This document shows, piece after piece, positions 1-64,000 of a stretch of DNA of 64,000 nucleotides. The notes beneath the pieces were generated by a model. It was not told the DNA's origin, searched no databases, and saw only the letters and a program-made list of their open reading frames with translations. This DNA is from Candidatus Endolissoclinum faulkneri L2 (GTDB taxonomy: Bacteria; Pseudomonadota; Alphaproteobacteria; Thalassobaculales; Thalassobaculaceae): positions 227,015-291,014 of the forward strand of contig NC_019566.1 of NCBI RefSeq assembly GCF_000319385.1, written 5' to 3'. Numbering within the stretch: position 1 is the first letter of the stretch; each line of letters starts with the position of its first letter. Made by a program: the position numbers and the translations under genes.

Positions 1-1999
<1,999 letters not shown>

Positions 2000-2096
2000 T
2001 CATATTGTTGTTGATTTAATATTTGCTCTGTTTCTTTATATGATATTTAGCTGCATTGGCTAACGGGCTAAAAATACCAAATTCTTGCTATTTTCG

Positions 2097-5000
2097 TTAC
2101 TGATTCCCTTGATTTAGCTGGACATTAAGCCCAAGCGAACGCAGTTCTTTCACCAAAACGTTAAACGATTCCGGAATACCTGCTTCAAAGTTGTCTTCCC
2201 CGCGAACTATAGACTCGTATACTTTAGTACGACCAGATACGTCATCAGATTTAACAGTAAGCATCTCTTGTAGGGTATATGCTGCTCCGTAAGCTTCAAG
2301 GGCCCATACTTCCATTTCACCAAAACGCTGCCCACCAAATTGTGCTTTGCCGCCTAATGGTTGTTGGGTAACAAGGCTGTATGGGCCTATGGAGCGTGCA
2401 TGAATTTTGTCATCTACTAGATGATGGAGCTTGAGCATATAAATATAGCCGACTGTTACTCTTCGATCAAAGTGCTCTCCGGTGCGACCATCCCATAAAT
2501 CTACTTGACCACTTGACTCGAGGCCTGCAATTTGTAGCATATTAACGATATCTTCTTCACGAGCACCATCAAAAACCGGAGTCGCCATCGGTACTCCGCG
2601 TTGAAGATTGCGTGACATTTCAACAATTTCTTTGTCGTTTAAACAAGAAATCTTTTGATTATATTCGTTGTTAGAGTATATTTGTTTAAGCTTATCGCGT
2701 AGAGCAGATATTCCGAAATCTTGATCAAGTTTTTCAAGCATTTCACGAATCTGACGCCCTAGATTAGCTGCAGCCCATCCAAGGTGAGTTTCTAATATTT
2801 GCCCAACATTCATTCTAGACGGAACACCTAGTGGATTTAACACGATATCTACAGCGGTGCCATCTTCTAAGTATGGCATGTCCTCTATAGGATTAATTTT
2901 TGAAATGACACCTTTGTTACCATGACGGCCAGCCATTTTATCGCCGGGCTGTAGCTTGCGCTTAACTGCAATGAACACCTTAACCATTTTCATTACGCCT
3001 GGTGGAAGCTCGTCACCGCTTTGTAATTTGTTTGCTTTATTGTCAAATATATTATTAAGTTGTTCAATTGACTTATCAAAATTTTCTTTCATGCTCTCTA
3101 GATAGTCCATAAGTTGATTGTCATCGACAACCAACTGACGCCATTGGCTAGGAGTGTATTTAGCAAAAACTTCCTCGGTTAGAGGACCTGTTTTAAACCC
3201 TTTCGGACCACTAATTCCGGTTTTACCTGCTAGCAATTTCTTTAAACGATCAAAAAAACCACGTTCTAATATCGCACGCTCGTCGTCACGGTCTTTAGCT
3301 AAAGATTCAATTTCTAAACGCTCAATGGCTTGGCTACGCTCATCTTTTTCGATACCTCGACGAGAAAATACTCTAACCTCAACGACTGTGCCATTTACTC
3401 CAGGGGGTACCTTTAGAGAAGTATCACGTACGTCGGAGGCTTTTTCTCCAAATATTGCACGAAGCAATTTTTCCTCAGGTGTTATTGGAGATTCACCTTT
3501 TGGAGTAACTTTACCGACTAATATATCGCCTGGATTAACTTCAGCGCCTATATAGACTATGCCAGCCTCGTCTAGAATTCTTAAAGTTTCTTCACCAACG
3601 TTTGGAATATCTCTGGTAATTTCTTCCTGGCCTAGTTTAGTATCGCGAGCCATAACCTCAAATTCCTCTATGTGGATTGAGGTAAACAAATCATCTCGAA
3701 CAATGCGCTCGGAGATTAGAATGGAATCTTCAAAATTGTATCCATTCCACGGCATAAAGGCGACAAGTACGTTTTTACCAAGTGCAAGTTCACCCAACTC
3801 AGTAGATGGTCCGTCAGCTATTATGTCACCGCGACTAACGGTGTCGCCAACTGATACCAGTGGTCGTTGAGTTATACAAGTACTCTGATTAGAACGCTGA
3901 AACTTTAGCAACTGGTAAATATCAACATTTGATGCAGTGCCTTCTAGATCTTCATTAGCTAGTATAACGATACGTTGGGCATCTACCTGGTCAATTATTC
4001 CAGACCTTTTGGCTATAATAGCCACACCACTGTCGCGGGCTACAATCGCTTCCATGCCAGTGCCGACATACGGTGCTTCAGCCTGAAGGAGTGGAACAGC
4101 TTGGCGTTGCATGTTTGATCCCATCAGCGCTCGATTAGCATCATCATTCTCTAAAAAAGGGATCAGCGCAGCAGCTACAGACACAAGCTGTTTTGGAGAT
4201 ACATCAAGCATATCAATATCTTCTGGGCGAGCAAGACCAAAGTCACCACGACGGCGAACTGACACCAATTCCTCCTTAAGCTTGCCATCATCATCAATGG
4301 GGGTGTTTGCCTGAGCAATTGTGTAACGTCCTTCTTCCATAGCCGAAATGTAGCACACCTCATTGGTTACCAAAGCGTTTTTTACCTTGCGGTATGGAGT
4401 TTCGATAAAGCCGTATTGATTAATCTTTGCATAAGTAGCTAAAGAATTTATTAGACCAATATTCGGGCCTTCTGGGGTCTCTATTGGACAAATTCTTCCA
4501 TAATGAGTGGGGTGTACATCACGAACTTCGAAGCCGGCACGCTCACGAGTCAGCCCACCAGGCCCAAGCGCCGAAAGGCGGCGTTTGTGAGTAATTTCAG
4601 ATAATGGGTTGGTCTGATCCATAAATTGAGAAAGTTGCGATGAACCAAAAAATTCACGAACTGCTGCTGCTGCTGGTTTAGCATTAATTAGATCATGTGG
4701 CATAACAGTATCGATATCTAATGAGCTCATTCGCTCGCGGATTGCACGCTCCATGCGAAGCAATCCTAGACGATATTGGTTTTCCATAAGCTCACCTACT
4801 GACCTGACCCGGCGATTACCAAGGTGATCAATATCGTCAATTTCTCCTTTACCATTCTTTAAATCAACCAATACCTTAAGAATAGCTAATATATCTTCTT
4901 TACGGAGCACACGAAGCTGATCATCAGTCTCCATTAAGAGACGAGCGTTCATTTTTACCCGACCCACCGCAGATAAATCATAACGTTCATCATCAAAAAA

Positions 5001-6275
5001 TAGACCAGTAAAAAGTGCTTCAGCAGTTTCAAGCGTTGGTGGCTCACCTGGGCGCATCACTCTATAGATGTCGACCAAAGCTTCTTCGCGAGTGGTATTT
5101 TTGTCAATAGCTAAAGTATTTCTTATGTAAGGGCCAAAATTCATATGATCGATTGCTAGGATTGTTAGCTCAGTAACGCCAACAGAATATAATACCTCGA
5201 GTAGATCGCTGGTAATCTCTTCACCGGCATCGCAATGTACTAGACCGGAATTCTCATCAATCATATCAGCACCAATATATTGACCTATCAGTTGTTCACT
5301 TGGAACAAATATGTTCTTCAAGCCATTTCCAAGTAACTTACGTATACTCCTCAGGGTGATTTTATCACCGGCCTCAGCTACTACTTCACCTGTATCGGCA
5401 TCAATTAAGTCATCAGTCAACTTCTTGCCCTTCATGCGACTAGCTTCAAAGGGCAAACGCCAGCCATCACCATCTCGAACATAGTTTATCTTATCGTAGA
5501 AGATACTAAGGATATCCTCAGCACTCATACCCACAACCTTTGCACGCTGCACCTCACTGCCTGTTGCCTGACAATTCTTAAGATAGGCTTCACTATCATC
5601 AGACAAAAGAGCAAACAAAAGTGTTGTAGCGGGTAATTTACGGCGGCGATCAATACGAACATAGGCGATGTCTTTTGCGTCAAATTCGAAATCCAGCCAG
5701 GAACCACGGTATGGAATTACTCGCGCAGCAAACAAATGTTTACCAGAGCTATGAGTTTTACCTTTATCGTGGTCAAAAAATACACCAGGAGAACGATGCA
5801 TTTGACTGACTATGACGCGCTCCGTACCGTTGACTATAAAAGTCCCATTATCTGTCATTAAAGGCATATCACCCATGTACACGTCTTGCTCTTTAATATC
5901 CTTAATCGACTTGAAACCAGTTTCTTCGTCTATATCCCAAACCACTAACCGCAAGGTTACTTTTAGTGGAGCAGAGAAGGTTAGCCCGCGCTGTTGACAT
6001 TCTTCAACATCATATTTGGGATCCTCCAAAGTATAACGTACGAATTCGAGCATGGAGCGTTCTGAAAAGTTGCGAATTGGAAATACTGACTTGAAGACTT
6101 CTTGTAGCCCAATATCACTTCGATTTTTCGCAGAAATGCTCATCTGGAGAAAAGCTTCATAAGAGCTTTTCTGAACCTCTATGAGATTTGGCATCGGCGC
6201 TACTTCGGGAATACTACCAAAGTTTCGACGAACGCGCTTACAACCGGTAAAAGATCCGACTGTGGAAACTGTCAT
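2097..6275 (-). CDS. rpoB: RNA polymerase subunit beta (RpoB)
   Basis: Beta subunit of RNA polymerase, 1392 residues, close to the rhizobial length of about 1380. The N-terminus has the family signature [20 protein letters not shown]. The rifampicin-binding region ([20 protein letters not shown]) has the usual sensitive residues. The C-terminal half has the conserved [12 protein letters not shown] and ends with the [10 protein letters not shown] element. Start ATG at 6275 has GAGG about 7 bases upstream. It sits between rplL and rpoC as in nearly all bacteria. A 285-base spacer containing a perfect hairpin separates it from rplL. Nothing is damaged: this is one of the best preserved genes in the window. 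Confidence 0.99.
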
Positions 6276-6426
6276 CTTGCGACCTCGACCTTAACGTGTG
6301 ACTCAAAAGAAATTATAAATACTCGTTGAGTAAAGCGATTTATTTATTTCACGACCTAACTAGCGTAAAACAAAAGTTTAAGCGATACGTTGCTTTTATC
6401 TTTTCTACAAGCAATCCTAAACCTTA

Positions 6427-6446
6427 AATTAGAGTTTTCTCTAATT
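6427..6446 (-). terminator. Hairpin in the rplL-rpoB spacer, possible attenuator
   Basis: A perfect 8-bp stem (AATTAGAG / CTCTAATT) closes a 4-base loop between rplL and rpoB. In many bacteria this spacer holds a partial terminator that lowers rpoBC expression relative to the ribosomal stalk genes. Position and symmetry fit that role, but there is no clear run of T after it, and AT-rich spacers form chance hairpins. Confidence 0.3.
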
Positions 6447-6560
6447 AACCTGTAACTATACAGAACGAATCGAGAACACTAGCTTAGGGTAATAAACTAA
6501 ACTAGAAACGAGATTAAACGGACCATTCCATCAAAAATCTGTTCTAAAAATTCATCTAGA

Positions 6561-6938
6561 CTATTTAATCTCAATTACAGCTCCAGTTTCCTCCAGTTTG
6601 TTTTTGATTTTTTGGGCTTCTTCCCTGGAAACAGCATCTTTGATAAGCTGCGGAGCTCCTTCAACAAGATCCTTTGCATCCTTAAGACCAAGACCGGTAA
6701 TAGCTCTGATCTCTTTAATAACATTAATTTTTTTTGTACCAGCGGTAGAAAGTATAACGTCAAACTCATTTTTTTCTTCAACCGTTGTGGCAGGCGCGCT
6801 GTCACTAACACTAGCAGTTATCCCGATTGGAGCAGCTGCAGATACATGCCACTTTTCTTCCAAAATCTTTGACAGTTCAGCTGCCTCAAGGATAGTCAGA
6901 CTGGATAGATCATCAACCAGCTTCGCAAGGTCAGACAT
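6561..6938 (-). CDS. rplL: 50S ribosomal protein L7/L12
   Basis: Ribosomal stalk protein that recruits translation GTPases. Starting at the internal ATG ([15 protein letters not shown]) gives 125 residues, the family's normal length; an ATG 8 codons upstream would add an extension not seen in homologues. GGAG lies 8 bases before the chosen start. The N-terminal dimerisation helix, the short alanine-rich hinge (about residues 34-50) and the C-terminal domain with [15 protein letters not shown] are all present. It follows rplJ by about 80 bases, the usual L10-L7/L12 pair, and precedes rpoB. Confidence 0.97.
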
Positions 6939-7017
6939 TTTAATTAACTCCACATTATACATTATATACTATTGTTAATAGATTAATACTTCCTAATTGA
7001 GATCAGCTTTCTTAATC

Positions 7018-7530
7018 TTAACTATCACTGATGCTGTGAAATCTAAGTACTCGCGTTATTTTACTTGCTGGTGCTCCAATTATAGTTACTATCTTACGAG
7101 GCACATTCCGAAGAACACTTGTAATGTTATTGCGAGACTCTTCGATTGATGGGGTTGTAGAAAGAACATAAATTTCATTGGTATCAAGTACTTGTTCCCC
7201 TAATCCGCCACCAATAATTGTGATTTTCTCATTTTTATTGGCAAACTCAACAATCACTTTTATCGCCGGGATAGGATTTTTCGATATTGTCAAAGAAGTT
7301 GGACCAGTTAATAAGTGCCTTAAGTTTGCGTAGCGCGTATCAAGCAAGGCAAGACGAGCAAGTCGATTTTTGACTACCTTGTAACACCCTCCCACCGCAC
7401 GTATTTTTGCCCGCAAATCTTCGATTTCTTTCACTGTCAGATGAGCATGATGTGTAATAACAAGGACATCAGCACATTTAAAAGTCGAGTGAATTGATTT
7501 GATTAATTCAGACTTTTTGGTTCGGTTCAC
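7018..7530 (-). CDS. rplJ: 50S ribosomal protein L10
   Basis: L10 anchors L7/L12 dimers to the ribosome. 170 residues, the usual rhizobial length. The N-terminal part has the L10 pattern (VTHHAHLTVKEIEDLR-type helix, then YKVVKNRLARLAL), and the C-terminal helix that binds L7/L12 follows GAPASKITRVL. The start is GTG at 7530 with GGAG upstream. The 334-base spacer between rplA and this gene is where an L10-binding leader is expected, so autoregulation by L10 is plausible. Confidence 0.96.
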   Translation of the reverse strand: MNRTKKSELIKSIHSTFKCADVLVITHHAHLTVKEIEDLRAKIRAVGGCYKVVKNRLARLALLDTRYANLRHLLTGPTSLTISKNPIPAIKVIVEFANKNEKITIIGGGLGEQVLDTNEIYVLSTTPSIEESRNNITSVLRNVPRKIVTIIGAPASKITRVLRFHSISDS

Positions 7531-7864
7531 CTAATTATTCTCCGCAATTTGAAATCGTCGTGCCGGTGTTCCGACCTAGAGACAACTCTCTAGGTTAGAT
7601 GCATTTTAAAGATAGAAAATTGAAATACTCTTTTATAGTTAACTTAATCTAGAAATTTAACTCAGCAGGCTTAACCCCCCCCCCTACAAACGTCAGAGCT
7701 TCTTTATACTGTGTGGGCGAAATTTAATAGCAGCCTAACCTTAAACAGCAATAGACTAGTTAAAGTCATAACAACGACATGACTCTCCGCTTAAAAATAT
7801 TAATCAAAATAGCGCTTGTAGCAAAGTTAATAATCTACGCAAGTTTAACTTTTTAAAGCAAAAA
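7531..7864 (-). promoter_or_regulatory. Putative L10 leader region upstream of rplJ
   Basis: The only long spacer inside the ribosomal protein block, lying directly before rplJ. On the minus strand it contains a perfect 9-bp stem with a 4-base loop (ACCTAGAGA / TCTCTAGGT, 7574-7595) about 45 bases before the GTG, and a run of ten C (7675-7684 on the plus strand, so G on the transcript). In many bacteria an RNA structure here binds the L10-L12 complex and represses rplJL. Location supports the call; I could not fit the full conserved leader fold by eye. Confidence 0.4.
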
Positions 7865-8563
7865 CTATGCGCTATTCAAAACAGCGGAATCAACTTTAAT
7901 ACTTGGTCCCATAGTTGAGCTAATTGATACGCGCCTAATATAGCTACCTTTTATGCCTAAAGGTTTGGCATTGATAATGGCGTTAATAAAAGCCTTCGCA
8001 TTATCTACCAAATGATTTTCGGGAAAGCTCACCTTGCCGATCCCAGCATGTACTATACCAGCTTTTTCAACCCGAAACTCCAACTGACCAGCTTTAGCAA
8101 GCTTAACGGCTTCGGCGGTATTCCGAGTAACTGTTTTAAGCTTGGGGTTCGGCATTAATCCACGAGGACCAAGCACTTTGCCAAGCTTACTAACCATAAC
8201 CATCATTTCAGGTGTAGCAATCAATCTATTAAAGTCAATACGACCGTTTTTGACCTCTTCCATTAAATCCTCAGCACCAACTACCTCAGCTCCAGCCAAG
8301 CGAGCTTCATCCGCTTCAACATTCTTGGCAAAAACTGCTACTCGAATAGATTTACCAGTGCCATATGGCAAAGATACAACTCCGCGTACCATCTGCTCAG
8401 AGCGTTTAGGATTAACGTTTAAATTGATTGATATTTCAACTGTCTCATTGAATTTAACCATAGAATTAAACTTGATAATTTGTATTGCTTCTGAAACACT
8501 ACTTAGTTTACCGCGATCTATATTGTTATAGATGTTTCTGAGACGCTTACCAGCTTTTGTCAC
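7865..8563 (-). CDS. rplA: 50S ribosomal protein L1
   Basis: L1 forms the mobile L1 stalk that moves deacylated tRNA from the E site. The chosen start is GTG at 8563 (MTKAGKRLRNI), which gives 232 residues, the standard length, with GGAG about 9 bases upstream; an upstream TTG in frame would overlap rplK and add residues foreign to the family. Core motifs are intact: EQMVRGVVSLPYGTG, GAEVVGAEDL, GKVLGPRGLMPNPK and GTVT-like segment. It begins just after the rplK stop, so translation of the two is likely coupled. Confidence 0.95.
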   Translation of the reverse strand: MTKAGKRLRNIYNNIDRGKLSSVSEAIQIIKFNSMVKFNETVEISINLNVNPKRSEQMVRGVVSLPYGTGKSIRVAVFAKNVEADEARLAGAEVVGAEDLMEEVKNGRIDFNRLIATPEMMVMVSKLGKVLGPRGLMPNPKLKTVTRNTAEAVKLAKAGQLEFRVEKAGIVHAGIGKVSFPENHLVDNAKAFINAIINAKPLGIKGSYIRRVSISSTMGPSIKVDSAVLNSA

Positions 8564-8570
8564 GACTGCC

Positions 8571-8999
8571 TTACTCCACAACCTTTATGCCGATAGAACG
8601 GGCAGAACCCTTAATCATCTTAACGGCTCCCCTTATGTCAATTGCATTTAGGTCGGGCATTTTAATTGCAGCGATCTCCTCGATCTGAGTTAAAGATATT
8701 TCAGCAAAAGCAGATCGACCAGGTGTTTGCGAACCTTTTGTTAAACTTAATGCCCGCTTCAAAAAATAAGATACAGGTGGAGTCTTAGTAACAAAAGTAA
8801 AAGTACGATCAGCGTAGGCAGTGATCACTACTGGTACTGGCATTCCATTTTCCATTTTCTCAGTAAGAGTGTTAAATGCCTTACAGAATTCCATAATATT
8901 AAGTCCGCGTTGACCAAGAGCAGGGCCAACTGGAGGAGATGGTTTAGCGCTCCCTGCTGGTATTTCAAGCTTAAAAGAACTGATTATCTTCTTAGCCAT
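8571..8999 (-). CDS. rplK: 50S ribosomal protein L11
   Basis: L11 binds the GTPase-associated centre of 23S rRNA. Starting at [16 protein letters not shown] gives 142 residues, exactly the usual length; five extra codons upstream are possible but unlike homologues. The hallmark [24 protein letters not shown] is present, split here as in the family, and the C-terminal RNA-binding domain ends [12 protein letters not shown]. It is separated from nusG by about 195 bases and abuts rplA. Confidence 0.97.
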
Positions 9000-9194
9000 T
9001 GTTAACCTTTTCAATATTTATACCGAGATTTTGTACTTTAAATATTCTTGGTAACCAATTTTCGGCTTACCTTAAATTTGAATTTAAGTAGTGATTTATT
9101 AATAATTTACATTCACAATTAAGACATATAAATATGGAACAATCGTTATCGAGTCATCGAGCAAACAACTAGAAATAACACAAATCAAAAAAAC

Positions 9195-9725
9195 TCAATT
9201 TTTTTCAACCTGATTAAAATCCAGATCAACTGGCGTTGATCTACCAAATATTGAAACGGCAACTTTTAAACGAGATCGTTCGTCATCTACATCCTCGACA
9301 AGGCCATTAAATGTGGCAAATGGACCGTCAGACACACGAACTTGCTCTCCTATTTCAAAGTTAATAGAAGTCTGTGGTCGATCGATTCCTTCAGATACTT
9401 GTTTCAGCAAACGATCAGCTTCGATTTGAGAGATTGGTATAGGCTTACTTTTGCCGCCAACAAAACCTGCAACCTTTGACTGTGATCTGACTAGATGCCA
9501 AACCTCATCAGTTAACTCCATTTTAATCAATATATAACCAGGAAAAAACTTGCGCTCCTTTGTCGCTTTTATGCCACGACGTACCTCAATAACTTCTTCG
9601 GTTGGCACAAGAATTTCGGTAATTAAATCCTCAAACTTATTTCGCGCAACTCGCTCATTAATAGACTGAGCAACTCTTTTCTCAAATCCAGAGTAAACTT
9701 GAACCACATACCATCGCTGTGTCAT
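9195..9725 (-). CDS. nusG: Transcription termination/antitermination protein NusG
   Basis: Elongation factor that binds the RNA polymerase clamp and links it to Rho or the ribosome. 176 residues, normal for alphaproteobacteria. The NGN domain starts RWYVVQVYSGFEKRVAQ and contains FFPGYILIKMELTDEVWHLV; the C-terminal KOW domain has GEQVRVSDGPFATFNG. The ATG comes one base after the secE stop, the normal secE-nusG arrangement. Confidence 0.97.
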   Translation of the reverse strand: MTQRWYVVQVYSGFEKRVAQSINERVARNKFEDLITEILVPTEEVIEVRRGIKATKERKFFPGYILIKMELTDEVWHLVRSQSKVAGFVGGKSKPIPISQIEADRLLKQVSEGIDRPQTSINFEIGEQVRVSDGPFATFNGLVEDVDDERSRLKVAVSIFGRSTPVDLDFNQVEKN

Positions 9726-9726
9726 G

Positions 9727-9927
9727 TCAATTTCCGAGGCCCAAAACTATTTGAACACCCCAAGAAATAACCTGGTCGACAACAAAGAGAAACACCGAGG
9801 ACAAAAAAACCATAACCAATACCATCAAAGTGGCTAGAAGAACCTCTCTACGACCGGCCCAAGCAACCATAGCCACTTCCTTTCGAACCTGACGTATAAA
9901 CTGGGATGGACTTAGTTTAATTATCAA
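9727..9927 (-). CDS. secE: Preprotein translocase subunit SecE
   Basis: Essential membrane subunit of the SecYEG channel. 66 residues, the short one-helix alphaproteobacterial form: an amphipathic segment (FIRQVRKEVAMVAWAGRREV) then one transmembrane helix (about residues 30-52, LLATLMVLVMVFLSSVFLFV). The family's cytoplasmic motif is usually W-P-S/T-R-R-E; here it reads WAGRREV, with the proline replaced. The start is TTG at 9927 with GAGG 7 bases before it. Lies between tRNA-Trp and nusG. Confidence 0.93.
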   Translation of the reverse strand: MIIKLSPSQFIRQVRKEVAMVAWAGRREVLLATLMVLVMVFLSSVFLFVVDQVISWGVQIVLGLGN

Positions 9928-10072
9928 TCGTATCCTCTACCATCCAGTTTTATATCACACAATATTAAAACACTGCACTAATATAAAAATTCTACCAAAA
10001 AGATCAAATGGTGTATCATTAAGATGGAAACTATCAAAACTTCACTAAATTTTTTTAATAGTCGAGAGACGG

Positions 10073-10145
10073 CAGGAGTGGAGGGTTTCGAACCCCCAGC
10101 CCCCGGTTTTGGAGACCGGTGCTCTACCAGTTGAGCTACACTCCT
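10073..10145 (-). tRNA. tRNA-Trp (anticodon CCA)
   Basis: A complete 73-base cloverleaf: acceptor stem AGGAGTG / CACTCCT, D stem GCTC / GAGC, anticodon stem CCGGT / ACCGG around loop CTCCAAA (anticodon CCA), and T loop TTCGAAA. Discriminator base G; CCA is not encoded (the genome has CCG). Its place between tuf and secE is the conserved alphaproteobacterial one. Anticodon CCA, not UCA, fits a standard genetic code. Confidence 0.97.
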
Positions 10146-10199
10146 CAATCTCAAAAAAGCAATTTTTAATAAAGAGTTGATAGTAAAAAGCATTTTATT

Positions 10200-11393
10200 T
10201 TAATCTGTAATCTGAGAGACTAAACCAGCACCGACGGTACGGCCACCTTCACGAACGGCAAAGCGTAAACCATCGTCCATGGCAATCGGTGCAATTAATT
10301 CAACAGACATCGTAACGTTATCGCCCGGCATAACCATCTCGGTACCCTCCGGTAAAGTAACTGTCCCAGTAACATCTGTTGTGCGGAAGTAAAACTGTGG
10401 GCGGTAATTAGTAAAAAAAGGTGTATGACGGCCACCTTCTTCTTTAGTTAAAATGTAAGATTCAGCTTTGAATTTAGTGTGTGGTGTGATCGTAGTAGGT
10501 TTTGCAAGAACTTGCCCTCGCTCAACATCCTCGCGCTTAGTGCCGCGCAACAAAACCCCAACATTGTCGCCTGCTTCACCTTGATCAAGTAGCTTGCGGA
10601 ACATTTCTACTCCAGTACAAGTGGTTTTTGTAGTTGTTTTAATACCTACAATTTCAATTTCATCACCAATTCTTACGACACCACGTTCTATACGCCCAGT
10701 GACTACAGTACCTCGACCAGAGATGGAAAAAACATCCTCAATTGGCATTAAGAATGGCTGATCCTTTGGCCTCTCGGGCGTTGGAATGTAATTATCTACC
10801 GTACTCATTAGTTCAAGTATAGCATTCTTTCCAAATTTATCGTTACCACCGTCCTCCAAAGCGGCAAGAGCAGAGCCTCTTGTGATTGGAATTTCTTCAC
10901 CAGGAAATTCATAAGAAGACAATAGCTCCCTAATTTCCAATTCAACTAATTCGAGAAGCTCATCATCGTCTACCTGATCTACTTTATTCATTAGCACAAC
11001 CAACGCCGGAACTCCAACTTGGCGCGCTAAAAGAATATGTTCTCTAGTCTGAGGCATAGGGCCATCTGCCGCTGAAACCACCAGGATCGCACCGTCCATT
11101 TGTGCTGCACCTGTAATCATATTTTTTACGTAATCAGCATGGCCAGGACAGTCCACATGTGCATAATGACGGTTGACAGTTTCATATTCTACGTGTGCTG
11201 TTGAGATAGTAATGCCACGCGCCTTTTCTTCTGGCGCTTTATCGATGGCATCATAGGCCATAAACGTGGCACCGCCAATCTCAGCAAGTGTTTTTGTGAT
11301 CGCTGCCGTCAAAGTAGTCTTACCATGGTCGACGTGACCAATAGTTCCGATGTTACAATGCGGCTTTTTCCGCTCAAATTTCTCCTTGGCCAT
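10200..11393 (-). CDS. tuf: Translation elongation factor Tu
   Basis: GTPase that delivers aminoacyl-tRNA to the ribosome. 397 residues. G motifs are intact: GHVDHGKT (G1), the switch region [15 protein letters not shown] (G3), NKVDQVDD (G4) and RGSAL (G5); domains II and III follow with [13 protein letters not shown] and GGRHTPFF. It lies between tRNA-Tyr and tRNA-Trp on the same strand, so one transcript could carry both tRNAs and run into secE-nusG. A TTGACA box (11477-11482, minus strand) lies in the upstream spacer but I see no good -10 partner. A ten-base A run (plus strand) also lies there. Confidence 0.99.
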
Positions 11394-11512
11394 CTAGTCA
11401 TTCCCAATCGTTTGCATCATTAAGGCACCAGAAGGAGATGCCCAAAAAAAAAACAAATCCATTAATACCAAGGATCTGTCAAGTTGATAATAGATAAGTG
11501 GACATTAATGAG

Positions 11513-11600
11513 TGGTAGTGGGGGTAGGATTCGAACCTACGGACGCACACACGCGGGCAGATTTACAGTCTGCTGCCTTTAACCACTCGGCCACCCCACC
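11513..11600 (-). tRNA. tRNA-Tyr (anticodon GTA), CCA encoded
   Basis: Class II tRNA with a long variable arm. Anticodon stem GCAGA / TCTGC closes loop CTGTAAA, anticodon GTA. T stem-loop GTAGG-TTCGAAT-CCTAC. The acceptor pairs GGTGGGG with CCCCACT, so the first pair is a G-T wobble, followed by discriminator A and an encoded CCA (11513-11515). Its place directly upstream of tuf, and divergent from rlmB, is the normal rhizobial arrangement. Confidence 0.96.
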
Positions 11601-11777
11601 TAAAAATTTAAGCAAACGCAAGAATTGCTTTTATTGGCAAGCCCCATGACATTCCAAAATTCCCCATTAAATTAGTTATTATGACATGAAGAATTCCATA
11701 TGTTAGTTTTTGAGTGTTTGTCAACGACTAATTACGAATGAAAATGATTGTAAATGAATGCATAGCTAATTTGATTC

Positions 11778-11805
11778 TTGATCAAGGACTGTTGTTTGGT
11801 ACAAT
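11778..11805 (+). promoter_or_regulatory. rlmB promoter, TTGATC-16-TACAAT
   Basis: A -35-like TTGATC (11778-11783) and a -10-like TACAAT (11800-11805) are 16 bases apart. The -10 ends only 6 bases before the rlmB ATG, so transcription would begin at or next to the start codon. The same -35 and spacing recur before tsaB. Confidence 0.5.
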
Positions 11806-11811
11806 ATTTCG

Positions 11812-12702
11812 ATGAAAAAAAAATACGTTGCTTGCTTATCAAAAACTCCAAAAATCAATAATTCTAATTTAGAATTTTTAGGAAGCTTAAAAAAATTTTT
11901 AAAAGTCTCTCGGAGTGTTGAGGATGAGAAGAGGGATAATTCTTACTGGTTGTTTGGTTTCCATGCGGTAATGTCTGCTCTAGCAAATCCTCTACGTCGA
12001 ATACGCGCGCTGATATGCTCCCCTGAAACGGCTGAGAAATTGTTGATCTTACTATCTAAATTGCCAGATTCAAGATATAAGACTTTGCCTAAGCCTAAAC
12101 TAGGTACAATTAAAGAGATTTCTGCTATAGTGGGGCAACACGTCGTACACCAGGGAATAGTAGCTTGGGTTGACTCGCTACGTAGCGTTAATCTTGATGA
12201 AGCCCTAACCACTTCGAGCAAACAAAGGTTGTTAATAGTACTTGACCAAGTTACTGATCCACAAAATCTCGGAGCAGTGCTACGATCTTCGGCAGCATTC
12301 GGCGCTGATGCGGTAATTGTTCAGGATCGCTACACCGCTAAAGCAACTGCCTTGGTAGCCAAGATCGCGTCTGGTGCACTCGACGTTATTCCGCTTGTAC
12401 GAGTCAATAACTTGGCTCGTGCATTGCGCAAAATTAAAGAAGTTGGCTTTTACTGTGTAGGATTCGACGAAAAAGGATCGGTAGAATTGGAAGATCTGCA
12501 TTGGTGTGAAAAAGTTGCCTTAATTTTAGGTTCAGAAGAAGCTGGTCTTCGCCGATTGACTCGCGAAACTTGCAATCAACTAGCTTATTTACCAACTAAG
12601 GCACCGATTAGATCACTTAACGTTTCAGCTGTCGCAGCGATTGCTTTGCATCACTTTGCTAGTTCTTTTCGAAGAGTTGATAAAATTTCCTCCAAGCTTT
12701 AG
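11812..12702 (+). CDS. rlmB: 23S rRNA (guanosine-2'-O-)-methyltransferase RlmB-like (TrmH/SpoU family)
   Basis: SAM-dependent 2'-O-methyltransferase with the SpoU knot fold; RlmB methylates G2251 of 23S rRNA. 296 residues. An N-terminal substrate-binding domain (from about residue 44, YWLFGFHAVMSALANP) is followed by the catalytic domain with the three SpoU motifs: DPQNLGAVLRSSAAFGAD, LILGSEEAGLRRLT and SLNVSAVAAIALHHF. The first 40 residues are lysine-rich and poorly conserved. The ATG is followed by nine A, a slippage-prone tract, has no Shine-Dalgarno, and sits 6 bases after a -10 box, suggesting a leaderless mRNA. A related tRNA methyltransferase is the alternative. Confidence 0.9.
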   Translation: MKKKYVACLSKTPKINNSNLEFLGSLKKFLKVSRSVEDEKRDNSYWLFGFHAVMSALANPLRRIRALICSPETAEKLLILLSKLPDSRYKTLPKPKLGTIKEISAIVGQHVVHQGIVAWVDSLRSVNLDEALTTSSKQRLLIVLDQVTDPQNLGAVLRSSAAFGADAVIVQDRYTAKATALVAKIASGALDVIPLVRVNNLARALRKIKEVGFYCVGFDEKGSVELEDLHWCEKVALILGSEEAGLRRLTRETCNQLAYLPTKAPIRSLNVSAVAAIALHHFASSFRRVDKISSKL

Positions 12703-12788
12703 TTTTTAGTGTAGCTCTGTATCATACTTAACCCAAAGTAATTGCACTCTGTGATAATATCAAAATAGAGCTTTATAGATTCAACAAA

Positions 12789-14405
12789 TCAACTTATGAA
12801 TCTTCTGCGACTTGTTCTAAATCGCTGGTAATTTCCAATCAACAATAATGATAAAACCATAATAAAGAACGGTATATCGCCAGTTTTGCTAAACATCGGT
12901 TTTGGCAACGCGGCAGGTAGAGGCGTATCAATACTAGCGGTTATCCCCACTGAGATGCTGGTTACAATTCGACCAGCCGCATCGATTACTGCGGAAACGC
13001 CGGTATTAGCTACACGAATCATCGGTAGCCTTTGTTCAATAGTTCGGAGACGGGATATTGCTAAGTGTTGATATGGCCCACTCCAACAACCAAACCAAGC
13101 ATCATTGGTTAAGTTCAGTAGCCATGATGGTCTATGTTTCGGGTCAACTGTCTCACCAGGAAAGATTGCTTCGTAGCAAACTAACAAAGAAACTGGCGGT
13201 GCGCTCCGCAAATTCATGGTTAGTGGGCCGATTCCCGGTGTAAAGTCTAACTTATTTTGTACTATTCGATTGATCGCGAGTTTTCTGCTCAGAGGGATAT
13301 ATTCACCAAAAGGAACGAGATGAGTTTTATCGAAAGTCCAAACAACGTTTGCCTGAGAATCGAGCGCAAAAATTCGATTATATAACTTATACTTATTAGC
13401 TTTTTTGGTGATATAAGGTGCGCCAAAAATTAGGTTACCTTTATGTGGGGTGCTTAGAGAAAGCTCCCTCATCAAATTTGACGTATCATTCATTAAATAA
13501 GCAACTGCTGTTTCCGGCCAGACAACCACGGTAGGCATATAGTCACAAGTTAAACCTAGAGCACGAATATTATCTGTTCTTCTTCTTTTGCTCATTCTTA
13601 GATAGCGTTTTATGTGTTCTGGTTTCAAAAGTGGGTTCCACTTATCGCGTTGAGGTACGTTTCCCTGGACAATTTTAATTACTACACCAGGTACAGCCCC
13701 CTTGGGATCGGTTAATTTGGGAATTGTTGCTATTCGCAATATACCCCAGCCTATTATTAATATGAGCAGCAAGCAGGTAATGCTTGCTGTAAGTATTTTT
13801 TGTTGAGTGGCTGTTGTGCGATCCATCCAAAGCGCAGGCAACATGGTAACCAATAGGACGAGTAAACTTAATCCGTAGCTTCCGATTACGGAAGCAGATT
13901 GTAATAGCGGTAGCCATCCATCAATCGTAGCTGAGGGTAAGTTCCAAGGAAAGCCGGTTAATGCATGGCCACGCAACCATTCGGCACTTGAGTATATAGC
14001 AGATAAACCAATCCAAAGTTTCCAACCATTACTAAAGAAGAGCTTTGCTAAAGCACCTGCAATTGCAGCATATAAAGCCAATATCCCTGGCAGTCCTATG
14101 TTGGCGAACGGTATTAACCAAGCATCATCTTTAGCGTTAATAAGCATTGCATTACTAATCCAGTGCAGACCAGAGGCTTGGTAGCCGAATGCCCACAGCC
14201 AAGCTCTCCAAGCAGCTAAACGCACGCTAGTAGCTTCAGCAACTAACACTAGAATAGCAGCGTGACCAAATGATAAAGGTATTAAATGTAAAGGAGCTAA
14301 TGATAAAGAAGTAATTGCTCCGGAAAACAAAGCAATAACTTCAACAGTCCAACGATATCGTTTGCGGGTATTATTCCTATGTGCTATATGAATGTTTAGT
14401 CTCAT
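12789..14405 (-). CDS. lnt: Apolipoprotein N-acyltransferase Lnt
   Basis: Inner-membrane enzyme that adds the third acyl chain to the N-terminal cysteine of lipoproteins. 538 residues, normal length. The N-terminal third is a set of hydrophobic helices (about residues 21-215); the nitrilase-like periplasmic domain follows. The catalytic triad is complete: E298 in VWPETAV, K360 in FDKTHLVPFGEY, and C410 in LVCYEAIFPG. So the cell still makes triacylated lipoproteins and presumably has an outer membrane. It converges with rlmB across an 86-base gap. Its usual rhizobial neighbours (metK, corC, ybeY) are not here; 800 bases of AT-rich spacer follow. Confidence 0.96.
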   Translation of the reverse strand: MRLNIHIAHRNNTRKRYRWTVEVIALFSGAITSLSLAPLHLIPLSFGHAAILVLVAEATSVRLAAWRAWLWAFGYQASGLHWISNAMLINAKDDAWLIPFANIGLPGILALYAAIAGALAKLFFSNGWKLWIGLSAIYSSAEWLRGHALTGFPWNLPSATIDGWLPLLQSASVIGSYGLSLLVLLVTMLPALWMDRTTATQQKILTASITCLLLILIIGWGILRIATIPKLTDPKGAVPGVVIKIVQGNVPQRDKWNPLLKPEHIKRYLRMSKRRRTDNIRALGLTCDYMPTVVVWPETAVAYLMNDTSNLMRELSLSTPHKGNLIFGAPYITKKANKYKLYNRIFALDSQANVVWTFDKTHLVPFGEYIPLSRKLAINRIVQNKLDFTPGIGPLTMNLRSAPPVSLLVCYEAIFPGETVDPKHRPSWLLNLTNDAWFGCWSGPYQHLAISRLRTIEQRLPMIRVANTGVSAVIDAAGRIVTSISVGITASIDTPLPAALPKPMFSKTGDIPFFIMVLSLLLIGNYQRFRTSRRRFIS

Positions 14406-14613
14406 TATGGATTAAATTATAAAACCCCAACGTGGGAAAAATTATTTGACTTAATTTAACAAGATATTATTTAAAAATTTAAGAATATTTGTAAATTGCA
14501 AAAACTGATTGTTATTAGGATGCAGTTATATCTTAAATTAAGTATTCAGTATTACTCGGGAAAAGTTTACTTATTAAATCACTTTTCAACTGATCACTTT
14601 TACAAGTAGTTTT

Positions 14614-14661
14614 TTCGATATAATGATCTTGAGTATTTTCGATATAATGATCTTGAGTATT
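14614..14661. repeat. 24-bp tandem duplication, two perfect copies (first of a pair)
   Basis: Unit begins TTCGATATAATGATC and ends GAGTATT. Copies at 14614-14637 and 14638-14661 are identical. A second, unrelated unit of the same length is duplicated 35 bases further on. Confidence 0.95.
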
Positions 14662-14696
14662 AATGAAAATATACTATAAAATTTAGTATTTTATAG

Positions 14697-14744
14697 CATT
14701 TTTGTATACATTAGGTAATTCATTTTTGTATACATTAGGTAATT
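14697..14744. repeat. 24-bp tandem duplication, two perfect copies (second of a pair)
   Basis: Unit begins CATTTTTGTATACATT and ends AGGTAATT. Copies at 14697-14720 and 14721-14744 are identical. The unit is unrelated to the one just upstream but has the same 24-base length and copy number. Confidence 0.95.
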
Positions 14745-15203
14745 CATAATTACCGAGCATAAATTAGCTAGTATTTAAATATATTTTAATTAATTCAGGA
14801 AAATTACAAGGCAAAGTTTGCTGAATATTCAGTGAGTTTTTACAGTGCCTAATGTTATAATATCACGATATATTTGTTAGATAACTGTTAATTTTCAACA
14901 ATAGTAAAAACCCCCTCAAGACTTTTGTTATGTTTTTATTATTGTATTTATAAAATTTATATTGTATAATCTTCCTAAGTCAATATATTTTTACAGCTTT
15001 ATTCTGGTTATAAAAACTGCTGATGCGGATTACTTCATAAGATCATTATGCTCTCTCTTTAGACTACAAGCAACAATTTTCGAGATGTTTGGATGGTCAG
15101 GCGTTTGTTATTTTAATTGTGCATTATTTTACCAAAAAAATTAACCAAACCTCTTAGAAATTACATTGGCTTAATTCTATACTAAAAATAGAAGGAAACG
15201 TGA

Positions 15204-15782
15204 ATGTTTATTCAGACAGAAGAAACCCCTAATCCGGCTACTTTAAAGTTTTTACCAGGGCGTACTGTTATGGCGCATGGAACTGCTGAGTTTAGGTCAA
15301 TGGAGGAAGCCACTGGCAGTTCGCCGCTTGCTGTAGCGATTTTAGGAGTTGATGGGGTAACTACAGTTTTTCTTGCTGGAGATTTCATCAGTGTTAGCAA
15401 AAGAGCAGATAAAAAGTGGTATGTTATGAAGCCGGTTTTGCTTGGTGTAATTATGGAGCATTTTGTTACAGACAAGCCGATCATTTCTGAAGAAATCAGT
15501 CAATCAGTCAATGGCCAGATTAAATCTGAAGATCAAAAGATTGTTTCTCATATTAAGGAATTGCTTGATGCCCGAGTGCGTCCTGCTGTTTCGATGGATG
15601 GTGGAGATATAATTTTTCACGGATACGAGAATGGCGTGGTTACTTTGACAATGCATGGTGCCTGTTCTGGCTGCCCGAGCTCGACTGCGACGCTGAAGAT
15701 GGGCATAGAAAATATGCTACGCCACTACATTCCGGAAGTTCGAGAAGTACGAGCTGCTAATGAAGCAATTGATTATTACTAA
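15204..15782 (+). CDS. nfuA: NfuA-type iron-sulfur cluster carrier (Nfu_N + NifU C-terminal domain)
   Basis: Carrier that delivers Fe-S clusters to target enzymes. 192 residues, normal for the alphaproteobacterial and mitochondrial Nfu type. The Nfu N-terminal domain (residues 1-90) opens with MFIQTEETPNPATLKFLPG; the NifU C-terminal domain (about 110-190) carries the cluster-binding CSGCPSS motif after DGGDI. GAAGG lies 8 bases before the ATG. In rhizobia it usually has a universal stress protein or trpS nearby; here it stands alone between two AT-rich spacers. Confidence 0.93.
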   Translation: MFIQTEETPNPATLKFLPGRTVMAHGTAEFRSMEEATGSSPLAVAILGVDGVTTVFLAGDFISVSKRADKKWYVMKPVLLGVIMEHFVTDKPIISEEISQSVNGQIKSEDQKIVSHIKELLDARVRPAVSMDGGDIIFHGYENGVVTLTMHGACSGCPSSTATLKMGIENMLRHYIPEVREVRAANEAIDYY

Positions 15783-16456
15783 TGTGATTAAGGATATTCA
15801 ATAACTACATTTGGATCTATTATTGTAATGAATGAGTAATTTAGAAAAAGAAGTTTTTTTGATATAACCTAATAAATAATTATGTCCATTTATAGGTTAT
15901 TGTATAGCTTTAAACCTAACACAACCTTAAAAATTACTAAATTAGTCCACTAATTCGCAATAAATAGTTAAGTTTTTAATAGTGCCGCAACTATAACATA
16001 AGCTTTTTTCAAATTATGTTTGTTATTTATTTTCAAACTGTCTTTGCATTATATTAATTAAAATTTAATTCATCATCGGATATTTTTATTCAGCTTAATA
16101 ATTATTTATCAAGCTTTTTAAGGAATATTAAACTGTTCATTTTAGTTTATTGTTTATAATTTTAGTTATAGACGGTTTTTTGGTTAGCTTTCTGTAATAT
16201 CGACTTAAAAATTAATTTTGATTTTTCCACATAACTGGCTGTTTAATGTTGTTCATTGCTGGTTGGCTAAAAGTTAGTGAAGTTTGGTTGATCCAATAAC
16301 CAGTATTTGATAAGAAGGTGTACGGTTTAACGTTAATACCTTAGCTTAATACGTTAAGTTTAGTTTGATCAAACTAGCGATTGCGCTATAATTTGGCGTT
16401 GGGCATTTCTTTATAAAAATGAGAAGACTGGTCAATAATAATATCGGAAGTGTTAC
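15783..16456 (+). other. AT-rich spacer between nfuA and tsaB
   Basis: No gene seen on either strand. The 3' end holds the tsaB promoter and a leader of roughly 60 bases; the rest has no recognisable structure. Confidence 0.6.
16365..16392 (+). promoter_or_regulatory. tsaB promoter, TTGATC-16-TATAAT
   Basis: TTGATC (16365-16370) and a perfect TATAAT (16387-16392) are 16 bases apart, the same hexamer and spacing as before rlmB. The tsaB GTG is 65 bases downstream with GGAAG before it. Confidence 0.6.
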
Positions 16457-17110
16457 GTGAGCCTTATTCTTGCCATTTCATGCTATACTACTGCTTGTTC
16501 GGTAGCAGTAGCAAAATCCGGTAAAACATTGGCTGTCAAGGTATTGCGTATAAGCCAGGGACATGCCGAGATAGTGATAACTATGATTGAGCTAGTGCTT
16601 GCTGATGCCGGTTGTAACTTTACTGAACTTGACGCAGTTGCTGCTATGGTTGGTCCTGGCAGTTTTACCGGAATAAGAATTGGTTTAGCGGCTGCTAAGG
16701 GGATCGCTTTAGCAATCGGGACACGCACTGTGCCGATAGACTCGATAACAGCTATAGCCCACTCTGCTGGCAACAGTAATATTCCACTGTTGGTAGCCTT
16801 AGATAATAAAAATGGCAATCTGGCCTGCCAATGGTTTGCAAATAATGGTAGACCTATAGGGGAATTGTGCTTACGCACCGCTGCTGAGGCAGTATCTTTG
16901 TCGCCAACTATTTCTTTCAGAGTAGCAGGAAACGCCAGCGAAACTATTATCTTGGCAGCTATCGAGGCCAAAAAAACCGCATATATCGTTGAAAGATGCG
17001 ATGTGCCTGATATCCGTTCGATAGCTATTTTGGCTACAGATCGACTAGCGATCGGAGCGGATGGTCCTTTACGTCCTGTTTACCTGCGTCCTCCTGTATC
17101 TTTGAATTAA
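16457..17110 (+). CDS. tsaB: tRNA N6-adenosine threonylcarbamoyltransferase accessory protein TsaB
   Basis: Partner of TsaD in making t6A37 in ANN-decoding tRNAs; nearly always retained, even in tiny genomes. 217 residues. The ASKHA-fold N-terminus (LILAISCYTTACSVAV) and the GPGSFTGIRIGLAAAKGIA segment that forms the TsaD interface are clear. The start is GTG with GGAAG upstream and a strong promoter. In rhizobia tsaB is normally followed at once by rimI; here the next 579 bases hold no gene, so rimI appears lost from this place. Confidence 0.93.
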   Translation: MSLILAISCYTTACSVAVAKSGKTLAVKVLRISQGHAEIVITMIELVLADAGCNFTELDAVAAMVGPGSFTGIRIGLAAAKGIALAIGTRTVPIDSITAIAHSAGNSNIPLLVALDNKNGNLACQWFANNGRPIGELCLRTAAEAVSLSPTISFRVAGNASETIILAAIEAKKTAYIVERCDVPDIRSIAILATDRLAIGADGPLRPVYLRPPVSLN

Positions 17111-17689
17111 TTTTGGTATGCTTTTTAGTTATAGCGATGTTTGGTAGTTTTTAGTATATTTTGTGCAGCCTTTTGCTATAATCTTAGAATATGGAATGTT
17201 TCTTAATTGAAAAATTAAATAGTAAGATGCTTCCTTGTACAAGGAAGTAAAAATTGATTGTTATATAATCACTTACGATTGAGCAAGATGTACCGCATTC
17301 ATTTTTCCTTATCAAAATTGTTTTTTCGGAGAAAGAGTCAAGTTAATTACAATGTTCATGGATTTGAGTTACCCAAAAAAATATTGTTAATAGTTGTTGA
17401 TTCTTTACTGCAATTATGCAAAAAAAAATTTTGATTAATTTTTTATAATTGGCTGATAATAGTTATTATTTTTTTAACTTTATATTTTATGCTTGTGCGA
17501 TAAGATCGCGGTTATTAGTGAACGATAATATTTTATTGATATGCATTTGACTGATCTAAATATAAAGATTATGATTAATAATATATTAAAAATAATCTAG
17601 AATTTTTGTGTAACTAGTGGCTAGGAATTTGTACTTGTCATGACGACATGCAAAATCTACGGTATCGAGAATTGATCCACTATCTTTAA
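17111..17689 (+). other. Spacer after tsaB where rimI would be expected
   Basis: No coding frame recognisable. Contains a perfect 18-bp palindrome (17230-17247), otherwise AT-rich with several A and T runs. Confidence 0.6.
17230..17247. repeat. Perfect 18-bp palindrome CTTCCTTGTACAAGGAAG
   Basis: Fully self-complementary. It lies 120 bases after tsaB, too far for an obvious terminator and without a T run. A similar GCTTCC...GGAAGC palindrome sits at 57331-57349, upstream of the ABC transporter operon. Confidence 0.8.
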
Positions 17690-18586
17690 GTGATGCGAAT
17701 TAAGAAACGTCTTTGCGCCAAACATCACTGTGGATGTCTGATAACACACATGATTGACACAAAAGAACGCCCTGAGGTTGTTACACCTAATCTAGATGCT
17801 GCCTTTCTGGCAATCAGCTCAGGTACTCTTGAAGTTCGCTTAGCTCAGGATGTTGAAGAGATCGATGCTTCCCAAGCATTGCGCTATAGGGTCTTTTACG
17901 AGGAGCGTTCTGCAAGGCCAATTGGTGATATGGGCGTCCTGAAGCGTGATTTTGATGCTTTTGATTCGATTGCTGATCACTTGCTAGTTTTGGATCATGG
18001 TAAGGGTTCTGGTGGCAAAGCGGTTGTTGGTACCTATAGGCTGCTTCGACGTTCTCTTCTTCCATCGGATCGCGAGTTTTACACAGCAGGTGAATACGAT
18101 ATTTCTAAGATCTTATCTTATCCTGGGCAAATTATGGAGCTAGGTCGTTCTTGTGTTGATTTGGATCATCGCAATCGGCCAACAATGCAGCTTTTGTGGC
18201 GTGGCATTGCAGCTTATGTATTCAAGCACAACATCAGATTGATGTTTGGTTGTGCTTCGCTTCCTGGTACTATACCAGATGCTGTGAGTGCTGATCTGAG
18301 TTATCTTTATCACTATCATTTGGCTCCAGATTTGTTACGGGTGCGAGCGTTGGATCATCTTAATGTTAACATGAATCGTGTACCGGTCGATAGAATTGAC
18401 AATAAACGGGCACTTGCTAGGCTACCGCCATTAATTAAGGGCTACTTGCGCCTTGGCGGTTTTGTCGGAGAAGGTGCAGTAATAGACCGCCAATTTAATA
18501 CTATCGATGTTTGTGTCATTGTTCAAACCAGTGCAGTGACGAATAAATACTACAAACATTATGAACGTGAATCCCATAGTTTATGA
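17690..18586 (+). CDS. olsB: GNAT-fold N-acyltransferase, OlsB-like (ornithine lipid synthesis)
   Basis: OlsB moves a 3-hydroxyacyl chain from acyl-ACP to the alpha-amino group of ornithine, the first step of ornithine lipid synthesis. Up to 298 residues. The first 20 residues may not be translated; the next in-frame ATG (17750, MIDTKERPEV) gives 278 and matches family lengths better. Family features: LRYRVFYEERSARP, the acyl-CoA/ACP-binding segment GQIMELGRSCVD, LMFGCASLPG, and PLIKGYLRLGGFVGEGAVID near the C-terminus. The adjacent olsA/plsC-like acyltransferase repeats the olsBA pair of rhizobia. Ornithine specificity is inferred from family and neighbour. Confidence 0.8.
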   Translation: MMRIKKRLCAKHHCGCLITHMIDTKERPEVVTPNLDAAFLAISSGTLEVRLAQDVEEIDASQALRYRVFYEERSARPIGDMGVLKRDFDAFDSIADHLLVLDHGKGSGGKAVVGTYRLLRRSLLPSDREFYTAGEYDISKILSYPGQIMELGRSCVDLDHRNRPTMQLLWRGIAAYVFKHNIRLMFGCASLPGTIPDAVSADLSYLYHYHLAPDLLRVRALDHLNVNMNRVPVDRIDNKRALARLPPLIKGYLRLGGFVGEGAVIDRQFNTIDVCVIVQTSAVTNKYYKHYERESHSL

Positions 18587-18664
18587 TTTCTATGGTAGAA
18601 GCGAATTTGACTAACTGCGATTTCCTAATACTATTAATTCATTAGGTAGAAAAGCAATTGCTAC

Positions 18665-19462
18665 TTGAGCAAGGACATGGCCATTATTTGTTCGGAGACT
18701 AGGAGCATCATACTACTAATAACTTATATTCTGTTAACATTGGCTATAATACCAATTCAACTTGTCGCGGTATTGCTGCGGATTCGATTAGCTAAGATTT
18801 TGCCAAAGTTTTACCATCGTATGTGTGCGTCCATTCTCGGTATCAATGTTGTAGTGCGTGGTAATCAAGTACGTGAACGACCGGTGTTATTTGCTGCTAA
18901 CCATATTTCTTATTTAGATATTACTGCTTTAGGTTCTGTTGTGAATGGCTGTTTTATAGCGAAAGCTGAAATCGCTTGTTGGCCATTATTTGGCATTTTG
19001 GCAAAACTGCAGCGTACTATTTTTATTGTACGCAAACGTTTTGCTGTCATAAAGCATAATGCTGATATAGCAGATCGCTTAAAGTCGGGTGATAACTTAA
19101 TATTGTTTCCAGAAGGAACTAGTGGTGATGGGATTCGTGTCATGCCTTTTAAGAGCTCTTTCTTTGCTGTCGCTGAACATTGGTCTTGCGGACAGCCGCT
19201 TGTTATCCAGCCTGTATCGATAGCTTATACTATGCTAAATGAAGTACCACTTGGACGAAGTTTGCGACCGTTATTCGCTTGGTATGGCGACATGGATTTT
19301 TTGCCACATTTATGGACTGTTGCTGCTATGGGTAAGCTAACTGTAGTTATTGACTTTCATCAACCTTTAACAGCAACTGAAGCTGGATCGCGTAAAGCTT
19401 TAGCTTCCAAAGTTCAAGAGGAGGTAGCCGTTGGGTTAGCAAGAGCTAATGCTGGACGTTAA
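18665..19462 (+). CDS. olsA: 1-acyl-glycerol-3-phosphate / lyso-ornithine lipid acyltransferase (PlsC/OlsA family)
   Basis: Membrane O-acyltransferase that adds the second acyl chain to lysophosphatidic acid (PlsC) or to lyso-ornithine lipid (OlsA). 265 residues. One hydrophobic N-terminal helix (about residues 14-38), then the NHISYLD (HX4D) catalytic motif near residue 79 and the FPEGTSGDG phosphate-binding motif near residue 154. The start is uncertain: TTG at 18665 or ATG at 18677, the latter with its AAGGA too close. Next to olsB-like, so OlsA is likely, but PlsC activity would be essential if no other copy exists, and some family members do both. Confidence 0.8.
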   Translation: MSKDMAIICSETRSIILLITYILLTLAIIPIQLVAVLLRIRLAKILPKFYHRMCASILGINVVVRGNQVRERPVLFAANHISYLDITALGSVVNGCFIAKAEIACWPLFGILAKLQRTIFIVRKRFAVIKHNADIADRLKSGDNLILFPEGTSGDGIRVMPFKSSFFAVAEHWSCGQPLVIQPVSIAYTMLNEVPLGRSLRPLFAWYGDMDFLPHLWTVAAMGKLTVVIDFHQPLTATEAGSRKALASKVQEEVAVGLARANAGR

Positions 19463-20006
19463 ACCATTTTAGATAAGTATTTGAGTTAAATTTATTATTC
19501 CCATCGTCGATTATTTAGTAAACTATAGTTAGAATTAATATTATTATTATTTTGTAATTTTGTTTGCCATTAGTAAACAAAATTAGTTACTAACTATTTA
19601 TTTGTTATATGCTGTATTAGTTCTAATAAATTAATTAACTATTTGTAGGCCGAGAATAACAAAAATAAATCCATCGTAAATATTAGTATGGCGAGTATTT
19701 TTATTTTATAAATGAATAAGATTGTATGTCATGTTACAATTATTAAAGAAAACAAAGTAGTAAAAATAAACTTGGTCTTTTATCTTATCGATATTATATG
19801 GAATATAATGAAATTATCTTTATTCTTATCCATAAACACCCAAGTACAATACTTTTAATAATACGCAAAAGATATCTGCAAATACTGTAGCAACAAATAA
19901 GTAACCCCTCCCAATTATTTTCTAAAATATACTAGATCTTAGATTGCAGATGTTATTTTAGTCGATACATTTAGATAAAAATCCATTTTATTTTAGGAGC
20001 AGCGTA
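19463..20006 (+). other. AT-rich spacer before tldD
   Basis: No gene seen. Roughly three-quarters A+T, without clear hairpins; the last 12 bases are the tldD ribosome-binding region (AGGAGC). Confidence 0.6.
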
Positions 20007-21437
20007 GTGTCTAATATGGTGTTAACTGATCAGCTATTTTTTAACAAAGTTGGTCTAAATAAGGTTCGTATACAGGATATGGTGAATGACGCACTCAATG
20101 GTGCTGATGATGGTGAATTATTCTTAGAATATAGCGAGATTGAAAATCTTACTTTCGATGATGGTTGACTGAAGGTTGCTAATTTTGACATTAATCAAGG
20201 GTTTGGTTTGCGTGCTGTAGTTGGGGAAGCTAGAGGTTTTGCTTATGCAGCTGAACTTTCCGAAGGTGCTATTAAGCGTGCTGCTGACGCTGTGCATGCA
20301 GTTCATGCTGGGCATAATGGTAGCATGGATCTTAGTCCCATTATTAGTAATAAAGCGTTTTATATTTCTGATAATCCATTACATGGCTTTTCTACTGAAC
20401 TAAAAATCAATATCTTAAAAGATATTGATGCTTATACTCGAGCCCAAGACCCGCGTGTGTGTCAGGTTTCAGCTAGTCTTGTAGGCTCATGGCAAGCTGT
20501 GCAAATTATACGGATCGGCGGTCAGCATATTGCCGATGTTCGTCCTTTAGTACGAATTAATGTTCAGGTGGTGGTAGGGGATGGAAAGAAGATGGAGTCT
20601 GGATATTACGGTTGTGGCGGGCGAATGACCTTCGATCGCTATATTACTCCAGATAGTTGGAAACACGCTGCTAATGAAGCTTTACGCGTTGCATTGGTTA
20701 ATCTTAGTGCTATTGAAGCTCCAGCCGGTGATATGGAAGTGGTTCTTGGTCCAGGTTGGCCGGGTGTTATGTTACACGAGGCGGTTGGGCACGGACTAGA
20801 AGGTGACTTTAATCGTAAACTCACATCAGCCTATTCTGGTATGCTTGGTCAGCAGGTGGCGGCTAAGGGTGTAACCGTCATTGACGATGGTACGCTACCT
20901 GATAGGCGTGGATCAATTGCAGTGGATGATGAAGGTACTCCATCTAGACGTAACGTATTAATTGATAAAGGAATACTGGTTAGTTACATGCATGATCGCC
21001 AGAACGCGCGGCTTATGGGTCTTTCGACTACAGGAAATGGGCGTCGTCAATCGCATGCTTATCCACCAATACCGAGGATGACTAATACCTATATGGCTGC
21101 TGGTCATCTATATCCAGAGGAAATATTAAAATCGGTAAGGCATGGAATCTATGCTGTAAATTTCGCTGGTGGGTCGGTTGATATTACTTCTGGTAAGTTT
21201 GTTTTTTCAATGAACGAAGCTTATCGAGTAGAAAATGGTAAAATTGGTCATGCAGTTAAGGGAGCAACATTGATTGGTAATGGGCCAGATGTTATGGGTA
21301 AGATTACTATGATTGGTAATGATATGAAATTTGATGAAGGCATCGGTACTTGCGGCAAGTATGGTCAAGGTGTTCCAGTTGGTGTTGGACAGCCTACTTT
21401 GAAAACGATAGTACTGGTAGGTGGGACAGTAAATTGA
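20007..21437 (+). pseudogene. tldD: Metalloprotease TldD, full-length but interrupted by one in-frame TGA at codon 54
   Basis: TldD with TldE (PmbA) forms a metallopeptidase that trims peptides. Read through, the gene has 476 codons, the normal length, from GTG at 20007 (AGGAG at 19995-19999) to TGA at 21437. The zinc motif HEAVGH is at residues 257-262, and the C-terminal GTCGKYGQGVPVGVGQP is intact. Codon 54 is TGA (20166-20168) inside TFDDG-stop-LKVANFD, where the family has arginine (DDGR), so a single CGA to TGA change explains it. No other stop or frameshift is present and coding texture is kept. A TTG at 20208 could restart translation but would lose 67 residues of the N-terminal domain. 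The usual downstream cox genes are absent. Confidence 0.88.
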
Positions 21438-21994
21438 AATGTTTAGCTTAATCTTTTTTGTGTGGCAATTAATTTTTAATTAAATATTAACTTAAAGAGT
21501 ATTTTAGAAATATTGGTGGGATTGATTTAATTATTCAATAAAAAAATATTGTGCTAAATAGCAACACAGTTTAGGCTGTGATAGCCAGCTATTGGCTGCA
21601 GTCAACTTTCACTCGTGTTTATATTTTAGTTTTTATTGTAATCAGTATTTTAGATTTTATTAATTTAATTGCTATGTTTAGCTTTAGCTGTTTATTTTTT
21701 GCCTAAAACCTTTTACTTTATCTATTTATAATTTAAAAATTAGTTAAGTTTTTCAGTAAGATGTCTATCTTACAAGTAAGATTAAAGCATTATCTGATTA
21801 ATTTAGTGTTTATCTAGATTTTTCTTATTTATGCTAAGTGATTAATGTCTAATGCGCTATATGTGGATGGCATATAATTTTATATATTATTATTATAATA
21901 AAGCAATAAAAGATATTTTTATTTAGTTTTGTTAATTCATTAACTAATGAGCATTGGTATTATTTTATTAATCGTGCGCGATTTTATTACCATT

Positions 21995-22039
21995 GTATGC
22001 TATCATTTTCATGTTATCCGCGTAAAAATACAAATAAAA
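21995..22039 (+). repeat. Degenerate dispersed repeat, copy A
   Basis: Contains GTATGCTAT, CATGTTATCC and GCGTAAA followed by ATACAAATAAA. Shares its first half with the copy at 22425 and its second half with the copy at 28873. Confidence 0.5.
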
Positions 22040-22424
22040 TATTAGTTAACTGTTAACTCATTTTGGTAACACCAAAATTATTGACACTAATTTTCCCTTT
22101 AGTTAAATTGAACAGCTTACTGCTTTTTATATATTACTTAACTAGGAGCTTTATTATTTTAGTCAATTGATTCTTGATGATTGATTTAGTTAATCTAATG
22201 CTAGATATAAAATGCGAAATAATTATTGAATAATAATTAGGACCATGAGTTTATAAAAGAAACAACTTATAAAACTACAAGCCTCTTTTTGAGTATTTTT
22301 AGGTTTATAAATGAAATATCCTCAGAGCATGTAAATATCAGTATTTTATATGAATTAAGTTTTTGATTTTATATGTTAATTACCACATTTAAGAATAAAA
22401 TACGGGATATTTTTATAGAAAAAG

Positions 22425-22510
22425 GTATGCTATATTATACCCATGTTATCCCGTCTCTAGACTCATAAAATATACAGCTAAACAATATATATGTTATCCG
22501 TAGTAAATTT
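22425..22510 (+). repeat. Degenerate dispersed repeat, copies C and D
   Basis: GTATGCTAT, then TATACCCATGTTATCCCG, then ATAAAATATACA with a small insertion relative to copy A; the ATGTTATCCG core recurs at 22491. The TATGCTAT part also resembles an extended -10 promoter element for the next gene. Confidence 0.45.
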
Positions 22511-22617
22511 ATCTTTAATGTCAGCAAATAAATATCTCAAATTTTATAGATTCTGTTTTGAAAATTTAATTGCTTGGTATAAGCATATAATTTTGATATT
22601 AGCTCAAGATACCTCGA

Positions 22618-24732
22618 ATGAGATTTTATTTTTTTCAGCTAGTTGTTATATTTACCTCTCTGATGCTCTCCTATGAGAGCAAAGCAGCCGAGCCTATTTC
22701 TCCATGGGTGCATAATGAATTTGCTGATATTCGCTTAATTTCCTCCTTATCTGGAACTCAAGGACGATCGGAAATTATGCTTGGTTTGGAGTTTCGGCTT
22801 GCACCTAATTGGAAAGTTTACTGGCGTTCGCCGGGAGAGGTAGGCTATCCACCCAAAATAACCTGGGAAGGTTCTGATAATCTAGCTGGCAGCAAGATCC
22901 TTTATCCGATACCAAAACGTTTTAATTCTTTTGGTTTGGAAACTTTTGGCTATAAAGATCATGTGGTATACCCGATTATGGCCCGTTTGACGGATAAGAT
23001 GAGGCCATTAAAATTGAAGGCACATGTTACAGCACTTATTTGCGGCAAGATATGTATGCCTATTGAGAATACGCTTTTTCTTAATTTGCCAAACGTATTA
23101 CCAAGTTCAACATCATTTACTTATTTGCTTAATCGCTGGCTTGCACGAGTGCCAAAAGCTGTACCTAACACTTGTTTAAAAGTTTTATCGGCGCAAGGCT
23201 TTACTGATAATAAAAATCCGAAATTGACAATAACAGTTCAGTCAATTGAAGCAATCAAAAAGTTAGATATCTTTCCTGAAGGGCCGGATGGGGTATCCTA
23301 CGGTAAGCCAAAGATTTTACTATCTCATAACGCTAAAACGGCTACGGTTCAATTTCCAGTAAAAATTAGAGACAATGCTCAGTTAGTAGGATCTAATCTT
23401 CGCCTAACTATGGCGGAAGGGAATAGCCTTGTGGAGCGGAATGTAATTATCACTTCTGGTTCAACACCCAATAAGCTTTGGAGTATGTTAGTTCCAGCAC
23501 TGCTTGGCGGGTTGCTTCTGAATTTTATGCCATGCGTGTTACCTGTTATTTCTCTAAAATTATTTGCACTGTTGCAATGCTCAGGGGCTGAGCGTAGAGA
23601 CATTCGTCTTGGATTTTTAGCCTCAGCAGGGGGGATAATCATCTCCTTTATCCTCTTTGGAGCATTACTGGCTTGGTTAAAAATAATTGGATTGACTGTT
23701 GGTTGGGGTATCCATTTTCAGCAGCCATTGTTTCTGGCTAGTATGATAAGTATTTTGTTATTATTTGCAATTAATTTATTGGGATGGTTTGAGTTTACTT
23801 TACCGCGAGCTTTAGCAAAGCTAGTTGAGAATGTCGAGAAGCAAAAGATATATTGCCGTATTAGCTTAGTAGAAAATTTTTTTACGGGCATTTTTGCTGC
23901 CTTATTAGCTACTCCATGCTCAGCGCCCTTTCTAGGCACTGCTATAGGTTTTGCCTTAGCACAGGGCAGAATAGTGGAGATTTTATTGATTTTCTTACTC
24001 ATGGGGGTTGGACTAGCATTGCCTTATCTATTAGTAGCTGCCATTCCATCGATTGGTTATATTTTCCCACGTCCGGGAATATGGCTGATTGTTTTTAAGC
24101 GCATTCTTGCGTTAGGTTTGTTAGTTACTATCGTATGGTTATTAACTGTACTAGCTGGACATATTGGACAGATCTGGACATTAGTGATTAGTGCTTTGCT
24201 GATTATCGCTGTCTTAGTGTTTGCTTTACTACGGTACTTTTTTTATTCTAGGCACTCCATTTGGATTGGGATTATTTTGTTAATAATCGTACCTGCGGTA
24301 GTCTTTGTATTGCCTGCTCCACGGAATATTGGAGGGGAACGTTTTGATAACACTACACGTAGTGAAAATTTAATTAATTGGAGACCATTTGATTTATCTG
24401 AGATTGACCGACTAGTGAAGGATGGCTTATTAGTTTTTGTCAACGTAACCGCTGACTGGTGTCTTACTTGCAAGGTTAATAAGTCGCTCATTATTGAGGC
24501 TGATCCAGCACTTAGCATGCTAACTCGTCGTAAGGTGATAGCTATGGAAGCAGATTGGAGCAAATCAAATCCTAAGATCGCCAAATATCTTGCTTCTTTT
24601 GGTCGCTACGGGATTCCTTTCAATGCCGTTTATAGCTCAATAGCGCCTGGTGGCATTCCTTTGCCTGAATTGCTTTCAGCGTCAGCGATAAAGAAGGCGA
24701 TCGATCAAGCTTCAGGGTTGAAATCAGATTAG
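22618..24732 (+). CDS. DsbD/ScsB-type thiol:disulfide interchange protein
   Basis: Carries reducing electrons from cytoplasmic thioredoxin across the inner membrane to periplasmic thiol proteins. 704 residues, normal for the alphaproteobacterial ScsB form. Signal peptide (residues 1-24, cut near SKAAEP); a large periplasmic domain (about 25-280) with a CGKICMP pair; a central membrane domain of about eight helices with the CcdA-type MPCVLPV motif and a second cysteine in LLATPCSAPF; and a C-terminal thioredoxin-like domain with active site ADWCLTCK near residue 618. All cysteine pairs are kept. The peroxiredoxin 78 bases downstream is the usual partner in rhizobia, suggesting peroxide or sulfenic-acid reduction. 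Confidence 0.88.
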   Translation: MRFYFFQLVVIFTSLMLSYESKAAEPISPWVHNEFADIRLISSLSGTQGRSEIMLGLEFRLAPNWKVYWRSPGEVGYPPKITWEGSDNLAGSKILYPIPKRFNSFGLETFGYKDHVVYPIMARLTDKMRPLKLKAHVTALICGKICMPIENTLFLNLPNVLPSSTSFTYLLNRWLARVPKAVPNTCLKVLSAQGFTDNKNPKLTITVQSIEAIKKLDIFPEGPDGVSYGKPKILLSHNAKTATVQFPVKIRDNAQLVGSNLRLTMAEGNSLVERNVIITSGSTPNKLWSMLVPALLGGLLLNFMPCVLPVISLKLFALLQCSGAERRDIRLGFLASAGGIIISFILFGALLAWLKIIGLTVGWGIHFQQPLFLASMISILLLFAINLLGWFEFTLPRALAKLVENVEKQKIYCRISLVENFFTGIFAALLATPCSAPFLGTAIGFALAQGRIVEILLIFLLMGVGLALPYLLVAAIPSIGYIFPRPGIWLIVFKRILALGLLVTIVWLLTVLAGHIGQIWTLVISALLIIAVLVFALLRYFFYSRHSIWIGIILLIIVPAVVFVLPAPRNIGGERFDNTTRSENLINWRPFDLSEIDRLVKDGLLVFVNVTADWCLTCKVNKSLIIEADPALSMLTRRKVIAMEADWSKSNPKIAKYLASFGRYGIPFNAVYSSIAPGGIPLPELLSASAIKKAIDQASGLKSD

Positions 24733-24810
24733 ACTTTGTGTATATTACTGTTGTTGTTGGATTTAAACAAAGTTTATTGTGATGAAATAAATTATTATTG
24801 AGAGAGACTC

Positions 24811-25293
24811 ATGACGATTGCCGTTGGTGAAAAGCTTCCAGATATTAAACTACAATACAAGGCGGCAGATGGAATTGTAAATGTTGACAAGGATGCTCTC
24901 TTTGCTAGCAAGAGAGTGGTTATATTTGCTGTTCCTGGTGCCTTTACTCCCACTTGTTCAGATAAACATTTACCAAGCTTTGTGCAAAATGTTGACAACT
25001 TTAAGGCCTGTGGCATAGCTACAATAGCTTGTTTAGCCGTGAATGATCCATTTGTGATGTATGCTTGGGGAAAGAATCAGTGTGTTGATGAAAAAATTAT
25101 GATGCTTGCTGATGGATCAGGTGAGTTTACTAAAAAGATTGGCATGGAGCTTGACTTAACCCATCTTGGCTTGGGAGTGCGTTCTCAGCGTTACGCAATG
25201 GTGGTTAGTGATAGTATAATATCTCATCTTTTTATTGATCCTATGGGTAGTTATCAACTTTCCAGCGCTGAGAATGTTTTACAGAACATTTGA
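24811..25293 (+). CDS. Peroxiredoxin, Prx5/redoxin type
   Basis: Thiol peroxidase that reduces H2O2 or organic peroxides. 160 residues, normal for the family. The peroxidatic cysteine lies in PGAFTPTCSDKH near residue 50, with the conserved P, T and C; the catalytic arginine falls in GVRSQRYAMVV near residue 129. No signal peptide, so cytoplasmic. A GAGAGA lies 6 bases before the ATG. Likely cotranscribed with the DsbD-like gene just upstream. In glutaredoxin/glutathione-linked homologues there may be no resolving cysteine; which reductant serves here cannot be read from sequence. Confidence 0.92.
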   Translation: MTIAVGEKLPDIKLQYKAADGIVNVDKDALFASKRVVIFAVPGAFTPTCSDKHLPSFVQNVDNFKACGIATIACLAVNDPFVMYAWGKNQCVDEKIMMLADGSGEFTKKIGMELDLTHLGLGVRSQRYAMVVSDSIISHLFIDPMGSYQLSSAENVLQNI

Positions 25294-27291
25294 TTATAGT
25301 TAATTACAAATAGATAAAATTGGTAGTTTTTAATAATTTTTTGTCTTTTGCCTGTTAGTTATTGCTTTATTTTTAAATTCTCTTAATATTTTTATATTTG
25401 AAATACTGGGTAGTTAAGTCCCCCCCCTAGGGAGGGGTACAACATAAACGCTAATTGACGTTAATGCGTTGTTTACTATATTATTTTTTTTCGTTAACTA
25501 TCTGTTATTGTTTTGTTATTGATTTTTACTTAGACATTCTTAATACAATATATTTTTTGTAAAGTATAATTAAGTTTTAGTTTAATCACGGTTTAAATTA
25601 ACGTAAGAATAATTCCTTGGTATAATATTTTAGTATTGTGCTTACAATATAATTAATTTGATCTTTCTTTATAGCTAAATTTTGTATCACTTACGGTTTA
25701 ATTCATTTTCTTAATGTATACTATCTCCTATTGTTATATGAATAAATTTTCATAGTTTTTTTCATCGAATCGTCGGCTAATATTAGCGTGGGCTTCTTGG
25801 TAGTTGAGGAAATAAGCAATATTTAGTACGTGTTTTATCGTTTAATTTTTTAATCCTTGCTTCGTCTTTTACCGTTTGTAAAATGTTGGATTTTCTTGTA
25901 TTTTTTTGATATTTGTTAATATTCTTAGCTAACTTGTTTTTTTTAGTTGCTTTGCTTAATAAATTGTTATTTATTTCTCTGATTTTTTAATAAAATTTTA
26001 ACAAAAATACTGTTTTATTTTTTTTTGTATACAAAAAAAAACTGATTAACGCTTCAGCTATCGGCGCCAGTATCTATTACCAAAAAAAAAAATAAATTAA
26101 TCATGAGATTAAGCTTTATAACTGTTTGATTATGATGATATTTTATTTTTACTAACTTTGCTTTATATAATAATTGAAAAATTACCAATGTAATTCGTTT
26201 AAGAAAAAAATTAGTCATAAGTCAATGAAAAATTAAAAATTTATTAATTTATAATACCTTCTGTATAATCATAAATGCTCTGTATTTAGGTTTAGGTAAT
26301 GAAAAATTTAATTTTAATACTAAAAACAAAATAGCCTTATTAGTGATAGCTCTTCGAGAAAAATGTCTAATAGAATAATTAGCATTATTCGAGCGTAATT
26401 TGTAGATGAGTAAAATTAGCAGTCGTCTTAATATATTAGACATAAGTTAACCGAAAATTACAGCTTGTTGGTATATAGCCCGGAGACACAATGACTAAAT
26501 AGCTTCTAACGTCATTAAAATAATAACGCAGACTCAAATTGTTCTAAACTTCTTGCAATAATCATCGGTTTATTACTTGTAATAAATAGGCAATTGTTTG
26601 CCCTAAAGGGGCTTAGGTTAACCTTAATCAAGATGAAAAAGTGAATTTTAATGACAAAATTAATTATATAATAGTATTATATAATATAGATTTACCATGT
26701 TGTATAATGCTACTTCTAAGCTTTTAGTTAAGTCTAGAGATTTGCATAAGATACAGTTATACTGTAATGTTAATGCTAACGTTATTTTTATGTTTTTTAA
26801 TTTAAGTTAAGCCTATCAATAGAGAAAACTATGAAGCGCCAATTATAGCCACAATATCAATAAATTGATTGTCACGAGAAATATATAAATCTCTGTATCT
26901 CCTGCTATTATGATTAATTGGCATATCTAGAGTACAAATCTATTTAGAATAGTAATCTGCGGAGATTGGCGGTTCGTTTAGATCGTTTTGTCTAAAACAT
27001 CTGTTATTAAATTATTATAATGCAAGCTTTTAAGTAATGATATTATAATCAAAATTATTGATTACATTTTTCTCCGTTGCCTATAAGTTAAGAAACAATG
27101 CAGAGTATATTAAAATAAAATAACAACTTTAAGCAATGAGTACATATTAACGAAAATAGAAGATTTTAATTAGATTAAGTCTTTGAAGATAATTTCATCT
27201 ATGGTTTAACGACAAAATACAATTTTTGTGTTTTTAGAAGAAAAATTTTTGCTATACGTTTTTACTATAGAAAAATTAGGTAATTGCCAAA
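25294..27291 (+). other. 2-kb gene desert between the peroxiredoxin and hisI
   Basis: No gene recognisable on either strand; only short chance frames. It includes a GC island with eight C followed by TAGGGAGGGG (25420-25437), which can fold as a nearly perfect hairpin, and slightly GC-richer patches near 26048-26080 and 26465-26500 that may be relics. A GCTATAC -10-like box near 27251 precedes hisI. Confidence 0.6.
25420..25437. repeat. Poly-C / G-rich hairpin in AT-rich spacer
   Basis: Eight C, TAG, then GGAGGGG. The arms pair with one mismatch around a 3-base loop, 127 bases after the peroxiredoxin stop. It stands out sharply against the AT-rich background and could be a terminator stem, but lacks a T run. 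Confidence 0.5.
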
Positions 27292-27726
27292 ATGAATGAT
27301 TTTACGGTTAAATTTGCTAAATCTCGTGACAATAACAAGGCTAAAGAAAGTAGTAAATTTGCTCCAGAATTTAAGATGGATGGCCTAATTCCCGCGATTG
27401 TACTCGATGTCAAAACTAATAAGTTGCTGATGATGGCTTGGATGGATACCAGAGCATTATCTCTAACTATCTTAACTAGTAATGCGCATTACTACTCGCG
27501 TTCGCGCAAGAAGATTTGGCTAAAGGGCGAGAGCAGCGGTCATATACAATTAGTGAAGGAAATCCGACTTGATTGCGACCAGGATACAGTACTATTGCTA
27601 GTTGAGCAAGTTGGTTCAGGAGCTTGTCACTTGGGATATTTGAGTTGCTTTTATCGTAAGGTTGTTAGAGCTGATAGCGGTTTGGCTCTCGAAGTGGTAG
27701 AAAATAGAAATACTACTCGTGTTTGA
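27292..27726 (+). CDS. hisI: Phosphoribosyl-AMP cyclohydrolase
   Basis: Third step of histidine synthesis: opens the purine ring of phosphoribosyl-AMP. 144 residues, the single-domain form without HisE. Motifs are present: [30 protein letters not shown], the metal-binding LDCDQD, and zinc cysteines in GACHLG and SCFYRKV. Compared with many homologues the last region reads [13 protein letters not shown], with leucine and tyrosine in place of the usual threonine and arginine, but the ligands remain. Stands alone, 2 kb from any neighbour on each side; in rhizobia folE and a scaffold protein usually adjoin it. Confidence 0.94.
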
Positions 27727-29575
27727 TCTCTAGTATCAATGTAAATTTGATAATTACAGTATAGGATCATTTTTAAGTAATTGCAGGGTAGTAGATTAAT
27801 TATGTCACTTGCATAAATTTATCGATTTATTAGTAAATGTGAATAATTTTAGTCATTATACAATTATTTTCGCCTAAATAAAGCTTATAGCATTTTTTAT
27901 GATTTAATAAGTTTTGTCATCTCATATATTGGGTTCGGTGAAAAATAAAAATTTTTGCTCTTGCATAAGTGATAGGTTTTTGCAGATATACTTAAGTAAT
28001 TTACTTTAGTATATCTTTCTGGTGGAAACGAATGAGTTTTATTGTCAAATTAAGCATTTGACTAGTAGCAACGGTTTACAGCAATTTTATCTTTAATCAA
28101 AACTATTATATAGGGCAATTATGTAATTGTAGAGTTACGAATATCATTAGTTAGCACACTTTATTACTACGGCTTGATGGCGTAGTTGGAAAAATTTCTT
28201 GTTTTTTTGCGCATGGTACTAAGATTGCCAAAGCAAATATGACAAATTAACTGACCATAAACGAGATATTATTTGCTATTATGTATTTTAGTTAATTATT
28301 TTTTTCTCTTAAAAATGCATGCTCGCTAAATAATTTACTGTTTTAATTAAGCAAAATAATTGCTTTGGCTTTTTACAATACTACTTTACTTGATTTGTGG
28401 TAATCCATTGACTTAAGAATAAGGATAAATTATTTTAATTTTAAATATATATTAATACAGTATTGTATAAATAATTTATAAGTATTCAATTTGAATCTTT
28501 AACACAATAAATGTACTATATAATCTCAATAGATTGACTATTGAGTCAGTTAAATTTCTTTGCAAAATAAAGTGGTATAATTTATTGATTAAGTGTAAGC
28601 TTAATGTTATTGCTGTCTTTGCTTATTAACAGATCAATGTATTTTTCTTATATGTAAAAAACGTATAATTACTAATCTCTTCTTGAGAAAAAGTTATTTT
28701 TACGTTTGTTAATGCAATTTATTGTTGTTATTTAGATTTGTTTAATTGCTAACTAAATCCTTATTATTGATAATAAATCATATATTAGTCAACTATAAGT
28801 AAGCTTTTTACATTGTAATCGCAGAAAGATAATTTCTATTGTGATTGTATAGTAAAACAAGCATAACGGATTGTTATATACCCATATTATAGCGCGTAAA
28901 ATACAAATAAATTTATATAAATTAATCAATTGCTCTTAATTTATATTAAGATTCTTGATAAATAATCGATAAATTAGTTTGATGGCTTAAAGAATCCTTA
29001 TATAAGCATTGCTTAACTGTGATAATAATCTTAATCTATCATTTTTAGCAATATAACTAAATGCTTTTACTCCTACTATTAACCTTTTGGTTAATTTATT
29101 CCCTTTAGTATATTATCAAAGGTTATAGATAAGTATTATTTTGAGTTTTGTAGGACAATTTTATCTGTTGCATATAAGTGACTTATATTGTTTATCTTGA
29201 GTCATTAAGTCTAGCAATAATTATTTGAGTTGTTTTTGATTTAATTAAGCTTCTATGTTTATTTGTTACCTAATGCGTATAATAGCACATATATTACGTT
29301 TGATAAATAATTTGTAGGTAGACAATCGTATATAGAGAATTATATTCTATGCGCTGTAAATACGATAATTTTTATTTATTTCTTTAAACAGCATCTTTGA
29401 ATAAGTATTTAAATTTTACATGAAATACCTTATAAAAATTTTGCTTAATATTTTTTAATAAAAATCATTAGCTTTAATTTACTTTATAGCCCAATAATTC
29501 TTAAAAAGAATTTATGCTTTATTGAGATTAGATAGAGTTTAATTTTAATAATAGCTGAATTTTAGGAGAGCATCG
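27727..29575 (+). other. 1.8-kb gene desert between hisI and carA
   Basis: No gene seen. A copy of the degenerate repeat lies at 28873-28913. A 29-codon frame near 28,167 and other short frames show no family resemblance. The final bases hold the carA ribosome-binding site (AGGAGAG). Confidence 0.6.
28873..28913 (+). repeat. Degenerate dispersed repeat, copy B
   Basis: Contains TATACCCATATTAT and GCGTAAAATACAAATAAA. The first part matches the copy at 22425, the second the copy at 21995. Confidence 0.5.
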
Positions 29576-30745
29576 ATGAGTATGGCTAACGCTATTCCGT
29601 ATGAAGCAACGGCGGTACTAGTTTTAGCAGATGGGACGACTATTTTTGGTCGTGGATTTGGAGCTAATGTAACGAGAGTAGGTCAAATTGTTTTTAATAC
29701 ATCGATAACAGGATACCAGGAGATAATTACTGATCTATCTTATACTGAGCAAATTATTATCTTTACATTTCCACATGTGGGAAATGTTGGTACTAACGTC
29801 AACGATTATGAAACTGCGTCGCCGACAGCCATTGGTTGCGTGCTCCGTGCAGACATCACAGGTTTTTCTAATTACAGAGCTGAACATACTTTCAACGACT
29901 GGTTAAAGTTTCATGATTTACCATGCATTTCTCGAGTTGACACGCGATGGTTAACTCGACGTATTCGAGATGATGGTATCACATATGGCGCTTTATGCGT
30001 TGCTTATGACGGAAAATTTGACGTTGATTCTCTGCAAAAGCAAACTATTGAATGCTCAGACCTGAAAGGTATTGATCTTGTTAAAAAAGTTACATGCAAA
30101 AATACTTATTCATGGGATACTACTCTTTGGAGTTTTGCTAAAAATAGCCGTGAAGACGGTTATGGTAGAATGACTGCAGCAAAGAAACACGTAGTCGCTA
30201 TAGATTATGGCGCTAAACGTAATATGTTGCGTAACCTTGCAGATATATGTTGTAGGGTAACAGTGGTACCAGCTAATACAACAGCTGAGGAAATTTTTGA
30301 TTATAGGCCAGATGGGATATTTTTAACTAATGGCCCGGGCGATCCGACAATTACGAGTATTTATGCGGTACCAGAAATAAAAAAACTTATAGATAGCGAT
30401 AAACCGATCTTTGGGATTTGTCTTGGGCATCAGCTTCTAGCATTAGCGCTAGGAGCTGAGACTATAAGAATGCACATTGGACATCGGGGATCGAATCATC
30501 CTGTTAAAGATTTAGAGACAGGTAAGGTAGAGATTACTACTCAAAATCATGGTTTTGTTGTCGCAGAGACTGGTTTGCCACATGGTGTAACTATTACTCA
30601 TTGCTCATTGTTTGATCGTTCTGTAGAGGGAATTAAAGTAGATAATAAGCCGATTTTTAGTGTGCAATATCATCCTGAAGCATCACCAGGCCCAACGGAT
30701 AGTCGTTATCTATTTACTAAGTTTTTAAAAGCAATGAGCGGGTAA
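29576..30745 (+). CDS. carA: Carbamoyl phosphate synthase small subunit (glutaminase)
   Basis: Hydrolyses glutamine and passes ammonia to CarB to make carbamoyl phosphate, shared by arginine and pyrimidine synthesis. 389 residues, usual length. The N-terminal domain has the family GYQEIITDLSY segment; the class I amidotransferase domain (from about residue 206) has the catalytic cysteine in FGICLGHQ, and the His-Glu pair in VQYHPEASPGP. A strong AGGAGAG precedes the ATG. Unlike most genomes, carB starts 726 bases later, leaving a long spacer inside what should be a tight pair. Confidence 0.97.
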   Translation: MSMANAIPYEATAVLVLADGTTIFGRGFGANVTRVGQIVFNTSITGYQEIITDLSYTEQIIIFTFPHVGNVGTNVNDYETASPTAIGCVLRADITGFSNYRAEHTFNDWLKFHDLPCISRVDTRWLTRRIRDDGITYGALCVAYDGKFDVDSLQKQTIECSDLKGIDLVKKVTCKNTYSWDTTLWSFAKNSREDGYGRMTAAKKHVVAIDYGAKRNMLRNLADICCRVTVVPANTTAEEIFDYRPDGIFLTNGPGDPTITSIYAVPEIKKLIDSDKPIFGICLGHQLLALALGAETIRMHIGHRGSNHPVKDLETGKVEITTQNHGFVVAETGLPHGVTITHCSLFDRSVEGIKVDNKPIFSVQYHPEASPGPTDSRYLFTKFLKAMSG

Positions 30746-31471
30746 AATAATACGAAACTTTAATTTAATTAAAAAAAATTAATTTTAATCCATTTAACGG
30801 TATATAAAATCGTAATGCTTAGCGTTTCTTAAGTATTTTATTGCACTAAAAGGTAAAATATAATTTTTATAATCTTTGCTTGCTAAATGATAGAGGTAAT
30901 AAATGTATATTGTAAGTTATTTTTATGCTTTACTTTCTTGTAATTAGAAATTAATTTTTAGTAAAACTAATGTCAATAATATTATTGAAATGGTATATTA
31001 TTTTTGTAATATTTATTTATAAATTGATTATATCGTTGAATATCCTACTATTTCTAATAGTAAATGATGATACTAGTTATTTACATTAAACTGCTTAAGA
31101 TAATTTTAAATATTTTTAACCAAAGTTGCTCTTCTTCTAGAAAAAGTAAAATTCGTAAAATATTATAATTCCCTGATCTTGAAATTTTCAATTGCTACTG
31201 CATTCTAATTTAATATTTATTGTAAATAAATATTTGAAAATTGTTTCACACATTACTGTTTGTAATTATACTGACAATATAATAGAACATTTTTATTGTT
31301 GTATTTTTAATTTTACCAAAAGTACTTCAATAAAGTAAAATATATTCTATGTTTTGCCTTTAGAGGTAGTAATTTATTAATACGTATAATCGAATAAGAT
31401 TCGCTAACAAGCGGCGTGTATACTTCAATGAATAGATAAATAGTTTCTAAAGAATTTAGAAATTTTCTAAT
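30746..31471 (+). other. AT-rich spacer between carA and carB
   Basis: No gene seen. Rhizobia sometimes carry a small gene between carA and carB; no trace of it is readable. A small CGC/GCG stem near 31405 is the only structure. Confidence 0.6.
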
Positions 31472-34400
31472 ATGCCAAAAAATACAAATATTGCATCGAT
31501 TTTAATTATTGGAGCTGGGCCGATTGTTATTGGTCAAGCTTGCGAGTTTGACTATTCTGGTACTCAAGCTTGTAAAGCACTAAAGAATGAAGGATATCGG
31601 GTAGTATTGGTGAATTCAAACCCAGCTACTATTATGACCGATCCTGGTATAGCTGACTCTACTTACATAGAGCCAATTAATCCAAACGTGGTTGCTAAAG
31701 TAATTGAGCGTGAACGCCCAGATGCTTTGTTACCAACTATGGGCGGTCAAACTGCTTTGAATGTTGCTCGCTCTTTATCTCAGGATGGTATACTGAAGAA
31801 ATTCGGTATTCAACTGATTGGTGCTGACTTAGCAGCTATTGAAAAGGCAGAAAATCGACAGCAATTTTGCGAGGCAATGACTGGAATTGGGTTGGAAACA
31901 CCACGTTCCTCTCTAATAAAAGACTTTGCCGAGGCAGCCGCGGCAATTGAGCATGTAGGGCTACCAGTAATTATTCGGCCATCTTATACGTTAGGTGGAC
32001 AGGGTGGTGGCATTGCTTATAATCTTGAGGAATTTGAGCAAATTGTTCGTAATGGCATTCGTCTATCTCCTATTAACGAAGTGTTGATTGAAGAAAGTGT
32101 ATTGGGCTGGAAAGAGTTTGAGATGGAGGTGGTTCGCGATAAAGCAGATAATTGCATGATTATATGCTCTATCGAAAACGTTGACCCAATGGGAGTGCAT
32201 ACAGGCGATAGTATCACTGTTGCTCCGGCATTAACGCTAAGTGATAAGGAATATCAGCGTATGCGTAATGCTTCTATTGCTGTTCTACGCTGTATAGGGG
32301 TAGATACTGGCGGTTCAAATGTACAATTTGCCGTTGATCCAGTAACAGGTCGTCAAGTTGTCATTGAAATGAATCCACGTGTATCGCGTTCGTCAGCTTT
32401 AGCTTCAAAAGCTACCGGCTTTCCTATTGCTAAAATAGCTGCTAAGCTTGCTGTTGGCTATACTCTGGATGAACTAAGTAATGATATTATTGGGAATATT
32501 CCAGCTAGTTTTGAGCCAACTGTTGACTATGTTGTTACTAAGATTCCACGTTTTACTTTTGAAAAGTTTCCAGGTAGCGATTCTAATTTGACAACTTCTA
32601 TGAAGTCGGTAGGAGAAGTTGTTGCTATAGGGCGAACTTTTCAAGAAAGTTTGCAAAAGGCTTTACGTAGCTTGGATACAGGTCTTAGTGGTCTTGAACC
32701 GATAGAGCTGAAGGGAGTTTCAGGAGAAAAAGTTGATTCTCAAGCCATTACTTCTGAATTGTCTCGAGCGACAGCTGATCGGCTTTTGAATGTAGCCCAA
32801 GCATTACGCGTTGGAGTATCAGTAGATGAAGTACATCGAGCTTGTTGCATCGACCCATGGTTTTTAGACAGGATTGCTGAAATAATTGCTGCTGAACGTG
32901 CAATTGAAAGTGAAGGATTACCTTCCGACGCTGCTGGCTGGCAAAAAATCAAATCAATGGGTTTTTCTGACGCAAGGATTGGTCAGATTTCTGGGCACGA
33001 AGAGGATGTGATCTCTGCTAGGCGCCGTAGCTTTGGTGTGCATCCAGTTTTTAAAAGGATTGATACTTGTTCAGCCGAAATTTCATCGTATACTCCATAC
33101 TTGTATTCTACTTATGAAATTAATACTGGCTTTGATGCTTCAAATAATGAAGCAAACCCGAGTTGTTCTAAGAAAATTATTATTCTTGGTGGCGGCCCCA
33201 ATAGGATAGGTCAGGGTATTGAGTTTGACTATTGCTGCGTTCATGCTGCTTATGCCTTGTCAGAAGCTGGATTTGAAACTATAATGGTAAATTGCAATCC
33301 TGAAACAGTTTCTACTGATTATGATACTTCTGATCGACTGTATTTCGAACCCTTAACGGCGGAGGATGTGATCGAGCTGGTTAATGTTGAGCAGTCCAAT
33401 GGAAAAGTTATTGGCTGTGTTGTTCAGTTTGGTGGTCAGACTCCTTTGAAGCTAGCCGCTGCATTGGAAAAGGCTCAGATACCGATTTTAGGTACATCAC
33501 CAGACGCGATTGATTTGGCTGAAGATCGTGATCGTTTTCAGAAACTACTACGTCGATTGGATTTACGGCATCCAGCTAACGGGATTGCTACTTCTACGGA
33601 ACAAGCAGAGAAGATTGCTGATCAGATTGGTTATAGATTAGTCATTCGACCATCCTATGTGCTGGGCGGTAGAGCTATGGAGATTGTGCATGAGGCAGAA
33701 GGTTTACGTCGTTACATGACTAAGGCTGTATTGGCATCAGGTAATAATCCGGTGCTAATCGATAGTTTTTTGCGTAACGCTACTGAAATCGACGTTGACG
33801 CTGTTGCTGATGGCACTGACGTTTTTATAGCTGGCGTCATGGAGCATATTGAGGAAGCCGGAATTCATTCAGGAGATAGTGCATGCTCTTTACCGCCTGT
33901 CTCTCTGAGAGAGAGTGTAATTAAAGAAGTCAAGCGTCAGGCTACTATCCTGGCTAAGGGGTTAAATGTTGTTGGCTTGATGAATGTGCAGCTTGCTGTG
34001 CGTGAAGAAGAGGTGTTTATCTTGGAGGTAAACCCTCGTGCTTCACGAACTGTGCCATTCGTTGCTAAGGCTACTGGTGTACCAATAGCTAAAATAGCTA
34101 GTCGAGTAATGGCTGGTGAAAAGTTAAGCGCTTTTACTTTACCGACTAAGGATCACAAACACGTAGCTGTAAAAGAAGCAGTATTCCCTTTCTCACGTTT
34201 TCCAGATACTGACATTATTCTTGGGCCAGAAATGAAATCAACCGGTGAAGTTATGGGTATTGATAATAGTTTTGATCGTGCTTTTGCTAAGTCGCAACTA
34301 GCCGCTGGCATTATTTTGCCATCCACCGGAACGGTATTTGTTTCTGTAAAAGATTCTGATAAAACGGCAATTTTACAAATATCTACTTCTCTAAAGGATC

Positions 34401-34729
34401 TTGGTTTTACTATTATAGCAACCACAGGCACAGCCTACGCTCTAAAAAATGCTGGCATTGATAGTTATTGCGTAAGGAAAGTCCTAGAAGGAAGACCACA
34501 TATTGTGGATAAAATGCTTTCTGGTCATGTGGATTTAGTGATAAATACTACCGAAGGTGCACAGGCAATCCGTGATAGTTTTAGCTTGCGTCATACTGCT
34601 CTAACGTACAATATTCCATATTATACAACTGTGGAAGGTGCGAGTGCTGCTGTTCGTGCAATAACTGCAATGCGAGAGGGGAATCTTGAGGTAAACCCGA
34701 TTCAAAATTATCTCACCAGATCTTTCTAA
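31472..34729 (+). CDS. carB: Carbamoyl phosphate synthase large subunit
   Basis: Makes carbamoyl phosphate from bicarbonate, ammonia and 2 ATP. 1085 residues, close to E. coli (1073) and shorter than the roughly 1160 common in rhizobia. Two homologous ATP-grasp halves: first with [17 protein letters not shown] and [24 protein letters not shown], second with [37 protein letters not shown] and [19 protein letters not shown]. The C-terminal allosteric MGS-like domain (from about residue 950) is present. Start at [10 protein letters not shown]; the upstream region shows only a weak ribosome-binding site. No damage seen. Confidence 0.98.
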
Positions 34730-34815
34730 TCATCTCGCGAAGAGAGATTATAATAACATAATCGTGTTTTTAATTTTCTTAAGCTTTGCTTGTGTAAGGA
34801 GTAATAAAGCTAGTT

Positions 34816-34821
34816 TATAAT
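34816..34821 (+). promoter_or_regulatory. Possible greA -10 box (TATAAT)
   Basis: A perfect TATAAT 15 bases before the greA ATG, in the carB-greA gap. No clear -35 at proper distance, so weak; if used, the greA leader would be only a few bases long. Confidence 0.3.
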
Positions 34822-34835
34822 AGGTCGATAAGTCA

Positions 34836-35309
34836 ATGGAAAAGGTGCCGATAACCTCAGAAGGTTATGTTCGTCTGAGAAATGAATTAAAAAACTTAAA
34901 GTTTGTGGAACGTCCTGCGGTAGTTAAGGCGATCGCTGAAGCTAGAGAGCATGGTGATTTATCTGAAAATGCTGAATACTGCGCTGCAAGAGATCGTCAA
35001 AGCTTCATAGAAGGTCGTCTTGCCGAACTTGAAGATATAGTTAGTCGTTGTGAGGTGATCGATACGAAGAAGTTAAAAGGTGAAACTGTTACTTTCGGAG
35101 TAACTGTTGAGATCGTTGATGAAGAGACAGAAGAACTGACTAGCTACACGATTGTTGGTCCATATGAAGTCGATATTTCTCGAAGTTTTATATCTACTGC
35201 TTCTCCCATTGCTCGCGCTTTGATCGGTAAGCGAGTTGGTGAATCTGTAGAAGTGACAACACCTAATGGCTCAAAGATATTTGACATTATATCTATTTCA
35301 ATTGCTTAG
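34836..35309 (+). CDS. greA: Transcription elongation factor GreA
   Basis: Rescues backtracked RNA polymerase by stimulating transcript cleavage. 157 residues, normal. The N-terminal coiled coil has the conserved acidic tip in AREHGDLSENAEYCAARDRQ; the C-terminal FKBP-like domain follows, with LIGKRVGESVEVTTPNG. carA-carB-greA is the standard rhizobial order. A perfect 12-bp hairpin begins on the last base of the stop codon. Confidence 0.97.
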   Translation: MEKVPITSEGYVRLRNELKNLKFVERPAVVKAIAEAREHGDLSENAEYCAARDRQSFIEGRLAELEDIVSRCEVIDTKKLKGETVTFGVTVEIVDEETEELTSYTIVGPYEVDISRSFISTASPIARALIGKRVGESVEVTTPNGSKIFDIISISIA

Positions 35310-35337
35310 AATTACCTAATTAAGGATTAGGTAATTC
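35309..35337 (+). terminator. Hairpin at the greA stop codon
   Basis: GAATTACCTAAT and ATTAGGTAATTC form a perfect 12-bp stem around TAAGG, starting at the last base of the greA stop. It is AT-rich and followed only by TCTTAAT, so it is a weak intrinsic terminator or a 3'-end stabiliser; the position is convincing. Confidence 0.55.
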
Positions 35338-38300
35338 TCTTAATGCATGTTTAATTATCGGTTTGATGTTTTTACTTTTTATTACCTTATAATTTTTATA
35401 AGTATATTGTAATCTATTACCGAAGGCGTTTTATATATCTATATATTTTATTCTATAATAACAGGTTAGATATTATTTGTTAAATAAGCAAATATTTAAT
35501 CGATAGCAAGTAAAAAATTATACTATATTAAGTATAGGCTATAAAAGATGCAGTATTTACTTGTTTTTGTTCTATTAAAACAATAAAAATATTACTTTTT
35601 AAGATAATTAATATGCAATTAATTAGCTATCTATTTTAACTAAATTTCCCATTAATTAGTTTTTGTTATTATTTAATTGGATAAAAGATTATTTGTAATG
35701 TTTGAATTAATATTAATTGTTTGCATTATTTTAGTGTTTGTTTTGTTAACTTGCTCTATTGCTAGAGTGATGAAGTAGTTAAATTATTCATGACATTGTC
35801 TTTGACATAGAATAATTGCAGATATTCGTTATAAACTACTTACTTATTCTGTTAATAGTGTCTTTATTCCATTTTCTTTATTCATCTTATTATTAATAAA
35901 TATTAGGTACTTGTTATTTGTCACATTAGATGCTAATATAATGAAAAAATTAAGCATACAATCTACCCTGATTAAATAATATTCATTTTATTTCAATAGA
36001 AAAATAAGTATTCTTTAGTGTTTAAAGTAGAATTAACAAAGATAATCTAGCGACTAACGCTGTTGATTTATATATCATTTACAAAAATGACCTAAAGACA
36101 GAAAAAAACTTTTTAATTTATTATAAAATATAAATGCAATTTTAAATTTTTATACGCTTTTGCTATTTAGTTTTATTGTTAGAGCAAAATTATATATTAT
36201 ATAATTTTGCTCTATGGATAGAATATTATTGTTATAAGCGTAGAGAAGAAATATTTATGCAAATTATACCATATTCCTTGAATGATTATTGTTGACTTAT
36301 TGTTATTTTAATTGGTTGGAATTTTTTTTTAAAAGTTTTTTTGCTAATAAAGAATTTTTTATGCTAAAAATTTATTAGTTGATAATATTTATGTTTGCTG
36401 CAGCAAAGTAAAATTAATCCTTCATTAATTATGAAAGACCAATATTAGTAATTTTGCTTGCTACAATTAATAATGTTTTTTTAGTTACAGTATTAATGTA
36501 CTATTACCCACCTATGAATTTTTCTCATGCTTTATCAAACCATACACGAGAATACGAATGAATAATAAAGAATCATTTACTTTTGGCCAGCTAAGTTAGC
36601 TAGAATGTTTGTGGAGAGAAGTGAAGTTATTAAAGTTAGTCGAACTTACATTTTAAATTAATTATACACTAGCTATTAATCTTTAAATAAAAAATGATAA
36701 ACTTAGATATTCTAAGTAAAGCAAAACTTTTATTGTTACTGTTACATTTAAAAAAAATAGCCTGAAAGATTGTTAATAAACTCTTAGAAATACAAAGCAT
36801 CGTACAAATAATATTCAAAAATTAAGTACTGATACTGATCTTTAGATCTACCTGTTAAGGAATATATTTTTTCAAGTAAAGAAGAGAAATAACAAACATA
36901 TCTTATGTTATTAATTGAATCTAACTAAAAAATTTTTTTCGCTAAAATCTACTAATACTATAAATAATTTTTATTTTATTCAATTTTTGAATTGAATTTT
37001 CCCAATACAGCACTTATTAGCCATTAATTTAAAATATTTCCGTGTTAATACCTGTATACATGCTCCTATATACATAGACATTATTAGTATTTTCTTCAAA
37101 TGAAAGAAAAGTCTATTTAAACTACTTTGCAAACTCCATAATACATGGAGTTATATACCTTAATTTTATAATTAGCAATCTTACTATCTATTTTAAACAT
37201 CATCAATAACAGTTTGTATTTTGTTGTGAACGTGCAATTTAGGATTTATTTTAAATTAGTATTAATAGTATTCATTCGCGTTATTACAATAATTTATTGA
37301 AATCAATCTATAATTTGCTCTATTAAGATTTTAAAACTTATTAATTTATAGCACTATTTTTTATACAAGCATTGGATTTAAAAAATAATTAAGTTTTTTA
37401 ATAAAAATTAATGTAGTTATATTATTCACCGAAAAATCTAGTGAATAATAAATACTGCGATTGGTACCGTTTATAAGTTATTATAAGTTAACTTTTACTT
37501 ACCACAATTTTTAATTGTGGATGTATGTGATTTTGTGTTAATAATTTACTAGTTAAGTAAAGATCTACTTTATTGTAGATTAAATTCTATATTTATCTTA
37601 AAAATTGCTTTAGTAAGTATTATCCAGTTAGTCAATTTTTTTCGATAAAAATATTAAATCAGAAGACAGATCACATGTGATTGATAGTTAACATCAGCGA
37701 TAAAAAGAAATTGGCTTAATTGTTATATTTTTATTAAGTAGTTTGCTTACGCTGAATATCGCAAAATAATACAATTTTTAAGATGAAGCTGTTAACACAG
37801 AAAAGCATGAATAAAAGAATAAACTAGGTTAAATTTATAAAAATACAAAAAATTTTTTATTATTTAATTTTGCTCTAATGCTAGATTCGTTTGTTTAAAT
37901 GATTAGTGTAGAAAATAATTTATATTTTATAATATTGCATCTGCGATGAATTCGATAAGCCATATTTTTTATATGCTCGTAATAAATGTAAAATTTATTG
38001 ATTAAATGAATAAATAAATAGAAGTATCCTAGCATTTATTTAAATAGCAGCTTTTTTAAGCATCGCGATTGATAGGGTTATTTTTTAATAAGGTAAGGCT
38101 ATTGCTTTTATTTTTACCTAATAAATAATATGCTCATAAATAATAATACCTTATTATAACCATTATTATTAGCTACAATCAATCATATATAATTGTATAA
38201 TTTTTGTTAGTTGAACAGAGATTAGAAAAACTAATTTAAGCAAGTAAATAAAAGAATTTAATTAAAACTCGCCATATCTTTTAATTACAGTGCATTTCGC

Positions 38301-38421
38301 AAATAATATCAAACATTAGCATTCAACTTAAAATTAAACGCCATTAACTTAAAAAGTTAAGTCAAAAACGATATAGTTAGTTATATATTTGATGTAGATT
38401 TCTATTATATAATCTACTTAT
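35310..38421 (+). other. 3.1-kb gene desert between greA and the atp block
   Basis: The longest empty stretch in the window. Very AT-rich with many short homopolymers. No recognisable gene, RNA or pseudogene. One 26-codon hydrophobic frame (35698-35778) and a 10-bp tandem repeat (TTATAAGTTA, about 37470-37490) were noticed. rnhB and other common rhizobial neighbours of atpF are not seen. Confidence 0.6.
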
Positions 38422-38901
38422 TTAAAATCTAACTAAAATTTCATCTATGGTTTCAGAGAAAAGCTTTTTATGAGTAGTATTATTAATGTTTTCTGCAATT
38501 AACACTGTTGTAGCAGAAATTGTAAGATCGGTCATTTGAGATTGAACTTCTTGAAAAGCTTTAATTTCATCTATCTTAACCATTTTCATAGCAAAATTTT
38601 CTTGATTAGTTATGTAGCTAGCCAAGCTTATCTCAGCATCGGTTTGCATTTTTATAGCTTGAGATTTAGCTTGATTTATAATGATTTCACCTTCATGGAG
38701 TGCGTTTCTCTGATGACGTCTGCAACTATCATTAATAGTTTGAGCATTTTTGCGCAGTACTTTAGCCTCCTCAAGAGAGGAATAAATTTTTTTACTTCTT
38801 GCATCAAGAATACCCACAATGAAAGGCCAAGCCTTCCAATAAGCAATCACTAAAAATATAGCAAAGGCAATTGCAACCCAAAATGTCGGATCAAGTAACA
38901 T
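38422..38901 (-). CDS. atpF: ATP synthase Fo subunit b
   Basis: Peripheral stalk subunit linking Fo to F1. 159 residues. One N-terminal transmembrane helix (FWVAIAFAIFLVIAYWKAW, about residues 7-26), then a long hydrophilic helix with EEAKVLRKNAQTINDSCRRHQ, typical of the alphaproteobacterial b. Its ATG overlaps the 3' end of the b' gene by 11 bases, so translation is coupled. Last gene of the Fo block; no rnhB follows. Confidence 0.93.
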   Translation of the reverse strand: MLLDPTFWVAIAFAIFLVIAYWKAWPFIVGILDARSKKIYSSLEEAKVLRKNAQTINDSCRRHQRNALHEGEIIINQAKSQAIKMQTDAEISLASYITNQENFAMKMVKIDEIKAFQEVQSQMTDLTISATTVLIAENINNTTHKKLFSETIDEILVRF

Positions 38902-39505
38902 TTTGGGTATTTTCGCGCGTTACGGCCATTACAGCTTTTGCAACTTTGCCCTTACTTATCGATACACCGATCAATTTTTTTGTCGCATCAGCAGCAGCTT
39001 CACAAGCTACGGAGTCTAAACTCTTAAGGGCTTTAGTTCGTTGTTCGATAATAATAGCTGCGGCTGATTTAATTCTTTCTGATGACTTTAGTGTTTTTTT
39101 AGCATAAGCCCGCTGATTATCAATTTGGTTAATTGAGTTACAAATTATCTCATTAGCTTGCGATCTGGATTCACCTAGAAATGTCTCGTATCTAATTTTC
39201 ATTTCATCAGCTTCTTCTCGTAGTCTATTGGCAATATTTATATCATTTTCAATTCGCTTTTGCCGTTCTCTGAGAATAAAACCTATTCGCGGAATAACTT
39301 TTGTTGACATAATAAAATAAAACAGCAAAAAACTTACAATCAACCAGAAAATTTGACTTGAGTATGTATCTGTATCAAATTGTGGCAAACCACTGCTATT
39401 ATATTGTTTGTCTGAGTTTGCCCAAGCTGGTAGTTTGTACGTAATAGCTGATAAAAGAATCAGGTATAGATTACGGAAACAGTAGATTGCTTTGCTGAGA
39501 ATCAT
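38891..39505 (-). CDS. atpG: ATP synthase Fo subunit b' (second b-type subunit)
   Basis: Alphaproteobacteria and chloroplasts build the peripheral stalk from a b/b' heterodimer. 204 residues. An N-terminal extension with a hydrophobic stretch ending in PAWANS precedes the core segment PQFDTDTYSSQIFWLIV; the transmembrane helix is about residues 51-68, then VIPRIGFILRERQKRIENDI and a long charged helix. Ribosome-binding site is weak. Lies 64 bases after atpE. It is also called atpF' or atpX. Confidence 0.92.
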   Translation of the reverse strand: MILSKAIYCFRNLYLILLSAITYKLPAWANSDKQYNSSGLPQFDTDTYSSQIFWLIVSFLLFYFIMSTKVIPRIGFILRERQKRIENDINIANRLREEADEMKIRYETFLGESRSQANEIICNSINQIDNQRAYAKKTLKSSERIKSAAAIIIEQRTKALKSLDSVACEAAADATKKLIGVSISKGKVAKAVMAVTRENTQNVT

Positions 39506-39569
39506 ATTTAAAATATTCTTTCTAGGTTGTATTCAGATAACTCAGGCAATTGCCAAAATAATATATTTT

Positions 39570-39794
39570 TTAAGTGAATAGGATTAAAAAAGCAATTAAC
39601 AGCGCAAACAATGCAACAGCTTCTGTCAGAGCAAATCCTAAAATACCTATGCTAAATACCTCTCCACGAGCTGCTGGGTTGCGGGCTACAGAAGCAATTA
39701 ATGTGGAGAATATATTGCCAATGCCAATACCCACACCCATTAGGGCAACAACAGCAAGACCAGCACCAATCATTTTAGCAGATTCAAGTTCCAT
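39570..39794 (-). CDS. atpE: ATP synthase Fo subunit c
   Basis: Proton-carrying rotor ring subunit. 74 residues, two transmembrane helices with the glycine-rich [10 protein letters not shown] motif in helix 1, the polar loop ARNPAARGE, and the proton-binding glutamate in [13 protein letters not shown] in helix 2. The chemistry is proton-type: no sodium-binding pattern is obvious. AAGGA precedes the ATG. Between atpB and the b' gene as usual. Confidence 0.97.
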
Positions 39795-39857
39795 TAGCCT
39801 ATTCCTTCTCTAAACAGTAATATTATAAGCAATTTTAATATTTTTTGTAGGGGGTAA

Positions 39858-40583
39858 TTAGTGCAAGTAAAGAGCGTCATATAAATAAATGCAGGTAAGG
39901 ATCGTAAACACATAAGCCTGAAGTACTGCCACAAGCACTTCAAAACCAGTTAATGCTACCAAGACGAGTAACGGTGCAGCGCCCGCGACACCAAGAGAGA
40001 CTACAAACCCACCAAATACCTTCATCATTGTATGTCCAGCCATCATATTAGCAAACAATCTTACTGATAGACTTATCGGGCGTGAAAGATACGATAAAAT
40101 TTCAATCGGAATCAGCAAAGGAGCCATATATATAGGCGTTCCTGATGGTAAAAAGAAAGTAAAGAATTTTATACCATGCTTGATAAAAGCAACAACAGTT
40201 ATGCATAAGAAGATTGTTATCGATATAGAGAAGGTCACAATAATTTGACTGGTGAAGGTATAAGAGTAAGGTAATATACCCAATAAGTTACCTGATAGAA
40301 TAAACATAAATAATGAAAAGATCCAAGGGAAGTATGCTCTCCCTTCTCGACCGACATTTTCTGATAACATATTAATGCTAAATTCATAAGCCATCTCTGC
40401 GAGAGATTGAATACGATTAGGGACCATATAATTAGCCTTTATCGATTTCATAAAGAATACGCACGTCAGAATGGTAGCTAGAATCATGAATAGGGCTGAA
40501 TTGTTAAAGGATATATCGATGCCAAATAAATTAAGTTCTGGACCAATCGACTTAATCTGAAACTGTGCAACTGGAGATACCAA
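39858..40583 (-). CDS. atpB: ATP synthase Fo subunit a
   Basis: Stator channel that passes protons to the c ring. 241 residues, normal. About five to six transmembrane helices; the essential arginine is in PISLSVRLFANMMAGHT, and the C-terminal helix contains GFEVLVAVLQAYVFTIL with the conserved glutamate and glutamine. The start is TTG at 40583 with a perfect AAGGAG 6 bases upstream. atpI, which normally comes first in this operon, is not found in the 2.6 kb upstream. Confidence 0.96.
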   Translation of the reverse strand: MVSPVAQFQIKSIGPELNLFGIDISFNNSALFMILATILTCVFFMKSIKANYMVPNRIQSLAEMAYEFSINMLSENVGREGRAYFPWIFSLFMFILSGNLLGILPYSYTFTSQIIVTFSISITIFLCITVVAFIKHGIKFFTFFLPSGTPIYMAPLLIPIEILSYLSRPISLSVRLFANMMAGHTMMKVFGGFVVSLGVAGAAPLLVLVALTGFEVLVAVLQAYVFTILTCIYLYDALYLH

Positions 40584-43186
40584 CTAAAACTCCTTTCTCG
40601 TTTTAGATTTTGCTAGCTTTGACTGACTGAATGAAAACCTTTAAGAAAAAGCATTTTGATCAGCAGCTTATAAAAATAACAAATTAATAAGCCAGTCAAT
40701 AAAGTTCTCTCATTTTAGCCGCATCATTAAAACAGTAAAGATCATTATTCGATGGAGCAGCATTTAATCCATTTTAATCTTTAAATATTTTGCTTACATG
40801 TAATTACAGTATTAACAGATAAAGATAACATTTATTGGTATTTCCAGATTATTAACCAATTAATTTTGCTACGCAATGGGCAGTGCTCTTAGCGAAAATG
40901 CTATTTACAAGTTGTCAATAATCTATGAATGTAGCTGGTGTAACTACTAAATTTTCTAAGATTTTTTTGGTAACAGTTTGAATAATATACCATTATTTCT
41001 TAAGTTTTTTTTACAGTAACGGTATCACTCACTGGGTATCAGTATTATTCACGGAACAATTCCAGCGTCAAGGAAGCGATTGCATTATTTTCTTTAAAAG
41101 TTTATGGATAGCTTATTAAATAAAAAAACAGTAAGCCTTGTACGTTTGTGTAAAATTAACTTAACTGTATTATCTGCCTACATACAATATTATCTTTATG
41201 TTTGACGGCGGACTTTAGCATGGTGCATAATTTGTTGTTTATGCATTATAAAATAATTATTACGGTAACAGCTATTTTTACAGCTTCTAGATTAGAAGCT
41301 AGTGTATGTTCTGCTGCATTCAAGTGGTAAATTTTATTTTAAAAAGGGATTTGCTTTACAAAAAAACGAAAAATCTTACGGAATAAGTTGCCAGCTTTCT
41401 TTTTTATGTAAAAAATAACTTAAAAATTTTTTGCTATACGATAAAAAAACAAGGCTAATGAATTAAATTGTTTTATTGTATAGCAAACAGTGTATATATT
41501 TACTATATTACTTAATTTACTTTAGAGTAATCATATCAATGCCAACTCTATTAGAGAGTAATTTTTTCTGTTTTATGTTATAAAAGATTAATTTTAGAAG
41601 ATTTTGCTGTTCGAATAAATTTAAGGAAAAACTTTTTTCTCAGAAAGACAAAATTTATTATTGCTTTATAACACTAGACTTGATGTTGGCGTCAGCAAGC
41701 TGAGAACAATATTAATTTTTAAGTCATCACTTTTATTTTGAATCAAAGTGTAGGCAAAGCTATAATTGAAAATATAGAAAGTTTAAATGTATTCTTGTTA
41801 CTTGATTAACATTCTTTAGGTTAGATCCGTGTTGCTGTAATCGTTTCCATGTTGATACCATATAGTGTAATGATATTTTAATACATGATAAAAATTAGTA
41901 GATTAAGTTTTTATCCTAGAAATTTAAACATAGTTTTTTTATTGTAATTTGCGGCTGCATTAATAATGCTGAATTTTCTTCAATGATATTGAATGTTTGT
42001 GGTTGATGGTGTAGGTAAATTTGAGTATTTCATAATGTTTAATTCATGATGAAATCAATTTTATTGATAGTTTAGCTAATTAGTTTAATTAACGAGTATA
42101 GAAATGTAATTAATGATCATTAAACTTAACTAAAATTACAGCAACATTTGATTAGGAATGTTAGTCAAGTATTTAAAAAATTAGCTTAGAAACATGTGCA
42201 ATTAACGCCCTTGTGGCTATACCCAAATTAGCTAAATTTTTAGATAATGTGAGGTAAAAAAATGAGTTAGTATCCTCTTCTCTTTCTAAGAAGATATTCT
42301 TGTTTCAAGTTAACCTTTATAATTTTAATCGCCGCGTTTATTGATTTAAATAAATTGTGTTTCGGCTATTGTCAGGCCAGCTATATTATTACTTTAACTT
42401 TTTTGTTTTTTATAAGCAGGCTATTGATATAATATTTTAACTAAAAAATAACACATATTTTAAGTTTATGAATACGATTGGTGATTGGCAGAGATTGGAT
42501 AATATCATGTATGATATTTAATCATTGCTGTTTAACTAAATAACAAGATTATTGTTCCTAATACACTGACTCGTTTAGCTTAATAGTATATTGGTACTGT
42601 TGATTTTTATTCTGATCAATACTTTTCTTACTAAAGATTAATCCTAATACTATACTAATCGCTCAAGAATAGATCTCTCCTTACAGTGTAATTTATGGCT
42701 ATTTATTAGCTTTAACTAAGCTAGCATTTTCCAATGCCAGTTGTTATTTTTCAAGTTCTACAATGTAGATGAGATCTACTCAACAAGAAAACTTAGGTTG
42801 AGTTGATTATTTAGACTAATAGTCAATAATGCGATATTTTAACATATATAATCTCGCAAATATTAATGGTGTATATCTTAAGCTTATATACTGTATTGAA
42901 TTTGATTACTAATTTGTATGTTATTAATAATATTTAACTTATTGCAATTTTTACGTAAGTAATGTAATAGTTTTTGGAGTATTTCTTAATCATTAACATA
43001 ATACGAACATGATTTACCTCCTCACCTGCTATATCAAACCGAATAAAAGAATATCATAAATTTAATTGTGTGTAGTATGTATTTTGTTTGGCATACATTT
43101 AACTATAACACAGTAGAAATTTTAGTGTTTATTTCCTCAAAAGCTCATCTTTTTTAAGTCTGTTGCAATTGTTTAAAATACTATAC
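40584..43186 (-). other. 2.6-kb gene desert upstream of atpB
   Basis: No gene seen; atpI would be expected here. A slightly GC-richer patch near 41020-41100 has short open frames in two registers but no family resemblance. Small hairpins, e.g. ACTCAAC/GTTGAGT near 42777-42803, could be relics or chance. A GCTATAC box like the one before hisI occurs near 41431. Confidence 0.6.
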
Positions 43187-43708
43187 TTATTCAACAGCAT
43201 CCATTGACTTGTTGCGTAGGATAATTGCTTCGCCTAAGGCTTGAAGATGATTTCGTAAATTTATATCATGTACACCAGTGACCTGATCATAGATAGCTTT
43301 TTTTTCCATTTCTTCTAGTTTAACAAAAATTTGTCGTTGTAATTTTGGCGATTTTGCCAGTATACCTTGGCGAATTTGTATTCTAGCTACCGCGCCAAAG
43401 CCTAAGTATCTATTTACTTTATCAATGATTTGAGGAGATAAATACTCGATTTCTAAGGCAGTACCAGGCAGGGAGATGATTTTTAAGATAGCTCCATAAC
43501 TTTCACCATGCGGAAAATGTAGAGATTCAGGAGCACAGCATTGCGCTAGATTAACGCCAACGATTTCTCTCCACCTTCTAGGTACTATTCCCTTTACGAA
43601 TCCACGCTTGTAAAATAGCGGATCAGTTAACTTTGCTGCAAAGCAAGAAAAGGGACGTAATCTGCTATGACGAAGCTTTGTTATTCCAAATCTCTTCTCT
43701 TCTACCAT
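43187..43708 (-). CDS. dciA: DciA-family (DUF721) replicative helicase loader
   Basis: DciA loads the replicative helicase DnaB in bacteria without DnaC or DnaI. 173 residues. The DUF721 core is readable: WREIVGVNLAQCCAPESLHF, then a beta segment (ILKIISLPGTALEIEYL), and IIDKVNRYLGFGAVARIQIRQ. The C-terminal tail is charged and predicted helical. In rhizobia this gene lies between mutY and dsbA/smc; none of these adjoin it here. The family match is by pattern only, so the call is good rather than certain. Confidence 0.82.
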   Translation of the reverse strand: MVEEKRFGITKLRHSRLRPFSCFAAKLTDPLFYKRGFVKGIVPRRWREIVGVNLAQCCAPESLHFPHGESYGAILKIISLPGTALEIEYLSPQIIDKVNRYLGFGAVARIQIRQGILAKSPKLQRQIFVKLEEMEKKAIYDQVTGVHDINLRNHLQALGEAIILRNKSMDAVE

Positions 43709-44975
43709 TTTGCGATGCTTGTTTTTAAACTTAATACACTAATCTTAATAATTGTTATGGAATGTTGATCTGTACTTTTGTAAAGTCTGCATGGTAATGA
43801 GTGTCATTAATGATTGTAATTATTGTTTAATATCTTCTGTACTGCTTATGTCGTATGTTCTATTTGAAGGGTAAATGATTATTTTGCATGCTTTTAGCGC
43901 ATAGTCGCTTAACTAATGTTAAGTTGAAATTAAGCTATATTTTTACCACAAGTATTAGAAAAATTGAATAAAATAGCGCATATTTAGTTGAGGAACAATT
44001 ATTTTTATCAATCAATTTATTCTAAATTATAGTGTTTTATCCTCAGTAGGTTTACAGATATGCATTGTTAATTTTGCTTATTCTTTCCACATTAATCAAT
44101 GACTGAAGTTTGACTGGGTGATTGGAGTTTAGAAAGATGATTAAGTCTCTAATCATATTATCTTCATTCAAGATAATTAGTTAATTAAATAATCTAAAGC
44201 ATCTGACTATTTATAATTTTTACAGCAGATATATATACTGCATTGGATTAAAGAATATAAAATATTATTTTTTATTAATATTTCCTAATATATCCAAAAT
44301 ATATAATTTTATTAGATAATAATAAAACTATAATTTTATTCTTCTACAAAATTTATAGATAAAGTTACTAAGTAATTTTTATCATTAATTAGCGCTATAC
44401 TTTTAGCATTTACTGCATAATGCAGCAATTAAGTTGTTTTTCAGCTTTCGTAAGGGTTATCACTAGATCTTAGCTGCATTCGCTTTCACTATCAATTATA
44501 CATTTCCCCGCATTAGCTACGTAATGGCTAAGCATTTGTTACCTTAATTATAGTGTGTTAGCGAGTAAAACTAACTCGATTGTTAATTTGTAATTTGTAT
44601 ACTGCGCTTTCATTGTACTTACGAGAACATATTTTGTATATGCTTAGATAAAAATACTGTAGATTAACAGGTAAATTGACGTCCATATGATTAGACCAAT
44701 TGTACTTCGTTTAATTATTTTTAATGTACTATGGTGATTTAGGGACTATTGACTTTATAAACTTGCCTTGAGAAATAGTTTTTAGTAAAAATTATAAATT
44801 TGCATAATTATGGTAATGAATACTAATAGTTCTCTTGAATTGTATATTTTTGATTGATTTCTTGTGGCAAAATTTTTTCTGTTAGCCTTTAATATAGTTA
44901 ATTAATTTTTAACAGGCATGACATTATTATAATAATTTGTTTTTTCATGTATATAATATAGTTTAAGAGGATCTT
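43709..44975 (-). other. 1.3-kb spacer between dciA and the aminotransferase
   Basis: No gene seen on either strand; mutY would be the expected neighbour of dciA. A GC-richer patch near 44440-44540 might be a relic but has stops in all frames I tried. Confidence 0.55.
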
Positions 44976-46292
44976 GTGAACCCAATAAAATTGAATAATC
45001 TTGAATCTTTTTGGATGCCATTTACTGCTAATCGTGATTTTAAACATAATCCTCGCCTTTTTGTAAAAGCTGAAGGAGTATATTATACCACTGCAGATGG
45101 TCAAGAAATACTAGATGGTACCTCAGGATTGTGGTGCTCGAATGCTGGACATTGTCGTATATCAATTGTTGATGCAATAAAAAAACAGTCAGCAATCCTT
45201 GACTTTGCTCCATCATTCCAGATAGGATCTCCTTTATCATTCGAGTTTGCTGAACGTTTAATTCATATGAAGGAGGGTTTTAGTCACGTTTTTTTTACTA
45301 ATTCTGGATCAGAGTCTGTTGATACTGCATTGAAGATTGCTTTAGCTTATCAGTACTCCCGGGGCAGTGGGACACGTACTAAGTTTATTGCACGCGAGCG
45401 AAGCTATCATGGGGTTAATTTTGGAGGCATTTCGATCGGCGGAATTGCAGCTAATCGCAAGCAATTTAATAACTTGTTAAATGGTGTTTACCATATATGT
45501 GATACCCATAATATCAAACATAATGCTTACAGTAAAGGTGAGCCGGAATGGGGTATACATTTAGCGGATGATTTAGAACGGTTGGTTGTTTTACATGACC
45601 CATCGACTATAGCTGCTGTTATTGTGGAACCATTAGCAGGATCTACAGGTGTTCTTATCCCTCCGAAGGGATACTTGAGTCGTTTACGAGAGATCTGTGA
45701 TGTACACGATATACTACTGATTTTTGATGAGGTGATTACTGGTTTTGGACGTCTCGGTACGGCATTCGCTAGCGATTATTTTGCTGTAAGACCTGATATT
45801 TTTACCACAGCTAAAGGAATCACGAATGGTACAGTTCCTATGGGAGCAGTATTTTGCCGCAATGGTATTTATGAAGCTTTTATGGATGCGCCGGAAAGTG
45901 CTATTGAGTTATTTCACGGATATACATGTTCTGGTCATCCACTCGCTTGCGCTGCAGGCCTTGCTACTATTGAATTATACCAAAATGAAGGACTATTTAC
46001 GAGATCAGCTGAATTAGCACATTACTTTCAAGAAGCTGTGCATTCCTTAAAAGGCAGCAGATATGTTGTTGATATTCGTAATCTTGGCATGGTTGCTGGA
46101 ATTGAATTGGAAAGTGTTCATAACAAACCTACCGTTCGTGCACTTGAGGCTTTCAAGCAATGCTATAATAAAGGTTTATTGGTTCGCGCTACCGGTGATA
46201 CCATTGCTTTATCGCCTCCATTAATAATTGAAAAGAATCAAATTGACTTTATTGTCGATGTCATTAGCATGGTATTGAGAAATATCAGTTGA
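44976..46292 (+). CDS. Omega-amino acid (beta-alanine):pyruvate aminotransferase
   Basis: Class III PLP aminotransferase; the closest known pattern interconverts beta-alanine plus pyruvate and malonate semialdehyde plus alanine. 438 residues. The subgroup signature WMPFTANRDFKHNPRLF opens the protein; next come FFTNSGSESVDTALKIA (phosphate binding), SYHGVNFGGISIGG, IFDEVITGFGRLG (aspartate to the PLP nitrogen), and the PLP lysine in TTAKGITNGTVPMGAV. The start is GTG at 44976 with AGAGG before it. Alternative: a diamine or DAPA aminotransferase; the N-terminal signature favours omega-amino acid:pyruvate. It stands alone, with tRNA-Pro downstream on the other strand. Confidence 0.88.
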   Translation: MNPIKLNNLESFWMPFTANRDFKHNPRLFVKAEGVYYTTADGQEILDGTSGLWCSNAGHCRISIVDAIKKQSAILDFAPSFQIGSPLSFEFAERLIHMKEGFSHVFFTNSGSESVDTALKIALAYQYSRGSGTRTKFIARERSYHGVNFGGISIGGIAANRKQFNNLLNGVYHICDTHNIKHNAYSKGEPEWGIHLADDLERLVVLHDPSTIAAVIVEPLAGSTGVLIPPKGYLSRLREICDVHDILLIFDEVITGFGRLGTAFASDYFAVRPDIFTTAKGITNGTVPMGAVFCRNGIYEAFMDAPESAIELFHGYTCSGHPLACAAGLATIELYQNEGLFTRSAELAHYFQEAVHSLKGSRYVVDIRNLGMVAGIELESVHNKPTVRALEAFKQCYNKGLLVRATGDTIALSPPLIIEKNQIDFIVDVISMVLRNIS

Positions 46293-46761
46293 TTGCTATC
46301 AATAACTGTTACTGCACTTTATTTTTGTTTTTTATTTTAATTTTTTAGAGGAATTGATTGTTCTTTTTTTCGGAACTTTCTATGCTTAACACAGCGTTTG
46401 CATATAAATAATGTAATTTAATAATATTAGGATTACTCAGTTTAGGTTAGATGAGGTATTAAAAATTGTTTGATTCGATTAGATATTTTTTTGCATTTAG
46501 AAAAATGCTAGCTTATAAAAAATTTGGATAGCAGATTAATTAGTACTAGTTAGTTTTATATATTGCTACAATGATAAATAGCTAAAAAAGTAAAAATTAT
46601 TGCTGAGATAAGTTTATTTGCAATGATGTTTATTTTAATAATAACTAGTTTTATTCCACGTTATTTTTGGTACAAAAAGAATTATGGAATCTAAAGATAA
46701 ATACGTTAATTGAATGCTGATTGATTTTTTTTAAATAAATTATCATGTCGTGATATCTTAA
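46293..46761 (+). other. Spacer between the aminotransferase and tRNA-Pro
   Basis: AT-rich; no gene or clear terminator seen. Confidence 0.55.
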
Positions 46762-46835
46762 TCGGGGAGAGAGGATTTGAACCTCCGGCCCCTGCCTCCC
46801 GAAGGCAGTGCTCTACCATGCTGAGCTACTCCCCG
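46762..46835 (-). tRNA. tRNA-Pro (anticodon CGG)
   Basis: Complete 74-base cloverleaf: acceptor CGGGGAG / CTCCCCG, D stem GCTC / GAGC, anticodon stem CTGCC / GGCAG with loop TTCGGGA (anticodon CGG followed by G37), T loop TTCAAAT, discriminator A. CCA not encoded. It reads CCG; the other proline codons need another tRNA outside the window. Confidence 0.96.
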
Positions 46836-47492
46836 AATAAATTAGTTATCAAGTTTGACTTTATTGATTATATTGTTAAATATCTATAATTTATCTATAT
46901 AACGCTAAATTTTTTTTGCTAATTATAAAAGCATCTTTAAAAATTCTTGTTTAGTATATTAAACGCGATATTTATTATATGAATAACGCATATTGTTTAT
47001 ATATTTAAATTATTATTGAATAGTTAACATGTTAAATCGTTTGAACATAACTCAATTATAATCTTTCTTGACGAAAGAAATTTCGTTAGCTTATATAAAA
47101 TTAATCAACTTTTGAATTATAATATTCGATATTAGCAATATTTTTCTTTACTATTCTTTATATCCGCAAGCGATAAATTTAGGCAAATGCTTTCATAATT
47201 CATTTTCTCGGACGATTCTCTAACAGTTTATTACTACGTATTATGGTACGTTTGGTCACAGATTATCTGCACAAACGCTATACTTACAACAAGCGAGCAG
47301 TGTAATTGCACTTAAAAAAAAGTATCGAAGTGTTTAAAAAATTTAGATTAATAGACTTGTTGACAACATGAGTATTATCCCTAATACTTAGTATGTTATA
47401 TTATGTCATGTTGCAAGTTAAGATTATACCATTTCAATCAAGATTATTAGAGTAGTTTGAAAGCTATGCTTAAGAATGCTATAACTTTTTAA
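46836..47492 (-). other. Spacer between tRNA-Pro and metH
   Basis: AT-rich, no gene seen. A GC-richer patch near 47245-47310 contains a GCTATAC box. Confidence 0.55.
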
Positions 47493-50132
47493 TTAGAATT
47501 TAATCTCGCTTTTCTCCGTATCGTAGGCAAGCGATGAAGCTAACCAACGCTCTATTAATTTTGTTGACATTCCCTTACGCTGAGCATAATCTTCCACTTG
47601 ATCTCGATCAATTTTACCAAGTCCGAAATAACGAGCAGATGGATGAGAGAAATACCAACCAGAAACCGATGCAGCTGGCCACATAGCAAATGATTTAGTT
47701 AAATTAACACCTACTTGCTTTTCGGCGTCCAGCAAATCAAATAAAGTTCTCTTTTCAGTGTGGTCCGGACAGGCTGGATAGCCAGGAGCTGGACGAATTC
47801 CTTGGTAATCTTCTGCGATGAGACTATCGTTAGATAGATCCTCAGTAGTTGCATAACCCCAAAATTCGCGACGTACTCTTTCGTGTAAACGCTCAGCAAA
47901 AGCCTCTGCAAGACGGTCTGCCAGCGCTTTTAAGAGAATAGAATTGTATACATCTCCAATTTCCTCGAAATTTTTGGCCCTTTCTTGAATTTCTTTGCCA
48001 GCGGTAACAGTAAATCCTCCTAGCCAATCATCACCATTAGGTGATATATAGTCAGATAAAGCTAAATTTGCCCTATTTGATCTAGGCGGAATTTGTTGAC
48101 GTAAAGTGTGCACAACAAACTCACCATTATCGGTTGTTAACCGGATGTCGTCCATATCAGATTTTGCCGCCCAAAACCCTATCACTGCACGAGGCCTAGC
48201 CCACTTATTATCTATTATTTGCTTTAACATATCTTTAGCGTCGTTCCACAATGACCTAGCGGCTTTGCCAACAAGTGGATCATCGATAATATCAGGAAAA
48301 CGCCCGCGCAGCTCCCAAGTAGTGAAAAAGGGTTGCCAATCGATTCTATTGATCAATTCTTGTAGTGGATAGCCATCAAATACCTTAATACCTTCAAAAG
48401 TAGGCTTCGGCGGTTGATAATTGCTCCATTCAAATTTCGATCGGTTAGATCGAGCGTCACCTATGGTAATACGATTACGATCGATGCGACTAATGTATCG
48501 TTTCTTAGCCATAGTTTGGTATTCAGCGCGAATACTTTTCGCATAGGCAGAGCGTCTATCGCGCGATAGCAATGCCTGAACTACTCCTACTGAACGACTA
48601 GCATCTGTTACATGGACAACAGGTCCGTTATATGTTGGATCAATTTTTACAGCTGTATGCATCTTTGAAGTTGTCGCCCCACCAATTAGCAATGGCAATT
48701 CTAATTTTGCACGCTGCATTTCAGATCCGACATATACCATCTCATCTAAGCTTGGAGTAATTAAACCTGAAAGACCAATAATATCTACTTTTTCTTTAGC
48801 GGCAACTTCTAATATTTTTGCGCAGGATACCATAACTCCCAGATCAATAACCTGATAGTTATTACACTGCAGTACAACACCAACGATGTTTTTGCCTATG
48901 TCGTGAACATCGCCATTGACAGTAGCCATTAAGATCTTGCCTTTGCTATGGTGATCCTCATTTTTTTGCTTTTCGATATAAGGTAACAGGATAGAGACAG
49001 CTTTTTTCATAACACGTGCTGATTTTACTACTTGAGGTAAGAACATCTTTCCAGCGCCAAACAAGTCACCTACTAGGTTCATGCCGTTCATTAGCGGTAT
49101 TTCAATAACTTGAATTGGCTTGTCGTATTTTTGTCGCGCTTCCTCTACATCTATTTCAATAAAATCGCTAATGCCATGTATTAAAGCATGCTCTAGGCGC
49201 TCATCTACGGTCTGTTCACGCCATGTATTGTCAATTATCTTAGTAATTCCAGTAGAACCGCGATACCTTTCGGCAATTTCTAGCATTCGGTCAGTAGCAT
49301 TTTGAGATCGGTTCAGTAGAACATCCTCAATTCGTTCTCGCAAATCTTCAGGGATGTCCTGATATCCTGGCAGAGATCCGGCATTAACGATGGCCATATC
49401 CAGTCCAGCTTTGATTGCATGGTACAGGAAGCAAGTGTGCATAGCTTCACGCACCATGTTATTGCCGCGGAATGCAAAAGAAACGTTCGATACGCCTCCT
49501 GAAACATGAACGTGTGGTAGGTTTTGTTTAATCAATTTAGTGCCTTCAAAGAAGGCTAGTGCGTAATCGTTATGCTCATCGATACCAGTTGCCACAGCAA
49601 AGATGTTCGGGTCAAAGATGATATCCTCGGGAGGAAAATCAATTTCTTTTACCAGAATGTCATATGCTCGCTTGCAAATCTCGTATTTGCGTTTAGCGGT
49701 TTCAGCTTGGCCTTTTTCATCAAAAGCCATAACTACCATAGCTGCTCCATAGCGATGTACTAATCTAGCCTGCTTAAGAAACTGCTCTTCGCCTTCTTTC
49801 AAGCTTATTGAATTGACAATACTTTTGCCCTGCAGGCATTTCAGACCAGCTTCTATCACTGACCATTTAGAACTATCTATCATGATAGGAACACGACTAA
49901 TGTCTGGCTCACTGGCGATCAAATTTAAGTATCTAGACATTTCAGCTTCGCTGTTGAGTAAGCCTTCGTCCATGTTCACGTCAAGGATTTGAGCACCACC
50001 ATCTACCTGCTGGCGGGCAATTTCAAGAGCAGTATCATATTGCTTTTCGGAGATTAGCTTGCGGAAACGTACTGAGCCAGTAACGTTAGTTCGTTCTCCT
50101 ATATTAACAAATGTACCAGTATTTTCTGTCAC
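47493..50132 (-). CDS. metH: Cobalamin-dependent methionine synthase, C-terminal part (pterin, cobalamin and activation domains)
   Basis: Second half of MetH, 879 residues. The methyltetrahydrofolate (pterin) domain starts at once with [13 protein letters not shown]; the cap and B12-binding Rossmann domains follow with [12 protein letters not shown] (residues 407-418, histidine ligand to cobalt) and [12 protein letters not shown]; the SAM-binding activation domain ends the protein with [15 protein letters not shown]. Start GTG at 50132 overlaps the TGA of the upstream half in GTGA, with AAGGAG 6 bases before. The two halves together are 1232 residues, the normal MetH length. Different frames mean a frameshift in the linker made the split. 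All catalytic motifs survive, so a working two-subunit enzyme is likely. Confidence 0.95.
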
Positions 50133-51190
50133 AATGCGCTCCTTAGATCAAATGGCTCAAGACCGGATAATCGTAGTTGGCTTGATAGATGAGGTACAAT
50201 GCGCGGGGCTATGCCACTCAGACTATTGGCAATTGCTGCTATATGCGCCGGAGTTGTCCCACAACAACCGCCTACTATATTCACCAGCCCTTCTTTTGCC
50301 CATTCTGCAATATGACAAGCGGTCTGTTCTGGTTTCTCGTCATAGCCGCCGAATTCGTTTGGTAATCCAGCATTAGGATATGCAGAGATTCTGACATCAG
50401 CTACTCGAGATAGCTCTGCTATGTGCGGGCGTAGATCTTTCGCTCCTAGTGCACAATTAAAGCCAACGCTAAAAGGATTGGCGTGACGTAGCGAATTCCA
50501 GAACGCTTCTGGCGTTTGTCCAGAGAGTGTTCGACCCGAAAGATCAGTAATAGTACCACTAATCATAATCGGTAGTTTAATATCTAATTTGTCAAATGCT
50601 TGTTCGATTGCAAACAAAGCCGCTTTGGCATTAAGTGTATCGAAGATAGTCTCAACCAGAATTATATCAACACCGCCTTCGATCAGCCCTAAAGTTGCTT
50701 CAAGATAAGCATCGCGAAGTTTATCAAACGTGACGTTGCGTGCCCCTGGATCAGAAACGTTTGGTGAGATTGATGCGGTACGGTTCGTCGGTCCAAGAGA
50801 TCCAGCGACGAAAGTAGCTATCCCCTTTGCAGCGCGCACTTTGTCAGCAGCACTGCGGGCTATTCTTGCACCTTCTACATTAATTTCTTTTGCTAAATGA
50901 GAAAGACCATAATCCGCCTGGCTGATTGAAGTAGCATTGAAAGTATTAGTTTGAATGATATCAGAGCCAGCATTAAAATACTGAAGATGTATATGTTCAA
51001 TTTTCTCTGGCTGAGATAAGTTCAAGATATCATTGTCTCCCTTCAGAGTATGGCTCGCATCAGTGAAGCGATCTCCGCGGAAATCATTCTCTGTTAAGCT
51101 CATTTCTTGAATCATAGTACCCATAGCACCGTCTAGGATTACGATCCTCTGTTGAGCAAGATGCGAAAGTTCCAATGCTCCTGCGGTCAT
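50129..51190 (-). CDS. metH: Cobalamin-dependent methionine synthase, N-terminal part (homocysteine-binding domain)
   Basis: First half of MetH, 353 residues: the zinc-dependent homocysteine methyltransferase barrel. It begins with [14 protein letters not shown] and carries the zinc cysteines in [15 protein letters not shown] (about residue 248) and [11 protein letters not shown] (about residue 312). It ends [13 protein letters not shown], just past the conserved LSGLEPF that leads into the pterin domain in one-piece MetH. GGAG lies 8 bases before the ATG. The two pieces overlap by four bases and share one transcript. Split forms of this enzyme are known in some Rhodobacterales; in rhizobia it is normally one chain. 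Confidence 0.95.
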
Positions 51191-51749
51191 AAAGTTTCTC
51201 CAAATTTATCAAAATGCACAAGCAATCCTCCATACCTCTGTTTAGAGTTTCAGCAATTAGATTAAAAAGTCATAGTTTACTCTAGCAAATTCACAACTGA
51301 TAAGGGCTATCTATTGTTGGTGAAGAAGGTACGAAAGGAATAAAAAGCTATTATTTATCATAAAAATAACCTATTAAGAATAATTTATTATTTGCGATAA
51401 CCTAATGTTTTAAGCTAAATTTAGTCTTTTGTATTTTAACTACCAGCTTCAATATCACAAGTATAAGTAGTAAGTTACATAAAAATATTCTAAATTAGCT
51501 TTTGTTTTTTTTTCATATTTCAATATCGTAATTAACTTCATATTGACACATTATTAAGTTAATCAGCCAATTAATAAATTCACTCAAAGTTAAAGATCAT
51601 AACAATATGAGAGTATTAGTTTTATAAATCTATATCAGCGCATTAAAAGCAACATTAACTCATAAACGAATAAAAACTTGCAAATCAGTGAGTAGAATGG
51701 TATCAAGCAGTATTTTTTATCGCTTATGGTGCAGATGAATAGCCAATAA
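51191..51749 (-). other. AT-rich spacer between metF and metH
   Basis: No gene seen. The metH leader (about 51191-51260) is GC-richer with GGAGGATTGC near 51225, but I see no riboswitch fold I can name. Confidence 0.5.
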
Positions 51750-52616
51750 TTACGTTGTATCTTTCATATTTGGTTTTCGCCCAAGACGACGACAAATAGC
51801 ACTGGTGAGTTGTGAACGATTTAATGTATAAAAATGAAAGTCTTCTACTCCTTCTGTCATAAGTTTCATACATAATTCAGTAGCAGTAGCAGCAGCGACA
51901 AGCTGACTAATTTCTGGATCTTCGTCTAAACCGTCAAATAGATCTGCCATCCATTGAGGTATTACAGCACCACAAGATTTAGAAAAATGTAACACAGTTT
52001 TAAATTTTACGACTGGCAATATACCAGGCACTATTGGTACCTTGATTCCAGCTTTGGTGCAAACATCACGAAACCGCAGGAAAGTATCAGCCTCAAAAAA
52101 ATATTGTGTAATAGCGCGATTTGCACCTTCATCGATTTTACGTTTTAGGTTTTCTAGATCGGCAGCAGCACTTGGACTATCCGGATGAACGTCTGGATAG
52201 GCACCTACAGAAATTTCAAAATCGCCCATTTTGCGCAAACCAGCAGTTAATTCTGCTGCATTTGCATATCCATTTGGATGCGGTTCGTATTTCTCAGCTC
52301 CTGCTGGAGCATCGCCTCTTAGAGCGACTATGTGCTTAATACCTGCTGCTTGCCAGGTACGAACAATGCTGTTAATTTCTTCCCGGGTGGCTCCGACACA
52401 GGTAAGATGGGCAGCTGGAGTTAGGGTGCTCTCTTCTACTAAACGCTTAACAATACGGTTAGTACGCTCGCGTGTGCTGCCGCCTGCTCCATAAGTTACT
52501 GAAGCAAATGACGGACGATATGGCTCCAGACGAGATACCGTGTGCAGTAAATTGGCTTCGCCTTCTTCATCCTTTGGTGGGAAGAACTCAAAGCTAACGT
52601 TTGGCGTGTTGAACAT
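51750..52616 (-). CDS. metF: 5,10-methylenetetrahydrofolate reductase
   Basis: Makes 5-methyltetrahydrofolate, the methyl donor for MetH. 288 residues, FAD-dependent barrel. Motifs: VSFEFFPPKDEEGE at the start, SVTYGAGGSTRERT, HLTCVGATREEI, ALRGDAPAG, and ITQYFFEADTFLRF. AAGG lies about 10 bases before the ATG. Same strand as and upstream of the metH pair, so the two form a methyl-supply cluster; the ArsR-type regulator that often precedes metF in rhizobia is absent. Confidence 0.97.
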   Translation of the reverse strand: MFNTPNVSFEFFPPKDEEGEANLLHTVSRLEPYRPSFASVTYGAGGSTRERTNRIVKRLVEESTLTPAAHLTCVGATREEINSIVRTWQAAGIKHIVALRGDAPAGAEKYEPHPNGYANAAELTAGLRKMGDFEISVGAYPDVHPDSPSAAADLENLKRKIDEGANRAITQYFFEADTFLRFRDVCTKAGIKVPIVPGILPVVKFKTVLHFSKSCGAVIPQWMADLFDGLDEDPEISQLVAAATATELCMKLMTEGVEDFHFYTLNRSQLTSAICRRLGRKPNMKDTT

Positions 52617-53403
52617 AACGCTTATACCTTCGAGATACCGCCATCAATCGTTTGGCAGCTGTGTTTTTTTTGACCATTAGTTTCAGTGTTGTCTATTAAA
52701 TTTGTGAATATTTTATAGAGTGCGAATAAAGCCAATGGTTGATAAAAATAACTAACAATACGCGTTAATTTATAAAGTTATATAATACTTTTTCGATTAA
52801 TGGTCTTAATCAAAAATTATATGAAAAAATTTTTACATTAATGAGGTAATATGATAAAAATATCAAGTTTAAGGCAACATAAATACTATAAATATCAGTA
52901 AATAAGGAAAACATACTATATCCGGATATATTGTGTACATATGTAAAATGTTCTCATGTTCATTGCAAATTAAAGCTATTAAGTTAAGAATCACAAGATA
53001 TACATGCTACAGTTATCTTCTATTATACATTCTAAGTATTGCCTTTAGAGATATGATCTTGCTAGAAGTAGTAATATCGACTATTGATAATATCCATATA
53101 GTTACTAAAGTACGACCAAAAAATATTTTTTATTAGCAGACAATCATCGATCATTCATGTATTCGCGTTATGCGTTTAACCAGCTTGATTTGTATATAAT
53201 TAATCATACAAACTATTCGATCTGTATTTACGTCTAACTAAGATTAGTGGTTGATTTAATCAGCTTTATGCTTATTGAACTTTAAAAACACACCACAATT
53301 ATTCACCTTCGTAATAATATCCTTAAAATCAAAGATTCGCTATTCTATATAAACTTAAGCAATGTTTAAGATGTTTTGATTGACCAAACTGTATATATAA
53401 GAT
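52617..53403 (-). other. AT-rich spacer between the small membrane protein and metF
   Basis: No gene I can support. The 70 bases before metF are GC-richer (GATTGATGGCGGTATC region) and probably hold its promoter. A 67-codon open frame (52,933-53,136, plus strand) has no ribosome-binding site or recognisable pattern. Confidence 0.5.
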
Positions 53404-53667
53404 TTATTTTTGTTCATCGTGGGGATTGCTGATTACGTATTCTCCAGTACGTTTATCATATATTAGCTCAACCGTATCATTTTGATTGTCTCTGCTAACT
53501 GTACGGCTATTCATGTTTTTCATTAAAATTCGATTTTTAAATGTATAGCAAACACACCATATCGCACAAAATATGACCGATGTAATGCCAATTATAATTG
53601 CTAAACTAAGAAATTTTAAAATAAAAAACATGATAATAAATATCTTAAAAACTAATCTAGCACACAA
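53404..53667 (-). CDS. Small single-pass membrane protein of unknown function
   Basis: I do not recognise the family. Up to 87 residues from a TTG-type start, or 75 from the ATG at 53631; neither has a strong ribosome-binding site. One long hydrophobic helix (about residues 8-40, ILKFLSLAIIIGITSVIFCAI) is followed by a basic stretch and a polar tail ending in VELIYDKRTGEYVISNPHDE. The tail has balanced, protein-like composition, unlike chance frames in the surrounding AT-rich DNA, which is why I call it. It lies 980 bases from trmN6 on the same strand. Confidence 0.45.
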   Translation of the reverse strand: MCARLVFKIFIIMFFILKFLSLAIIIGITSVIFCAIWCVCYTFKNRILMKNMNSRTVSRDNQNDTVELIYDKRTGEYVISNPHDEQK

Positions 53668-54650
53668 TTAAGGGCTACTATTGTAACTTTGGTCAGAGTT
53701 GTCGTTTAATTGATGTATGAATAATTAGTTTGCTTACATCTCCCCTAATTCTAAGTATATATCAAATACCGGCAGTTTTACTGGGATAGTATAATTTTTG
53801 TTGCTGTATAGAAGACTATGCATAGAAATTGATGAATCTCTAGTTGTAGATTATTTGATGCTTAGTTAAGACTTAACTTCCAGATTCTGCTTAAGCTTTA
53901 CCGTAGACTTTGTTGCAGTTTAATGAATGAGTTAATCTCTTGGTACTTAATTACAACTATTGTTTGATTTTCATGCGATGATTTAAGTTAGATTATTCTA
54001 ACAAGCGATATAATTAATGCTACCAGCAATTAAGTGCGTACTATATCTCAGGAATTATGTTCATTAATATTAGCCATTGGGATAATACAAGTCTAGAGTA
54101 AAAAGCTGAATATGAAATTCAGTACATAATTTAGTACTACAAGCAAAGAAATGTTAGTTTAGTTTTTAGTTATAATCACTGATACTATTGCAGTAACTAT
54201 TTTAATCTAAGTACAAGCTAACCTGTACAGGCATTGTTAACAACAGTGACCATAAAGTGATATTTTCGATCGAAATCTTATCAGGGCAATAAACACACTA
54301 AATTTATTTAATATTATTGATGCGAGCACGGTTATGCACTATCCAGGGAAGAATTCATATCTAAAAAAGAGCATTGTTTAGTCTTTTGTCTAAGTAAAAA
54401 ATTTATAGCCTTTCTACTTTATACTGATTAAAGTTTATTTCATTACTAGCTATATAAACTAGCCGATAAAATAATCATTAGCAATCGTATGTTGAGTTAA
54501 TTCAGTGCTTGATAAATTAACTAAATATGCATGGATTCCATGACCGAATTATATTGGGAATATATACCTTATACCGAAGGGAATTACATCAATCATAACA
54601 AACATAACAACCATAAATTGATATATTTTATTTTTTAGGTTAGCTCTTTT
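53668..54650 (-). other. AT-rich spacer between trmN6 and the small membrane protein
   Basis: No gene seen. Contains slightly GC-richer segments near 53870-53950 and 54200-54300, stops in all frames. Confidence 0.55.
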
Positions 54651-55394
54651 CTAAAGATTAATAGGTGCACCGCGTAAAATGGCTTCTGCTTTTGAGGTGT
54701 AATGGCCATTGGCTTCATGAAGAAGCAGTCCTGAAGTAATTCGCATGGGAGCCCGGCTACTCCGAACAGCTTGAACGAGCACTCGGCTAGCATCACGACC
54801 TGCTTTGGGAAATAGAGGAAATACGACAATTGACCCAAAACCGCGATTTAGTGTACTCAAAATTTCATTAAGGCGATCTGCACGATTTATTAAAGTTATC
54901 GTCCCTCTGTTTCTCAGACAACGTTGTGCTACTATAATCCAATCGGCTAAGCTTGCACAAATCTCCACACATGATGTCAATCTTTTGGTGTTTGGTGAAA
55001 GATATGCACGATTGGCTGGCATATATGGTGGATTTGCAACGACATGATCAATCTGACCTGTTTCCCAGGTGCATGGCAGGTTAGTTAAATCATTTGTTTC
55101 GATACGTCCTGTAAAACCGTTTGCCGACATATTTTGTCGCGCCATATCTGCCATTATTGGATCACGTTCTACGCCAATCAATTCTACGCCATTGACGCGT
55201 TTAGCTATACAGGCGCAAACTGCACATGCACCACAACCTAAATCGACTACTTTATCTCCTGTTCTTGCAGGGACTGCTGCAGCAAGCAAGACTGAATCAA
55301 TAGCAACTCTATATCCATTTTTTGGTTGAACTAATCGCACTCGTTTGTTAAGCAATAAATTTTCAATTGTTTTGATCTTTGGGTTATCGATCAC
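54651..55394 (-). CDS. tRNA1(Val) (adenine-37-N6)-methyltransferase TrmN6-like
   Basis: Class I SAM-dependent methyltransferase of the TrmN6 (YfiC) group. 247 residues. SAM-binding motif I is VVDLGCGACAVCACIA (about residues 48-63), motif II IGVERDPIMADMARQN, and the N6-adenine catalytic NPPY is in HVVANPPYMPANRAY. The N-terminal RLVQPKNGYRVAIDSVLLAAAV is characteristic of the group. The start is GTG at 55394. Divergent from the polyprenyl synthase across 457 bases, as is common in rhizobia. Substrate is inferred from family. Confidence 0.87.
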   Translation of the reverse strand: MIDNPKIKTIENLLLNKRVRLVQPKNGYRVAIDSVLLAAAVPARTGDKVVDLGCGACAVCACIAKRVNGVELIGVERDPIMADMARQNMSANGFTGRIETNDLTNLPCTWETGQIDHVVANPPYMPANRAYLSPNTKRLTSCVEICASLADWIIVAQRCLRNRGTITLINRADRLNEILSTLNRGFGSIVVFPLFPKAGRDASRVLVQAVRSSRAPMRITSGLLLHEANGHYTSKAEAILRGAPINL

Positions 55395-55851
55395 CTAAAA
55401 TTTACTTCCTTAATATGCGCTAATCAGCTTTCTCTTACAAAGAAAATCCAATCCCAATCGTAAAAATTAATAATGTGCAGTCTACTAAAGTCAAAAGGTA
55501 GAATATTAATTTTTTAGTACAGTAAATAATTGAAAAATATTTTTCTTCTTCACAATTTATAAAAATACAGAAGATTTAATGTATTACATGCAACAATCAG
55601 TTAGTATTCCATAACGTACTACAGTGCCTTTATCTATTGATAACATTATCATTAATTTGAGAGATAGTAAATGTCGTTAGCTATTTCCACTCATTAAACT
55701 CTTTCTCAATAAAATGACCATAATCATTGAAATTACGTTTAACGTAGTAGTAAGCCTTAATATTTAATCGTGTTTGATTGACTTCTTATCGTTCTTTCTA
55801 TGCACACTTAATAGAAAAGGGCTTTTTTAAGTAACGTCGAATGAGGAAAAC
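55395..55851 (+). other. Divergent spacer between trmN6 and the polyprenyl synthase
   Basis: No gene. Should hold promoters for both divergent genes; no canonical pair stands out. Confidence 0.5.
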
Positions 55852-56871
55852 TTGTCCATTATTGCACCCATAACACACCACTTTGGCCCATATAATCCTT
55901 ATTGTAGGTCTAATTTTGACGCTCTACATGCCCTTGTCCAGGACGATCTCGTGGGCGTTAACAACACGATAGTTAGCAAAATGCAAAGTCCAATAGAATT
56001 AATTCCCCAGATTGCCGGCCATATTATTACTTCAGGTGGAAAGAGACTGCGCCCGATGTTAACGTTAGCATCAGCTGGTTTAGTTGGTTACGAAGGTAAT
56101 CGACATATAGATCTTGCTGCCTGTGTTGAGTTTATTCATACTGCCACTCTTTTGCATGATGATGTAGTAGACAAAAGCAATTTACGTCGTGGCCAAGATA
56201 CTGCTAACTCTGTTTGGGGCAATCAGGCTAGCGTGCTAGTCGGTGACTTTTTGTTCAGTCGTGCCTTTCAGATTATGGTGGCGGACGGTTCTTTAAAGGT
56301 TCTGAAGATTTTATCAGATGCTTCTGCAGTGATTGCGGAAGGTGAAGTACATCAAATAATAACCAAGAACGACATTGAAACTGCTGAGGATGTTTATTTT
56401 CAAATTATCGAAAACAAGACTGCTGTGCTTTTTGCCGCTGCAGCTCGGATAGGCGCAATAATTGCTGAACGCCCGGAATCAGAAGAGCGAGCACTGGAAG
56501 CATTCGGACGTAATCTAGGAGTAGCATTTCAACTTACGGATGACGTACTTGACTATTCTGATGAGCAGCTAGTATGCGGCGATGATTTTCGAGATGGCAA
56601 GATTACTTTGCCCGTGATATTAGCTTATGCTGCTGGCAACGATGAAGAGCGTGCATTTTGGCGTCGTACAATCGGCGATCTGAGACAGAATGAGGATGAT
56701 TTGATTCATGCTCAAACATTAATGCTACAGCACGGTACTTTATCAAAAACCTTAAAAAAGGCTCGCGATTATGCAAATGCTGCACATCGTAATTTGAACT
56801 TATTTGCACCTACCGCACACCGTATAGCTATGAATGAAGTAATTGATTTTTGTATCGACCGTGCCTATTAA
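55852..56871 (+). CDS. ispB: Long-chain polyprenyl diphosphate synthase (octa/decaprenyl type)
   Basis: Elongates farnesyl diphosphate to the C40-C50 side chain of ubiquinone. 339 residues. First aspartate-rich motif LLHDDVVDKSNLRRGQ (DDxxD, about residue 102) and second FQLTDDVLDYS (about residue 228); GGKRLRPML binds isopentenyl diphosphate. Start TTG at 55852 with AGGA about 6 bases upstream. In alphaproteobacteria the product is usually decaprenyl (Q10) diphosphate; chain length cannot be read with confidence here. Its retention, with Fo ATP synthase, argues for a respiratory chain. Confidence 0.93.
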   Translation: MSIIAPITHHFGPYNPYCRSNFDALHALVQDDLVGVNNTIVSKMQSPIELIPQIAGHIITSGGKRLRPMLTLASAGLVGYEGNRHIDLAACVEFIHTATLLHDDVVDKSNLRRGQDTANSVWGNQASVLVGDFLFSRAFQIMVADGSLKVLKILSDASAVIAEGEVHQIITKNDIETAEDVYFQIIENKTAVLFAAAARIGAIIAERPESEERALEAFGRNLGVAFQLTDDVLDYSDEQLVCGDDFRDGKITLPVILAYAAGNDEERAFWRRTIGDLRQNEDDLIHAQTLMLQHGTLSKTLKKARDYANAAHRNLNLFAPTAHRIAMNEVIDFCIDRAY

Positions 56872-57841
56872 TAGGTAGCTTAATACACAATACACAGTGC
56901 TGATATCGTGAATAATCAAGTTAAATCATTTTTTATTGTCAAAGGTATAACTTGTTAATATTGTGCAACATAGGTAGTTAGCTTATAAAAGTTGACTCAA
57001 GCCATAAGATCAATACGGTAAATTGCTACAATTTATTAGAATAGTTATGCTGAAATTAGCTATTTTCTGACTCAATCATATACTTAGCAGGAATTAAATC
57101 TCAGTCTTTCAAGACCTACTAATACTAAATAGACAGTTCACTATAATTTTGATACTCTGTATGTTAGAAGTGCACTTCCGTGAAGCTGCTCTTTAAAAAG
57201 ACAATATTTTTATTAATTTAATATTTAATCGGTATTAAGTATAACTTGCCAAACAAGCTACTTAATTAAGTATCCCGTGATAATGTAGCGTAACGCCAAG
57301 ATTATGTTGTGCTGTAACTTAGGTATAAATGCTTCCATTGAATGGAAGCCATGAATGTTTATTCTGAATCATTTAAGTAAAAAAACTTTCGGTTAACGGC
57401 AGAAGAGGCGATCTTGTTTTGCTTAGCTATTGTGCTAACAATTCTACAGTTCTAGAAAACCAGACGACCATAAATGTGTGTTTAGCTTTGTTTGTAGTAT
57501 CGATAATAATTTGTTTTTGTTTTTAGATATTGATTTTTCGAGGAGGGGACGAATTTATCTGCAGCTGCTTTCTCGCGTTAGGAATATCAAAATTTCATCG
57601 AGAATAATTTAGGTCCTATTTTATAGATGCGGCGCATGACATTAATGCGCTTAAAAGAAGATGAAGCCAACTGTTTCGCAATCTTTAAACCATATTGCTT
57701 ACGACTGATACAGATTTATTTCTTTTAAAGAATCTGTATTGCGTTTTTAATGAGCTAGTGACTGAAGTTGATAATTAAATACCAATAGCTTAGTCCTGCA
57801 TAACAAACTCCATAAAAATTTTATGATTGTAGGGAGTAGAA
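56872..57841 (+). other. Spacer upstream of the peptide ABC transporter, with possible gene relics
   Basis: No intact gene. The part from 57280 to 57740 is GC-richer than other deserts and holds a near-perfect palindrome (57331-57349), an open stretch without a start (about 57378-57530) and a 33-codon frame (57627-57728). These look like decayed coding sequence or a regulatory RNA, but I cannot name them. The dppA-like ribosome-binding site GGGAG is at the end. Confidence 0.5.
57331..57349. repeat. Near-perfect palindrome GCTTCCATTGAATGGAAGC
   Basis: Nine-base arms around a single G, or a 7-bp stem with a 5-base loop. Shares the GCTTCC...GGAAG arms with the palindrome at 17230-17247. No T run follows. 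Confidence 0.7.
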
Positions 57842-59449
57842 ATGAACTGGAGATGCATTTTTCCGAAAACGCTAGCTAGGATCATTGTCGCAGCAGTCAT
57901 CGCATTGTCTCTGTGTTTTTGCATGCAATCAAAAGCCTACGCTACAATAACTTTGCGTGCGGTTATGCATTCTGATCTGAAGATTATCGACCCAATATGG
58001 ACTACAGCCTATATGTCAAGCTACTACGGATATATGGTTTATGACACTTTATTTGCGATGGATAGTAAAAATACAGTTCATCCTCAGATGGTTCAAGATT
58101 ATGAAGTAAGTGATGACAAGTTAACATACACTTTTACCTTGCGCGAAGGTTTGAAATGGCATGATGGAGCATCGGTAACTTCTGATGATTGCATCGCTTC
58201 AATCAAGCGTTGGGGATCCAAGGATTCTATGGGTCAGAAATTGATGGAGTTTATTGATAAATTTAATGTAATTAACAGCAAAACCTTTGCGATCAAGCTT
58301 AAAGAACCTTACGGACTGGTATTGGCATCGCTTGCTAAGCCAACTGCAAACGTTCCTTTTATTATGCCTAAAAGGGTAGCTGATATTCCAGCTAGCGAGC
58401 AGATTACTGACTATACTGGTTCTGGTCCATTTGTTTTTGCATTTGACGAGTGGAAACCAGGTGATGTGACGGTTTTCAAGAAGTTTAAAGATTATGTTCC
58501 ACGTATCGAACCTGCAGACTGGGGATCTGGTGGTAAAGTTGTTAACGTAGATCGGGTTGAATGGCTTTCAATTAAGGATCACCAGACTGCGGTAAACGCT
58601 CTCATTGAGGGAGAAGTTGACTATATTGAATCACCTCCTACCGAATTGTTACCTTTGTTTGAAAGAGAAGATAATATTACTACTAGGACTCTAGACCAAC
58701 TTGGCAACCAGTTTATTTTGAGGTTAAACTGGTTGCATCCGCCTTTTAATAATGTAAAGGCACGTAGAGCAGTGCTAGCAGCTATAGATCAGATTAGTTT
58801 TTTACAGGCAACTATTGGCAACCCGAAATATTACAAGGAATGCCCCGCAATATTTTCTTGTGGTAGCGCACTAGCAACCGATAAAGGCACTGAGATTTTG
58901 ATGAAGTCGGACATTAAACTAGCTAATAAGTTGTTAGCAGAGTCTGGATACGATGGCAGGCCGATAGTATTAATGCATTCAACTGATGTAGATATTTTGA
59001 ATAATTTGGGCCCAGTAGTTGCAGATAAGCTGCGCTCAGCCGGGTTTAATGTGGATCTTCAATCTATGGATTGGCAAACTATTGTGGCACGTCGTGCAAA
59101 AAGAGATAAACCAGCCGATGGTGGCTGGAACATTTTTATGACCGCTTTGGCTACGGCTGACATTATGAACCCAATCGTATCGGTTGGGCTTAACGCAAGC
59201 TGTGACAAAGCCTGGTTTGGTTGGCCTTGCGACGCTAGGGTGGAGCGTTTGCGCGATCAATTTGCTCGCGCAACTAGCCTTGAAGCGCAGAAGAGCATCG
59301 CTACAGAATTACAAGTTCGCGCGATGGAAATCGTTACTCATGCTCACGGCGGCCAGTACTATAGGCCATCGTCTTGGCGGAACGATAAGTTGTCTGATGT
59401 GATAGGTGGCCCATTCCCAATTTTTTGGAACTTAACAAAGGCCAAATAG
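57842..59449 (+). CDS. Peptide-type ABC transporter, periplasmic substrate-binding protein
   Basis: SBP family 5 (DppA/OppA-like) solute-binding protein. 535 residues, typical. Signal peptide at residues 1-33 (basic start, hydrophobic core IIVAAVIALSLCFCM, cleavage near AYA), so periplasmic. The mature start TLRAVMHSDLKIIDPIWTTAY and YTFTLREGLKWHDG with DDCIASIKRW are family signatures. First gene of a four-gene operon. Homologues bind dipeptides, oligopeptides, and sometimes heme or opines; specificity cannot be read here. GGGAG precedes the ATG. Confidence 0.93.
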   Translation: MNWRCIFPKTLARIIVAAVIALSLCFCMQSKAYATITLRAVMHSDLKIIDPIWTTAYMSSYYGYMVYDTLFAMDSKNTVHPQMVQDYEVSDDKLTYTFTLREGLKWHDGASVTSDDCIASIKRWGSKDSMGQKLMEFIDKFNVINSKTFAIKLKEPYGLVLASLAKPTANVPFIMPKRVADIPASEQITDYTGSGPFVFAFDEWKPGDVTVFKKFKDYVPRIEPADWGSGGKVVNVDRVEWLSIKDHQTAVNALIEGEVDYIESPPTELLPLFEREDNITTRTLDQLGNQFILRLNWLHPPFNNVKARRAVLAAIDQISFLQATIGNPKYYKECPAIFSCGSALATDKGTEILMKSDIKLANKLLAESGYDGRPIVLMHSTDVDILNNLGPVVADKLRSAGFNVDLQSMDWQTIVARRAKRDKPADGGWNIFMTALATADIMNPIVSVGLNASCDKAWFGWPCDARVERLRDQFARATSLEAQKSIATELQVRAMEIVTHAHGGQYYRPSSWRNDKLSDVIGGPFPIFWNLTKAK

Positions 59450-59478
59450 CCTCTCACCTTTGATTAAGTGGGGACTGC

Positions 59479-60420
59479 ATGTTCGGTTTTGTCGTCAATC
59501 GATTGCTTGCCACAATACCAGTCATGGTGATGGTGACGATATTTGTATTTTTATTGTTACGTTTAGCGCCTGGAGATCCAGCGGCAGTATTGGCTGGGGA
59601 TAACGGATCACCACAACAGATAATTGAAATCCGTGAGGGACTTGGTCTTAATCAGCCAGTTTTAGTACAGTTTGGAACTTGGATACTTGGGGTTGTTAGG
59701 GGAGATTTTGGAAAATCTTACTTTTTTAAAAAGCAGGTTTCAGAACTAATACTTTTGCGTGTTGAGCCCACTATCGCTTTAGCAATTACTACTCTTATTA
59801 TAACAATATTAGTGGCGATTCCTATAGGTGTAATAGCAGCTTACAAGCATGGTACATGGATTGATCGGATAATTATGGCTTTATCGGTTGGCGGCTTTTC
59901 GATTCCCGCTTTCGTTCTTGGTTATCTATTAATCTATTTATTTGCTATGAAGCTCGATTTATTTCCTGTTCAAGGATATAAGCCGCTTGCTGAAGGATTT
60001 TGGCCATTTTTGCATCAATTGATTCTTCCTAGCTTAACGATCAGTGCAATATATATTGCACTGATCGCTCGCATAACTCGGACAAGTATACTTGAAGTTT
60101 TAGGTGAGGATTATATTCGTACCGCTTATGCAAAAGGTCTAACGCCTAACAACGTGCTTTTTAAGCACGCTCTACGCAACGCAGCGGTGCCAATAGTTAC
60201 CGTTATCGGTATTGGCGTCGCTCTTCTAATAGGTGGAGTGATAGTCACTGAAAGTATCTATAATATACCTGGCATTGGTCGACTGATTGTGGATGCAGTT
60301 CTGGGACGTGATTATCCAACAATTCAGGCAATTATTATATTGTCTTCTTTTTTCTATGTGATAGTTAACTTACTAATTGATTTAACTTATAGCTTACTTG
60401 ACCCAAGGATCCGATATTGA
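59479..60420 (+). CDS. Peptide-type ABC transporter permease, DppB-like
   Basis: First inner-membrane permease of the transporter, 313 residues with about six transmembrane helices. It begins with the DppB hallmark FVVNRLLATIPVMVMVTIFVFLL and LAPGDPAAVLAGD. The EAA loop that contacts the ATPase is EDYIRTAYAKGLTPNNVLFKHALRNA (split here as in the family, about residues 211-236). Starts 29 bases after the binding protein, with GGGGA before the ATG. Confidence 0.94.
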   Translation: MFGFVVNRLLATIPVMVMVTIFVFLLLRLAPGDPAAVLAGDNGSPQQIIEIREGLGLNQPVLVQFGTWILGVVRGDFGKSYFFKKQVSELILLRVEPTIALAITTLIITILVAIPIGVIAAYKHGTWIDRIIMALSVGGFSIPAFVLGYLLIYLFAMKLDLFPVQGYKPLAEGFWPFLHQLILPSLTISAIYIALIARITRTSILEVLGEDYIRTAYAKGLTPNNVLFKHALRNAAVPIVTVIGIGVALLIGGVIVTESIYNIPGIGRLIVDAVLGRDYPTIQAIIILSSFFYVIVNLLIDLTYSLLDPRIRY

Positions 60421-61352
60421 TTGAAGGCATAGAAAAATTAGTACGCTCCGTCACTTCAGACTATGTCGTTATGCGCATGTCAACGATCTGGCAACAGCTT
60501 ATTCGCAATTCCAGTATCATGTTTGGCGCGATAGTGCTTGGATTTGTGGTATTTATTGCGATTAGCGCTCCCTTTCTGGATACTATGGATCCAAGTGCTA
60601 TTGACCTAGCCTGGCGAAATAATAAACCAGGAGTAAGACATTTCAAGATTCTTCCCGATGGGACAACGCGAGAATGGACTTATCGCATGGGTACCGACAC
60701 TTTAGGTCGTGATACCTATAGTCGGGTAATCTATGGCGCACAGGTTTCACTTGCTGTTGGTTCGCTGGTAGCTATGTTGTCTCTTACTATCGGCTTGATT
60801 ATTGGTCTTGTTGCTGGCTATGTTCTTTGGCTTGATGCTATTGTTTTGCGAATAATGGATGGATTAATGGCTGTTCCAGGCATATTGCTAGCTATCACTA
60901 TGGTTTCTTTAGCTAATGCAAGCTTACTAACGTTGATTTTGGCTATTGCCATTCCAGAGATTCCTCGAGTAGTTAGACTAGTTCGCTCAATTGTGTTGTC
61001 GATAAGAGATGAACCCTATGTTGAGGCTGCAGTATCTGTTGGTACAAGATTGCCTATGATTCTTATTCGTCACTTGTTGCCAAATATTGTTGCGCCCTTG
61101 ATTGTTATGGGTACATATATTTTTGCTTCAGCGATTTTGGTGGAAGCAATTCTAAGCTTTCTGGGTGTAGGCATTTCGCCAGAAACTCCTACATGGGGTA
61201 ATATTATGGCTGAGGGGCGGCTAATGTTCCGTATTTATCCACACAATATATTGTTTCCTGGAATTTTCCTTGCAATTACTCTGTTGGCGGTAAATATGCT
61301 AGGTGACGGATTGAGGGATATTCTTGATCCACGTATACGCAAGCGATTATAG
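60417..61352 (+). CDS. Peptide-type ABC transporter permease, DppC-like
   Basis: Second permease, 311 residues with about six helices. Contains the family MGTDTLGRDTYSRVIYGAQVSL segment (about residues 82-103) and the EAA loop EPYVEAAVSVGTRLPMILIRHLLPN; ends LGDGLRDILDPRIRKRL, the standard DppC tail. The start is TTG overlapping the dppB stop in TTGA, so translation is coupled. Confidence 0.94.
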   Translation: MIEGIEKLVRSVTSDYVVMRMSTIWQQLIRNSSIMFGAIVLGFVVFIAISAPFLDTMDPSAIDLAWRNNKPGVRHFKILPDGTTREWTYRMGTDTLGRDTYSRVIYGAQVSLAVGSLVAMLSLTIGLIIGLVAGYVLWLDAIVLRIMDGLMAVPGILLAITMVSLANASLLTLILAIAIPEIPRVVRLVRSIVLSIRDEPYVEAAVSVGTRLPMILIRHLLPNIVAPLIVMGTYIFASAILVEAILSFLGVGISPETPTWGNIMAEGRLMFRIYPHNILFPGIFLAITLLAVNMLGDGLRDILDPRIRKRL

Positions 61353-61355
61353 ATC

Positions 61356-63002
61356 ATGACCGATGAAATTAAAACTCAGCCAATATTGGAAATTAAAAAT
61401 CTTACGGTTGATCTACCGAATGGTAGCGATCGTCTTCATGCAATAGAGGAAATTTCTATTTATATTGGTCCTTGTGAAATAGTTTGCCTCGTAGGAGAAT
61501 CTGGTTCTGGTAAATCGGTAACTGCTTTTAGTGTCATGGGTTTACTACCTAAAGATCAACTTACTCCTAGTGCCGGCACTATTGATTTGATGGGGGAAAA
61601 CATACTTCAAGTAAGCAATAAACGCTTACGCGAATTACGTGGTTCACGTATGTCAATGATTTTTCAGGAGCCGATGACTGCCTTAAATCCAACTATGACC
61701 TGTGGTGATCAAATAGATGAGGTATTGACCACTCATACTTCTATGAATCATGCAATGCGGAGAGAGAAAGTTATCAATATCTTGGGACAAATGCAACTTA
61801 CTGACTTATCGAGCATAGCTGATAGTTATCCCCATCAGTTATCTGGAGGGCAACGTCAACGCATTATGATAGCAATGGCGCTAGTCTTGGATCCAGTTTT
61901 GCTGATTGCAGACGAGCCTACCACTGCTCTCGACGTCACTACTCAAGAACAGATCCTTAAGTTGATTAAGGAAATCCAGCATAATCATGAAACAGCTGTG
62001 CTTTTTATCACACATGATTTTGGTGTGGTAGCTGAGATTGCTGATCGCGTAGTTGTTATGCAAGCAGGCAGAGTGATTGAGCAGGGGCCAGCGAAAGTAA
62101 TTTTAAAACAACCCAATGCACCTTATACAAAGATGTTGATCGGATCAGTCCCAAACTTTGTCCCACATTGTCGATCGCTTGCAAAGAATACACCAATAGT
62201 GTTAGCGACTAAAAATCTTTGTAAAACATATGGCGGAAGAGGATTTTTTCAAAAATCTCGCGAAATTCGAGCTGTTCATAGAGTTAATTTAGAGATCCGG
62301 CGTGGGGCTACTTTAGGCATCGTTGGTGAATCAGGTTCCGGTAAATCTACAGTTGCACGCTGTATTGCTCGTTTGATTGATCCGACTGCTGGTCACATAT
62401 ATTTGGAAAATTACGATATTGCTCAAGTTTCTCAGAGTAGTTTGCACTCTTTACGTAGTCGAGTTCAGATAATCTTTCAGGACCCATATCGCTCTCTTAA
62501 TCCACGACGTACTGTTGGAGCATCAATTATCGAAGGATTGATTAATTACGGTATGAGCAAGCAAGAAGCATACAAGCGTGCTTGTTTATTGATGCCTCTA
62601 GTTAGAATTGATCCAAATGCACTTAATCGATATCCTCATCAATTTTCAGGAGGGCAACGTCAACGCATCTGCATAGCTCGTGCTTTAGCCATGGAACCCC
62701 AGCTAATAATTGCCGACGAAGCTGTTTCTGCTCTAGACGTATCGGTTCAATCTCAAGTGCTGGAATTGTTTAATGATATCCGTTGCAGATTAAATTTAGC
62801 TATATTATTTATTACACACGATTTGCGTGTAGCTGCTCAGGTTTGCGATACAATTGCTGTAATGCACCATGGTGAAGTAGTCGAATATGGTGAAGCCACG
62901 AGAGTATTTGATAATCCACAGCATGAATATACTCGCTCACTGTTTGCTGCTGCACCTGGCCGTGGTTTTGATTTTGCTAATATCTCTATATCCACTGGAT
63001 GA
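61356..63002 (+). CDS. Peptide-type ABC transporter, fused ATPase (DppD-DppF)
   Basis: Two ABC ATPase domains in one chain of 548 residues, replacing separate DppD and DppF. Domain 1: Walker A GESGSGKSV, signature LSGGQRQRI, Walker B LLIADEPTTALD. Domain 2 (from about residue 290): Walker A GESGSGKST, signature FSGGQRQRI, Walker B LIIADEAVSALD, in which the usual proline after the glutamate is alanine. Both have a switch histidine (FITHD). The linker carries the oligopeptide ABC C-terminal segment. Starts 3 bases after dppC. The fusion is common in rhizobia. Confidence 0.95.
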   Translation: MTDEIKTQPILEIKNLTVDLPNGSDRLHAIEEISIYIGPCEIVCLVGESGSGKSVTAFSVMGLLPKDQLTPSAGTIDLMGENILQVSNKRLRELRGSRMSMIFQEPMTALNPTMTCGDQIDEVLTTHTSMNHAMRREKVINILGQMQLTDLSSIADSYPHQLSGGQRQRIMIAMALVLDPVLLIADEPTTALDVTTQEQILKLIKEIQHNHETAVLFITHDFGVVAEIADRVVVMQAGRVIEQGPAKVILKQPNAPYTKMLIGSVPNFVPHCRSLAKNTPIVLATKNLCKTYGGRGFFQKSREIRAVHRVNLEIRRGATLGIVGESGSGKSTVARCIARLIDPTAGHIYLENYDIAQVSQSSLHSLRSRVQIIFQDPYRSLNPRRTVGASIIEGLINYGMSKQEAYKRACLLMPLVRIDPNALNRYPHQFSGGQRQRICIARALAMEPQLIIADEAVSALDVSVQSQVLELFNDIRCRLNLAILFITHDLRVAAQVCDTIAVMHHGEVVEYGEATRVFDNPQHEYTRSLFAAAPGRGFDFANISISTG

Positions 63003-64000
63003 TATTTATAAAAATTTAATTATTATTTATAAAATAAGTTGTGTGGTTGCTTTGCCGGAGAAAGTTAATTAAGGAGTAATTTAGACCATTGATCTAAGAT
63101 CAATAGTTTTTTTAGAGTATTATTTATTAGATATTAAGATTATTATATTTTTGCCTGAATTACCTAAAAGCATAGATGCGATAAGAATTATTCGTAATAA
63201 AGAGAAACTCATTTATTAATTGTATTTATTTATTATTATTTAATTATATTTTTATTTGCTACCTATAGATTATTTTATAGTTTAATTGAAATTTTTATCT
63301 AAAATAGTGAATACTTTCGCATAAATTGCAAACATTTCCTATTATAAAATGAAATAAAAATACCTCATTAATTATCCTTGAGGTATTAGTACTATGCTGG
63401 ATATTGTTTGTATAGTTCTATGTTTTTAATTTTTTAATTAATTTTTAAAGCTGTTTTAAATATAATTCTCTTATTAATTGATTAACATTAATTTATTAAA
63501 TGACTATTTTTATTATAACGTTAATTTAAGTAATTAATTGATTATATTTTTGGCGTATAATATTTCATTTATTCTTTTTTAAAAAAATTTTTGAGGATAT
63601 AGCTAAAGCTAGCTATACAAATTTTGTCAACTATTACTACATCGTAAGTTAATTTTCTTTTATATTACTAAAGTAAATAATAATATTTAAAAGAACCAAA
63701 TCTACCATAAACATTTTATAAATAAAAACACTGAAGATTACAAGTTCTATTTTTAAAACTGACTATAAATTTTTCAAGTTTAAAAGATGTATGCGTAATA
63801 CAATACAAATGCTGCATCTTATAATCAGAAATTAATCTTAAAATATACCTTAATCTAGGCTATAAATAAACTTGATATTTTGCCATTTATCGATCAGAAT
63901 AGAAGTATAGGATAATTAGATATAATAATATACGAAAAGGAATTTTTTACATTGTTTTACTTGGCAAGTAGAGTAACAGAACTATGATTGCACATAGTTT
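63003..64000 (+). other. AT-rich spacer at the window end
   Basis: No gene, RNA or clear terminator of the transporter operon seen. Very AT-rich; stops in all frames. Confidence 0.55.

Follow-up and report, generated by a model that had tools for sequence, protein, structure and literature searches.

Two neighbouring 24-bp tandem duplications upstream of nfuA in Candidatus Endolissoclinum faulkneri L2 and a genome-wide class of short noncoding duplications

The window analysed here, a stretch of 64,000 nucleotides from the genome-reduced tunicate symbiont Candidatus Endolissoclinum faulkneri L2 (NC_019566.1, positions 227,015 to 291,014), contains lnt, encoding apolipoprotein N-acyltransferase (12789-14405, minus strand), and an nfuA-like gene (15204-15782, plus strand) for an Fe-S protein of 192 aa, whose C-terminal domain matches NfuA/NifU models below their curated cut-offs. 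Between the two genes lies an AT-rich spacer of ∼800 bp (14406-15203; unstranded, as are the repeats below) with two tandem duplications. Duplication 1 (14612-14661) is TTTTCGATATAATGATCTTGAGTA twice over, in perfect 24-bp copies at 14612-14635 and 14636-14659 followed by 2 extra matching bases (period 24, 2.08 copies, zero mismatches, TRF score 101); immediately to its left, positions 14608-14611 read AGTT against AGTA, a single mismatch. Duplication 2 (14697-14747) is CATTTTTGTATACATTAGGTAATT twice over, in perfect 24-bp copies at 14697-14720 and 14721-14744 followed by 3 extra matching bases (period 24, 2.12 copies, zero mismatches, TRF score 102). The gap between them is 35 bp (14662-14696), and the two units are unrelated, with 6 of 24 positions identical. 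Direct reading, TRF and a repeat finder all agree with the initial annotation that two different 24-base units, each perfectly doubled, lie 35 bp apart. An imperfect hairpin-forming inverted repeat (14667-14703; 16-nt arms, 88% complementary, loop of 5) extends across most of the gap and 7 bases into duplication 2, and an equally strong hairpin occurs in 1.5% of random L2 noncoding 50-mers. Scanning the window for Rfam families and tRNAs gave no match at the duplication site.

Both pairs are well beyond chance, since the window holds two perfect duplications of 15-60 bp against none in any of 40 local dinucleotide shuffles, and the highest TRF score over 30 shuffled windows was 86. A third period-24 array at 16006-16055 (TRF score 56) was rejected as support for a 24-bp mechanism because its score lies within the level of the shuffled windows. 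Searched against the 1,481,191-bp single-contig L2 genome, the 241-bp region gave a single match at E ≤ 0.001 (40 of the 57 first-look candidates scored), and neither 24-bp unit was found elsewhere, with up to 4 mismatches allowed, in the 62% of the L2 genome searched.

The gene lnt adjoins nfuA in both L2 and its sister strain, L5 (window 12789-15782 in L2, compared with loci L022-L025 and L027-L029), and was not found within the fetched ∼5 kb nfuA flanks of the six larger relatives searched. The L5 lnt/nfuA spacer has no convincing alignment to that of L2 and carries different duplications: perfect ones of 26 and 16 bp, one of 13 bp at 1.9 copies, and imperfect ones of 17 and 20 bp. Downstream of nfuA in L5 (L022, 5616-5715) a 33-bp unit is present in three near-perfect copies (98% matches), and the L5 gene has several distinct tandem duplications in its spacers on either side.

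The site belongs to a class of duplications that was followed in 844 kb of L2 (the window counted without overlap, its two pairs included) and 400 kb of L5 (NZ_CP006745.1), with a detection floor of 12 bp (units of 9-11 bp occur as well) and with coding sequence defined as open frames of at least 100 aa instead of by annotation. Perfect duplications of at least 15 bp numbered 16 in L2, of which 13 lay in 371,971 bp of noncoding sequence and 3 in coding sequence, and 41 in L5, all within 176,165 bp of noncoding sequence, although coding sequence makes up 56% of the L5 sample (0 of 41 coding, P 2.5e-15). In both strains, short tandem duplications are nearly restricted to noncoding DNA. Their noncoding density is far higher in L5 than in L2 (23 vs 3.5 per 100 kb; rate ratio 6.66, P 5e-11), and regions chosen for other purposes agree, with 20 duplications in 58 kb of L5 and 1 in 36 kb of L2. 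Four control genomes of the same class (1.2-1.4 Mb, 200 kb sampled from each) gave 0, 0, 0 and 1 noncoding duplications; given noncoding samples of ∼10-39 kb each (87 kb summed), L2 is not separable from these small-genome controls and L5 stands out. The one control genome with a noncoding duplication (G238) has 2.5 per 100 kb, resting on one event. A large-genome relative in the same genus (G004) had 12 duplications, all coding.

The search for further 24-bp tandem arrays, which the initial annotation had proposed, returned two noncoding ones in the L5 sample and one coding one in the L2 sample, together with many arrays of other lengths. The coding array (L120, 8073-8145) is an in-frame 24-bp unit in three copies that encodes PMVTSVTE three times within a long open frame, the translation of which resembles a modular polyketide synthase. 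A second coding stretch of L2 (L189, 9653-9819) holds 2.3 copies of a 72-bp unit and is related to a stretch of L5 (L141, 1387-1672; 81% identity over 286 bp).

Our results favor the view that the two pairs in the window are probably two neutral and recent mutations of one homology-independent kind that acts throughout the genome, and that no function in relation to nfuA is implied. The strongest competitor is slipped-strand mispairing, in which the nascent strand slips between short flanking repeats, here CAT at pair 2 and an imperfect AGTxTT at pair 1. Insertions are known to arise from small tandem duplications, for which slippage, a local process that needs no RecA, is a frequent explanation; RecA was found in neither strain. 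The site itself lends this route some support and counts to that extent against our preferred explanation, in that the match exceeds the unit by 2 bases at pair 1 and 3 bases at pair 2, and the imperfect AGT(T/A)TT at both ends of pair 1 fits slippage; the same 2 and 3 bases are also compatible with chance. The slipped-strand class expects flanking homology, whereas the class described here shows none beyond chance. With microhomology measured as the number of matching bases beyond the unit length, and with duplicated random noncoding stretches of equal length as the null, two-copy noncoding events of at least 14 bp had a mean of 0.95 against 0.91 in L5 (n = 40) and 0.91 against 0.92 in L2 (n = 11, both window pairs included). 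Among these 51 events, 12 had at least 2 bases and 25 had none, and the share that could have required at least 2 matching bases is at most about a fifth (95% bound 0.18). No junction motif emerged at 25 exact junctions (lowest P 0.049 among 48 uncorrected position tests), and hairpins showed no association with the duplications over 40 L5 events (P 0.88) or 11 L2 events (P 0.15), so that a hairpin-driven hotspot was rejected. Taken together, chance-level microhomology, the missing motif and the missing hairpin association argue against slippage as the main route, and we regard it as a possible but doubtful origin of the window pairs. The initial annotation had named slippage as a mechanism; pre-existing short repeats are not generally needed, and the bases at the site fit either route.

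The equal length of the two units raises the further idea of a concerted event, in which a stall at a hairpin beside both sites led to equal 24-bp re-copying on each side. The hairpin at 14667-14703 does span the gap, the lengths are equal, and close pairs in L2 exceed random placement (two vs 0.04 expected; P 0.001, in a test made after seeing the pair). Against this, duplications generally do not lie near hairpins, and equal length is not by itself informative. Noncoding unit lengths in L2 and L5 combined run from 12 (the detection floor) to 35, with a median of 20 for units of at least 15 bp, and are alike between the strains (medians 20 and 20, P 0.94). Length 24 is not a mode of this distribution, occurring twice per strain in the noncoding set (the two in L2 being the window pairs) and in the one L2 coding array. 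The probability that two random events are of the same length is 0.069, or 7% of pairs. Seven adjacent pairs (gap ≤ 100 bp) were found; only the one at the window site is of equal length, the other six being unequal, two of them overlapping, and the probability of at least one match among seven is 39%. With broad lengths, a sharing probability of this size and unequal lengths in the other pairs, the equal 24-bp length needs no explanation, and a concerted origin appears unlikely. The proposal that one mechanism produced both pairs stands insofar as both belong to the same mutational kind, a genome-wide class, whereas the fixed loop size of 24 attached to it was rejected on the breadth of the lengths. 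In L5, pairs within 100 bp numbered 2 vs 0.9 expected (P 0.22), and within 1 kb there were 14 neighbours vs 5.7. Duplication events are thus clustered in places, and perhaps are not fully independent.

The age of the duplications was approached through their divergence. Noncoding pairs of 18-40 bp with 0, 1, 2 and 3 mismatches numbered 30, 4, 8 and 4 in L5 and 10, 3, 0 and 6 in L2, and shuffles gave no pairs below 3 mismatches and ∼0.6 (L5) or 1.6 (L2) at 3 mismatches; the diverged L5 pairs (1-3 mismatches) thus amount to 16 vs ∼0.6 in shuffles. The surplus of perfect pairs suggests that most are young, or that they are often lost again, or that in L5 they are partly artefact. For the window pairs, a recent origin, as first proposed, is probable.

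Artefactual origin deserves some attention here, as false doubling at contig joins could mimic young duplications and AT-rich spacers may have low read coverage. For the L5 genome, Velvet was run on Illumina reads and contigs were joined (PMC3851785), which bears more on this strain than on the window; with a short-read assembly and PCR joins, some perfect L5 pairs could be artefacts. On the other side, mapping the L2 reads back gave only 34 variants (PMC3851785), a 48-bp duplication fits within a single short read, and diverged pairs and three-copy arrays exist. Moreover, false joins could reach the k-mer size of 61-67, whereas the largest noncoding unit in the sample is 35. For the window pairs we therefore consider an assembly artefact very unlikely. 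Least credible of all is a function for the direct repeats as regulator or promoter sites kept by selection, since, for all their position upstream of nfuA and their words resembling -10 boxes, the promoter-like words remarked on in the initial annotation are no more than chance gives (6 promoter-like sites in 14380-15230 vs 6.9 ± 3.0 in shuffles), 457 bp separate the last repeat from the nfuA start, the L5 spacer is not conserved, and the units are unrelated to each other and do not recur in the 62% of the genome searched.

The direction of change could be read where the strains align. Unforced alignments covered 14 events (13 from L5 and 1 from L2), and 5 of the 14 were clean, all of them L5 duplications at which L2 has a unit-sized gap within 1 nt and is thus single-copy (L238:14561, L240:1415, L240:1448, L244:97 and L244:352). 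The other 9 (8 of 13 from L5 and the single L2 event) showed offset, differently sized or no gaps. A collapsed-query test found a single copy in all 13 aligned of 60 L5 events and in the 1 aligned of 12 L2 events; since this test favours single copy by construction, polarity rests on the unforced alignments. Recent pseudogenes were aligned with intact orthologues at the positions given in PMC3851785 (ftsK, amidase, M48 peptidase and HTH in L5, ∼5.3 kb; dnaA and gloB in L2, 3.3 kb), and none of their insertions of at least 5 nt was a tandem copy; non-tandem L2 insertions of 44, 20 and 14 nt sit in flank beyond the listed pseudogene ends. At the sampled rate, ∼1.2 duplications would be expected in the L5 pseudogene sequence. 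This result counts against tandem copying as the dominant kind of insertion, in what is little sequence.

Several genetic causes were considered for the duplications and for the difference between the strains. Families for RecA, MutS, Ku, Y-family polymerase and ATP-dependent ligase were each found in neither strain, and PMC3851785 reports recA and mutSLH as lost. PolA with its 5' nuclease domain, RecJ, AddA and DnaQ were found in both L2 and L5, and loss of any of them was rejected as a cause. Loss of MutS would not be expected to affect 20-base loops, a point against slippage; alone, it fails to separate L2 from L5, and the two of the four controls that gave no MutS match (G065 and G133) had no noncoding duplications, a weak comparison at ∼10 kb of noncoding sequence each. 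A symbiont-specific loss of Ku is not a clean cause, as Ku likewise went undetected in a large-genome relative (G002) and was detected in G004. None of the tested repair and replication genes separates the two strains, which reportedly share almost their whole gene set. Strain-specific losses include ftsK, an amidase, an M48 peptidase and an HTH gene in L5 and dnaA and gloB in L2 (PMC3851785), and those listed give no obvious cause for the 6.7-fold difference. Target duplications of mobile elements are disfavoured, as no sign of mobile elements is reported in PMC3851785.

Two known systems offer comparisons. In Portiera, a symbiont of the whitefly Bemisia tabaci, tandem repeats accumulate in intergenic DNA, and, as far as the accessible text of PMC7821994 goes, the likeness to Endolissoclinum extends to a reduced genome, AT-rich spacers of increased size, repeats lying mainly outside genes and tandem repeat numbers that differ widely from lineage to lineage. 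The Portiera repeats have been linked to dnaQ loss and rearrangement (in the same portion of PMC7821994), whereas dnaQ was detected in L2 as well as L5, and the gene order of these strains has been described as almost fully conserved (PMC3851785). In mammalian cells, small tandem duplications arise from break fill-in involving CST/Pol alpha-primase and Ku and are attributed to the filling of protruding ends followed by end joining; like the class described here, they are short head-to-tail copies with mostly little microhomology (available part of PMC8355091). The two systems differ in that the mammalian process is largely Ku-dependent and its induced overhangs were 43 bp or more, according to the same part of PMC8355091, whereas neither Ku nor ATP-dependent ligase was found in either Endolissoclinum strain and the overhangs proposed here would be ∼20 nt.

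With pairing of pre-existing repeats not needed, we infer the following course for the homology-independent duplications favored above. A random short noncoding stretch, mostly of 15-31 bp, would be copied once, head to tail, when staggered single-strand breaks leave overhangs of ∼20 nt that are filled in and the filled ends are rejoined; an equivalent homology-free re-copying during replication could take the place of this step. Joining would have to fall to the replicative ligase, and weak constraint and drift would let the duplications persist. Broad lengths and junctions with no requirement for microhomology are consistent with fill-in, a pattern rather than a proof, and the retained AddA and RecJ could trim ends, which counts against it. 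A bolder version, in which staggered-break fill-in yields homology-free duplications of ∼20 bp and L5 is a several-fold mutator for this class alone, is offered tentatively, as a conjecture we would sooner doubt than accept.

In conclusion, the site itself is ordinary, and the interesting part is the genome-wide process together with the contrast between the strains. According to PMC3851785 the genome is ∼57% coding and its spacers are AT-rich, with BLASTN giving only 21 matches between those of the two strains; in the main text of that paper the word "tandem" occurs only twice, for Ehrlichia proteins and in a reference title, so that duplications are not described there in such words. If the mutator conjecture were true, new DNA would be fed into decaying spacers, helping to explain a large genome at so low a coding fraction. 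Here a symbiont in which no RecA was detected displays duplications whose junctions give no hint of homology, and a strong contrast between sister strains with reportedly near-identical gene sets. The system is therefore useful for asking how bacteria without homologous recombination and Ku duplicate DNA, and it also bears on whether insertions by duplication offset deletion in genome decay.
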